Shown here in pieces: positions 1-64,000 of a stretch of 64,000 bases of DNA (within the stretch, counting starts at the first letter, position 1; each line of letters begins with the position of its first letter). The stretch comes from Sipunculus nudus (taxonomy: Eukaryota > Annelida > Sipuncula > Golfingiida > Sipunculidae). Below the pieces are notes generated by a model. That model did not search any database. It was not told the DNA's origin and saw nothing but the letters and a program-made list of their open reading frames with translations. Both the position numbers and the translations under genes were made by a program. The DNA is taken from positions 93,301,642 to 93,365,641 of the forward strand of contig CM049306.1 of the NCBI GenBank assembly GCA_026874595.1, in the 5' to 3' direction.

Positions 1-755
1 ACAGTAATCAGGGGGCTCTTTTATAATATCATGGAGACTTATTTATAGAGCCACACAGGGCTTAACAAAACAAATATACAAATGAACTGTACATACCATA
101 AATTTTGCATACACATGTCATATTTGCAACCATACCCGTCTTTTATGAATGTTACATCATTTTATCTCGTCACAGTTCTATGTCTAAAAAAGTAACAAAG
201 TTCATTTCTTAAATGTCTCAATTCAAAGGTATTTTACTATATGTAATGAAGCGGAGTGATTATTAATGGATATTTTAATATCTAGTTTATCTACCCAGAT
301 CTGTCACTGGAGACCTGTATGTGCTGCCATCTGCAGGGTAAAATGTATACTACCTGCCACAATGGTGCTGTTGGTGTGTTCTTAGACTTGTTTTTAGTTT
401 CAGAGGTCTTTGTTTGAATTCACTGTAAAATTATTCATGTTTTCTGTCTGTCACACAGATGCGAATATATAGGTGCATACTAATCAAGAGCAGTTGAACT
501 TTGTTGTGAAAAAAAAAAAAAAAAAATGGGCTTCTTCCTTTGGCTGCATGAACCTGGCATATAGTTGAAATATAAAATCCATGGGTTGTCATTTGTCTTA
601 ATAAAGTATAGAGAAGTGCCAGGGTGGCATTTGTGATTTTATATATAAATATAAAACAAACATTTTTCAAGGGAAAGATGTAATTAAGTGAGTCTCTTTC
701 AGTCTTAGTCATATATCACCTGACATTTATATTGTTCATGTTTCTGTCTTTCCAG
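1..755. other. Non-coding A/T-rich stretch
   Basis: I see no supportable gene. Every frame is broken by frequent stops and the base composition is A/T-rich. The stretch holds a poly-A run at 509-526 and a CTCF-like motif at 323-337, listed separately. Open frames across the poly-A run give lysine or phenylalanine runs and are not coding. Confidence 0.6.
323..337 (-). promoter_or_regulatory. CTCF-like motif
   Basis: The reverse complement reads CCTGCAGATGGCAGC. This matches the bilaterian CTCF core CCASYAGRKGGCRSY at 14 of 15 positions by eye, with position 3 differing. It sits in the context TATGTGCTGCCATCTG, which recurs elsewhere in the window. Function is inferred from the motif only. Confidence 0.35.
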
Positions 756-812
756 GTAAGCTATATTTGTGATTGCTGTAAGGTACATAATGGAAGAAGA
801 GCCTGAAGCTGT
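756..812 (+). CDS. Candidate short 5' exon with start codon (hypothetical)
   Basis: A pyrimidine-rich tract ending TTTCCAG at 755 is a good 3' splice acceptor. GTGAGT at 813-818 is a strong 5' splice donor. Between them, an ATG at 790 opens a frame that encodes MEEEPEAV and leaves the exon in phase 2. All three frames upstream of the ATG contain stops, so the first 34 bases would be 5' untranslated. The segment is short and such signals arise by chance in A/T-rich DNA. No downstream exon could be joined to it, and I do not recognise a protein. Confidence 0.2.
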
Positions 813-895
813 GTGAGTATTGTGTCAGACTGTACTCCTGCTGAAGCTGTATTTGTCAGTAAATTTGTTAAATTCAGTGTCATTGGAATGAAAGT

Positions 896-920
896 AAGAG
901 AAAGAGAGAGAGAGAGAGGG
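896..920. repeat. (AG)n microsatellite
   Basis: A purine tract of mostly AG dinucleotides, interrupted by an AAAG near its left end and ending in GGG. It is a simple sequence repeat with no other signal. Confidence 0.8.
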
Positions 921-1078
921 AGCAACTGAGTTACATGGCCACTTCATTCAAATACAGAATTATCTCTCAGGTAGCTTTTAAGTACAATATATTGTTTATT
1001 GATGAACCTGTGTTTTACTGTACTGTTCAAGTGGTGTGCACTGATGTGGTATGCTTTCCCAGTCCCTGCCAGTTAAGT

Positions 1079-1093
1079 GCTGCCATCTGTTGG
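1079..1093 (-). promoter_or_regulatory. CTCF-like motif
   Basis: The reverse complement CCAACAGATGGCAGC matches CCASYAGRKGGCRSY at 14 of 15 positions, with position 4 differing. It lies just left of the foldback element at 1111-1443. A diverged copy of the same surroundings lies on its right side, at 1471. Confidence 0.4.
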
Positions 1094-1110
1094 TGAAAGA
1101 ATAAACTTAG

Positions 1111-1443
1111 GCCAAAAAAATAAAAGGTATGGTTCTCAGGCACTGCCCGCATCAATTTTTAACTCCCGCATCAAAAATTTTTATTTTGCTTTTCCAGAAA
1201 AGTTACCAATTTTGAACTACAGCCGCTTGGACATTTCTTTCAAGAAGATAAAATCATACACTTTTCTTTGTTATGTAGTACTTTTACTAGTTTAGCAAAA
1301 TATATCTGTTATTATCATGCTTTTCCCTTTTCATTTGACATTTTTATCGAAACATACCAAAAAATTGAAAATAAAAAAACTGCCCACCCGCATTGATTTC
1401 TGAAAAAAAGTGCCTGAGAACCATACCTTTTTTTTTTTTGGCC
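1111..1443. mobile_element. Foldback / MITE-like element with long terminal inverted repeats
   Basis: The left end (GGCC, an A-rich run, then AGGTATGGTTCTCAGGCACT) is repeated in inverse at the right end (AGTGCCTGAGAACCATACCT, a T run, then GGCC). The inverted arms are about 35 bp with few differences. A second inverted match follows further in: GCCCGCATCAATTTT against AATTGATGCGGGTGGGC-like sequence on the other arm. The interior is A/T-rich with no transposase. No clean target-site duplication is visible because the inverted similarity runs slightly outside GGCC on both sides (AAACTTA on the left, TAAGTTT on the right). It is probably a non-autonomous DNA transposon; the family is not identified. 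Confidence 0.7.
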
Positions 1444-1503
1444 TTAAGTTTGCAATACAGAACATGTGCTGCTGTCTGTTGGGAGAAGAAGAAACTAAAA
1501 GTT

Positions 1504-2128
1504 AAATAACAAGAACTAATAGTGAAAGTCGATAGAACTAGACTATAAGTACTGGTAACCTCCATAAACTAGCCAGGGACTCAGTATAAACAACTAATTA
1601 CCAGTGCAGCTTGTCAAGAGCCCCAACCACTGGAAATAGGAAAACTAAATATAGCGCATGTACCTTACCGGACTGACATTGAAGTGACCTAAATGTTGAA
1701 GGAAGGTCAGATAATAATGTGGTCACTGTGGTCACATCTATATATTTTAAGTTTCAGCATTAGGGTGTCATATGAATTAATATATACAATTTAAGATATA
1801 GTCTATAAAAACATCTCTTTTTTTATGTCAGTATTAATTGATTTATTAACTTGTGGTTGATCTGCTATTAATCTGAAGGTTTTTTTCATCCTTCATGATT
1901 AATGGTCATGTGTAGACATGTTTAGAAGGGGGAAAAATACCTGAATGATTTATGACAAAACACAAATGGGACATGTGAAGTTTATAACTAACAATGATGT
2001 GGCATATTTTTACAAATCAAATTCAACTGTTTCAACTTATTACCTTTTTTAATTAACAAAATCTCATATCAGTCATAAGATTTAATGTCACTACGTCACT
2101 GGATGTAGGTATTATCATCCATCTTTTT

Positions 2129-2188
<60 letters not shown>

Positions 2189-5100
2189 GTATGTATTTAT
2201 TTATACTGAATTTAAAATGTCTAACAAATCAATAAATTTAATCGTGGACAGATAATCAAAAGTTTTGTGTACCATTGTAAATAAACCTTTGTAAGTCAAG
2301 ACTAGTTAAGTACAGTTCAATATTATCAGTGGTACTGGCCTCTAATTGCTATTAGGAACAGTTACAGAGTATTGATGTTTACAGTGTCCTGACGCAGGGT
2401 CATCACTGAATACACTTGGACTGTGGCAGTCAATAACGTATCATTCATGTCCGTCAACTCACCAGAAGTGGCCAGTGGTCACGTTTATTGATCCACCTTA
2501 ACTGTTACACACATGACGCCTTGTCCGCATAAGGCATGCAGGGATTGCGCCTTATGCAGGGATTGCGGGGGGGAATCACTGTAGGTAGGGCTGCATCTGC
2601 TGATGTTCTCGGCTCCAGGATCAAAGTTGCGTTATGGATGGGTAGGTTGGTTTTGTTTAATATTGTCTGTCTAGATCAGGTCAAATTGAGCCGTGCATCA
2701 GAACAGCTTTACAGTGGGACTGATTAAATGTCTTGTGAAAGTATTAGGATTTAGGTTTATATAAGGCACTTCCACACAAAGACAAATTCTTGATTTACAC
2801 ATTTTTATTTTATTATACAGAATTAATGTTCATGCTATTGCATGGGTGTGATTATGTCTGTGTGTGTCTGTGTGTATATATGTGTACCTTAGATAAATGA
2901 TGCTCACAGGTTTAGGATTATGACATTATGTTTGCAATGAGCAGTGAAACAAGTTTAAAATTATAACATGTCCCAAACATTGAAGATGATGTTGTATGCT
3001 AAAAGCAGGAGGTCTCTTTGATTCAGTTTAATTCAAATGTCATTAACTGTGATATTCATATTATTAATAAGACAGGTGATGTCAGGTAACATAAACATAG
3101 TTAGGGAAACCTAGTTAAAAATTCAGAAGTAAATGAATAGAATATACATAAAAAGGTAAGAACTGGGTATTAATACAGTCATAGCCCATGTTAAAACTAG
3201 AAATCCAGAAGGATTTATATAACTCTGTCACCATTTATCACTTTAAATGGCATTTTGTATCATGAAACCAGAGACAGTTCCATCTACTCGCTGTGACCTT
3301 GACCTGTAAAAATAGTAATTTATTTTGTGTACCTCCCTTCCAGCCCCTGATTACTCAACAATGGATTATTTATTCCATTTACAGCTCAGTTGCTTAATTT
3401 AATAGCAAACTCATTTTGAATAGTCTATAATTGCTTAAATTATAAATATTTCATCAGGTCCCCCTGAATAAGATAATTAGTAATACAAGATGCAGTGATC
3501 TGTATATCTGTATATCTGTAGGCAGTATAAGGGTAATTTGGGGTGCCCTGTTTTTACGCCAGGAAGTAAAATGACTCATATATACAACAGCTAATGTACC
3601 AACAGATGTTCTAGCACAGATGTGCAGCTCAGCTACAAAATGCCCATAAATTTACAGGAAAGCCCCAGATAGGGCTTCTAAGACTACACAAAGCACCAAA
3701 GAAACTACCAAAAGCAAACAACAGCCTAAACTGGGTCAAGTTATGGGCTGATGAAGCAGAGGTAGCATGTCACACAGAACCAGGGCTGCCAGGAACTGTG
3801 TTGTACAGGAACTGAGGGCGCCAGGTGCTCCCCATATCCTCTCTGTTTTGAAAGGAATATAAGAGTTTTCTAATGCTTTAGCATCTTAGGTATCAGTATT
3901 GAATTATCACTATACAACACAATTTTTCCATCTGGTCCAAAGTTATACACTGTACTTGATTTGCTGTGGCCGTGGCAATAAAAAGAAACTTTAATTTCAT
4001 AATCTTGACTTTTTTCACTTAAGATTTTAATAATCCATTTGTTTCTTGTTAAGGTAATCATGGTCTACTGATTTGTTCTGTCATTTTTGCAGGATTATTA
4101 TCTGTGATCCATTTCTCTTTGTATGTTATTTAACACATTTATCAGTGTTTAGAGCATGGTTTCTTATGAATAAGGCCAGCATTTATGATTATTTTTTTAC
4201 TCCAGTATGTTTTATTTAGTTGAAGAGCTCCCTGATGGCTCAACATGCTCATTAAAACGATGGTAACCTGAACGTTAACTACATCTTTCCTTAAATTACA
4301 GAGTGCAGCTTGTTGAGAGTTCACCAGATAGTTCTCACTCAGTCACTTAGGTTAAACTCCTTAATGTTTTTTTTCCTTTTTGGATATGTCCATTAGGTAT
4401 TTCCTTAGTTGAAAAATATGTAGAAACCAAAGGTGTAAGAATAAGCCTGCATGGCTAATTGCAAAATCTTTCGGATAAGCATTTCGGAATGTTTAAATTA
4501 TTTTATTTTCTATGTTGTTTTATAATAAATTATATATGTCCTTTTAATGTAAGATATGTATGCCTATTTTCTTCTTATTGAAATCAGTGTTAATTCAGAT
4601 AAATAACTATTTTCATAAAACTCTTATAGTTTCTCTCAACATAAATACTGGGTATCCACCAAAACATTAGTACAAAAGCTTCATTTAGTCTAAAAAAAAT
4701 TATTGAATAATTTAAGTGAAATGGGAAAAAATACAAAAAGGTAAATTCCGCTTTTGAAACCTTTAAATATAGCACTACAGTATCACACTCAGTGAGTCTT
4801 GCTTAAATTATTCTGTATTATATGCTTTTTAAAAAAGTCTTCTTGGCAACTTCCCTGTCTTAAAAAGATATAATTGAATGTAATTGTATGATCACTGAAT
4901 ATAAATTAATGGAAGCCACAAATTGATTCAGTAAATGGCTTCAAGTTGCATAAATCAATAAAAGTAACTGAAGACTTATTTGATCTATGCAGTCCCCTTG
5001 TCATTTATCAAGGATTTATAGGCACAGCCAATCATTCCACATTTCATTTAATTTTCAAATGTCAGTAATTTGTACATAGATTGCATCAGGATCACCACCA

Positions 5101-6160
5101 AGCTATTTTTAAATCTGAATTATCAATTCTTGTCACACCTTGGATTAGGAATATTTTTTATTAACTCAGCAGCAGTGGCATAGTGAATTCTGATCAATAC
5201 AAATTATCCAGATTCTGCCTTATTTGGACAGGAAGCTATAATTTAAATACGTCACAGTGTTATAGTGGGTGTGCTGTGCTGAAAGAAGAGTTTTAGATAA
5301 ATTCCATGCTGGTGTAGTTGGGATCAGTTGATTGGCCTGAGGTGCTTGTGTAGCTGTGAATGATCTCAAATAACATCCAGTTCAAGGTAAGATTGCAAAT
5401 TTATTAATGATTATAATGTATATGGTTGAAGTGTTTTTTGGGTGTCACTGGATGTTCATATTTTATTTTTCAAATTCAGTTTTTTTAAGTATGAAACATC
5501 AGTGAGATTAATTTCCATTGTCTGGAAAACTCCTACCCCATGAAAATGGTTATGACTATAGTCCTTCCCAAAACCCATATTCACATTTTTTTGCGATAAT
5601 TATTTTAAGAAAATTCTTTCAAAATGCCCTTTGGTCTAATATGCATGTACAGATATTCTGCTGATTTTGTGTAAAGTAGTAATATATCATGTAAAAAGAA
5701 TTTACTTTGCAACTCTTTCGAGTTATGCTGATGGACTATGGATGGCGTCTTCCAGGCACTGCTGAATGGTATATTCCTCTAAAGTACACTTTCCATGTCT
5801 ATGGCTGCGTGTGGAGTTTGTTAGACAACAGTGACATCACAAAGACAACACAGTGATCGTTTGCGCATCACCTTCAACTGACTGACGTCATCAGTTTGCA
5901 TGGCTTGTTTATTTTCAGTTCTCTGGCGATGATAAAGTCGTAAATGCTGTAACCTGTTTTGTCTCATTTTGGATTATTTGTCTCATACAAAATCAAAGCA
6001 AGGTAAGGCATTATTTTTTATTCAGGCAGTCAGTGGAATGGCTCCTGCAACCTTTGGACCAGAAAGGTTTACACTGCTTCTTTTGTATGCAAAATTATCC
6101 CTGAAAACATGTTGACAAGGGTACTGGGACAGACAGTAATTCAGAACCTGCTGATTATTG
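1504..6160. other. Non-coding stretch, mostly unique A/T-rich DNA
   Basis: No supportable gene. The AT microsatellite at 2133-2200 is listed separately. A short triplicated CTGTATAT motif occurs near 3500. A few isolated splice-donor-like sites occur, for example CAAG|GTAAGA near 5395, preceded by an ATG-led nine-codon frame that I consider too short to call. Nothing else stands out. Confidence 0.5.
2133..2200. repeat. (AT)n microsatellite
   Basis: An uninterrupted AT run of about 46 bp (2133-2178) is followed by a degenerate TATATATGTATGTATTTATTTA tail. It is likely to be polymorphic in length. Confidence 0.9.
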
Positions 6161-6162
6161 TA

Positions 6163-7819
6163 TCCCCAGACAAGGTCAGGATACTATTGTTTCACGATGG
6201 TCCCGCCGCCGCGGCCACAGAAAAACCTTGTGAGCGGGATAACTAAAAAAATATTTCACTGATCTTTTTCAAACTTTACATTTGTATAGATATAGGTAAA
6301 GGGATGAAGCCTAATTAAAATGAGGTCATTACCTATGCTAGGAGAGTGACCTTGACCTTGAATAGGTCCATTATGCTAAAAATAACACAAATTCTTAAAT
6401 ATCTCAAGTAAGCTTGCATGGACTGGCCCAATAATAAAGGTGACCGAAGATCTTGGATAGCCTTGTGATATACCGGAATCTGGTGGCGCCACCTATTATC
6501 CTTTTCTTGTTTTTACGCCTTTTAATACCCCCATAATTGCGACTTGACAGGACTGTAAGCATTGTAAGTCAAAAACTAATGGACAGATTTCTTTCATATT
6601 ATGCACATGTAGAGAGATGGGTTATGGGATGAGGTCTATTTACATTTGGGTCATGACCTTCACCATGAGAGTGGCCTTGACCTTTAATGTGTCCATATTT
6701 GGTGAAAATCACACACCTCTTATGATATCTCCAGTGTTGATAGCCATATGGATTTCAAACGTGACTTATATATGGCCCACCACTTAAGAAAGAACCCTAT
6801 AGGTTCTAAGGTCATGAGGTCAAAGGTCAAGGTCACTGGACTCGCATCTTAAAAGATACTGTGGATGCATTTTCATCCAAACAATTCATCTCAGATCTTT
6901 CATCTTGCACATGTAGTTCACCTGCCAAGAGTGGAAGACCCCTATCAATTTTGAGGTCACAAGGTCAGAGGTGAAGATCACAGGAGCCATCTGTCCAAAA
7001 ATTAGTCTCTGGATGATAATTCCTGGTTTTATTGATGTATGGATTTCAAACTTGACTTGTATATGTCCCATTGGAAAAGCAAGACCCAAGTTGATTTTGG
7101 GGTCATGAGGTCAAAGGTCAAGGTCACAGGACACATCTTTAAAAAGATGTGGATGCATTTTCAGCCAAACATTTCATCTCAGATCTTTCATCTTGCACAT
7201 AAAGTTCACCTGCCAAGAGAGGAAGAACCCTATCAATTTTGAGGTCACAAGGTCAAAGGTGAAGGTCACAGGAGCCATCTGTCCAAAAATTAGTTTCTGG
7301 ATGATAATTCCTGGTTTTATTGATGTATAGATTTCAAACCTGACTTATATATGTCCCATTGAAAAAGCAAGACCTGAATTGATTTTCGGGTCATGAGGTC
7401 AAAGGTCAAGGTCACAGGACACATCTTTAAAAAGATTGTGGATGCATTTTCAGCCAAACATTTCATCTCAGACCTTTAATCTTGCACATATAGTTCATCT
7501 GCCAATAGAGGAAGACCCCTGTTAATTTTGAGGTCACAAGGTCAAAGGTGAAGGTCACAGGAGCCATCTGTCCAAAAATTAGTTCTCGAGATGATAATTC
7601 AAACTTGGATTAATATATGGATTTCAAACCTGACTTATAATAATATATGGCCCATCAATAATTCTATACCTCAATTGGTTTATATATGAAAGTGGACGAT
7701 CAATATCAATTTTGGGGTCACAAGGTCAAAAGTCAAGGCCACAGGAGCTTATTCTTAAAGGGGGGCGCCATACTATGTCTGGGGATACTCTGGCACCTGC
7801 GGTGCCAAGAAATGTCTGG
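6163..7819 (+). mobile_element. Family A Helitron-like (Helentron/HINE type) non-autonomous element, copy A1
   Basis: The 5' end is TATCCCCAGACA, the left arm of a now decayed hairpin. The same sequence appears inverted near the 3' end (TGTCTGGGGATA, just before 7792). A perfect 3' terminal hairpin, GGCACC-TGC-GGTGCC, lies at 7792-7806, and the element ends in CTGG followed by T. This matches rolling-circle Helitron2/Helentron ends: an asymmetric terminal inverted repeat, a 3' hairpin, a CTRR end and no target duplication. The interior has a GC-rich CCG tract near 6205, diverged 5' units, and about three 288-bp units (anchors near 6811, 7100 and 7388) rich in AGGTCA half-sites. No Rep/helicase is present. 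Exact ends are uncertain by a few bases because TTGTATCC is shared by all copies. Confidence 0.75.
6811..7760 (+). repeat. Core tandem array of element A1 (~288-bp units)
   Basis: About three units repeat with a period near 288 bp. Each unit contains two half-site clusters: AGGTCAAAGGTCAAGGTCA, and the variant AGGTCACAAGGTCAAAGGTG followed by AAGGTCA. The last unit is diverged and partly deleted. It is the same unit as in the array at 44011-46980. Confidence 0.85.
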
Positions 7820-9130
7820 TTATCAGCTGAAATACAGAGAGCTCTGATGTTCTTGTCTTAACTCAAACACCTCCCACTCTGTGCACACCCAAACTAAGCA
7901 CACTTCACAACTTCAGTAATCCCCAAATAGTTTGTTCTTGTACTCAACGCACATTCCTATCCTATCTATTATAGTTCATTTGTTATGGATTTAAATGAAT
8001 GGTCACTTATTCATTTCTTTCTATTCTTGGACTTGTACTTTTTCTTAAAAAATCAAACTTGGCTTGTTTATTATAGGAATAAAGATCATTGGTTAACCCT
8101 TATCTCTGAACAACATGTCCATGTGCCTGGCCCAGAAGTTTTGCAGCAGCCATACTTCGTGATTATCAGATGACCCTGCAGTGTGTACATAAGACTTCCG
8201 CTGACTTTTTTGTGCAGGATTTGGAGAAAACTGTAGGAGATGAAACCAGCAGTGAATCTGCCCTGGCTCAGCCTGTTACCTGCTGCAATGATTACCTGTA
8301 ATGCTTGCAGCCGCGGCCAGGTAGAGACTCAGGTCTGCCCCTTGCTGACAGCACTGAATGTTTTCTCAGATGGCCTTGTTGCATCAGAGCAGTAATGGTC
8401 TCTGATGCCAGCACTGTTATTGCCACAGGATGTAGTTTCCAGATTGGTTGAAACAGCAGCGAGCTCAGTGCTGTTCCAGAAACTGTGGATGTCAGAGAGG
8501 GGTGTTACTATGTTGATATTGTAGTAAACTGATCTGATACGGAGGTTGGGGGTGAGGTAGTATTACATGGATCTTATAAGTCTGTAGCTGGTTATATCTT
8601 ATAGTCAGGTGGGCTAATAAGTACATGAATAAGCAATGTCTTCCAGGGTATCAGTTCTGGGGCTGGATTCAGTGCTGGATCACACCTTCATGAAAACCAT
8701 ATTTCAGTTTTGCACTGTTTTTCCAGAAGAGGAATTGCTGATTGCATCTGTGGTATTTCCTCATCCCAGCTCATGACCATTTTTGACCTTACAGATCACT
8801 GAAGTGTAATCACAAAGCTATATTCATTGATCAGTGATAGTTTATTTGATATACATAGAGAAAAGTATGACTGGCAACATTGGATAAAATATATACCTCA
8901 GTATAGATCAACATTGCATACTTGATGAGCAAAGGGTGAGTCCTGCAAAGAGCTACCAGAGATCTCATGATTGATTCTGTTGTTACAACAGAATATATAC
9001 TCTAATTGTAATGCAGTTATCAACAATGAATACAATTTCAGCAGTTTCATTCTTAAACAGTTAAGAATGGACTCCCGGTACAGCACAGACAAAGGCAGTT
9101 CCCCACATTTGAGATACCAATACTTTTGAG
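7820..9130. other. Non-coding stretch between element A1 and the 40-bp minisatellite
   Basis: Mostly unique sequence. The only coding-like signal is the weak exon candidate at 8218-8297, listed separately. Nothing else is supportable. Confidence 0.5.
8218..8297 (+). CDS. Weak internal exon candidate (hypothetical)
   Basis: An acceptor-like tract, CTTTTTTGTGCAG, ends at 8217. It is followed by an 80-bp open frame reading DLEKTVGDETSSESALAQPV and then TCCNDY, with a possible donor (CCT|GTAATG) just before an in-frame TAA. The composition is more codon-like than the flanks (GAT/GAG/GCC/CTG-rich). The donor is weak, and joining it to the candidate exon at 756-812 gives an immediate stop. It may be chance; I do not recognise a family. 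Confidence 0.15.
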
Positions 9131-9700
9131 GTACCTGTAAATGACCCTGTAGTAATTTAGACTTCAGAGAATACCTGTATCTGAACTCTAGTAATTTAGA
9201 CTATGCAGAGTACCTGTATATGAACTGTGGTATTGTAGACTTTTGAGAATATGTGTAGATGAACCTGTGTTTTTTTAGACTTTGTAGAGTACCTGTAGAT
9301 GAACCTGTGTTATTTTAGACTTTGTAGAGTACCTGTAGATGAACCTGTGTGATTTTAGACTGTAGATGAACCTGTGTTATTTTAGACTATGTAGAGCACC
9401 TGTAGATGAACCTGTGTTATTCTAGACTATGTAGAGTACCTGTAGATGAACCTGTGTTATTTTAGACTTTGTAGAGTACCTGTAGATGAACCTGTGTTAT
9501 TTTAGACTATGTAGAGTACCTGTAGATGAACCTGTGTTGTTTTAGACTATGTAGAGTACCTGTATATGAACCTGTGTTATTTTAGACTATGTAGAGTACC
9601 TGTAGATGGATCTGTGTTATTTTAGACTTTGTAGAGTACCTGTAGATGAACCTGTTTTTTTAGACTTTATAGAGTACCTGTAGATTAATCTTGGTGATTT
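9131..9700. repeat. 40-bp minisatellite
   Basis: About 14 head-to-tail copies of a 40-bp unit built on GTACCTGTAGATGAACCTGT and then GTTATTTTAGACTATGTAGA. The outer copies on both sides are the most diverged and the central ones are nearly identical. That is the usual pattern for an array homogenised by slippage or unequal exchange. One copy near 9360 is truncated. Units abut directly with no unique spacers, so this is not a CRISPR array. Confidence 0.95.
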
Positions 9701-10195
9701 AGACAACTGCTGAACCTGTTTGTACTAGTGGCATCAAGCTGAACTTATTATCCTGATTACCTGATCAAAGCTGAACATCCGTTCATGATGGTCAGGTGAA
9801 AACAATCGTTTGATTGATTAAACCCTGCTGCCATAGCCTTCATTTACTGGAGCCACCACAGGATGCCCTCATCAGCAGCGTTTACTGATTTAAACACCCA
9901 GATAACAGATCACTGGCAAGTCTACACCTGTTCTTGGTAAACCTCCCCACAAGCTCTGCTCCTGCACAGTAAAGGCCAGGGAGGCTTTTTCTGTCACTCA
10001 AGCTATAATGGACTTTTATTTGTAATCCAGGTTTTTACCAGCAACATTTCCCTCGCTTTATTACTTATTGAACTCAAGCCAGGTAAATATAGATAAAATT
10101 TAAAAAAAAAGTATATCTAAAGTTTATTTAAAAGAAGACACACACAGAGCTATTTGTAGAAAGTTGTTACAGAACAGTCTCCTTGCTTTTGAGGA

Positions 10196-10216
10196 CCCCC
10201 CCCCCCCCCTCCCCCA
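10196..10216. repeat. Poly-C tract
   Basis: A run of 14 C, one T, then five C. The complementary strand could form a G-quadruplex. Its length is likely to vary between individuals and assemblies. Confidence 0.85.
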
Positions 10217-10272
10217 GGCTGAAAGAGAAGGATGTGTGATTTCTTGGGCTGTGTAGCTGGTGTCATATATTG

Positions 10273-10287
10273 CCTACAGGTGGCAGT
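10273..10287 (+). promoter_or_regulatory. CTCF-like motif
   Basis: CCTACAGGTGGCAGT matches CCASYAGRKGGCRSY at 13 of 15 positions. Function is inferred from the motif only. Confidence 0.3.
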
Positions 10288-11726
10288 GTGGTCTTATGCA
10301 TAAAAATCAACTGTCATTTCATAAGAAATAATGCACTATAGGTGTCATTTCTGCATTTCTGACTCTGTTTACTTACCTGTTGTTAACCAGGTCAGGTTTT
10401 CTTGTTGTTTGGCAGATCCCTAACATACAATGACTTTCTGCAATATGTCAAGGTAAACCACGTGATCAGTTCATGTGATCATGTGATGTTCATGCGACTA
10501 ACGGTGCGGTTGTCCTGTTTCCAGTCAAGCAGAAATGGATTATTTAAAATCAAGTGTAGCTCTGTTTATTAAAGATAATTTCATATTAAATTGTGCATTT
10601 GATGAAAGTTTTATGAATTTTTGCACTATTTAGATTATTAGTGCACTCGGTTACCTCTTTTCAATTGACCATGCAAGTTCTTACATTAAATTGAGGAGCT
10701 TACCAATATCATGAACATGTATACAAAAGTTGACATTATTCCATGATTTTACTTTCTTCCAGTCCCAAAGACACATCCCAATATATTTTGCAGCTGCATG
10801 GTCAAGATCAAGGACAATAGAGAGGTTTTAAATAATTGTTATTTTATTTTTTGACAGTGATAACACATTAAAAATGCAGGAGATGTAACAAGTCAGGGTT
10901 CAGTTCAGCATTGTTACTACACCGGCAATCATGTTTTATCTCTAGTCTGTATCAGCTGGCACTGAGATAACTAGTTTATCTAATTCCATTTTTTTCTGGG
11001 TGACTGATGATGACAGCTGTAGGACAGTATTAATAGTCCCTGGGAGGTGATGCTTTATAAAAGATAAGCTGGATGAATCCTGACTTCAGTGTGTCACCTC
11101 TGTCACTGCTGGGTCTGCTTTCTCTTATGAAATCAACCGTGCCTTTGTTCAGGAAACATGCCCAGCTCCAGCAGCTATGTGTGGAAGCTTGGCTTCAGTA
11201 AATGTCACATACCAGCAGTCAGGAAAATTGTGAGCGTTTTATGCAGACCAAAAAAAATCCTCCCTCTCACTGCGTTTCTCATAATCTATTGAAGATTCAA
11301 AGGTTACAAGAGCCAATGAAACAGTCTTGCATCTGATGTTTATATGACAAATTAAAACACACAAGTCTGAGCTGCCTGATGTGAAACAGACTGGCATCCT
11401 CTTTCATTTGGTGGATAAAGTCATTTAGTACAGATTTAGCAACTGGTCTCCTGGATGCATTATTGATATCAGCCCAAGTTATCTCTGTGATGAAACAAAA
11501 AAGATAAACACACTGCCTTTGATGGTGAAGCTTTTTGGATTTCATTGCTTCTGTTTCTTTCTGTGTAAATGACTGCATGGACTGTCCATGTGATAAACAT
11601 GGTGGCTATATGGAACTTTTGCCTGGCTCTGTTAACAAGTTGAATGTGAATAGCTGATTTCTCTTTCTGCTGTAGCAACAGCCGTGTAACCACTGCTGGT
11701 TATTTAAATGATATCATTGTCTCCAA

Positions 11727-11742
11727 CCCCCCCCCCCCCCCC
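11727..11742. repeat. Poly-C tract
   Basis: An uninterrupted run of 16 C, followed by TTTAC. A simple repeat. Confidence 0.9.
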
Positions 11743-12316
11743 TTTACTTTCCCCAAATGATAGAGCGCTCATGTTTCATGTAATGTTAGACATTCTTAAA
11801 GAAGCTAACAGGGACTTAAACACTTTATATTAGAGTCAAGGAAGTTATGCATTTACTTGTGTTTGTTGCTGACCAGGAAAAATAGGTTTGATCAAGCAGG
11901 AAGTTCTACTTTACACCATTCTAGTTTGACAGTTAGACACACTTAGTTGTGTGCTATATCTGTTTAAGCAGTTTTGCTGGTGTTGATTTTATCAGACTGT
12001 AATTTGATTATAAAAGCACCAATGAAATCAGATTAAATGTTTTTTTAAGTTCATGTAATTTGGAACTTACTTAGATATAAGTTCCCATAAAATGAGAATC
12101 TAATAACATGAAGCATATAGATCCTTATCTTGAGCCAACCATCTAGGAAATAAAATACTCAATGATTCTTCAAACCTTTAAATTACTAAAAATCCATGTA
12201 TAGGTTAGTAATTAGGTCCTGACATGCACAGTAGCAGTTTTATGTCTTTCTTTTTCTTTGCCTATCAGTGTTTAATACAAATTTTCTCAGAAAACAGATA
12301 TTACAGGCTTTCCTAT

Positions 12317-12330
12317 GGGGGGGGGGGGGG
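12317..12330. repeat. Poly-G tract
   Basis: An uninterrupted run of 14 G on the + strand. A simple repeat with possible G-quadruplex formation. Confidence 0.9.
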
Positions 12331-14055
12331 CTTTTATCTTATTGTGTAGAATTTAATATCACATTATATCAATATGGTTAACAGAATTGCCAGTAAGGAA
12401 TTCTTTAAATTACTACCTTCTATGCCACAACTTACCACCTTTGAGAATGTCTGAATACGTCACTCAGTTATACTAAGTGGTATGGATTAGCTGGTTCACC
12501 AGATCCATGGTAAACAGACCCTGACTAAACCACCCTAGAACCATGGGACTACAGTTGTAAGTGACCCTCAGTACACAATACAGCCTGACCACCATCAAAA
12601 TAAGAATTGCAGTGACAAATGGTGCCTGGCCAGGGGGACCAGTGTTATATTCCCCAACAGTAATGTAATCACCTGGGTGCTTTTAGCTTGTGTACAAGTA
12701 AGGTATTTACCTAAAGGAAAGACCCAGTTTATTTTCTGTCACATCCACCATTGGCTTGACATTGGCTTGGACCAAGTCCAGGACAGTGATATGGCAGCAG
12801 GCTGGGTTGTATAAAGTCTCAATGACATAAACAGCCCATAGAGCTGTCAGCGCTTCTGTCAGGTCCAGCGCTGGTATACTGGTGGCATCTTTGATGTGGG
12901 AACTTGAATCAATAGGGAAAGTTTCTGTGTCTTTGATATCTACTGGAAGCTCTACTGTTGTTTTACAGCTTTAATGTTCCAAGCTGTAAGTTCAAGGAGA
13001 AGCAAACTCTGAATTCTGCTCTAGTCTAAACTATTGATTATTAACACAGGGATCATTCAGTTTATTTATTACTCTTCTGTGTGCCTTAGGAAGTCCTTTG
13101 CTGTATAAAAATGTTGGAGCTGTTGGGAGTTTGTGGCATTACTGTTTTGCTTCCTGGAGGAATTCATGCTGAACATTCTCGAATCTGGTGAAACTGCCAA
13201 AACTACGGAAGTTATTGACTGTTTTGTGACAGGGAACAGGATATTTATGTGAATGATTGTTATTACCAGGAAAGTTATATGCTAAACAAGTTCATTTGAC
13301 TCTGAGAGGAAGGGCTTTATCATGCTGCAAAAGCAATAAACATTTCAGCAGACATTTTTTTGTAGAACAAGTGTGGGCATGTTTATAACTTGGAATGGTT
13401 TATCAAGCACCCACACTGTTTATATATTTACCAGAGTAATTATGGTAATTACTTAGCCAATGTATGTATGATGTGTGATACACTGGCTGTGTTTATGCTC
13501 AGGTAGGCAGCACTGATAACATCACCATTACAGTGCTGATGTCCATGGAGCCCGCATCACATGGTGAAACTATATCTAGATACAACACAATAACTGCACC
13601 TCCACAGAAACTTGTTCATAGTGAATACATACACATCAAATACAGAAGCAGACCTTCAGCCAGCAGAGAACATCTTTTTGTAAGAGGAAACTAAACATTG
13701 TAATAGAGTGGCTAGAGAACTGCTCCACTGCTAGCCAACAGAACTGCTTTCCTGCTGCAGGGACTGCTGCAGAACCTGGCAGCCTGCCCAGTGGCTTTGT
13801 GTCTTTCTTGAGCAGCAAGCATTTTCTGGGAGAAAGAGGAGGCTGGGAAACCTTGAGACAGACTGTAATAGTCTGTGGTTTGATCTGTTATAGAACATGA
13901 CAGGACATGTACACAGCGTGATGGGCTGCCCCTACAAGAAGTAGTCTAGTGGTATTACTTGAGCAGGATCTCCCACATGGAACAGTGATTCTGGTGTCTG
14001 CATTTCCTGTGTATATTGTACATAGTTTTTACCTGGATTAATATCACCTGTGATC

Positions 14056-14075
14056 ATGCCTGGCTACTGCTTGTG
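14056..14075 (+). CDS. Very short first-exon candidate (hypothetical)
   Basis: An ATG-led segment encoding MPGYCL runs into a strong splice donor, GTGGTAAGTC (GTAAGT at 14076-14081), leaving the exon in phase 2. That is the same phase as the candidates at 756-812 and 38921-39105. Twenty coding bases are far too few to separate from chance. It is recorded because of the strong donor and the shared phase. Confidence 0.1.
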
Positions 14076-17000
14076 GTAAGTCGTATATTAATTTTTTTAT
14101 CTTTTTTTTCTCCATACAGTCCTTTTGTGTAATTTGATTTTTAAGCCTTTCAAGGGGCCTATTTTGATATCTGGCGTGTATCAAAAAAGCTCTTTCACGC
14201 ATATGCACCCAGAGTAAGCCAGAAATTTCATAAATTCTACGAATAAGCCAAGTGAATAGGTGCCTTTAAGCATTCATGATTTTCAGTTTAGAAAGTCACT
14301 ACTGTTGTTAAGCTGTCATGATTTTTACAGATAGGAGTTTCTTTTTTAGCTGTGCAAAGAACAAGATCGATTTATCATTGGATGTATGTGTGACACATCT
14401 AGAGACAGTTTATTATGCACAGACACCAAGGGCCTGAGTGGATGAATTGATTATGTATGTACATGGTAAATAACTTTTAGAATGGACCAGCAGCACAAGT
14501 ACACAGAAATATTGGGTGTGACAGTAAAGCTGATGCTGTGTGAACCCCATCCTTCAGCAGCCCACCCCCTCATACTTCCTACCTATGGGGGTAATTACTG
14601 TCCTGGAGACCTGACATATGGGGCAGGTTGAGGTTGGATGTCTCTGGGCACAGGACTTGGGTGTGTTACAGGGAGTATGGGTGCACATTTCCCCTCAGCC
14701 AGTTGACTGTAATAGCCCACAGATGAGGGTTTATTTAGTGTCTGAGCCCTTTTAGTATTAGTGATGTTTTTAAGGGAAATAATAAGAACCCAGGACTATA
14801 ATTACAGCACCTCTCTTATCTTCATTGAGCAATTACTCTGCAGACTTCACCACCAGCCTGATGAAGTTTTATTTCTATTGTAAACTCTATGTAATATTCT
14901 GGTCTTAAAGTTAAAAGTACCAAATGTATGTAAGAGTTGTGTACAAGGGAAAGTGAATTGATAAACTAGCTAAGTTAATATTATTTTCATTAACAATATC
15001 AGTAGGTGAATTAGGTTTAAAGTTTTCCTAAAGAGATGTGAAAAATGAAAATGGTCATTTCACACATGGCTGTTGTCACACCTTCTGCAATGTGTTCCAT
15101 GGTCAGTCTCAGATGCCGGCATGCCAACTGGTATACTGACAACAATGATGTGGCACTCCACCTATTACCACTTAGCTGAACTGAGGGTGTTTTTCCTATG
15201 ACATAAACTATGTTGGGAGTTTTCCTGGGATTTCACTGCAGATAAAGCATGGGTCATTCAGTCATCATCATCCTTGATCTGAGCGACATGTTAACAAGTC
15301 AGTGGGCCAATAGGAGTAACTGCCAGGTCCTTCAATGAATTTGTGATTTCTAACGTACATATATCAGGGGTTCACCCCACTCACAGGACAGGCCTTTACT
15401 ATGTGCTACTCATTATGTTCCTGCCTCATTGATGTCCATCCAGGCATTGGATTGGTTTTTTTTTTTTCCATATTTTTGTGGCATGTTTAATCACTAATGG
15501 CCCAGTGGGTCTAGTGAATTGCCTGAGCAGTAACTTGTACATGTAATGGGAGGGAAGTTATCATGAAACATCACAGTCAGAAACACAAAATTGTTTATTT
15601 ATGGGTAATATATTATTGGTTTATAGCTATGAACAAGTTATTTATAGGTGAGAATTATTTGCAACTTTATGAAATAATTATGCTTAAAGTTGATAGTTTG
15701 AATTTCTTTGTATACCCTTCAGTGTGTATTAGAGTGTAAATGTAATATCTTAAGGATTATTTTTACATCATACATATACGTATATAGTTCTTACATAGGG
15801 TGTGTAGTTATGAATGAGTAAATTTTTTGTATCTGATTTCTTGGAGTCATGAAATAAGGTCCGAAATAACTGACATTACTAAAGAAAATCCTGAACAAGC
15901 ATGTTTTGTCAGTGTTGCCTACCAGTGACTGTCATTGACACATTATTGTTAAATGTATGATATGTTGGAAGGAATTCCATATGTTACTTTTAAATTGTAT
16001 GTATGACGTCTGTCCTGTGTTTATTGTGTCTGTTTCCAATGCTGCATCACATCACCTGAGTATTCCAACACATCACGTGATTCAGATGAAATCAGTAGCT
16101 CATGGAGGTAGTATACATCATGGACATCCATATCGCTAAACAACAACCAATAGCACCTGACACGTGAGAGGTATGTGTGTGGGAGTGTTTGTGTATTGGG
16201 TATTGATTAATAAATACATATATATATGTGTGTGTATAATGGTACATATCTTTTTATGGTGGTAAATTCTAGCTCCCTGTGCTACATAATAGCACATGTT
16301 ACACGGCACTGGCGTATTCCAGTCGGCTACTACCACACCGAGTTAACTCCCATAGTTATTAGTGAGTTTCCAGTATGTGTGCTGGACATGTATTCTTCTT
16401 TGAAGGACCTTCTCATGCAAAAGAAACAGGTCAAAATGAAATGAACATCAGCTGTCAACAGAACAGGTATTTGAATGAACTGGTATAATATCTGATGGAA
16501 ATTTATTATTGAAATGTGTTAATATTCTCAGATCTGATCAATAGAATTGAATACCTCAACTTCTCTTGAGTCGTCCCATGTCTTAATTGAATAGGTATGA
16601 TTTTGACAAGTTTCCTGGCTTTACAGTAAAGAATCGTTTAATATTTGCTCATTATCAAAGTCAACAAATTCACCTTTTCCCCAGTATTTCATGTCCTGTT
16701 GGGGTTGGGGTTTATTTTTGACAGTGACTGAGACTTAAGTCAAACCAAGCACTGTTCTATTTTTAGAAACATTGATGATTGATCATTTAATACTCCACAG
16801 ATGATGATTTAAAGCCATTTGGTTGAGTTTGTTTCCATTGGTGGAATCTGCAAAAAGAGATATTTTAAAACCAGCACTAGGAGGTCATTTGATGGACATG
16901 GGGAACATTTGTATAAAGCCTACCTGCTCAACCATTATCATAATATGACTCATGAGGGCTTGCTATTTTTAAAGGCTACAATAACACATTTCTCTTAAGA

Positions 17001-17181
17001 CTATTGAGAATCCCTGGATTTCTGCCAGTTGCCCATTCTCTAATGTCAGCTTGGGTAAAAATACGATATTTACTTAGTAATCATTGTTGGTACAGAGATC
17101 GCTAATCCTTGCTGGTGAATGGCCGAGGGGTCATCAAGTGTTCATGAAGATTCTTATACCCTGGCCAGGAGGGATTAATTT

Positions 17182-17196
17182 AGGGTCCCCTGGTGG
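17182..17196 (-). promoter_or_regulatory. CTCF-like motif
   Basis: The reverse complement CCACCAGGGGACCCT matches CCASYAGRKGGCRSY at 13 of 15 positions. One of the two mismatches falls in the normally invariant GG, so this is a weak call. Confidence 0.2.
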
Positions 17197-17259
17197 TAAT
17201 GATTCAATACAGAGGTCAACAGAGGTCATCAGATGAGTGGATGAGATGCATCAACTATA

Positions 17260-17284
17260 GTTGGGTGGGTGGGGGGGGGGGGGG
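17260..17284. repeat. G-rich tract (GGGTGGGT plus a long G run)
   Basis: TTGGGTGGGT followed by about 14 G. Four or more G runs lie within 25 bp, so a G-quadruplex on the + strand is plausible. Confidence 0.85.
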
Positions 17285-17339
17285 AGCTTCTGAGGTATGG
17301 GATAAACAGTAGGAGATAAAACTGAAAAGTTAATGGACT

Positions 17340-17585
17340 TATAGTTAATGGATCAAGAGAAAGTACATGAGTGAAACAGCAGGTAGAAAAAGGTTTAGTG
17401 TTCCAGATAATTAATAACATGCAAAGAAACACCTACTGAAATAAACTGTAACAGCAAGAAAGTAACTTTAGGGTAGCAGTTGGTAAATAAGGTTTAATGA
17501 TCAAGAAAGAGATGAGAGAAACAGCTGTAAAGGATTATGGTTTAACAATCAAGACACCAACATGAGAGAAACAACTAAGATTTAA
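17340..17585. repeat. Degenerate ~49-bp minisatellite
   Basis: About five diverged copies can be aligned at a spacing near 49 bp. Recognisable starts (TTTAATGATCAAGA-like) lie near 17345, 17395, 17444, 17492 and 17541, and each is followed by an ATGAGAGAAACAGC-like segment. The last two copies are clearest. The middle copies are strongly diverged. Confidence 0.5.
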
Positions 17586-20500
17586 TTTTCAAAATAGCAA
17601 CATTAAGCTTGTTTCTATGTGCACTTACATGCATATAATATATGTTGGGAAAAATAGCTGTGTTACCATGTGTGCATTTATACATGAACTGGCGGACATA
17701 TATATTTATACAGTGGATCTAGCGGGTCTTCCTCAAAATTTTAAAAGATGATTGAGTGACATTATATTACCCTGAATCCCTGAGTTAACACAGACCCTAT
17801 GCATGGATATCACACATGTTGCAGTTTTTACACATATATACATGCACAATTGCCTACATGCTGACATGCACAATTAAAGACCACTTACAAAATCATATGG
17901 GTGATTTTTCACACATATATGCATATACATTCACATGGAAACAGCTTCAGAAACTAAATAAATTTTACTAATCGGGTGGCAGGAAATGTGGTAGCTATTT
18001 CAGATAAGAATGTTTTTGATTAATATGAATAATGACACAGAGAAACCTTAAGCCATTTAATAGGTAGGAGTTTGAAAATATGCAGTGGAAAAGATCAAAT
18101 CAAAATGAAGCTAATGTAATCCATGTTTGAAATCCAGTAGGTTGTGAAATTTATCCAAGCAGGAGAAATTATGAAGGAAGGAACAACAAACTGCTTTAAT
18201 AAGACAGTCACACAGGAAAAACCACAGATTGTTTATAAACGCAAGCAACAGCAGAGTGACCCGCAAAAAATCTTGTGACATCATAAAGTTATACAAATCA
18301 GTAGGGGTATGCCAGCAGACAGAAGAGCAGCATTTGGTGGTCATATGTTGGGGCCCTGAGTGATTTTACAGGTACTTGCATGCCAGTTACCTGCATTGAA
18401 GTTAACAAGTATTGCTTGAGCATACATGAGATCTGTGTCAGGCTGCCAGCTGCAGGGCACCAGCATCATAATGTATACCTGGCAGATTGTTAGCCAGCTT
18501 CAGTAGTGCTGCACATCCAGGATGTATTTATTGTCCACACACCTGGAAAGTCTTACCTTGAAGCAGCAGTTGATTGCCTAATTATGTTCATATCTTCTCT
18601 CACATTTTAGATAGATAAAATACTGAGCATTGCCTGGTGCCTGATGCATCACCAGTCTGTTCAGCATGAAAAAGACATATAAAAAGATTTGATGTTAGAA
18701 TCAGAAGGTCATAGCATCACATTAGACCATTAAGTTGTATAATGAGGCAGGACACAATGAAAGGCCGGTGACCTGAGGGCTTTTATCCAAAGTGAAGTGG
18801 ATGAATTATCCAGGAGTTAGCATGTGGAGAGAATCTGGTGAATACGGCAGGGGGGCGCGTGTCCCGGAGTAACCTTATATCAACATTACCCTGTTGTCCA
18901 TCTGGTGTGAGGCAGCAGGCCAGGTGACCTGTCACAGTGAATTTACCTAGGCCTCAGGTCACAGCCCGGCTCTGTGATTAAACTATTAGTGTATGCTTAA
19001 TTCACCCCAGGCCACACTACAGAAACATTACCAGTAATGATCTTTCATACTTAGCCCTGTATACATATATGTGTATCTATAATAATGATTGGCCAGAGCT
19101 ACTCTAATTACATGTTCTTCAGATTTAATGCAGCAACATATATACCTGTCTCTTTTGTGGCTGCTTCATCTTGTCATCATTTATTTTTAATTATCTAGAT
19201 TAATTCCAGGATTATCTCTTTCATCTTTAATAATCATATTCAAGTTATTTTTTGTTGTTGGAAATCCTGCTGTAACTTATGTCTGGTTGTACAGAAATTT
19301 TAGTTCTTTTCATTAAGGTATTGAGGTTATGTTTCATTTGTCATGTTCTTTTTGGTCCATGCTGGCTATGGATAGTATTCAATCAATTGATCTCTCATGA
19401 GTTTCCTTCATTATATGAAGAGTGTTTTGTTCACGGTCTACCTTCATTTTATAGACTCTCTGTTTGCCCCCTCTATATCTCAGTTGGTACTGGATATGCC
19501 AGTAATCTGTGTTACACACACAGTATGACAGACCTACTGTGACCTGTGACAAATTTGAGATCCTGTGATAAATAGTCATCCTGTGTATACTTTAAGATTT
19601 TGATAGATGATATTTTTATGTGAATATATCAAAAATTCATACTGTAAGAGAGAATCTGTATTGAAACCAGGATGTGTATGACTTTTTCTTTGTTGAGTTA
19701 TCTTTGAAATGATGGTCTGGTGATAAAAGTAAAGTTATAACAAATAATGATTTTTTAAATACAAAACAGAAAGAAACCAGGTGGGCACATTTTGATGTAA
19801 TGATGAAAGGTATGTTGTAAATATCATGGAGCCTAGGGTTGTGTTTTGAGTTGAGGGCTGCCAGACCTTGCAATGTTGATATTGACCAGACTCAGGTACT
19901 TATTTAGTACTGACAGCTGACTTGCCCCCAGGCAACACACAATATCTGGTCACCTTAAGTGACCTCTACAGTGGATCCAGGTGTCGATCTACCCATGGTC
20001 ACTACCCACTTCACATCACCATGATGAATGGTCAGAGCCTCAGGTAGTGACCAGTCATGGGCAGAGATTTTTTGGTCATCAGGTACTCCAAGTGATGGTC
20101 TCCATTGCATCTATAGTATGTGCTGACATCTGTTGGATAAATACTTAACTAAAATCAGCCTCAAGAGATGGCAATTTGGAAACTGAAGCTGGCATATACT
20201 ATTGCAGAATTTATGATTTCTTGTTTAAAATACACATTTTGGGGGATAATCTGTACTGGCAAGGGGATAAGGAGTTAACATTCAAGGAATAGGTACCCTT
20301 GGTGGATTTACCAAGTCATGACCAATCAGTATGGCAACTACTGACTGTTATATATGTACATTATGCCATTTAAAGTTCATTATTGTCCATTAGCTCAGTA
20401 GCGATGTGGATATTATATATATGGTTCCCTACAGGTCATCAAATAAAATACTCTATCGAAATGTAACTGTCAGTTGATTAGATAATTTTGGTATGCTTGA

Positions 20501-21290
20501 AGTGAGATTATTTGTTTTCAGAATACACTGGATGGTCTCCTTGAGTCAGATATCACTGATTAATAATAATCTGTTTTGATTAACAAGTTTACATTTGTGA
20601 CAGATGCAGGGGTTAGATTTTAGGAGTAAGCACTGAACAGTTGATACAAACTTAGATCAGTCCTGTCTTGTGTGTAATTGTATTTCAAATGAAAAGGTAA
20701 AAAAGAGGCCTTTTTATAAATAGATCCTTTGTGTGTAATGATGTGTGTACAAACTTAATGAACCTCAGTAGGAGGCCGTGGCTGGCCTGTTGTTTCCATG
20801 CAGCCTGGTGTCTGTTGAAACCTTGGCTTTACAGAACCATGGCAGTTGTCAGATTTCATTTCCTCCAGTCAAAATGCTGTGGTCGGTCCAGAGACTGAAC
20901 CAGTTTATCATGTTATGGTAACATTACCCCAGCAGTTCTTTAGAATCTGTCAGTAGTTATCTTCCAGACATATCAAGGATAAGGCACCCTGTGTCTGAAT
21001 AAGACACCCCGCCAGTCTGATGGTTTAGGAATCAACCCTCTGATGATAGCGTTAACCTCATTCAAACCAAGGTCATTCAGTGAACTTCTCACATACTGGT
21101 GTTGTTTCTTCGCTCCAGGTGGCGCTGGTGATTGAACAACATGGCATAATTGATGATAACATCTGCCACAAGGTTGGGCAGGGTTTGATTATCAGTATTT
21201 AAGTTATGGTAGATAGGGTTCACCCTTGACTTCACAGCTAGTGTCAGTGATGAGACTGATAATATTTGAATGTGGCATGTTGAATAATGT
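17586..21290. other. Non-coding stretch, unique
   Basis: No gene supported. Open frames up to 87 codons lack splice context and conserved features. A short motif at 20121 (TGCTGACATCTGTTGG) is a diverged member of the dispersed CTCF-like repeat discussed in the findings. 19990-20065 has a loose inverted repeat (CCCATGGTCACTAC against GTAGTGACCAGTCATGGG). A CTCF-like motif lies at 21112-21126. Confidence 0.5.
21112..21126 (+). promoter_or_regulatory. CTCF-like motif
   Basis: GCTCCAGGTGGCGCT matches CCASYAGRKGGCRSY at 13 of 15 positions, with the AGGTGGCGCT half fully matching. Confidence 0.35.
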
Positions 21291-21458
21291 GATTTTATCA
21301 TCTTTTGAAGCTTATTACGTAAATATCCATGGCCCCGGGTAAGATTTTCTGTATACAGTGCATGTGGAGTTACTGATTTTATCATCTTTAGAAAGCTTAT
21401 TATGTAAATATCCATCGCCCAAGCCAATTTTTCTGTATACAGTATATTCCCCAGCCAT
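21291..21458. repeat. 84-bp tandem duplication
   Basis: Two adjacent copies start GATTTTATCATCTTT (21291 and 21375), continue with AAGCTTATTAYGTAAATATCCAT, and end near TTTCTGTATACAGT. The copies differ at scattered bases and one small indel. Because 84 is a multiple of three, the duplication keeps an open frame on the minus strand. That explains an apparent repeated 112-residue ORF there, which I do not call. Confidence 0.85.
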
Positions 21459-24344
21459 GATGTGATACAGATATCACTGTACTTGAGACAGGCACATTAC
21501 TTAGTGACATATGCTGTGTCAATGACAAACGGTCAGTCTAGGGATAAGTGAATCACAAGCCAATGCAAAACAGCTGTGCTCTCTGCTTCATTAAATCTCA
21601 TTCAGTGTGTACCAATGTTTCATCAAGCGTGTATTAATAGAAACGTCTCATGCCTGAGCACCTTTCATCTCCTCAGACTTTTAGGTTTAAGACGTGTCTA
21701 GACAGAACATAAGATCAAGGGTTGTCCTTTTTAGATAAAATAAAACAATACTATCAGAGGAGGGAAATGGTTTATTTTCATGTAACTTTGAGAGCAAAAT
21801 GCTCACTGTACCACAAACAAGTATTGATATATAAACAACTTGATGTATAGTTGATTGGAGCCATAAAATCATTTGTACTGTACTTTATGAGCGCTTTCTG
21901 GCATGTGCAGATCCTCTCTTTAAGAAGACATCTATCAGAATTGATTTATGTGATACAGAGAATTACTTGTGTGGTCGCTCTTGCTTTAACATAGTTCATA
22001 TTCCCATATGGTTTCAGAGACCTTGTGGCTGCCAGAGCAGAACCTGTACACTTCATTAACTTGAACACACATGTTTGACATACACAAAGCAGATGTTACA
22101 TTTTGATGTATTGCTTGAGGTGTTAAATTCATAATCTGGAGTTGTTACAGAAACTGCTGATGCTGGATGCTGACCAGATGGTCAAAGCAACATGAAGGTA
22201 GTTTGTCTTTAATCTTCTTATACTTAAAGACTTAGCAATTACCACAGAGCTTACTGAAAGAGATGGAGGCCAGTGCAGCTGTGTACAAGTTCTCCTGACC
22301 ACTGTCCACTTAACTGTAAATGTGCACAATGTTGACCCAGTCCAGGGAAGCCAGTGGTCAGTCCAAGGTCATGTTAGTTTACTGGACCTCCAGTCAGCAG
22401 CAGGGGGTGTGGCTGGCTTCCTGATCACTCTAAGTCTGGACTAAATGGTCAGCTGCTTGAACTGTTATTGTAGGATTGGACAAGGTCAGGTGACTCGGTT
22501 TACATCCATTAAGGACCTGACCTCAATGTGTAAAAGAAACAAGCTTAATTTTTTATCCATCAGTGGTATAATATTTGTGGTGGTTTTTCAATGAATTTAT
22601 GGACTGTATTGTTTGACTTGGAACATTTCCTATGCTTATACTCTTAAGCCCTGTTTTAGGTTGTATAATCATTGTTTCCTGTATTTTAAATTTTTATCTT
22701 CTGGAAATAATCAGTCAGCTTGTCTCCCAAGTCAGCTATATTGTCCAGTTTCCACAGTGCTACATTTAAAAATATACACATGTGAAAAAAATATTTTGTT
22801 TTGTTTTTTAATGTCTATGAAACAATTTATCATGAGTATGGTGCTCAAGTGATGTGTATATGTTTCCTTTGTTTGACTGTGTATATTGTACACTGCAGAA
22901 GGCTACCAGTGTTGTCTGTATGCTATTGAAGCAGAGATTTTTTAGATCTTTTGCATTGTTTCTCTTATCTATGCTCCAGGACATCACAGGATACAGGGAA
23001 GTAGTTTTGAAGCACTGCGGCACCAGACTGAACTCTTGTCAAGTCCCTGCCACTTACAAATCACTTTCCACTCATGGCTTTCCTCCCTCCATAAAACTAA
23101 TACAGTTACACGCCTACTGTCTGCTATACTTGTCAATTGGTTCTCCTGTACCCTTGGTGGTGTTTGTTACATTTGTGGGTGTAGGTCTTGCCTAGCCGGG
23201 TTGGTGCTGTCTTTCAGTAAGAGCCTGATATCCTGCGGTGTATGGACATGTGGCAGCTCTTACTCCTGCCGTTATTGTTTTCACTCTGTGACCTCTTTGT
23301 CTGTAACAGAATTAGGTGACATGTAACTGTTACATGATGTGGTCAACCAGAACTACTGTTCTTTTGCAGTGAGGTTAATTGAATAAAAAAGACAGAAAAA
23401 TACACTGGAATCACAGGTCTCACAGTTACACTAAAACCACCTCCCAAGTCTCAGGTTTAATAAGTAAGTCTCATATATACATAGGAAATCCTGTTTCACT
23501 TTCCAGTTGCCCCTCCCACACACACATGCACCAGATGTTTCATTTAAATCCTTAAAGGGTATTCAGAATCTCAAGGGATTACACCAATAGTTGTCAAATT
23601 GATTTTTGACCAGCAGTTTATTTATCCTTCACGCATCAATTGCAGACAATTGAGAGGACTTTCAAACCAGTAAAACATTTAAACACCTCATCAGGAGTTG
23701 GTTTTAAACCACTTTGGGACTGTTAAAAAAATGGCTGGCATGCATGTGTGACATTTGCATGTTGTGTCAGAAAATTAGTTGGTATATTCTTATGGCAGTT
23801 AGAAGGGCAATTAAACCAGTTTAACTGTTTCAAAACTTCATCAAGATTTGATTTTAAACCCAATTAGAACTTATCCGAAATAACTGTAGCTAGTGAACAT
23901 TTGTGACTTGTTGGTTTGAATGTAGTGCCATTTACAGTTTATGTTTTGGTACTGTAAACCACGTGAGTAAACTGTCACGTGTCATCCACAAACTAGTCTA
24001 GCTTTATAGGCACGTGAACCCATGGTCAGTGTCAGAGGGTTAATGAAAAAATTGAAATAACCTTGTATATTAATGTTCTTAGGAAGATGAGACAGACTGG
24101 TGTAGGCCTGATGTGTCTGCTGATGCAGTCACATGAACTGGGCTCTGGTTGTCGGACCATGGAAGAACCAGTCTGGGTCAACATCACAAGTGCTGCCAAA
24201 ACAGCAATAAATCAAAATAAAAATTATGCAAGCTAGAGGAATTATTTAATAAAAATTGGCTAATGTGTGATACTTAAGTAGTGTTGTCTTAGATACAATC
24301 ACTTCAACAGAGACAGAGGTTTTACTGGGTGTTCTTTAGTAAAG

Positions 24345-24359
24345 CTACCAGGTGGCAGC
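24345..24359 (+). promoter_or_regulatory. CTCF-like motif (strong)
   Basis: CTACCAGGTGGCAGC matches CCASYAGRKGGCRSY at 14 of 15 positions, and only position 2 differs. It has the same flank and the same single mismatch as the site at 55368-55382 on the other strand. Confidence 0.5.
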
Positions 24360-27070
24360 ACCAGTCCTAAGTTACCTAAGCAGTGGACTGTGCCCACTAT
24401 TAACAGATATCAAAGTAAGAGCAAATGATGGCTTTAACATGATTGCTGCATTGCAGGAAACACTGGTATCATCATGGTGTATAAAACCTCTGACAATGAA
24501 GGGGAGTTTTATAAACCCACCACTGTGTGTTATCAGTCCCACTCTGCCCCTATGATACATGACACCCAAGGTCTCATGAGTATCAAGGGTAATCTCCTGG
24601 TCCATGGGGCGCTTAAAATTGAGCACTTATCACAAAGGTCACTGAGTGAAATCTGGGTGATATGCCCCAAATCTGGACTTGTTTTTATGGAACACATGTC
24701 CCAGGCTTGAGGATTAAGAGTGGCACCAGTTGACGCCAGTTATGCCTGAGAAAAGGACATCTTTAAAAGCTTCTGAACTGCTCTCCATCTTAGTCTAAAT
24801 ATTACTCTAGGTAAGAGTTTCATCTTGAATGTGATCTGTGCATGTAAAAGCTGTGCTTGTCATTTATCAGAACATGTTTTAATATGATTTCTTTACAGTA
24901 GTAAATTCTTTGTTTGTCCAATCATGGTGATCGAGTTAAGGAAAAAGAAAGTTGATAAGAACTTTCCTTTTTGTGGAAATTTATAATATTAATTTTAGAT
25001 GTTAGGTACACTGCATTCATAAGCAAGTTAGTGGAGAAGAAATGGAAATATATATATAAGATTTAGAGATGGTCAAATCATACATTCATATATTTATTTC
25101 AAAGTTATAGACTTCAGGTGCTCTTAATTTTTATATTATTTTTTTATAATAGTTTTTTTGGAGATTAATGTGATTAAATTGATATCAGCTTATGACTGCA
25201 CTTTCAGATTAATTCAATAAAAACAAGGTATTCTTATCATTAATGCAGCAAGTAACATGTCAAGATAGACTTAAACTGGGTTCTGAGATATTATTTTTCC
25301 CTTCAGTAGCTGTCACTCTGATTATATTTGAGCTGATGTTTGCAGGTATAGTGTTGCAGTATATATTTTACAGTGTTTGCAGGATATTTTTTCCTCAAAA
25401 AGGTTTAGTTTGCAGGAGCATTCAGTAACATTTTGATAACAAATGTATGTTAAAAAGCCACTGCTCACTCTGCTTAGGTTTTTGTATCCATCATAGAAAT
25501 TCTGATCTTGATCACAAATTGCAAATGTGAAGAATCTTTTAATGTTCATTGTCAGTTATAAAACATGCATTCAGTACCTTTTTGGGCAGGAAGTAATATC
25601 CTGTGCATTAATTGATTTCACATGTACATAAGTTACAACCTTTTGGTGTTAGCATGACAGGATACCTGGTGATATGTATTTCCTTGAGGTGGACGTTGTA
25701 CTTGTTGTACTTTGCCTTTGGTATAAGTAAGCGTTTGATATTTGCATTATAAGTGTGATTATTTGCATTATAAAAGAATTTGCGTGGTAAGGTTTTCCCA
25801 TTCAGTCGGACACACATGTGGTGTAGTGCTCCGGAAACTAAATGCTCTGACGATAATCCGACTGGTGACCAGGAAATAGAAACATCTAAAAATAGATCAG
25901 CACATACAATTGTCATCCCTTATAGATCTTGCTTTCTTTGGATTTAAAAATGGTACACACATGTAATTGGTCATTATTATCTTCATGACAATCCTGATGG
26001 TCAAAACTCTGGAAGTGTGTTTTTTTTCTGTTACAAACATGCAGTGACTCATGGGGGCATTTAGTGCATGTATGCACTTATATTGATGAAACAAATGACC
26101 CAGTCCTTAATAAGCTGTATGGTCTGACATCCACATGGTCATCTGAGCCACTGGGACCTGTCAGATGATTGGTCAGTAAGCTAACATCAGATGTTGAAGA
26201 AGTTGATGAACATTAGCTGGTGAGTCTCATGTTTAAATACTGTTATTTCAAACTTTCCAATCTTGTCAGGCCAGGTTTCTTCTCACTTCCTGTTAGAATA
26301 TATGTATTCAAACATTCAGCTTATAATAGATTGATGTAGGTATTCCAACTTATACTCATTAAAGATCATAAGCTGTGGCAGTTTTGAATAAATATTTCTA
26401 CAGACTGTGTGGTACACCTGTATGTCCCTTCCGTAAATGTCGCGTGACACATATTCAGATGTGCATTTCAGGTTGGTCAGAAGACCTTTTTTCTCTGTAA
26501 TTTGTTCCATATATTTTCAACTAAATCTTATAGTTTAAGATAGTCCACTTAAAAGGTAAATAGTGTCAAGATTAATTCTACTGATATCCTGAGCACGATT
26601 TTCTCAAATGGTCACTTGAGGAAATTCAGAACCAATTTTCTGGTCTTCAAGTACATCTTGTCAGAGTGCAAATTATTTTTAAATAACCAATACTGTAATG
26701 CCAAATTGCCAATAGCCTATCAGAAAAAGGTAGTACTCACACCTGTGTTAGAGTGGGACGGTTGCTCAGTGTTATGATGCTGAAACAGTTTTCATTGGAT
26801 ATATTATCTACCCTTATTTTTTGTCAAGTCCATGCATACACAAGACTCTTTTTTAAGTATCTTGTGATATATATCTAATAGTTATAAAGCACTAAATTAT
26901 GTTTCACAGTGTTTTATCAAATCACCAACAGTGTCAAGAACTAGTATGCAAATTTATGGGAGGGAAACCAATTACTGTGGGTTTCCCTTTGTGGTAGATG
27001 GGTTCATCAAAGTTAAAAGGCAAAGATTCCAGCGTGATAGATGACTTTATTAGTACTAGAAGGGGAGATA

Positions 27071-27085
27071 AGTGACATCTACTGG
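27071..27085 (-). promoter_or_regulatory. CTCF-like motif
   Basis: The reverse complement CCAGTAGATGTCACT matches CCASYAGRKGGCRSY at 14 of 15 positions. The mismatch is a T in the usually invariant GGC, which weakens it. Confidence 0.3.
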
Positions 27086-30000
27086 TGGGTCTATGTGGTG
27101 ATATATTAGCTTATAGCTGTTATATGTTGGAACATACAAATACATCATTTGTTACACCAGCCTGTGACATGTTATATTCTCATATATCTTACCGGTATGC
27201 AGCAATTCTTATTTGAGGGGGCTTTGAGAGTGTCAGAACGTAAAAGGAACCAATCCTCTTTAATGTCAGTGTAGATGTTTATGGTAAGGCTATGAGATGC
27301 TAAAAAAGACATTTTGCTTTTATTCCACACCCTAGTAAAACCTATTGTGTTTATTTATCACTTTGTACCCAGTAAATTTACATATTATAATATACTTATG
27401 TTGCCGTATGCAAATGAGTTAGTGACTATTTTATGCCTGTTTCATGCTCACCATGAAGCACAATGCATGGTCTTTGATGATAAATTATGTAAAAGATACA
27501 GATTGAAAGCTCTCACAGTGCCGCAAATGGCCTTGTATTTCTGTTGGCTGAAGGGCTAAAATAACACATTGATCTTGTTCAGAACAGACTACAGACCTCA
27601 AAGCTATACAGCCATAGTGACTGATTAAATGTTAAGCAGCCGAGTACAGTGCTGGCTTTCTAAATCATTGTATATTTTTATATGGACGTTTGTCATCCCG
27701 CTCCTCTGACATGGCTGTGCATGGGAGCCTGAAGATTACAGCAGAATCACTGTCATATATCATAACTTAAAAATAAGTCTAGCCTTTTTATATTGATGAA
27801 ATTCATGTCTGGTTCTGTAGATTAAGCCATAGCCCTGCGCTGAAGGCAATTGACTCCCCGGCTTGAAGGTTATACCATATCTAATAGCATTCTGGGTACA
27901 GTTGATATAATGCACAGCCTGCCGAGGTATATCCCTTCTGCTGCCAGAACCCATGATGCCCCTGGATTATATTTAATCTGAATGTAACAGTTCTAAGAAA
28001 TCAGATGTCACCCTGTCTGCCTGATATGCTATATACACTGGTTTGTCTGTTAAACAAAAAACATAAATGTAAGATCAAAGCATAAAAAAATGTAACTGTG
28101 GCAATGCTTGAAGATCTTTGAACGTACATTTCCCCATCTATATAGGATTTTGTGGATCAATCTTTCTTATAACCACCCTCTGAACCAAATATTCATGATC
28201 ACTTGTTATTGAGACATGTCAGTGCATGATAATCAGTTTGTGGTGGAGTTTAATATTCTGTATTTAAAAGGATTAATGGATAATAATGTAAAGGGCACAA
28301 CAGTGAGCAAGCAGCTCATTTAATTACATTTCATTGAGACCAGACAGCATGCAGCTATAAATATTCACACAGGTATAGATTTAGGTGTGTCAGGTCCGGA
28401 GTTTAACCACTTTAGATGACCGAGGAAAGAGAATCAAATGAGAGTGGTATTTGGGTCAGCATGACAATTTGTATACACACTGACCGAGCGTATAACCCAT
28501 AGCATAGCGTTGTGGTCCCAACAGGTGTACACTTCATATAGTGTGTACAACCTGAGTTCTGGCTCAGTCTACCTGGTTCTCAATCAAGCCATTAATGCCC
28601 CCTGGCAGGGACTAGTGCTGACTCACACACAGGTGTGCTCCTGTCAGTTCAATTTCACCTTACTACTCATACCTGCGGTGTTTACCTTTTCAACCTATTG
28701 TTATGTATGATTGCAGGATGACTTAATCATTTACTGTATATTCATGTTAATATCTTATGAAGGGCATTAAACATTGTTGTGCAAGGCATTTTAAGAAAAT
28801 ACATGAATTGAGTTTCCAGATGTTTATATATAATCAATAACACTAAGTTTTAAATGGTATATCATATTGTATATTTTCTATGAGAAATCGTCCTTCAGCA
28901 GTTGACTTTAGTCAGTTCTAATTTTATATGACTAATCTATTACTGTCAGATGATATAGTCAAGCACCTGCACCTGTTTATTGCCCCTTCCTCAGGGTGAG
29001 TACACTTCCCTGTTTCTTTTCCCTACTCTGGTCTATTTGGTGAATGCTTTGCTGGCCTTGTATGTCAACATAAAACACCAGATACCTTGATTCTGCTGCA
29101 GCAAAACCTGTCACTCATATAAACCAGCTGGCAGAGCTTTATTTATATACTTAATTACTATCTGAGCATAAAAGTCTGGGAATGTTTGTTTCAAACACTA
29201 GCTCTGCTTTGAAATGCTGTTTTGGTGTTTCACAGAAGATGTAATAACACTCCAAGTGACCATGTGGAGTGGCCATTGATTTTTTAGCCAGAAATAGTGA
29301 ACATAAACATGGACTGTCAAGCTGGCACAGATTTAGTATTAAGCTTTGTGTTTCTAAAATTAGCCCAGCAGGGGTCAGTCGGGCTGCACTAAACCGACAT
29401 CCTATTAATTGGAGTGTACTCTTACCCATTTAATCAATCAGACTTTTAATTAATGGATCAGGGTTGTAACTTTGTCATGACCTCCAATCAAGCAGCTGTG
29501 CAGCAGCAGAAGGCAAAGCAGGTTTCACGCAGTGATCACACAAACACCTCCATATATTTTCATAGTTCATTGTTTTATCAGGCTTGTTCTGTCGCATTCT
29601 GTCAAGCGTTGCCTCATATAACCTGTTAAATACAAGCATGGGAACCACCAGGAAATAGAATTATTACATGGATGAGAGAATTAAATGGTGGTCTTTTTTG
29701 TCTACTTATATTGTCTGCATACTAAGTGCCTGGGTGATTTTGGTCAGGTTTATAATCATTCCCCTGTGTAATATATGGTAAGGAAACTGAGCTTTTGTTT
29801 TGTATGACGCTGCCATATGTTGCAGACAACTGCCTACAAAATATGTTTGTGTAATTTAAGGTGATTGGTTCATACTGGTCATGCTAAAAATGGCACTTTA
29901 GTAACACAACAGTTCTGTTCAGAAATAAACACTTCTGTCTCATGTCATCCATTTGAGACAAGTATTAGCATGTATGGAAAGATCACAGTAATTCTGGAGT

Positions 30001-30133
30001 ATTGGCGATTACTAGTATTTTAAGGTATGTCTTTAGTTAGATTATATGACTTTTTTAGCTCAGCTGACTGAAAGTCATCTGAGCTATAGCGATCACTCTT
30101 TGTCCGTCGTCCGTCTGTCCGTCTGTCCATCCG

Positions 30134-32110
30134 TTAACCAGGCACAAATCGTAACCGCTGGACCTAGAACCTTGTAACTTGGGATTCTGAGAGGTCCATA
30201 AAAAATCTCCTTGGAAACCAGAAATTAGGTCTCTGTTACCCATATCCTTCGAGCTATGTGGCGCCAAAGTACCCCCCAGAAAAGTCAAAAATTTCATACA
30301 AAAACTTCAATATCTCATTAACTACTTGACTGATGGTCATGATTTTTGGCATACATATTGATCATGAGATGTTACATCGCTTCCTGCAGACTGGTGGCGC
30401 CACCTGTATTTTTCGATTTTTTACGAATTTTTTTCTCTATTTTTGAGACCTTTAAAAATGTGAACATCTGTTAACAAGGCACAAATCATAAAGACTGGAC
30501 TTAGAATCTTAATTCTTGACACACTGAGAGGTCCATGAAAAATCTCCTTGGAAACCAGAAATTAGGTCTCTGTTACCCATATCCTTCGAGCTATGGGGCC
30601 CCAAAGTACCCCCCAGAATAGTAAAAAATTTCATACAAAAACTTCAATATTTCAATAACTACATCACTGATGGTCTTCATTTTTGGCATACATATTGATC
30701 ATGAGATGTTCGATCAGTTCCTGCAGACTGGTGGCGCCACCTGTACTGTTTGATTTTTTACGATTTTTTCCTCTATTTTTGAGACCTTTGAGGATGCTGT
30801 CATCTGTTAGCGTGGCACAAATCGTAACGACTGGACCTAGAATCTTCATTTTCGACACACTGAGAGACCTATGAAAAGTCTCCATGGAAACCAGAAATTA
30901 GGTCTCTGTTACCCATATCCTTAGAGCTATGGGGCCCAAAATTACCCCCCAGAATAGTCAAATTTCATACAAAAACTTCAATATCTCATTAACTACATCA
31001 CTGATGGTCATGATTTTCGACATACATATTGATCATGAGATGTTTCATCAGTTTGTGCAGACTGGTGGCGCCACCTGTATTTTTCAATGTTCACGAATTG
31101 TTTTCTCCATTTTTGAGACCTTTAAGGATGTAGTTATCTGTCAACAGGGTACAAATTGTAACGACTGGACCTAGAATCTTTGTTCTTGACACACAGGGAG
31201 ACCCATGATAAGTCTCCATGGAAACCTGAAATTTGGTCTCTGTTACCCATATCCTTTGAGCTATGGCACTCCAAAGTACAGCTCAGAATAATGGAAAATT
31301 TGATACAAAAGCTAAAGTATCTGAACAACTAATGCAGAGATAACCATAATTGTTTGCATGGATATTGATCATGGAGTGTTTCATAAGTTTCTGCAGACTG
31401 GTGGCACCACCTGTATTTGTTCGGTTTTTTTTTTACGAAATTTTTCTGTATTTTTGAGACCTTTAAAGATATGAACATCTGTTAACAGGGCACAAATCAT
31501 AAAAACTGGACCAAGAATCTTCATTCTTGACACACAGGGAGACCCATGAAAAGTCTCCATGGAAACTTGAAATTAGGTCTCTGTTACCCATATTCTTTAA
31601 GCTGTATGGGTCCAAAATACCCCCCCCCCCCCCCAGAATAATGGAAAATTTGATACAAAAACTGCAGTATTTCAATAACTACAACACTGATGGTCATGAT
31701 TTTCGGCATACATATTGATCATGAGATGTTCCATCAGTTTCTGCAGACTGGGTGTGCCACCTCTATTTTTTTTCAAAATTTTACGAATTTTTTTCTTTTT
31801 TTTTGAGACCTTTAAAGATGTGGTTATCTGTCAACAGGGTACAAATCGCAACAACTGGACCTAGAATCTTCATTCTTGTCATGCAAGGAGGCCCATGAAA
31901 GGTGCCTGTGGAAACTTGAAATTAGGTCTCTGTTACCCATATCCTTCAAGCTATAGGACTCCGAAGTATCCCTCCGAATAATGGACAATTTGATACAAAA
32001 ACTGAAGTATCTGAACAACTAATGGGGAGATCACCATGATTTTTTGCATGGATATTGACCATTAAGTGTTTTTATTAGTTTCTGCAGACTGGTGGAGCCA
32101 CCTGTATTTT
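30134..32110 (+). repeat. Six ~340-bp tandem units in element B
   Basis: The anchor GGCACAAATC or its variant GGTACAAATY recurs at 30141, 30478, 30814, 31148, 31489 and 31838 (spacings 334-349 bp). Each unit also has GAAATTAGGTCTCTGTTACC, a CATACATATTGATCATGAGA-like segment, CTGCAGACTGGTGGCGCCAC and CTCTATTTTTGAGACCTTT. Units differ by roughly 10-20 percent by eye, so the array is old. A poly-C run at 31620-31634 sits in the fifth unit. Confidence 0.9.
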
Positions 32111-33282
32111 TGTATCCGCCAAAACGAAGTTTTGCGGATACTATGTTTTTGACGGAGTTCCTCCACCGCGGCGGCGTTCGTTTCCAGAGAGCTCCTCGGA
32201 GACTAATGGACCGATTTTTCCCAAACTTACACCTATTATCGGGTCACATGTGAACTGGTGCCTAACCAATTTGCGTTGACCTCTGACCTTTCCTCTCTAT
32301 CCAGTGTCCAATTGTGGGTCTGTTTCCACTCATAAACCCTCATATCTCGGGAACCGTTTGACCGATCAGGAAATAAAATTGATACAAATGTAGCCCTTGG
32401 ATTGCTTTATAACATACACAAAAAATGGTGGCACCACCTGTAACCATGTTTGCACAGTGTCCATCTGTTCATCTGCCTTGGGTTAAAATCACTCATATCT
32501 CTGCAGTGAATTGACTAATTCACCTGAAATTCGTCATGCGTATACATCCAGGATAGCTTTCTTGATTTTATGACAGGTGGCGCCACCTACGTTCACGTTC
32601 ACGCTGATGACATCCAAGCTTATATCTTGGGAACCGTTTGACCGATCAGGAAATAAAATTTATACAAATGTAGCCCTTTGATAGCTCTGTAACATACACA
32701 AAAAATGGTGGCGCCACCTGTAACAATGTTTGCACAGCGTCTGTCTGTTAGTCTGCCGTGGCCTAAAATCACTCATTTCTCTGTAGTGGTTCGACATAAC
32801 TGCCTAAAATTTTGCAGGTTTATACATCGTGGACAGCTTTCTTGATTTTATGACAGGTGGCGCCACCTACATTCTAGTTAACGCTGCACACATCCAAGCT
32901 CATATCTCAGGAACCATTTGACCGATTGGGCCAAAATTGTGCATGTGTTTAGATCTCACATAGGTCTTTATCATTCACAAAACTGGAGGGGTTACCTGCA
33001 AAGATTTTTGCACAGTGTTTGTCTGTTTGTCTGCCATGGGCAAAAATCGCTCATATACATGTAGTGGTTTGACTTTTCTGCCTAAAATTTTGCAGGTGTA
33101 TACAACTTGGACAGCTTTCTGGATTTGTCGTAGGTGGCACAACCTACATACACATTTAGGCTGCAGACATCCATGCTAATATGCAACATACCTCACTCTA
33201 TTTCCCCTTGCCAATCAATCCATGCCTCACTATCCGATTTTGGCAGATACATGTAGTCACTTGTCGGTTACCCGTATTCTAG
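32111..33282 (+). mobile_element. Family C Helitron-like element nested inside element B
   Basis: It begins TGTATCCGCC with a hairpin at 32113-32140 (TATCCGC-C-AAAAC, GAA loop, GTTTTGCGGATA). TTTTGGCAGATA at 33238-33249 is an 11/12 inverted copy of its left arm. It ends in CTAG (33279-33282) before TTTT. On the left the host reads ...CACCTGTATTTT. On the right it resumes as TTTTAAAAGTTTACACATTT and CTCTATTTTTGAGA, which is the expected continuation of a family B unit, so the insertion lies between T residues. The interior has a CCGCGGCGGCG patch (32166-32176) and about three 280-bp units starting CTCATATCTCGGGAACCGTT (near 32340, 32620 and 32900). The 3' hairpin is weak. Confidence 0.75.
32340..33180 (+). 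repeat. Three ~280-bp tandem units in element C
   Basis: Anchors of the form CATATCTYRGGAACCRTTTGACCGATY lie near 32341, 32621 and 32901. Each unit carries a palindromic or near-palindromic GGTGGCGCCACC-type site in each half: 32427 (variant), 32576, 32707 and 32856. The third unit is more diverged. Confidence 0.85.
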
Positions 33283-33464
33283 TTTTAAAAGTTTACACAT
33301 TTTTCTCTATTTTTGAGATATATAAATACAGACTAAATCTTGGCCTATTGGTTAATCTGTTTGATGCTTCAGTTGAATGGGTATATACTACCATTCTGAT
33401 GATAAAATTTCTTTTTGCGAATCTCTTCCCAGTCAGCTGAGCGTCATGACCCATGGGTCACTTG

Positions 33465-33888
33465 TTTATCTGTATATCTCTGCTTCAATGTGTGATTGTA
33501 ATAGCTGTACATCATGAAGTACAGACTTAGTGTGTTTAACATCTGATGAAAAGGTGAACTGCTTAGAATTGTTTGTGTATCTAAAGTATATGGAAACAGT
33601 TTGTGTATGTCATGGCATTTAAAGCCTCCAGGATATATCATGCGTGTCTGTGTCCACATATTGTGACTTATATCAACACCATTTCTCTGTTTGTTGGAGA
33701 GCAAAGGTCTGCTTACAAAAGCCAAAGTTTTCAAGAGTATATGTATATGCATTCAATGCAGTATTTGTATGAAACATTTCATAGCATTCATCTGCTTACA
33801 CTCCCTATGCAGTGACTTCAATCCATTCCTGCTGGCTCATTTCATTCTATCAATGCTTCCACAGGGAGCATTTGTTGTAGACCACCAC
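33465..33888. other. Non-coding stretch between element B and the SINE
   Basis: About 420 bp of unique sequence. Overlapping frames of 70-100 codons on both strands show no splice sites or domain and are not called. Confidence 0.5.
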
Positions 33889-34146
33889 CAGGGGCCTGGA
33901 CAGCTGAGTGGTAAAACGCTTGGCTCTCTCCGCTGGTGACCCGGGTTCGATCCCCAGCGTTGCTATGAGAGTGGGTTGTAGTTGCCCGTTCAAGGCCAGT
34001 GGTTTTCTCCGGGTACTCCGATTTCCTCCACCTCTGCAGACTACCGAACGCCATCACCGGAGCCATGGAGAGTGCCTCGATTAGTTATTATAACTATTTG
34101 TACAATCCATGTAAAATAAATAAGTTTATATTTAAGTTTATATTTA
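33889..34146 (+). mobile_element. tRNA-derived SINE
   Basis: The head is tRNA-like, with an A-box-like CAGCTGAGTGGT (33901-33912) and a near-perfect B box GGTTCGATCC (33944-33953) at tRNA-like spacing. It fails to fold as a proper tRNA and is followed by about 170 bp of non-tRNA body. The body contains GGTTTTCTCCGGGTACTCCG (34001-34020), a conserved-domain-like segment found, as I recall, in invertebrate SINEs. The 3' end is an A/T-rich tail with repeated AAGTTTATATTT. The internal pol III promoter is implied by the A and B boxes. No clear target-site duplication was found, so the ends are approximate. Confidence 0.8.
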
Positions 34147-37100
34147 ACCAAGGGAGCCATCTACCTTGGGGTATTGCAAACGTGACTGTCTGGGCAATAA
34201 CCTGGCAAACACCTGGGAATCCTCCTCTCTCATTGGTCAAAACATTTGTCCCTGTGCTTGGCCAGCTCTTGACAAAATATTTTGACCACTGAGAGCTTTG
34301 TGCATCTGTTTACATGGTTCCCCTAGTTGTTGTTCTATGACAAATGGAGCAGTGGCTAGCATGAAATAGATTATCAGGAATGGAATGAGACCACTGCTTG
34401 GAGTGTATCAGATGCCTCATCTACAAGTCAGTTTCAGATTATATGCAGTGTCTCTTTGTCAGAAAATCCAGGATTATTCCTGTATATATAAGAATTAGAT
34501 CTTTTGCCACAAATGGAAGCTCAGGAGGTCATTTGGTGCAGTGTCAGGGCAATAGGTCACAGGCAGGCCTCATAAGGAAAGAGAGAAGATCGTCTTCAGA
34601 TTTGTTTGTGGTCAATATCTCTGGTACTTGTGGTCAAGTGACTGTCCTGATATCTGTACAAGACACATTCCATGTATCACATTGTAATTGCTTTGATGGT
34701 AGACAGTACAGACACTGAGACAGGATAGGTCTACTGAAATATTCATCAAGAGAGAAACTCCAATAATTTTTTTATATAAAAATAAAATTTATAGTCACAT
34801 TTTAGGTTTCAGACAGCTCAGATACACAGCCTATATTAAAGCTGTAAATAATGCAGACTGTAACCTTTTAACAGTATATGATTATTCATGTTTTTCTAAA
34901 GAATAGGAAAGTTCAAATTAGATGCCAGTCTTTTGCCAGACTATCTGTGTCACTGTAATACAAGAACCACAGTGTGACTGATGTATTAGCAGTGGATGAT
35001 GAACAGCCAGTGTTGAGCTTGTAATCAGGTTGTGCCTCTTCATGTGTGGCCCAGCAACAAATCCAGCAGCCAGCCAGGTGAGAGCTGTGACATCACAATG
35101 ATTGATAATGCAACAGTCAGGCATTGAACGATGATTCATATTTTGATCGAAGCTAGTGAATCATCACTGGGAATAAAAATGAGATAAACTGTTCATAAGG
35201 AGCTGCAGCTTTAGATCAGATGGCTCCATTAGCAATAGCAGGGTTTCACAACCCTGTGTTAGTGATGTTATGATAGATAAGAAGATAAACAGAGAGTGGA
35301 AGGTAACTTGAGGAACGTCTTTGTTGTGCATGCATCACAAGTATTGAACAGTCTGTGAGTAAGACTGGACTGCTGTGACTTGACAGACTGTGCTGTAGAC
35401 ATTGATGCATTGTAAGCAGTTAGTGGTTCTATGATGATGATGTGAGGGTCTGGAACCTGATCGCTGTGATCCTAGTTCTATTGATTAAGGCCCTGACAAA
35501 ATGTCCACATGCGCCAGCCTCTTTAGTCCTCTTTGGGTCCCTGCTGAAGCCCAGTGAAAAAACACACCAGATGCTGTCCTGGCTCTATGCTGCCTGCATG
35601 TCTTGTCATCAGCTGCTGTTGCAGCACACACATGCACTTAACAGCAAGACATTAGCTGAGAAGTGGAGATGTTGACCAGGGCTGGAGGAAGAGGAGTCTG
35701 CAAATTTCATCAATAACGGATCCGGGACCTGACTGCCAGCCATTGACCAGCTGTGGCTGGGAGGTTCAGCTTTAAACCTCCTGAGACCAACAATTATTAC
35801 AGGTCACCAGGGTTACTGAGAGAATGAGCAGGATTACTCGCCCTCAGTGTGTGAAGTAGGACAAACTGTGGCTGTTAGAGAGCAGTACTGCGCCAGCACT
35901 ACACAGACTGCAGCTTGTGTGTATGTACTCTGCACTCTGTATATTACACTTTAACCACATTCCTCAGACCTGGCCATTGGAGTTGAAAGCCCAGTCATAT
36001 GGTGGTATAATTCTGGACTTTCCTCATTCATAGACCAATAATATTCATGCAGCCCTGTGCTGTGAAGTAAAAAACATAGAAGTCAAAGAACTGTAGCCTT
36101 GCAGGGCTGATGAATAACATTCTGAGATGCTGAAGGTTGATACACAGTAGCTGCACACAGCTGGGTTACATCACAGCAGGCACATGTCTGTGACAGTATC
36201 CACACAAATACTGTCTGCAGAGCAAATGCTCAGTTTACAGCGCTGTGTAATATAGGATAAGAACCGAGTGTACTAACTCAGCTTTGTTGATACAACCGTT
36301 CATGGGGACTGCATAAAGACTTAAACCAGTGGGGTATCATGTGGTCCAGGGATCTAATAAAAGGACAGAATATGGACAATCATGCGAGCAGTTTGTGATG
36401 GATTGTGTGTGTCCAGGCAACACTAGTAATCAGTAGTGAATGAAATGCCATCCCCCTGGATATTAAATCAAGCATATGTTTACCTCATGCCGTGTTTTGT
36501 TTTATCCTACCAACAGAGTACCCGGGTCATTCAGTTGATTACACAAAGGTAATTCTGCATCAATCCATCATCTGGCAAGGTGAGAACCAAACCAGTGCCT
36601 CATATTGAGGTATAAACCAGTTGAACTTATTATTACATGCACTGTATGTCTAGCTGAGTGCAAGTGTCTCTAGGCAGGTGCTTGATATATTTAGTGAACA
36701 GACTAGCTTGGGGGTATCCTTCTAATGACTGTAATATCATATAATGGTTTATAAATACAGTATACTGAAGGAGTGATGTAACCAGAGAAGGGCTGGCTGG
36801 TTTCACAACAGTTTGCTCTAGGCTCCAGTATAACAAAAGATCAACTGGATGGCTATGTGTCATTTACAGTGACAGTTTTCCCCCGCAACATGACTCATTG
36901 TTTAAGGATCTGACAGTATCCCCCACCTCTCAAGAACACTTCCAGCTTGCGGGGTGTCAACCTTAATCTACCAGGAGACAGGTTTAGGGTTCCAGCCTGG
37001 TGTCTGGACATGAAGCTGTCAAATAACAATATACTTGTTGTGGGGTGAATGGTACACGTGAGCGCGGAGTGTCTCTTCACAAAAATCTAGCCCTTTGGTT

Positions 37101-38920
37101 CCAACCCAGTATCTGGATATACTGTCAAGTAACGGGTCTGCTCTCTGTGTATGTTACCTTCAGAGAAGCGTCAGCTGATGGGATCATGTGATCATTACAG
37201 ATGCGTCTTCTCATTCATTTAACAAGTTGAAAAATATATATCACTGTCAAGAGTGAAATTGAGTTACCTCAATGGTCAGCCAGAGAAATGTGTATTTTGG
37301 TTGGAGAGTGATCTATTGAATGTGTACATTGAGACAGAACATTCTGACACAGACATCTGTACATGGAGAGTTTTAACATGTGTGTGATACCTGGAGAGGT
37401 CTGATCTCAATCGTCTATACTGTGATGTGTTTTGATTGTGAATTCAGAAGCCTTATTGACAGATCCAGGGTCAACTGGTCAAACATACACTTTGATGCAG
37501 ACAGGGATTACCTTCTACTGGACATCAACACAGGCAGCCCTGAGCTCCATTCTCTTGCTCAGTAAATAATTGAATATATGCAGGACCCTGTGTGCATCTA
37601 ATAGCAAACATCAGGACATACCTTGAGGGCATTGATTTAACTGTACAGCTGGGTGAGTTCAGGCCAGTACTACATGTATACAGTGTATGCACTCTGTTTA
37701 TTGGACCCAGGTGACTCTCGTGGCAACACACAGCAGCCTGCATGTGATGGAGGCGGCTTTTGAGCTGGAAGTTGAGTTGGAAATTACGAAACAGAACCCA
37801 CTGTGATCATAATGGAACTAATCACGCTGTAGTCTTAATGGTGTACACAGGGAGTGTCTGTGGATAACGTGATACAGGAAGATAAGTGGGTGGAGAGACC
37901 TGCATTAGGGTTTTCCATGGTAACTGTGTATGTAAAGGACGATAGTTTGCCTGTGCTTTATTGCAGTGGTGCATGTCTCTGGCATGTTGTGTGGCCATAT
38001 ATAGCCAAGGTGGGAATGTGACACATTGGTGTAGTATGGACACAACATCAACCTCAGTAGGTGTGCCCCCCTGTCACTAACCAATTATTGTGTCTGTCCT
38101 CACCTTTACAAATAGGGGATTCTTATTGCCATTTGTGACAGTTGAATATAGTTCACACAGAACTGTTTACATCTCTTCTGGAACCAGCCATCAAGGCAAG
38201 CAGGAACTTGTGTATGTGAACAGTATAGTAAGTCATTTAAAAAACAATTCAGCAGTTGCATAATGTATGGACAGTTGTATCAAACGAGGTTATCAACAGC
38301 TGGTGTGATAAGTGTCAGTGACCCTGGACATCGTTGGATTAAGCAGGATATTAACCGGCAGTGGTTATTGAACGGCCTCTGTTTGTGACGTCAAGCACTG
38401 TGTGGTTCAGCCCAGCATCTGTGGCCACTGCTCTCATATACATCAGTAATCCGCTCAGCGGGAGACCTTGGACCCACGGCTGATGACATGTATGAGAGAT
38501 GATTAACACCAAATCTGATGCCTGCCTGGATCATATGCAGCCACACTCCTGCTGTCCATCCCCTGTTACACTGGTGAACAAATTACTGCACAGATAAAAT
38601 TGGGTTACTTTAACAACCGAGCTTGAGGAGTGAGATAAGAAATACAAACCAAAAGGATTTATGTGACAGAGTTGACAGTATTTTATGGCAGTGGTTCCTT
38701 TCTTTCTCAGCTGAGATGACTAATCCATTGATTCTGTGAAGCCAGGTTTTACTGAGGGCATCATGTATAGCTTCTCATTTTATGAGTGAACTACCAGTGA
38801 TTATGACATAAACTTGTGGATTAATATGTCACTATGACTACAGAATAAAACATACAGCAGTTTTAAGGATAGAAACTGAGACGCATTTTAGAATAACGTT
38901 CCAAGCTTCACACGGCCAAG
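34147..38920. other. Non-coding stretch, unique, slightly higher G+C
   Basis: No gene supported. 34398-34718 is an open frame of 106 codons with an ATG, but it lacks splice signals, domain or coding bias. The region 35300-38600 is richer in G+C and in CTG/CAG/TGTG words than the flanks. I see nothing definite there. Confidence 0.45.
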
Positions 38921-39105
38921 ATGTATTTCAGCAGCAGTTTTACATCAGAACGTTGGACCTACAGTTCCCAAAACAAAGTAGGGGTACGGCATAAAGCCTC
39001 CATGCATTATGAATCCACTTCAACCACGAAGAGAATCCACTGGGCGCAGTCATGCACCAATGGCTCACTTCTGGGGTACTCGTTCTCCTTTGAGGACCCC
39101 TTCAG
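38921..39105 (+). CDS. Candidate first coding exon (hypothetical protein N-terminus)
   Basis: An ATG in a good context (GCCAAGATGT) opens a frame that stays open for 61 codons and runs into a strong splice donor, TTCAG|GTATGT, at 39105/39106, leaving the exon in phase 2. The other two frames are closed. An in-frame TAA lies 27 bases upstream, so the ATG is the first in its frame. The peptide begins MYFSSSFTSERW and ends SLLGYSFSFEDPF. It is rich in Ser/Thr and basic residues, has no signal peptide or membrane segment, and looks like a variable N-terminal region of a soluble protein. I do not recognise the family. No partner exon could be found in the window, so it may be an alternative first exon of a gene further right. 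Chance is not excluded. Confidence 0.35.
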
Positions 39106-40414
39106 GTATGTATCAGCATTTATGTCTCCTTCCCAGCAGGGACACTCGTCACATCATTGTATTGTGAGGTAGATGCCACAGGAGACATCCCCTCTGTCTA
39201 ATGACATCCATGTAATCTGGGTAGGTCATCTGGTGCCCACCTCTAATGGCCTTTCCACTGAGCGTATCATTTCCCATGAATGTGCTTGACATCACTGCAT
39301 TCTATGCTCAGTGGTATCACTAAATCCCTCTGTGTGTTTCCAAGCAGTGTATTTTTTTCCTGTTTTTACGCCACCATTCATCTTCCATATTTTACATCAG
39401 GTGAGCAAATCAGGCATAATCAACTTCAAACATGGTGCCATGTATGTCATTATTGTGTATTGGAAGATGAACGCTCAAGAACACTTTGTATTCTGCCGAC
39501 TTAAACTTTTGGGCAGTATTTTTCTTTGAAGTATTTAATAATCTTTATTACGTTGTGCCTTCTGTTGTGACCATATACCTTGAATATGACAAAAGAAAAA
39601 TTAATCTGTAAAAGAGCACACAACTGTCTATTCTGAAGTTCAGAATTATGGATCAGTTGGTGTAGTTATAGTTTATGCAAATATTACACATTTCATCATC
39701 CTTGTGTGCAAGTTTTCTCATGACCCTCAGACCCTTGAGAAACAATGTTTCAGTGTTCATATAAATTGGTGGACATTTGCTTGGGTTGCGGTGGGTGGGC
39801 GTTATTATTGACCCTGGTGTGTCTGCCATACACACTCGCCACAGACTATACTTAAACAGACTGTATGTAAACACACGGGGCATGCCTGCCACAGGCAAAC
39901 CTGCAAACGTTCCCACAAGCTATGCCCACACAAGAAAGCTCATTTCTGTGTTATATTTCCTTATTACCATAATATATTGCAGACTGGGGTCTTGTCCTCT
40001 GCGGAGAAGGGCAAAGTCAGCAAACAACTTGTCCTCATTTTATTAATTACTGATGTTACCCTGGCCTGGCTGTGGATCATGTAAAATCTGTATAATTATT
40101 CTGGCCACATGCCACTGTTGACACTGAACCCATATCGTGTCAGTTAGAATTCGATTAAAACAAGGCAGGGTAGGCCTGACAATCAGATTGTTGGCTTCTA
40201 ATGCTATTTTGTTGCTCAATTAGCAAAACCCAGCATGTGACTCACAAACCTAGGTTCAAATGAGTCAGGAGTACAGAACATAATTTTCAGATTGTTAATG
40301 GAGTAAAAGACAAGCAGTGAGTTTAAATAAACCGTAGAAAGGTCTCCCTACCTAGGGTCGACCAGGATTTGTATTTCACAGTTTTGTTTCCATTGTTCAA
40401 GTAGAGTCATTGTA
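39106..40414. other. Non-coding stretch after the candidate exon
   Basis: If the exon at 38921-39105 is real, this is intron. Otherwise it is intergenic. Overlapping frames of 72-89 codons between 39280 and 40046 have no supporting signals. Confidence 0.45.
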
Positions 40415-41374
40415 TCCCCAGAAAAAGTCGGGGGATACTATGTTTTCATACCGGTCCCCCTGCTGCCGCCGCATATAAATCTTGTTGGCGCGATAACTCA
40501 AAAAATATTTCAAGAATCTTTACCAAACTTGGTATATGTATAGATATGGGTGAGAGGACGACTCCTATTTAAAATGAGGTCATGACCTTGACTAGGAGAG
40601 TGTCCTTGACCTTGAATATGTCCAATTTTCGGGAAAATCACACAAATTCTTAAATATCTCAAGAAATCTTGCATGGATTGATCCCAAAATCAAGTTGATG
40701 GAAGATCATGGATAGGGTTGTCATGTTCCAAAAACTAATTGCGCCACCTGTTATTCTTTACTTGTTTCATGCCGTTTAATACCCCCAAAATTGCTACTTG
40801 ACAGTACTGTGAGCATTATAAGTAAAAAACTAACAGACAGATTTCTTTTATATTATGCATATACATAGATGTGGGTTATGGGATGATGTTTATTTAAATT
40901 GGGGTCATGACCTTTCCTATGAGAGTGGCCTTGACCTTAAATATTGCCATATATGGTGAAAATCACACAAAATCATTAATATCTCAATAAGGGATGCATG
41001 GATTGGTCCAAAAATCAACTTGACCGAAGATCTTGGATAGTGTTGTCATGTACCAGAAACTGATAGCGCCACCTGTTATTCTTTTACTTGTTTTCATGCC
41101 GTTTAATACCCCATCATTGCCACTTAACAGTACTGTGAGCATTATAAGTCAATAACTAATGGACTAATTTCTTTCATATTATGCATTTACATTGCCATGG
41201 GTTAGGGGATGATATATATTGAAACTGGGGTCATGACCTTTTCTATGAGAGTGACCTTTTCTATGAGTGTGGTCTGATATTAATTGTTGCTGAAGATGGG
41301 GGCCTATTCTTAAAGGGGGGGGGGATTAATTGTCTGGGGATACTATGGCACCTGTGGTGCCAAGAAATATCTAG
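40415..41374 (+). mobile_element. Family A Helitron-like element, core-less copy A2
   Basis: It has the same ends as A1 and A3. It starts with a TATCCCCAGA hairpin (right arm altered to TCGGGGGATA), followed by ACCGGTCCCC and a short CTGCTGCCGCCGC tract. It ends with TGTCTGGGGATA, a perfect hairpin GGCACC-TGT-GGTGCC (41347-41361), and CTAG (41371-41374) before TT. It lacks the 288-bp half-site array entirely. Instead it has about three diverged copies of the 5' module spaced near 326 bp (around 40505, 40830 and 41157). A poly-G run at 41317-41324 lies near the 3' end, as in the other copies. Confidence 0.8.
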
Positions 41375-43334
41375 TTGATATATTAAATATATTATACATT
41401 AACAGTCATTATCATAGCAATCAGTGGGGCCTGCGGGCACTGACAAGGACCATTTGTTACATAAAATGAACATTGAGCCAGAAATTCTCCATGGCCATCT
41501 CTTCATTTACAATTTAAACATCTATCTATACATTACTTGCCACAGGCCATAGGGGCGGTGACAATAAAGGTAACTTTTAACAGCCATTAGGTACGCATGT
41601 TTGGTGCCTCATCAAATGTGATCCAGTGCCCATAAAGATGGAAGGGTCTGTATATATGAGACCTGTAGTTAGGCAATTTACACCAAGGTCAGTTGCCAAG
41701 TACCTGTTACATGTTATATTGAGGACCTGTGTATATGGGGAACAATGTAAAAGTACCTTTATTATTAACAGAACTAAAGTATAAACATTTGTATGCAATA
41801 GAAAACGTTTGCTTTACTGCGGTTTGAACATGATAGAAAATCACATGGCCTTTAGATTGTTTCTTTAACCTATTATTAGTATTGTATAAAATAAACATTA
41901 AGTGTATTTTATGAAAAAAAACTCTACAGTTATATGGAAATTCTTCTTAATATATTGAGATATAACAAGTTTTGTGCAGGAACCAAAACCTTGATGGATA
42001 AAAAGTTTATGATTAATCAGTTAAATCAGAGTTTGTTGATCCTTGGTTGTGATAATATTTTGTAAATATGGTGATAACCTATGTTATATGATGTAGAGTA
42101 TGTAATTTGCGGTTCATGGAGGGTGACCTTTATGTATATAAAAGTTTGATGGATGTGATTACCACCAGGTCTGAGGTTGTAGTCCTGCTCTGTCAGGTTA
42201 TAAAATAAAGATCCCTGTTCATTCACCACATCCTCATCAGATGACACATTATATATATACACTAAATCTGTGTGATTCAGTGGTCTGCTTCAGTCAATCT
42301 GTAATATGTAATTAAATGTATAATAGGTATATTCAATTATCCAATTTTTATCCAGTATAAATATTTCCAGAGTAGACAAAACTCTTGCATGGACAAGCAT
42401 GGGATCATTTGGGGTTTTATTAATGTGTATTGGGTTATGGAAATGTCTAAGGGGTCTGTCACTCAACCTGCAGTGTCTGGTACTCTTGTAATATTAAAAT
42501 TGTAAGAGGTCAGACTCAATAAGGGGAAGGAGGCTCTTTAGGTACTAAAATACTGGGGAGTTTGCATTCATTATATACTTTATCAGGAAGAGTCTGTGAA
42601 GCTGTGTTTACACTACACCTGTATTCACTATATATGGTATCAAATACCATCTTACTGCCTCCCAAATGCATGTTCTGTTTACACTACACCCATATCCATT
42701 CACATTTTGATCAAGATTGGTAATTAGATCCAGATAGAAATGTGAATGAATATGGTAAAACAACATCAGGATTTAGTTTTGTTACCAAATTTATTAATAT
42801 GGTGATCACTTTATAACAGATATGTAAGCATGTATATGAGCACATAAACATATATAATACTTGTCATTAGTATAAAATTGTTATATACATTTAGAATTGA
42901 TACAGTAGTATTTAAAAAACTTTAGAAAACGTCTTAAAATCATTTATTTTTATATTTTAGTCAAGGGTGGGCTTTTGTCCAAGTCTGCACTTTTAGGGTT
43001 GGGGTTTTGACCAGTGGGCTCTTGTCCAGTGGGCTTTTGTCTGTCACCCGTACTGGATACCCCTATTTTGGGACCCACTATTTACATGCAGTGTATTGAA
43101 TACTCGATACTGTATGTTGAATTCAGTATTGGGGGAAAGAGTAATGGACATGCTAGTAGTAGTGTAAAATTGGTTTCATCAAACTAAAACATTTCAATCT
43201 TTTAGACACCTCAGCCACTGCTATTATGGCATTAACATTAGTATCAGCTTTGAAGTTTTATTATGCGGCAGTGATTCTAAGAGTCTGGGGTTGTAATTGT
43301 ATGGTAATTGAAATTTATTAGTGTCTTTATTGTA
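41375..43334. other. Non-coding stretch between elements A2 and A3
   Basis: Unique A/T-rich sequence of about 2 kb. Near 42970-43050 the words GGGCTTTTGTCC/GGGCTCTTGTCC recur three or four times at short spacing, a small imperfect tandem. No gene is supported. Confidence 0.5.
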
Positions 43335-43375
43335 TCCCCAGACAAAGTCTGGGGATACTATGTTTTCATACCGGT

Positions 43376-43417
43376 CCCGCCGCCGCCGCTGCCGCCGCCG
43401 CTGCCGCCGCCGCCGCC
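43376..43417. repeat. (CCG)n / CTG-interrupted trinucleotide tract
   Basis: About 13 GCC/CCG triplets with two CTG-type interruptions, in the 5' region of A3. The same spot in A1 has only TCCCGCCGCCGCGGCC, and A2 has CCCTGCTGCCGCCGC, so this copy has expanded. An open frame with a proline run across it is a by-product. Confidence 0.85.
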
Positions 43418-44010
43418 ACATATAAATCTTGTTGGCGCGATAACCCAAAAAATATTTCACGGAACTTTACCAAACTTGGTATATGTATAGATATGGGTGA
43501 GAGGACGACGCCTATTTAAAATGAGGTCATGACCTTTACTAGGAGAGTGTCCTTGACCTTGAATAGGTCCAATTTTGGGGAAAATCACACAAATTCTTTA
43601 ATATCTCAAGAAATCTTGCATAGGTTTATCCTAAAATCAAGTTGATGGAAGATCATGGATAGGGTTGTCATGTTCCAGAAACTGGTGGCGCCACCTATTA
43701 TTCTTTACTTGTTTTCATGCCGTTTAATACTCCCAAAATTGCCACCTTACAGTACTGTGAGCATTATAAGTCAAAAACTAATGGACAGATTTCTTTTATA
43801 TTATGCATATACATAGGTATGGGTTATGGGATGATGGTTATTTAAATTGGGGTCATGACCTTTCCTATGTTAGTGGCCTTGACCTTGAATATTGCCATAT
43901 ATGGTGAAAATCACACTCCTCTTATGATATCTCCAGTGTTGATAGCCATATAGATTTCAAACATGACTTATGTATGGCCCACCACTAAAGTAAGAACCCT
44001 ATAGGTTCGA

Positions 44011-46980
44011 GGGTCATGAGGTCAAAGGTCAAGGTCACTGGACTGGCATTTTAAAATATACTGTGGATGCATTTTAAGCCAAACTTTCATCCCAGGTCTT
44101 CCATCTTGAATATATAGCTCACTTGCCAATATTGGATGATCCATAGAAATTTTGGGGTCACAAGGTCAAAGGTCAAGGCCACAGGAGCTATCTGTCCAAA
44201 AATTAGTTTCTGGATGACAATTCCTTCTTTTATTGATGTATGGATTTCAAACTTGACTTGTATTTGACCCATTGGAAAAGCAAGACCTGAATTGATTTTG
44301 GGGTCATGAGGTCAAAGGTCAAGGTCACAGGAAACCTCTTTAAAAAGGTTGTGGATGCAATTTCAGCCAAAAAATTCATCCGAGATCTTTCATCTTGCAC
44401 ATATAGTTCACCTGCCAAGATTGGAAGACCCCTATCAATTGTGAGGTCACAAGGTCAAAGGTGAAGGTCACAGGAGCCATCTGTCCAAAAATTAGTTTCT
44501 GGATGATAATTCCTGCTTTTATTGATGTATGGATTTCAAACTTGACTTGTATTTGACCCATTGGAAAAGCAAGACCTGAATTGATTTTGGGGTCATGAGG
44601 TCAAAGGTCAAGGTCACAGGACAAATTTAAAAAGGTTGTGGATGCAATTTCAGCCAAAAAAATCATCTGAGATCTTTCATCTTGCACATACCATTCACCT
44701 GCCAAGAGTGGAAGACCCCTATCAATTTTGAGGTCACAAGGTCAAAGGTGAAGGTCACAGGAGCCATCTGTCCAAAAATTAGTTTCTGGATGATAATTCC
44801 TGCTTTTATTGATGTATGGATTTCAAACTTGACTTGTATTTGACCCATTGGAAAAGCAAGACCTGAATTGATTTTGGGGTCATGAGGTCAAAGGTCAAGG
44901 TCACAGGAAACCTCTTTAAAAAGGTTGTGGATGCAATTTCAGCCAAAAAATTCATCCGAGATCTTTCATCTTGCACATATAGTTCACCTGCCAAGATTGG
45001 AAGACCCCTATCAATTGTGAGGTCACAAGGTCAAAGGTGAAGGTCACAGGAGCCATCTGTCCAAAAATTAGTTTCTGGATGATAATTCCTGCTTTTATTG
45101 ATGTATGGATTTCAAACTTGACTTGTATTTGACCCATTGGAAAAGCAAGACCTGAATTGATTTTGGGGTCATGAGGTCAAAGGTCAAGGTCACAGGACAA
45201 ATTTAAAAAGGTTGTGGATGCAATTTCAGCCAAAAAAATCATCTGAGATCTTTCATCTTGCACATACCATTCACCTGCCAAGAGTGGAAGACCCCTATCA
45301 ATTTTGAGGTCACAAGGTCAAAGGTGAAGGTCACAGGAGCCATCTGTCCAAAAATTAGTTTCTGGATGATAATTCCTGCTTTTATTGATGTATGGATTTC
45401 AAACTTGACTTGTATATGTCCCATTGGAAAAGCAAGACCAAAATTGATTTTGGGGGCATGAGGTCAAAGGTCAAGGTCACAGGACACATCTTTAAAAAGA
45501 TGTGGATGCATTTTCAGCCAAACATTTCATCTCAGATCTTTCATCTTGCACATATAGTTCACCTGCCAAGAGAGGAAGAACCCTATCAATTTTGAGGTCA
45601 CAAGGTCAAAGGTGAAGGTCACAGGAGCCATCTGTCCAAAAATTAGTTTCTGGATGATAATTCCTGCTTTTATTGATGTGTGGTTTTCAAACTTGACTTG
45701 TATATGTCCCATTGGAAAAGCAAGACCTGAATTGATTTTGGGGTCATGAGGTCAAAGGTCAAGGTCACAGGACAAATTTAAAAAGGTTGTGGATGCAATT
45801 TCAGCCAAAAAAATCATCTGAGATCTTTCATCTTGCACATACCATTCACCTGCCAAGAGTGGAAGACCCCTATCAATTTTGAGGTCACAAGGTCAAAGGT
45901 GAAGGTCACAGGAGCCATCTGTCCAAAAATTAGTTTCTGGATGATAATTCCTGCTTTTATTGATGTATGGATTTCAAACTTGACTTGTATATGTCCCATT
46001 GGAAAAGCAAGACCAAAATTGATTTTGGGGGCATGAGGTCAAAGGTCACGGTCACAGGACACATCTTTAAAAAGATGTGGATGCATTTTCAGCCAAACAT
46101 TTCATCTCAGATCTTTCATCTTGCACATATAGTTCACCTGCCAAGAGAGGAAGAACCCTATCAATTTTGAGGTCACAAGGTCAAAGGTGAAGGTCACAGG
46201 AGCCATCTGTCCAAAAATTAGTTTCTGGATGATAATTCCTGCTTTTATTGATGTGTGGTTTTCAAACTTGACTTGTATATGTCCCATTGGAAAAGCAAGA
46301 CCAAAATTGATTTTGGGGTCATGAGGTCAAAGGTCAAGGTCACAGTATACATCTTTAAAAAGGTTGTGGATGCAATTTCAGCCAAAAAATTCATCTGACA
46401 TCTTTCATTTTGCACATATAGTTCACCTGCCAAGAGTGGAAAACCCCTTTCAATTTTGAGGTCACAAGGTCAAAGGTGAAGGTCACAGGAGCCATCTGTC
46501 CAAAAATTAGTTTCTGGATGATAATTCCTGCTTTTATTGATGTATGGATTTCAAACTTGACTTGTATATGTCCCATGGGAAAAGCAAGACCCAAATTGAT
46601 TTTGGGGTCATGAGGTCAAAGGTCAAGGTCACAGGACACATCTTTAAAAAGATGTGGATGCATTTTCAGCCAAACATTTCATCTCAGATCTTTCATCTTG
46701 CACATATAGTTCTCCTGCCAAGAGAGGAAGAATAATATCAATTTTGAGGTCACAAGGTCAAAGGTGAAGGTCACAGGAGCCACCTGTAAAAAAAATTAGT
46801 TTCTGGATGAAAATTCCTGCTTTATTGATGTATAGATTTCAAACTTGACTTGCATATGTCCCATTGGAAAAGCAAGACCCAAATTGATTTTGGGGTCATG
46901 AGGTCAAAGGTCAAGGTCACAGGACACATCTTTAAAACAATCAAGGTCACAGGACCAACATCTTCAACAAGATTGTGGAT
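44011..46980 (+). repeat. 288-bp tandem array of element A3 with higher-order (576-bp) duplications
   Basis: The anchor GGGTCATGAGGTCAAAGGTC (or close variants) recurs at about 44011, 44301, 44590, 44877, 45166, 45453, 45741, 46028, 46316, 46605 and 46893, a mean spacing of 288 bp. Subtypes follow the anchor. One type has GGAAACCTCTTT (44301, 44877), one has GACAAATTTAAAAAGG (44590, 45166, 45741) and one has GACACATCTTTAAAAAGATG (45453, 46028). The order is A B A B C B C D, so two adjacent dimers (about 576 and 575 bp) were duplicated recently. The last unit is truncated. Confidence 0.95.
44017..46920 (+). promoter_or_regulatory. Array of nuclear-receptor half-site clusters (DR1 + extended half-site)
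   Basis: Nearly every unit contains AGGTCAAAGGTCAAGGTCA. This is a perfect DR1 (AGGTCA-A-AGGTCA, the HNF4/RXR-type element) directly followed by a third half-site that forms TCAAGGTCA, the consensus for FTZ-F1/SF-1 and ERR monomers. A second cluster, about 150 bp away in each unit, reads AGGTCA-CA-AGGTCA-A-AGGTGA-AGGTCA. About eleven of the first kind are in A3 and three in A1. What is seen is the sequence; binding is inferred from receptor specificity and has not been shown. Confidence 0.5.
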
Positions 46981-47111
46981 TGTTAGATGGAAGAAACAAT
47001 AAATATGCCAAGTGTCAGTATATGCTGCCAAAATTGGGGGTCTGTTCTTAAAGGGGGGGGGCTACTATGTCTGGGGATACTCTGGCACCTGCGGTGCCAA
47101 GAAATGTCTAG

Positions 47112-48643
47112 TTATTTTAGTGTTTTCCCAGATGCTTTGTGATTAATTCCTGATTGCAGTGTCAAAACCACATTTACTTGGTAATCATTTAAAAGAAGTA
47201 ATTGGACCTCCTTATTTGTGTATTAACTCACCATCAGGACTTCATTACAGCAGTATAATGAAGTAAGGGTAGGTATACAGAGAGTGAATATTCAGCTGGA
47301 TGGTGATGTTGGAGTCCTCCAGTCTGAGTAGGGGCTTTATTATACAGTGCCTGGTGTGTGTCACCAGAGACGCTGTCATTGGACACATGTCTGGTGATCT
47401 GTTGCTCACTTTGAGCCTCCCCATGAATGACAAATAACAAAACACTGATTAATGTTGTTGAATCCTGTAGTGTTATTGTGCATGGCATCATGGGAGACAA
47501 ACATATGAAGACTGTGCTTAGCACAGGAGACTTGTTGCTAGACTGTGTGTAATCAGACTGAAGGATAATCCACTAGAGATTAGCCTGATTAGAATAAAGA
47601 CAATAGTAGGGGCGGTTACTGAACAGGGGGCGGGTTCCCTAATGGTAGGCATCAGCTGTGGAGTTTGAGAAATAGACATAGGTTATAACACCTGCATGGA
47701 CTTGACATCAGGCCCTCTACAAATTAGTGAAGGATGAACCAGGGTGCATGAATACCACAACCTGACATAAGGTCACTGAGGTTGGCAATGCTTGGTGGTT
47801 TAATGGTGTGGTTGGTCCACTTTTCCCATGATGTCAGGAGCACCTGATGTGCCCCCCCCCCAACCCCCCTTGTTGAATAAAATCCTGTTGTTACAGTCCC
47901 TGTCTCATTACAAGCAGTGTGGTGGAGCTACACAAACTGCCTGAGACAGGGATTAATATTTTGTACTTTAAACCCTCTGGAGTAGAAGCTCAGGGTTTGT
48001 ACCTTCCACCCTCTTCAGTGGTTAGATATGGTCGCTGAGGAAGACTTTGTGCCCTGGATAAAGGAGTGACCTCTCCTCCCCTTCAGTCTGTATATCTGGG
48101 CTGTTTAACCCGCAGGCACCCAGCCAGAGTGACTCCTGTGTACCCCACCACCATACCAGGTAACGTGTAAATAACTGGCACGAGTCTTTGTCTGACATTC
48201 ACTGCTGGTGTTATCAGCCACACAACCTGAATCACATCTGGATTTAACTAAGACTAAGAGCTTTTTTTACTCTGATGATGGAACATGACTTCCCCTGTTA
48301 TTTGATTCCTGAAGAAAAATCATGTGCAAGATATCGAGTCCTTATTTGGGTGACATACCTTTCAGATAAACATGAAATACCTGCACACTCTGTAAGTCTG
48401 TTAATTTGAAGTGATAAAACGAATGTCACAGAAAATGTATATTTATATTAACAATGGAAAATACTTGATGATATATATGTTAATTACTCTGATCATCCCT
48501 GATTGATCTCAGCTTGTGAGCCCTGTTGGGATCAGCTGTAGACTTCATTCACAGTCAGTTCAGTAATTGATTTACTATTTAAATTCATTGAGATATAAAC
48601 TGTTTTCCATCATATTTATTTATAGACAGAGGTTAATTTCTTT
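47112..48643. other. Non-coding stretch between element A3 and the 57-bp minisatellite
   Basis: Unique sequence with a C-rich patch near 47851-47869. Overlapping minus-strand frames near 47234-47524 have no supporting features. Confidence 0.5.
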
Positions 48644-48985
48644 CCACTTGCAGTATGTTGCACCAATGTATTTGATATTATGTAAAACACATTTTTCTTA
48701 CCATTTGCAGTATATTGCACCAATGGATTTGATATTATGTGAAACACATTTTTCTTTCCATTTGCAGTGTATTGCACCAATGTATTCGATATAATGTAAA
48801 ACACATTTTTCTTACCATTTGCAGTGTATTACACCAATGTATTTAATATAATGTAAAACACATTTTTCTTACCATTCGCAGTGTATTACACCAATGTATT
48901 TAATATAATGTAAAACCCATTTTTCTTACCATTTGCAGTATATTGCACCAATGTATTCAATATTATGTAAAACCCATTTTGATCT
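48644..48985. repeat. 57-bp minisatellite, six copies
   Basis: CCAYTTGCAGTRTRTTGCACC-type starts lie at 48644, 48701, 48758, 48815, 48872 and 48929, exactly 57 bp apart. The rest of each unit is AATGTATTTGATATTATGTA and then AAACACATTTTTCTTA. Because 57 is a multiple of three, repeated open frames appear on both strands. Each unit contains a pyrimidine tract followed by CAG. Confidence 0.95.
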
Positions 48986-51900
48986 CACTGTACCCTGACT
49001 GGATGAATAATATTGCATGTTTCAGTGTTTTTTAAATTGATCATGATGCCAGGTCATTCAAGTGATGAAACCAGAGTCTCTCTGGTCAGTCTGTCTGTTT
49101 GTCAATCTGTCTGTCAAGCAAGGGCCTTCACCAGCAGAATCAAGGAAAATTCGCTTATTTGCCTAGACATCAAGAAATTGTTTTCTTGAGCTGATTTGCT
49201 CATTAAGGGAAATTTTACCATGGGCTAAGCTTGCATCATTAGTTAATTTTGTTGAAGATGTATATCCATATATAGAATCAAATGCTAAAAATACTTATCA
49301 GGTGCAGCTGTACCAGGACATCAGTCAGCCTTGATACTCCACACAAACATGACAAAATAACTTGGTATATTGCGAAGGGACATGAATAGGAGAGTCTTTA
49401 TATATAATTATATGTGTCAAGTCATGTTTTATCACCCTTTGTTTGTCTAGAACTTTGTTTATTAGCATCATTTACTTATAATATGGCAAAATTAGAGTAT
49501 TTTTGATATATATAAAGAGTAACATGTGTAAGTTACCACATTTTTAACAAAGTGAAACTAGTGACACCCTTTCCTCAGAGATAATTGTATTAAAGTTATC
49601 AGTAGTGTACATGTCTTATCACCATCTGTGTACCAACATTCAATGTACTGATGGCATTGATAAGAAGACAAGGAAGGAAGTGACACACGGAACAGCACAA
49701 ATAGTAAAATAAAAGAAAATTCAGCTGTATATACTGCTTATCAAAATGACAGCACTTGTATTGGCTGTACTATAGTCATATAGAAAGCATAACCTTTATT
49801 CCCTACCCAATGTCCTATACAATGGAAATCCTGGCTGCTGTTGTAAAAACGATTAGTCACATTGCAGAAAGTTTGTAATACAACCATTCTGTAAGCATCT
49901 TATAATACTAACCAGGGCAACAATTTTCAGGTCTTTTGGCTGCGTTTCAGCAAGCAGATGATGAATGAAAGTCACTAACAGGATTTTAGGATTAACCAGG
50001 CTGAGTATGACTATAATATGCTTAATACCCAGCATGCCAGCAGCTGCCCAGGCCCTGATAAGACAAAGGACTGGACCAATGCATAAAATGAAGACAATCA
50101 CGACTGTTCCCCAGCGTAAACTCAGACCTTATTTAGCTTTTTCATTGATTGGGTTTACCGTCTAGCTGTCTATTACCCCTGACACTTCTCCTTAGACATA
50201 TGACTGCAGATGTTTTACCACTTTACAGTTATAAAATAGATCAGCTTTGCCTATAAGTTCTGTAAAACCACTCTCCAGGGATACACTGTGATGTTTATGT
50301 ACATTTTAGCTTGCTTTGAGGTTTGTTTAAGCAGATCGAACAGTGGCAGTGACTTAAGTTTACATAAAGCACTAGATCTAAAGGGTGAAGCTTTTAGGGA
50401 ATACTTGTCAGCATACATTATTAAACAGATTTGTCTGTGAACTTCCCAAAATTAGGGGGAAAAAACATGTTTTTGTTGTTGTATATTCCTCTGAGCTGTA
50501 TATTCAAATGTACATCTTATTTTGCCTTCAGTCATCTTTCAAATGAAAAGCGTTACTAGCTTACAACATTCACCATTATTCAGGTCTGTATGTTTTATAC
50601 CACCAGGTAATTTAAGCCAGTATGAAGGAAGCTATGAGTAAAGATTTTGCATTTTTTGCTTGTCTAAATTATATGTATTTTTCTCAGTATTTATGTTGCT
50701 TAGATGTAAATTGAAACTGATCTTCCAAAAACAGTTGATTTTATTACCAGCACCAGATAGAGACACTACTGTCAGATACAGCATGCCAGTCTTTCACACA
50801 CTGTTACTGTTCACTTTTGTTTGCACTAGAGCAAAGTAACCTTAGAAACACTTGTTTGAAATAGATATAGATGTATGCTGTTCTGGTTCTTTAAAGTGCA
50901 TGTGTGTCTTGCATCATTATGCGGATATAAAATTTCTGTCAGTAATCTGTTTCATCAAAGAAGGCAGGTTTATATATGTCTGTTCCATTTTGTCAGGACA
51001 AGTGGAACCATCGTAAGTACCTTAAGTTAACAGCATCTTTGCTGAATTTGTCTTGAATTGACCAAGCTAGAATCTGTGTTATTTTTACCACAACACAAAG
51101 TAATATAAACAGGATATGACTGGGACTGCCATACGAGTGGGTAGTTAATTTGTTCAGACAGATGGGTAAAATCATTTGGCTGATGTGGTGTAAATACAGA
51201 TCACAGGATAATGAAATTCACATGTGTCTGTATAGTTTTAGTAGTTATGGCAATCAGTAAAGCAATTATTGAAGTACTGTTTAGTTTTAGTAGTTAAGGC
51301 AGTCGTTAAAGTAATTATGGAAGAACATGTGTAATGTGATGGTTATCATGATTTTCCAGGATTAATTTTCCAAATGAAAGTAGATACCCCGAACAAAGAA
51401 TGTATGAAGTAATATAGAGTTAAAGCTCATAAACTAAAACAAGGCTGAACAACAAGTGTTCATTTTTGTGAGAGCAGTAGGGTAATCAACCTGACGAAGA
51501 ACTGAGCTATACAGTAATGGATTTGAGACTAGAATATAAATTGGCCATTATACACATGAGTGAGTTAGTTCCCTGTATGCTTTAGACACAGATCCTGTTT
51601 GCTGTATGGGGCTTCCAGCATGAAATTACAACAGCTATTAGTTGGGTCGGGTAAACATGTCGTCCAATATCAATGGAACATAATAACATTTACCCAATTT
51701 TTGCTATGTTCTGATGATTGACAGGCAGCGATCAAAGCAGCTTTTCCCATAACATTTTGTTTTCATCTGTGGAATGTGAAATATTCTCGGGTAATATTTG
51801 TGTGTTATTAAATCCTGGTTTATGTTTGATGTGAATTGATGGATAAGGTCACTGGGTGCATTCCATGTTAAGTGCAAAAACCTTCCCTCTGCCATAGGTT

Positions 51901-52317
51901 ATTTTTTTACCCTCAAGCAGTGTAGTTTTATGCCAGCACAATGGTGCTTATGGCCAGCTGTAGTGTGAGACGAAGACACAAAAGAGGTTGTTGGTGTTAT
52001 CTGAGCGGCTTTATTTCTCCAGAAGAGAGATATATTTGTCCAGGTGTTAGAGGTCCTACCTGAGGTGTCTTGATAGATTAAACCTACATCTTACCTGTAC
52101 TGATTACAGATAACGAGGCCATTAATCATCATATCCCTCATCAACTAGTCACTTCTGTGTCAGTGACACCTGCATTTACTATGGAAGGTTATCATAATCA
52201 GTGTTAGTGATCTGGTAATTAATAATGTTTACAATTCCTGAAATCTGTAAGTTTATCAAAATGTGAAACCTGGATTTGATCAGTTACTTATGGTGAGGCT
52301 CAAACACCCTAGGCATA
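48986..52317. other. Non-coding stretch, unique
   Basis: No gene supported. It contains a 49-bp duplication at 51233-51323, listed separately. Small CTGTCTGT-type repeats lie near 49085-49115. Confidence 0.5.
51233..51323. repeat. 49-bp tandem duplication (two diverged copies)
   Basis: TAGTTTTAGTAGTTATGGCA (51233) and TAGTTTTAGTAGTTAAGGCA (51282) start two adjacent copies, with AATTATTGAAG or AATTATGGAAG near the end of each. Confidence 0.75.
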
Positions 52318-52443
52318 GGGTTCTTGATAATAACCGAAAAGTACCAAAAAGTACATAAAAGTATACCGAAAAAGTACTTTTCGGTAAACTTTTCAGTACT
52401 TTTCGGTATACTTTTTGGTACTTTTCAGTAATTATCAAGACCC
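52318..52443. mobile_element. Compact foldback element made of ACCGAAAAGT-like iterations
   Basis: The left end GGGTTCTTGATAATAACCG is mirrored at the right end (CAGTAATTATCAAGACCC). Between them both arms consist of a 10-12-bp motif (ACCGAAAAGTAC, CAAAAAGTAC, ATAAAAGTAT, ACCGAAAAAGTAC) and its reverse complements. The whole 126 bp can therefore fold into a long hairpin centred near 52377. There is no coding capacity. It could be a tiny MITE or foldback element, or a local palindromic expansion. Confidence 0.75.
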
Positions 52444-55367
52444 AAGGAATGGCCTAGATTTGAGTTGACAGGGCAGATATCATCCTCTTTATGTATGCCT
52501 ATATTCTGAGCTTCAGGGTATGGATTCATTTATTTCATCAGATAAACTGTCACTTGAGTTAGAAGTGTCTCTGATTTACATCTGTTTTGCAGCTGAACCT
52601 GTATGAATATTCATTGTTTATGGGAAGCCTCTCAGTTGTTGTTGATATTGTGGTGTTCAAAGTTCAGAAATCCTTGTCAGTAATGAATAGGGACAACTCA
52701 TTATTTTTATTTTTCTTCAGAAACTTTGTAGTAATTATATCAACATCTGAGTTTATTGCTCTTCTTAAAATTTCAGATATTTTAAATAGAATGTTAGTCA
52801 TAACTTGTCAGTGGTGTATATATATTGGCCATATGAAGCAAACTTTTTTTTTGTTAAAGGACAAAATCATAAATTTAATTTTTTAAATTATTTTAAAGGA
52901 ACATAATTCTTTATCTTCAGGATATAACAAAAGTAAGAGTCTTTAGTTGACAGTCTTTGTTTTGGCTTCATGTGCTGCAGGGAGGACAGTTGTTCCTGAA
53001 TTATTAGACAGATGTCAGCACTGTACAGCACCCAGTTGCTGCAGTCCTGGTTTGTGGCTTGCACTACAACTTTTCAGTTATATGGATTACAGTTCAGAAT
53101 TTCAAATCTTTTCCGGGTTGTGGCTTCTGTACATGAATTTGTCTGACAATTCCCATAACCTAAATTATACAGAGCTGAAACTGATACCAGTAATATTTAC
53201 ATAAACACTGTAGCATTGGTTTGTTAGACTTGTATAAACATGTAACATTCAATTAACAATGATCAAAGAGATCAGATGAGAACAGTTTGTATAGTGTAAA
53301 CTTGACAATACATACTCAGGAAATCAGTAGGTCTCAGGGGCTCAGGTAACAAGGGTGTCAGGTAAGCTAGTTATTACATAATCCTGGAAAAGACAGGAAA
53401 TACTCCCAACCTTGTGGAGATTCTCACGTTCAGTCTGTGAGGTAAGGTTTCAAGCTAGGCATGGAGGCATGGTGCTTTAACCATGTTCTCACAGTGAAAA
53501 AAGTTGGAATTTAACATCACACTGTCAGGTGTGATTAAGTATAAGATACCTGAGGATTATTAACAAGCCAGGAATGTAGAAGTGAGATAAAAAAAAAATA
53601 ACACAGACAAGGTGAGTGTCAGAGGAAGCAGCTGGTATTTTAGTCAAATTAATCCTGTGACCTCATGATCTTTAGCATGTGTTTCTCTGTGGGTAGCATG
53701 TAATTTAGGGTATTATCATGTTCAGCTTCGTATTTTACGTAGGGATGTTGCATTGCTTACACAAGTTGCAGCATTATTTTATATTCAAGCAAATAACATT
53801 TTGCTATATTGATTCATAAACCAGCTTATGTTTGGAGAGACAGCATATCTCAAGGGACCTTGTGGTTTTACAGAAAAGTATGTTTTAAGAAACCAGTGTA
53901 TGTTGATATTTTTCTTCAAAAGTAGGGTCAAGGGTTCAGGGTAATGATCTAGGAATGAACTTGCACTTTGATATCTGTGACAGCCAGATCATGTGATGGT
54001 ACGTAATGTCACATGATCTGCAGACAGATGTACCGTTTTGTCATGCTGCAGGATAGTGTCAGTTGTGTGGTATGTTATTGATGCATAACTTTCACATTTT
54101 ACAGGTATATAGTGAATCTGATATATATCTATATTCCTTGGTGGTCATAGTTGTTGTACACTGGTGTATTGTAGCATATTTGATTTAGCTGATAAACATC
54201 TCACAATGTATCATAAATGTTTGAATCACATTCATTATTTAACTAAAATAAATAATAAAATGATATGAGAAAGTCAAAATAGAGCCATATATATAAATAT
54301 ATATGTGAATCTATGAAATGCTATTAAATAAAACCCCTTTATATGAGAAGTATTTGACTATTAGTTTAATGTCAACTTGCACATGTAAGTGTAACACTCC
54401 TGAAGATGTGTTCATTTGTCTGCAGGGTGAATTATGAATTAATATTTATAACCTAAAGGGTAAAATATTCATAAATAACCTAATTAATTTTCAGATCAGT
54501 GTGTCACAGGTCTTCAACTAAGCTGGGTATACATGTAGTGTGTATAATATTATGAGTCATAATTTACTAATGAATCATTCTATTTGCCCAAAGTCCATCC
54601 ATAACACTGCAACAGGCAGCCTTAAGCTGTGGAGGGTGTGTCCCTCGAGAACAATGCTTATCCCTTACACTAGTAGGTGGACTGAATGAAAAACCACTGG
54701 TATTTGATGTAAGTCTATATATACATATATATATATGTATAGTTGCTATAGTATAAAAGCAGTCAGAGTCATGAGTCTTATCAGATTGATTGACAGTTGA
54801 GTGTTTGTTATATGGCTATCTTGGCTAATATGGTCATATAGTATTAGTATCACATACCTGACATAATGCATACCTTGGTGGATTGGTTTATATGCAGTGT
54901 ACACAAACTCGGGTGTCTGCCAGTTGACATATTATTTGCTGTTTATCATACCTTACATAACACAGTGATCAAAGTACACAGTATCAGAAATACTTCCTAT
55001 CAGACATCACTTAATAGGAAGACGCAAGTAGTCACCAAGTGATACAGTATATAGTAGGTTGATATCTCAGTTACTCAGGTAAATCTTTTATTTTCTACTT
55101 AAAGTTCAACAGGTATTGCTTTTTGTTTGTTTGTTTGTTTTTGTTGCACACATAAGAGGCCACTTTTTCTATCAGTCTGTACAATGTTAGTTTGCTGTAT
55201 ACATGTATGATATCAGTTTCTATCCCAACTAGCCATATGACACCTAATATAACTGACTGATACCTCTCTTCTGCATTTTTGCCAGATGTAATGTAGTTTT
55301 CATTTAGACCTGGTCCCACAGGATAGTGTTGATATGAAGCTGTTGACAACAGTCAGGGTGTCACACT

Positions 55368-55382
55368 GGCGCCCCCTGGTAG
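55368..55382 (-). promoter_or_regulatory. CTCF-like motif (strongest)
   Basis: The reverse complement CTACCAGGGGGCGCC matches CCASYAGRKGGCRSY at 14 of 15 positions with the full AGGGGGCGCC core, the form most typical of strong CTCF sites in animals. It is oriented towards the + strand site at 24345-24359. Confidence 0.5.
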
Positions 55383-58300
55383 ATGGCCAGGTACTAAACA
55401 TTGGTTTCCCAGGATTTCATTAACAAATTTGACTCTGCAAGAAATTGGGTTGTTCGTCACATAATGGTCTTATCCTGACAACAACAGCAGTGTAGTAATT
55501 GTGAGAGTTTTTCACTCAGTTAATAAACTGATGTACTAAAACCCCTGGATGAACAATATGCAGGTATCATTAATCAAATGTTGTCACAGTAACCCTTTTT
55601 ATAAAAACAACTGGATTTTTTTGGGTATTTTTTTTTGTGCATGCTGTTTTAGACTGAGATTAGCTCCATTCCTCTAATAGATGTTGTTTTTACATAAAAG
55701 GGCATTTTCATTATCTTTATATGGTAGCATTTTATCTTCTGGTGGTGTTTTAATGTTGCTGCCATGTCATTGTTTAGTTCATTTGGAAGGTTTAATAGTG
55801 ACTGATTTTCACTTTTGTCAGGAAAATAGAAATTATTAATCCCAATGGTTTACATTGATTGCAATATTTAGATGTTATTTGGTAGGATGCTTTTACATAA
55901 TGCTGGATATTTACCCTGAAGGAATTATTGTTAATTCATGTGCATCAGTAGCAGAATAAGGAACATTTAGTCAAAACTACCCATTCCATTTAAAAAATGA
56001 CATCAGTTCACTCAGTGGAATTAAAAGAGCAATATGATATGCAGGAATCACTCAGCGTTGAGAAAAGTTGATGTTCAAAAATGGCTAGCAAGAAAGAAAA
56101 AATATTGCAGAATTGAAGAACTTTAGCATTAAAGGGTTTCAGTCATGTTTTATAAGTAGATTTAGTGACATCTGATGAATGTGTGTGTTAAGATGCCAGG
56201 AATCTGACAAACTGAGACATCCACTAATGGTCCTTGTGGCAGTGTTACCAAGAAATAACAACTACTTATTGATTTTACCCCTTGGATGAATCCAGAAAAC
56301 ATCAGCTGTCAGCATCCATGGAAAAGCTTACTGGAAACCATCAATATTTAGGTTTTCAACCCCCTATGTTGGGCATCAGCAAATATATATACAAGTATAG
56401 TGTTTCTCCTGAGTTCCCATGCTAACAAAAAAAACTTGTTTGTGGAAAAAGGGAAAGTAGATTTGCTGGGGTTTCTTTGGAAAAACTTGATATGTTTTGT
56501 ACACAAATGAATGGACTTCCTGTAAAGAACAAGCGCTAGGTTCATGTATGTCAGGGTTTTACCAAAAGAAGGCGTGCTTTGTGGATTGTCTTTGATATGA
56601 CATGCCATCCAGATGTTCTTCATTGCCGTGGTAACGGTTATTTCCAGATTGGGGAGCACAGCTGTAACCTCAATCCTAACCTGGGTTAATTATTGTTTCT
56701 TCCCTTTGTAGTCATGCACCAGGAAAAAAATAAAAAATAAATACATGTATAAGTCAGAAACGGGAAGAAAATTTTTTTTGTGTGGCCCATGTTCTGTGTG
56801 GCTTTGACTCAGTCATTGTGTGAACACATATATACATGTATAGTTTCAGTTTATTGGCATGTATTTTAGTATAGTTAAAATACAGTCAGCAGCAAAAAAT
56901 ACTTATTTGATGATAAGCATTTGTCCAAGCCATCCTAGAAATCGGTAAAAAAAACCTCAGGGAATTTAAGAAAAATGGGAAAATTGATTGTGCCCAAAGG
57001 GAAAGTCATCAGGTGAAGAGAAGATGGTAACTATAGAGAAAGTGGTCAGTTCACAAGAGAGAAAGTGGTCAGTATGTTGTATCATTTCTCATGTTGAAAC
57101 ATTATATTTGGAGGATGATTGTCTGTTGCCAGGAAAAGGTCAAAATAATTATCCTTTAATATTCACAATTCATTAGCAAAAAATTAAGGATTTTTTTTAA
57201 TAATATGCTGAAAATCCTGTTAATAGGATGGTTAATAATGAGGTCCTGAATGGCTGGTTCTAATGGCTTGATAAACATCCTGTGCCAGATATGGAATCCT
57301 GTAATGGCCAATAGCGGGGAATTGGCCAGTTGATATAAAGGAGATGACCATTAACTGTTGGGGTCCCCACATCCTGATGGCATTCAGAATCAATACTAAA
57401 ACCTATCAATAGCCAGGTCTGTAACGTACCTCTGCTTGTGTCTGTATTTTAGTTTTATCATAGTCTTTAGGTTTTTAAAATATCCTTGCTGCATCCATAC
57501 AGATATACATACATCATGTGTGCATTTTCATCTGATTATGATAGTTATTCTAATGACTTCTACTTTTCCTGAGACATTAGATCTGTAAAAAAACTTTCTT
57601 TGGCATGGTCACAACATGAACTAATTTGTTTCTAATAAACCAGTGCATTAATAATTTGCTTTCATAAAAACCTTAAACCTACCTTTCTGATAACACATTG
57701 ACATAGAGGCGACTCCCATGCATGCCTGGATAGTCAGTGATAGCAGGCAGGCATTTTGAACCAACAGTAACATGCTTTCTGTGAGACCAGACTGCAGTAG
57801 ATTAAAGCCAATTGTTTACAGCTCACAAAACATAGAACGGTTCCTATAGACTTTTTCATGTTTGATTTACTTAGCTGAGCGAGCCATGGAATTTCTCTGA
57901 TCCATGAGTGATGATTAGTACTTGAGTTATTGTGGCTTGAGGGGTAGGGTGAAAAGGGAACTCCCAGGGGTGTACTGTAACAAGGAACACTTAATGGGGG
58001 TGAGGATATTATAACCCTGTACCCACATTCTGTCACGCACCACCATGAGGTGACATAACCAGAGAGAGTGAGGTCAGGAGGGTGTCACCCCTGCAGTGTA
58101 GAGGTCAGAGAAGATGGGTGCTTAGAATACATAAACAGGTTTAATTATACAGCTACCTCAGATATATAAATAACACTTGAAAGATATGTATATTATCACA
58201 ACATGCTATTAAAGAACAGTGGTTTCATATTTTCAGATTATATTATTTCAATAGAAGAAGAATTAAATGAAGTGTTTATTTTAACACCTCACAACCAATC

Positions 58301-59032
58301 AGCGTTATTTTACGGTGCTGTGACCGCTGGGTTGACGGGTCAGTTAGCCTTGTGTGTTGTATTTGTATGCTCTGTGGTGCTCCTGTGCATTCAAGTGTAC
58401 ACAAGCGTGGCCCAACCTTCCCCGAGCAACAGTCTACATATATAAACTGTTGTGGTGTGGTTAGCCGTGACACTGATGTCAGTGATTGCAATCACACTCT
58501 CAACAAGAGGACCACAATAAATAGATTTTATAACAAGTGACTTGCAACTCAGTAGAACACTGTAATTTTTTACTGTGGTATAACTGTAGACTCTCAAAAA
58601 CTGGGATTACTTTTTCTCCAGGGTCGTATCGTCATTGTGTACATAAGCAGCCAATATGTCATGTGATTTGTGTTTATACCTGTGTACCTCACCTGGTTTA
58701 CCTACTGATGTCAAGTGGCAGGTTGGCATGCAACTCCCAAAGGTGGGCAATACTGCCAGTGTAAAAAAGCACCTAACAAAATCATGAGGTTTAATACATA
58801 GACCTCCTGTTTACCTGGAGTGCATAGAGCCTGTGGATTTTTTACCTGAGCTCCTGCAATACTTAGGAATGTGATCTCTCCAGGTCAGACATTTTGAGAC
58901 CTGTAAGTGACAATTGTGTCTGTCAAAAAACTTCGAAGCCTTTCCACAATATTTGGACCTGAATTGGAAAGTATCTGATTAGCAGGACTGGATTTATCTC
59001 ATATTTAGCAAAGATATGTGGTTATTTAATTG

Positions 59033-59052
59033 TTTTTTTTTGGGGGGGGGGG
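59033..59052. repeat. Poly-T/poly-G junction
   Basis: A T run of about 9 followed by a G run of about 11. A simple sequence with no other signal. Confidence 0.85.
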
Positions 59053-60710
59053 CACAGTTTTAATATTGTGACTAATTGTTATGGGTATTGACATGATGCT
59101 GGATACAGCTGACATTAATAACTGAAGACCTTTGTGACAGGCCACCTGTGAGAGGATACAGTATCAGCTGATTACAATACCATAGTGAAGTACTTTGGAA
59201 CTAGAGTGATATTATACATTGAGTTGAACTGGTATGTACCAAGGGTGGGCCTCTACCTCAAATCTGAAGTACAACAAAAGTTGCCACAATAGCAATCCTG
59301 TACCTCCGTAAACGTGCCAGAGTGGAGTTTTAGCAGTTTGTCGAGAGCTCACATAGTCCTGTAATACATGCAGCAGTGATGTCATCCTCTTTCCTAGATG
59401 CATAACGCAGTGAATCTCCCATGGGCTGTGGTCAAGGCAAGTCAGCAAATAGTCTGGATACACAGGTAACTAACTACGACAAAGCTGAGGTCAGCACAGA
59501 ATACAAGCACAATAGAATACAGAAATATATATAACCTGATATTGCCCATTATTAATTATACTTTCATATTAATAATGCTAGCATCACATTGTGACTTTAC
59601 CTTAATAACTGTGGATATGTAACAGGTCATGTTTATATTCTGTCAGTGTGAAAGAATCTTTGACCAGATTCTTTATTATGTTTATATTATGTTGAGACTT
59701 TAGGCTTTGTAGTATTACTAGTCTTTGCAATTTCTTCAGCTTATTGCAGGACCTGTAAGGCCACTTAAATTATTTTTATTTTACTTGATTATTAAAATTA
59801 ATCAGACCAGTTTCTGTTATTTATCGGTAGCAGTAGCAGTGAGAATTTTCACAGTTAGCCCCCACCCAGTGTTTGTTAGCAGGCTTAATGGGAAAACTGT
59901 ACCCCACAGTCATGTGTCACTCACTGAAGAGTGCGCCTTTTGGGGGATCCCCTTTATAATACACCCAGGACCTGCAGGTGAGGAACACCAAGCCTGGTTG
60001 ATGCAAGGATTATTGTGTGGAACACCCGGTCTTGTAGTCCAAAACTGGAATGGAATTCTGTAGATGTTCATAATACTTAGTGAAACAAGCATTACAAAAT
60101 GAAGGCAGTTACCTCCACCTGAAAAAAAATTAAATAAATTGTGAAAAAAAAAAAAGTTAAAATCAGTGTTTCAGATATATCAGTCTGTCATCATGTATTG
60201 GCAATGGTTGTGCTCTTATTACTTCAATTATTTTTACCCAAAATAGGCAGAAGATAATTGCAGAACACAGATTATATTATGGCTTTAACTTTTTTACACA
60301 CAAAAAGCACACCTCACTTCTTGCATTAAACTTAACAGCTCTTCAATATTTATGACTATAACAAAAATAAAAGGGTCAAATTCTTTCATGTGAGGTTTGG
60401 TTGGATCATATCATGATATGTAATGAGACCATGTCCTTTGGTTAGCAAGGAAGTCCCTGTAGTGCTTAGTGAAACACTTGATGGCATCATGCTTCACTTT
60501 GTGAAGTCGGAAGCTATGATATTGAGATATGGCCAGTGATAGAACAATGTGTGAAGCTTCCACTTAGCGGGTCACACTTGGTGCCAGAGTACCACCTCTC
60601 ATGACCACAGCTAATCAGAAAATAATCAGCAGAAACTCTCAGTCAACTACTTGTGCCCAGGTTCACACATAACTCACAAGGCACGTGTGTTTACTAGGTG
60701 ATAATTATTA

Positions 60711-60782
60711 CCACCAGGGCTAATGGAAATTCACCCACGGCTGGGGGAATCCCCAGTGGATAAGCCCCTGGTGCTATAAATA
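60711..60782. promoter_or_regulatory. Imperfect palindrome followed by a TATA-like box
   Basis: Outer arms CCACCAGGGCT and AGCCCCTGGTG pair with one bulge. Inside them CTGGGG and CCCCAG form a second stem around a short loop. TATAAATA at 60775-60782 follows directly. It could form a cruciform or act as a core promoter. No gene start is evident downstream, and the open frame there begins with TTG rather than ATG. A weak call. Confidence 0.25.
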
Positions 60783-61558
60783 ACTTTGTCAGCAACTAAA
60801 TTCAGTATGCACATATTCCATTTTGTCTGATTGGAACCATTGCATTGGCATTTCTCATGCCTGCATATCTTCCCATGCGGCCATTGTTCATCCAAAGAGC
60901 CTTGTTTGTTCTCCCAACCAATCGAGTCCGTATTTTTAGCTAGGGAACAATCAGATATCTGGCCAGATGGATTCTGCTTGGAGGCTCATGGACAGGGGAG
61001 GTTAGGCCTAGTGTTTCTCGTTACTCCAAGATCAATAACAACCCGGGCGAGGCTTCCCTTACCCCAGCAAGAAAGAGAGTTGTCCTTCTTGGTTGCACTT
61101 ACACGTCCAAATTGATCCTTTCAGATTGGGCACTGTGAGCCCATAACAAATTCATAATGTAGCAATGAGTCATTATGTTAATGAGGTATGCCATGTTAAT
61201 TTCCTGGCCTGGAGTGAAGGTGCAGCCCTGAAGACTAAACAACCCACAGACTCTGGCTGCATGGGGCTTGACACCACATGTGAATTCATGTGAACTGGTG
61301 GACTTGAGTTGTTGGCGATATTGCCAAAGACATGATTGGTGGTTACCAATAATACAGTGCAGGATTGATCTGCCAGCAACAGCCGCTGACAGTACTCTGC
61401 TTGACTGCAGCCAGTAAGATTCAAGCCCTGCTGTAGCAACTAATTGAGCAAAATTCACCCTGTATCTGTGTGGGGTTTTGTTACCATGGAAATGGAACCA
61501 TAATTATAGTGATTGAGGGCTTGTGATTGTCTGTGTTTTGAGAGGGTGATGCAGGAAA

Positions 61559-61690
61559 ATGGAGTATATGGCTGATGCCATGGCTGATGAAGGAATGTCC
61601 GAGAACCTGGGACCGCGGCATACTCTCTACATGTGTACTTGGGTACCTCTGTCCCTGGATGAAACTATTCTGGATCTTCTACGCAAGTAG
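61559..61690 (+). CDS. Small ORF or first-exon candidate (hypothetical, 43 aa)
   Basis: An ATG in a good context (GAAAATGG) starts a 43-codon frame ending in TAG. The peptide begins MEYMADAMADEGMSENLGPR and ends SLDETILDLLRK. It is acidic at the start and more codon-like in composition (GCC, CTG, GAT, GAA) than its surroundings. It could be a complete micropeptide. It could also be a first exon that leaves before the stop through a rare GC-type donor (GCAAGT at 61683-61688). I recognise no family. A CTCF-like motif overlaps its last codons. Confidence 0.2.
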   Translation: MEYMADAMADEGMSENLGPRHTLYMCTWVPLSLDETILDLLRK

Positions 61691-61698
61691 GTGGCAGG
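61684..61698 (+). promoter_or_regulatory. CTCF-like motif
   Basis: CAAGTAGGTGGCAGG matches CCASYAGRKGGCRSY at 13 of 15 positions. It overlaps the end of the small ORF at 61559-61690. Confidence 0.25.
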
Positions 61699-64000
61699 TT
61701 ATGGTGTGTTATGTGTCAACAATAGGGCATGGTGTGTCCGCTGTGTGAGCGTTTGTGGTTGGATGATGTGACACCCGGGACTCCCATATGTCCAGAGCTG
61801 CACTGAGCTGCTGCATTCCCACAGTCACTGTGCTCATACGTCTCAATATTGTTCATTATACACAGGTGCTCAATCTAGGTACATACACATGGAGACAGGG
61901 AAGGGGTGTATATAACATAGGTGCACTTGTCTATTTCTTTACAACAGTTAGGTCAATAAGATCAGGTGTTTTATTTGATCACTTTATGTGTTAATTGATC
62001 AGGATGAATTATGTGGTGATATTTATTAATATTAAGGTCAAGGTTAGCCTGACAGCCAGTACAAGCAAAACATGGTACAAGCAAATGAACAATTGTGACA
62101 TACATCAGTGATCCAGTTATAGAGAATGATTGTCATGGAAAATTATTAATTATCAGCCAGGTGCAATGATTTTACTGTATACATACAATGGTTATATTAA
62201 TAATCAGCCAGCTGAATGCATTTACTGTATACATACAATGGTAATATTAATTATCAGCCAGGTGTAATGATTTTACTGTATACATTCAATGGTTACTTAC
62301 AGCAGACAAGCTGTGCAGGTTTTTGTACAGGTAACTGACTCTCCTAACTTGGTCAGGTGCATAGTAAGAGGCATTCTGTTCCAGTGGTTGGATCATTGAT
62401 GTGTTATTACTTACACACCATTGAGCATGTAATTTATGCTGATTTCACAAACATCCTATCAGTGTATTTACCACATGGCTACACATAAGTTCTATCTGAA
62501 GCCAACTGTCTGACCAGATGATAATCAATGCAGGTATTGTGTATCTACTGTCTGTCAATTCACTGAGTACACTGATGGTGTCAAATGCACTTTAAAATTA
62601 CCATCATTACAATCATCTCACCTACTGCATGGTTACTAACACCCTTGCTGTAGATATTATCATTGAAAACTATATTATTAAAAAAATGAAGGCTTAAGTT
62701 GATCATTATGTTTTGGTGATATATTCATTATATATATATTATATATTCATATGTTATTATTAAGAATCTCGACAAGGGATCAGTTGCCAATTACTAGTAT
62801 ATATGTTTCCTGGACACATTATGAGCAGTATCATAACATATTGTCATGTTTCTCATTGTTAAAAACTTAAAGGAATCAAAATCCCAGTTTTATATATCAG
62901 ATTAATTTATATATATTAATTTAAATATATGATTTTATTAGCTGTAATTGAGTCCTATATTGGCATTAAATTTAACAGTGAAACACGGAAAAGTGGGCCT
63001 CTTTTATTGATGAAAATAAAGCCATCCATCTTTTTTTGTGTTGCCATAAATTTAAAGGCACAGACATTGTGAACAAGATTAAGACCCTGCAGTAATTTTA
63101 CGACAGTACTGAAAAAACGTTGCCAGCATCTGTGAGTGCTGTCTATTCGTGGTGTTTGCACTGTCTGACCTATACTTCTTCCTACCGTGACTTTCCTCTC
63201 CGACAAGTCACCGTAAAAGCTAATCTTAGCTTTCCCTGATCAGCTTGACGGCACAGCATCAAAAACATACTGCATTGTTTTACGTAAAGACGGAGTTCGT
63301 GAGGTACACCATTGATCTGCTCACAGCCTGATAAAGATTCTCTGGAAGGTCAAGGTCTTCATGAATGTTGCAAATATATGGAAGGATCTAATACAAACAG
63401 ATGAGGAGTGTTGACCCAGCTCACTAAGTCTTCCAAGTTAAGGTTCTTATAGCTTTGTGGAATCTATAAAAGCTAAAAGGTGCATGTTATATATAGCACA
63501 GACTGTACAGATATGTCATAAACTCAAACTACATACATAACTCAGCAGAGTTATATACTTGTAAAGTATTAAAATCTCTGCTTTGAATATATCATTGTGC
63601 ACAAGCTTTATATTTTCTACTGACACAACCAGTCATTAGTTCTTAATTTGAATACTGATTTTTTTCTTTCAATTTTGTATATTTGCTGTCATTTGTGCTT
63701 TAGTCATTGGCTTGTATTCTGGAAGTGCATAGTTCATGTCTTGTGTGTATACATGCATTTCCACAATAATTGTTCAGTTTAGTTTCACATTGGGTAATTA
63801 CCATTTATGCATACATGAGATTTTCTATAACTGTACAAATAATTACCCAGAGCAGTTATTGTGCACTACACATGCTATTAATATTATCAATTTATGTTTA
63901 TAGTAGGGACAGGAAAGTCTTTTAAAAAAGAAATATTGAATGACAATAATAAACATGCATACTGTATACCATCAGAATACTAACATTTAAAAAAGGATAT
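61699..64000. other. Non-coding A/T-rich right edge
   Basis: No gene supported. It contains a three-copy tandem at 62142-62295 and AT-rich palindromic tracts near 62732-62757 and 62892-62930. The sequence remains A/T-rich and unremarkable to the end. Confidence 0.5.
62142..62295. repeat. ~50-bp tandem repeat, three copies
   Basis: TCAGCCAG recurs at 62153, 62204 and 62254. Each is followed by a TTTACTGTATACATACAATG segment and a run like GGTTATATTAATTA. The second copy has lost about five bases after the anchor. Confidence 0.85.

Follow-up and report, generated by a model that had tools for sequence, protein, structure and literature searches.

A non-autonomous Helentron carries the array

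The window (the whole 64,000-nucleotide stretch of Sipunculus nudus DNA analysed here) contains the HINE-A copies A1 and A3 and a derivative of the same element. The features of these, with the basis of each assignment, are as follows.

6158 to 7821, + strand: HINE-A copy A1, with a three-unit array (copy comparison, termini)
40409 to 41376, + strand: HINE-A derivative with leader modules and 3′ end, without the central array (self-comparison; sequence in part)
43330 to 47113, + strand: HINE-A copy A3, complete, with ends TTGTATCCCC ... CTAGTT (both termini recur in other insertions with different flanks)
43332 to 43358, + strand: 5′ subTIR GTATCCCCAGAC and adjoining inverted repeat GTCTGGGGATAC (sequence; HINE definition as given in the available text of PMC4067079 and PMC7492417)
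43377 to 43417, + strand: CCG microsatellite of the left flank (TRF)
43524 to 43535, + strand: leader module 1, AGGTCATGACCT, an inverted repeat of half-sites without spacer (sequence)
43548 to 43563, − strand: leader module 1, inverted extended half-sites, TTCAAGGTCAAGGACA on the − strand (sequence)
43850 to 43889, − strand: leader module 2, palindrome GGGTCATGACC and inverted TTCAAGGTCAAGGCCA (sequence)
44011 to 46937, + strand: central array, 10.2 copies of a 288-bp alpha+beta unit (tandem-repeat and sequence analysis)
47069 to 47080, + strand: 3′ subTIR GTCTGGGGATAC (sequence; copies of the 3′ end elsewhere)
47084 to 47098, + strand: 3′ hairpin GGCACC-TGC-GGTGCC (sequence; other copies)

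Its sequence organization identifies the carrier of the 288-bp array, HINE-A, as a non-autonomous Helentron (HINE), of which the array is the central tandem repeat. Subterminal inverted repeats of approximately 12–15 bp are present (GTATCCCCAGAC at 43332 and GTCTGGGGATAC at 47069), the stem-loop near the 3′ terminus ends 15 nt before the end of the element, and the central repeats are accompanied by a lack of coding capacity: none of the window's eight stop-to-stop frames of at least 110 amino acids lies inside 43330–47113. The 5′ end of A3 reads TTGTATCCCCAGACAAAGTCTGGGGATAC and is followed by the CCG microsatellite and two leader modules; the array of A1 occupies 6747–7639, with an additional degenerate copy at 7723. 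As the sequence-only reading had proposed, the array is borne by a transposon, since it lies within a complete element whose termini are common to other insertions, and the leader modules do carry the half-site words inverted, module 1 of A3 also containing the perfect inverted repeat AGGTCATGACCT.

The termini were examined in 20 loci (18 fetched by leader similarity, plus A1 and A3). In 17 of these both ends could be located; all 17 have TT at each end, preceded by A in 16. Direct repeats between the flanks are 0–2 bases long in 16 of the 17 loci, and in the remaining one (L012) reach six bases of AT-rich sequence (TATTTA). In first-look searches the A3 leader had 2,536 candidates, the A1 leader 3,284 and the 3′ end 1,503 (40 of each were scored), and HINE-A therefore probably has thousands of copies. 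The HINE-A hairpin was absent from ten 5-kb segments downstream of autonomous Helentrons, most of which stop before the end of the element.

HINE-A resembles Cg_HINE of Crassostrea gigas, described in the available text of PMC7492417 as a set of non-autonomous Helentrons with 5′ subTIR, inverted repeat, a microsatellite also in the left flank, 3′ subTIR, palindrome and a central satellite-like array of monomers of mostly 140–180 bp. It differs in its termini (GTATCCCCAGAC) and in having a 288-bp dimer as its unit. DINE-1 and the HINEs of arthropods share subTIR, 3′ stem-loop, central repeats, lack of coding capacity and probably the TT preference, as far as the available part of PMC4067079 describes them; the distance from the end of the 3′ subTIR to the terminus is 33 nt in HINE-A and approximately 38–60 bp in the mite HINEs of that paper.

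Architecture of the repeat unit

The 288-bp unit is an old dimer of two halves of approximately 145 bp, alpha and beta. When the two are aligned, 28 of 33 columns are identical within the cluster of half-sites, against 55 of 116 outside it. Every half-unit of the A3 array holds a GGTCA cluster with TNAAGGYCA at its end, and the beta cluster reads AGGTCA-ca-AGGTCA-a-AGGTGA-AGGTCA.

Motifs were counted at homologous positions, in ungapped sites only and with each copy taken once. The extended half-site TNAAGG(T/C)CA is present in 166 of 183 alpha and 171 of 188 beta clusters. By contrast with this, DR1 is intact in 166 of 182 alpha clusters and in only 22 of 186 beta clusters, and DR0 is present in 162 of 183 alpha and 0 of 188 beta clusters. 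DR1 was thus rejected as the conserved unit, and since DR1 is missing from most beta clusters, which retain the extended half-site, less weight falls on it and on HNF4 and RXR. The second four-half-site cluster described earlier for each unit is confirmed in part: that of beta includes the word AGGTGA and mostly lacks DR1.

Variants of the 9-bp extended half-site that distinguish lineages are few. Two fixed changes separate the beta subfamilies TGAAGGTCA and TCAAGGCCA; two more separate the variants TCAAGGTCA, TAAAGGTCA and TTAAGGTCA of leader module 2 (18, 14 and 2 of 34 modules), and one separates TCAAGGACA from TCAAGGTCA in leader module 1 (20 and 13 of 35 modules). All five lineage-level changes fall at position 2 or 7, compared with 4 of 46 private changes in alpha and beta (Fisher p 5e-5), a comparison in which the five changes are few and partly linked, and which we take as no more than a strong lead, because it was framed after the variants had been seen. 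An ERR site tolerates any base at position 2. The ESRRB/NR5A2 motif is TCAAGG(T/C)CA, with T or C at position 7, in the available text of PMC8451941; TCAAGGACA, one of the five changes, has A at position 7 and lies outside the T/C rule.

Abundance of the 19-mer

The 19-mer AGGTCAAAGGTCAAGGTCA was counted in the window and in the genome. The window holds 13 perfect copies, three in A1 (at 6817, 7108 and 7396) and ten in A3 (between 44019 and 46919), so that the number first given for A1 was right, and those for A3 and in total (about eleven and about 14) were slightly too high; with up to two mismatches there are 27 copies. One hundred dinucleotide-preserving shuffles of the window gave none. 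In the whole genome (1.43 Gb, 153 contigs) the exact 19-mer occurs 11,219 + 11,251 = 22,470 times on the two strands, and the reversed 19-mer 0 + 0 times. The absence of the word from the shuffles and of the reversed word from the genome rules out a chance origin of the array. The shorter word TCAAGGTCAC occurs 36,294 + 36,135 = 72,429 times, approximately 33 times its reversed control (1,091 + 1,079).

The surroundings of the motif were surveyed in 18 regions taken from places of the 19-mer, all near one end of contig C1. Eleven fit the profile of the 288-bp unit, two of them (L022 and L031) in diverged form, and the other seven fit an array of approximately 330 bp; all 18 sampled loci thus match arrays of Helentron-type elements.

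Shared and private variation

Units were aligned by profile. The A3 set comprises 151 units with fewer than 40 gaps, retained from 172 matches, at 20 loci, and the A1 set 40 units with fewer than 60 gaps at 15 loci; the A1 copy is common to both and was counted once, giving a combined set of 188 units at 34 loci. Since copies were selected for resemblance to the leaders in the window, young HINE-A copies are over-represented. A variant was called shared when present in at least 5% of units.

The GGTCA clusters contain far fewer shared variants than other columns, whereas private mutations hit both alike. The ratio of half-site to spacer columns is 0.34, 0.56 and 0.38 for diversity (A3, A1 and combined sets, respectively) and 0.24, 0.35 and 0.23 for shared variants, as against 0.86, 1.64 and 1.21 for singletons. 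The 37 units of A1 type taken alone give a shared-variant ratio of 0.34 (shift p 0.038) and a singleton ratio of 1.47. In the combined set of 188 units and 34 loci, 4 of 56 cluster columns carry a shared variant, compared with 79 of 233 columns outside (Fisher p ~3e-5, the columns being linked), and the proportion of shared to rare variants is 4:70 in clusters and 88:253 outside (p 4e-5, with the same linkage). A circular-shift test, in which the mask is slid along the unit, gives p values of 0.038 to 0.045 for shared variants; within the individual sets, the values for diversity and shared variants are 0.03–0.11. Rare private substitutions amount to 6.7 per 1,000 site-units in cluster columns and 5.8 outside them; by half-site and spacer columns the values are 6.5 and 5.9.

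The pattern is not uniform. When only first units are taken from the A1 set, the direction is opposite (diversity ratio 0.90, p 0.35). Conservation equal to that of the clusters is seen in some spacer words, such as TGTGGATGC and AAAATTAGT, and constraint is thus wider than the half-sites. Among 280 windows of nine bases, the extended sites of alpha and beta rank 46th and 39th when positions 2 and 7 are left free.

The sequence-only reading had held that the clusters stay conserved between A1 and A3 while the spacers vary, and had called for a comparison of substitution rates between the two. The half-sites are indeed clustered and kept between A1 and A3, and the comparison bears this out for shared variants (4 of 56 against 79 of 233 columns); it does not for private mutations, which are no rarer in half-sites. 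Our reading of this split is that constraint acts on the transposing lineage, with neutral decay once a copy has inserted. Constraint of that kind, not acting on fixed insertions, speaks against an enhancer or sink for the host. It is probably the transposon, not the host, that the sites serve, because the word is little changed in the spreading lineage while single insertions decay freely. More generally, comparing shared with private variation is a simple means of telling whether selection acts on a transposon or comes from its host.

Autonomous Helentrons and a second HINE family

Ten segments downstream of autonomous Helentrons were fetched by their Rep domain, regardless of the motif. A half-site array of approximately 330 bp lies behind the open reading frame in three of the ten, and the three are copies of one family. 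Half-sites are present in these ~330-bp arrays in degenerate form and are not significantly more conserved than the remainder there (ratio 0.73, p 0.15; 19 of 39 profile matches used). One autonomous element encodes Rep, a PIF1 helicase, a C-terminal endonuclease and an OTU domain, in a frame read in two pieces, and the OTU domain is also found in a second autonomous copy. Autonomous Helentrons with frames of 2,229–2,250 amino acids, DUF6570 and OTU domains and ~330-bp arrays behind the open reading frame lie at C4:36163000-36181000, with copies on C3 and C8.

A second HINE family is represented in the window at approximately 32105–33190, with a 5′ end GTATCCGCCAAAACGAAGTTTTGCGGATAC near 32110 and an array of approximately 280 bp with GGCGCCACC palindromes. 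It contains a single inverted DR1 (32277–32289) and no half-site array in the window. A first look returned 2,022 candidates; the best 40 of these 2,022 were 99–100% identical over 316 bp, and the family was dropped as a conservation test for that reason. Half-site arrays are thus not required for the success of a HINE, since this family has spread without one. The array is also missing from the HINE-A derivative at 40409–41376.

The 19-mer in DNA resembling that of other animals

The exact 19-mer was also found in 11 contigs of GTDB, a collection of prokaryote genomes, and in one viral contig. Three of these 12 (L038, L039 and L044) look like animal DNA; the other nine were set aside on context alone, and in one of them, L043, the word occurs on both strands within a word-rich stretch. 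L038 and L039, from one MAG, consist of tandem monomers of 147–150 bp, and L044, from a Bathymodiolus brooksi symbiont assembly, has 158-bp monomers and the Helentron-like ends GTCTCCCCTT ... AAGGGGAGAC. From these tandem arrays and Helentron-like ends we infer that the three are host animal DNA. Only 19–34 bp around the cluster align between their monomers and the unit of the window. Because the contigs were chosen by the exact motif, its presence in them is by construction; their tandem context, the CACA that follows the word and its conservation among the other monomers are not. In L038 and L039 the columns of the 19-mer vary at 0.27 of the rate of the remainder (17 monomers, shift p 0.041).

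A possible role for orphan nuclear receptors

The carrier described here is a known kind of element; what is new is a receptor-type word that appears to be under selection at the level of the lineage and recurs in unlike monomers, and what we propose beyond this is inference. A short word in a HINE array bearing the footprint of selection on the transposing lineage makes the reason for the satellite-like arrays of HINEs directly testable.

Our preferred explanation, to which we give slightly less than an even chance, is that the clusters are sites for a host orphan receptor, kept because binding helps active HINE-A copies. They would be bound by a receptor reading a single extended half-site, of the ERR (NR3B) or FTZ-F1 (NR5A) type, and selection on active copies would keep them since binding helps the element. 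The simplest help would be opened chromatin over the element, or transcription driven from it, in the germ line or the early embryo, stages at which Helentron enzymes can be active. With one cluster in each half-unit of ~145 bp, the array would form a nucleosome-scale series of pioneer-type sites, and individual insertions would in general not be retained by the host. The genome has 67 zf-C4 exon matches; 20 exons for DNA-binding domains were fetched and four compared with the PDB, where their best matches were NR5A2, HNF4, ERR and, more weakly, NR5A2 again.

The available text of PMC11102866 describes NR5A2 as a pioneer factor, able to open nucleosomes, whose targets in mouse embryos include its motif in SINE B1; Esrrb is likewise called a pioneer factor. 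SINE B1 resembles HINE-A as an abundant mobile element with an extended half-site motif, one that an orphan nuclear receptor targets; unlike HINE-A with its Helentron array, it is a retrotransposon, and its binding was measured. NR6A1/GCNF, which reads AGGTCAAGGTCA according to the part of PMC7724306 available, is a possible reader of alpha and a less likely one of beta, because beta has no DR0. In a broader and more doubtful form of the proposal, Helentrons of several marine invertebrates may repeatedly have kept or acquired tandem arrays of ERR/NR5A pioneer-type sites, one per nucleosome-sized monomer, with the host receptor opening chromatin for rolling-circle transposition in parallel to NR5A2 and SINE B1 of mammals.

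The idea that the motif serves the element's own biology, raised in the sequence-only reading, agrees with constraint that seems to lie at the level of the transposing lineage, and such constraint would fit equally well if the GGTCA words were recognition sites of the element's own machinery, either iterons of Rep and helicase or sites of another Helentron protein. Direct repeats of a 5–6 bp word resemble the iterons of other HUH replicons, and one autonomous Helentron family has similar words in its ~330-bp arrays behind the open reading frame. We nevertheless find this improbable: the clusters of A3 lie scattered at distances of about 0.2 to 3 kb from the 3′ end, the arrays occur in three of ten autonomous downstream segments, all of one family and degenerate there, the second HINE of the window has no such arrays, and the variable positions fit a nuclear-receptor motif. 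Somewhat less improbable, though still unlikely, is an absence of any binding function, in which case slippage, gene conversion or recombination would maintain the uniformity of a short-repeat core (GGTCAA) that perhaps promotes expansion of the array. GGTCAA is repeated almost in tandem within the cluster, deletions of 6–8 bp occur inside it (one in the A3 set, six in the A1 set), and the conserved spacer words also suit a cause other than a receptor, as do the BIV160/Cg170 satellites, which have conserved motifs without known role in the available text of PMC5139131. Deletions per column are similar in the A1 set (6 in 56 cluster columns, 33 in 233 others) but rarer in clusters in the A3 set (2 in 56, against 115 in 233). 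Moreover, the two halves have not been homogenized, because TGAAGGTCA or TCAAGGCCA persists in beta and TCAAGGTCA in alpha, and conversion should remove private variants too, which are not depleted.

Selection by the host, for a regulatory element or a receptor sink, is by far the least probable explanation. The 72,429 TCAAGGTCAC sites, ~33 times the reversed control, could be thought to favour it, and a sink for HNF4 has been discussed for Alu (PMC3252374, available text). However, under either of these host roles singletons should be scarce, and private mutations are at least as frequent in half-sites as in spacers; there is therefore no general constraint on fixed copies, and the receptor sink or portable enhancer suggested initially is rejected as the general case. 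A few domesticated copies of HINE-A may exist. The human Alu sites for HNF4 and RAR are also direct repeats of AGGTCA type that a mobile element has spread; they are DR1- or DR2-like, unlike those of HINE-A, and a comparison of shared with private variants is not mentioned in the part of PMC3252374 available.

Our literature search, made on partial texts, found HINEs with satellite arrays and no description of a receptor-site core in them: the available text of PMC7492417 does not mention receptor sites in Cg_HINE, nor does that of PMC4067079 mention a receptor half-site array in DINE-1 and arthropod HINEs. An oyster paper containing TGACCTTGACCT is not a precedent, as the word sits in a primer.

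Other repeats of the window

A 334-bp tandem array at 30128–32111 ends at the 5′ end of the second HINE, and the word TGGTGGCGCCACCTG is nearly common to this array and the HINE-A leader. Further tandem arrays lie at 9131–9685 (40-bp unit), 48637–48980 (57-bp unit) and 62144–62295 (50-bp unit).
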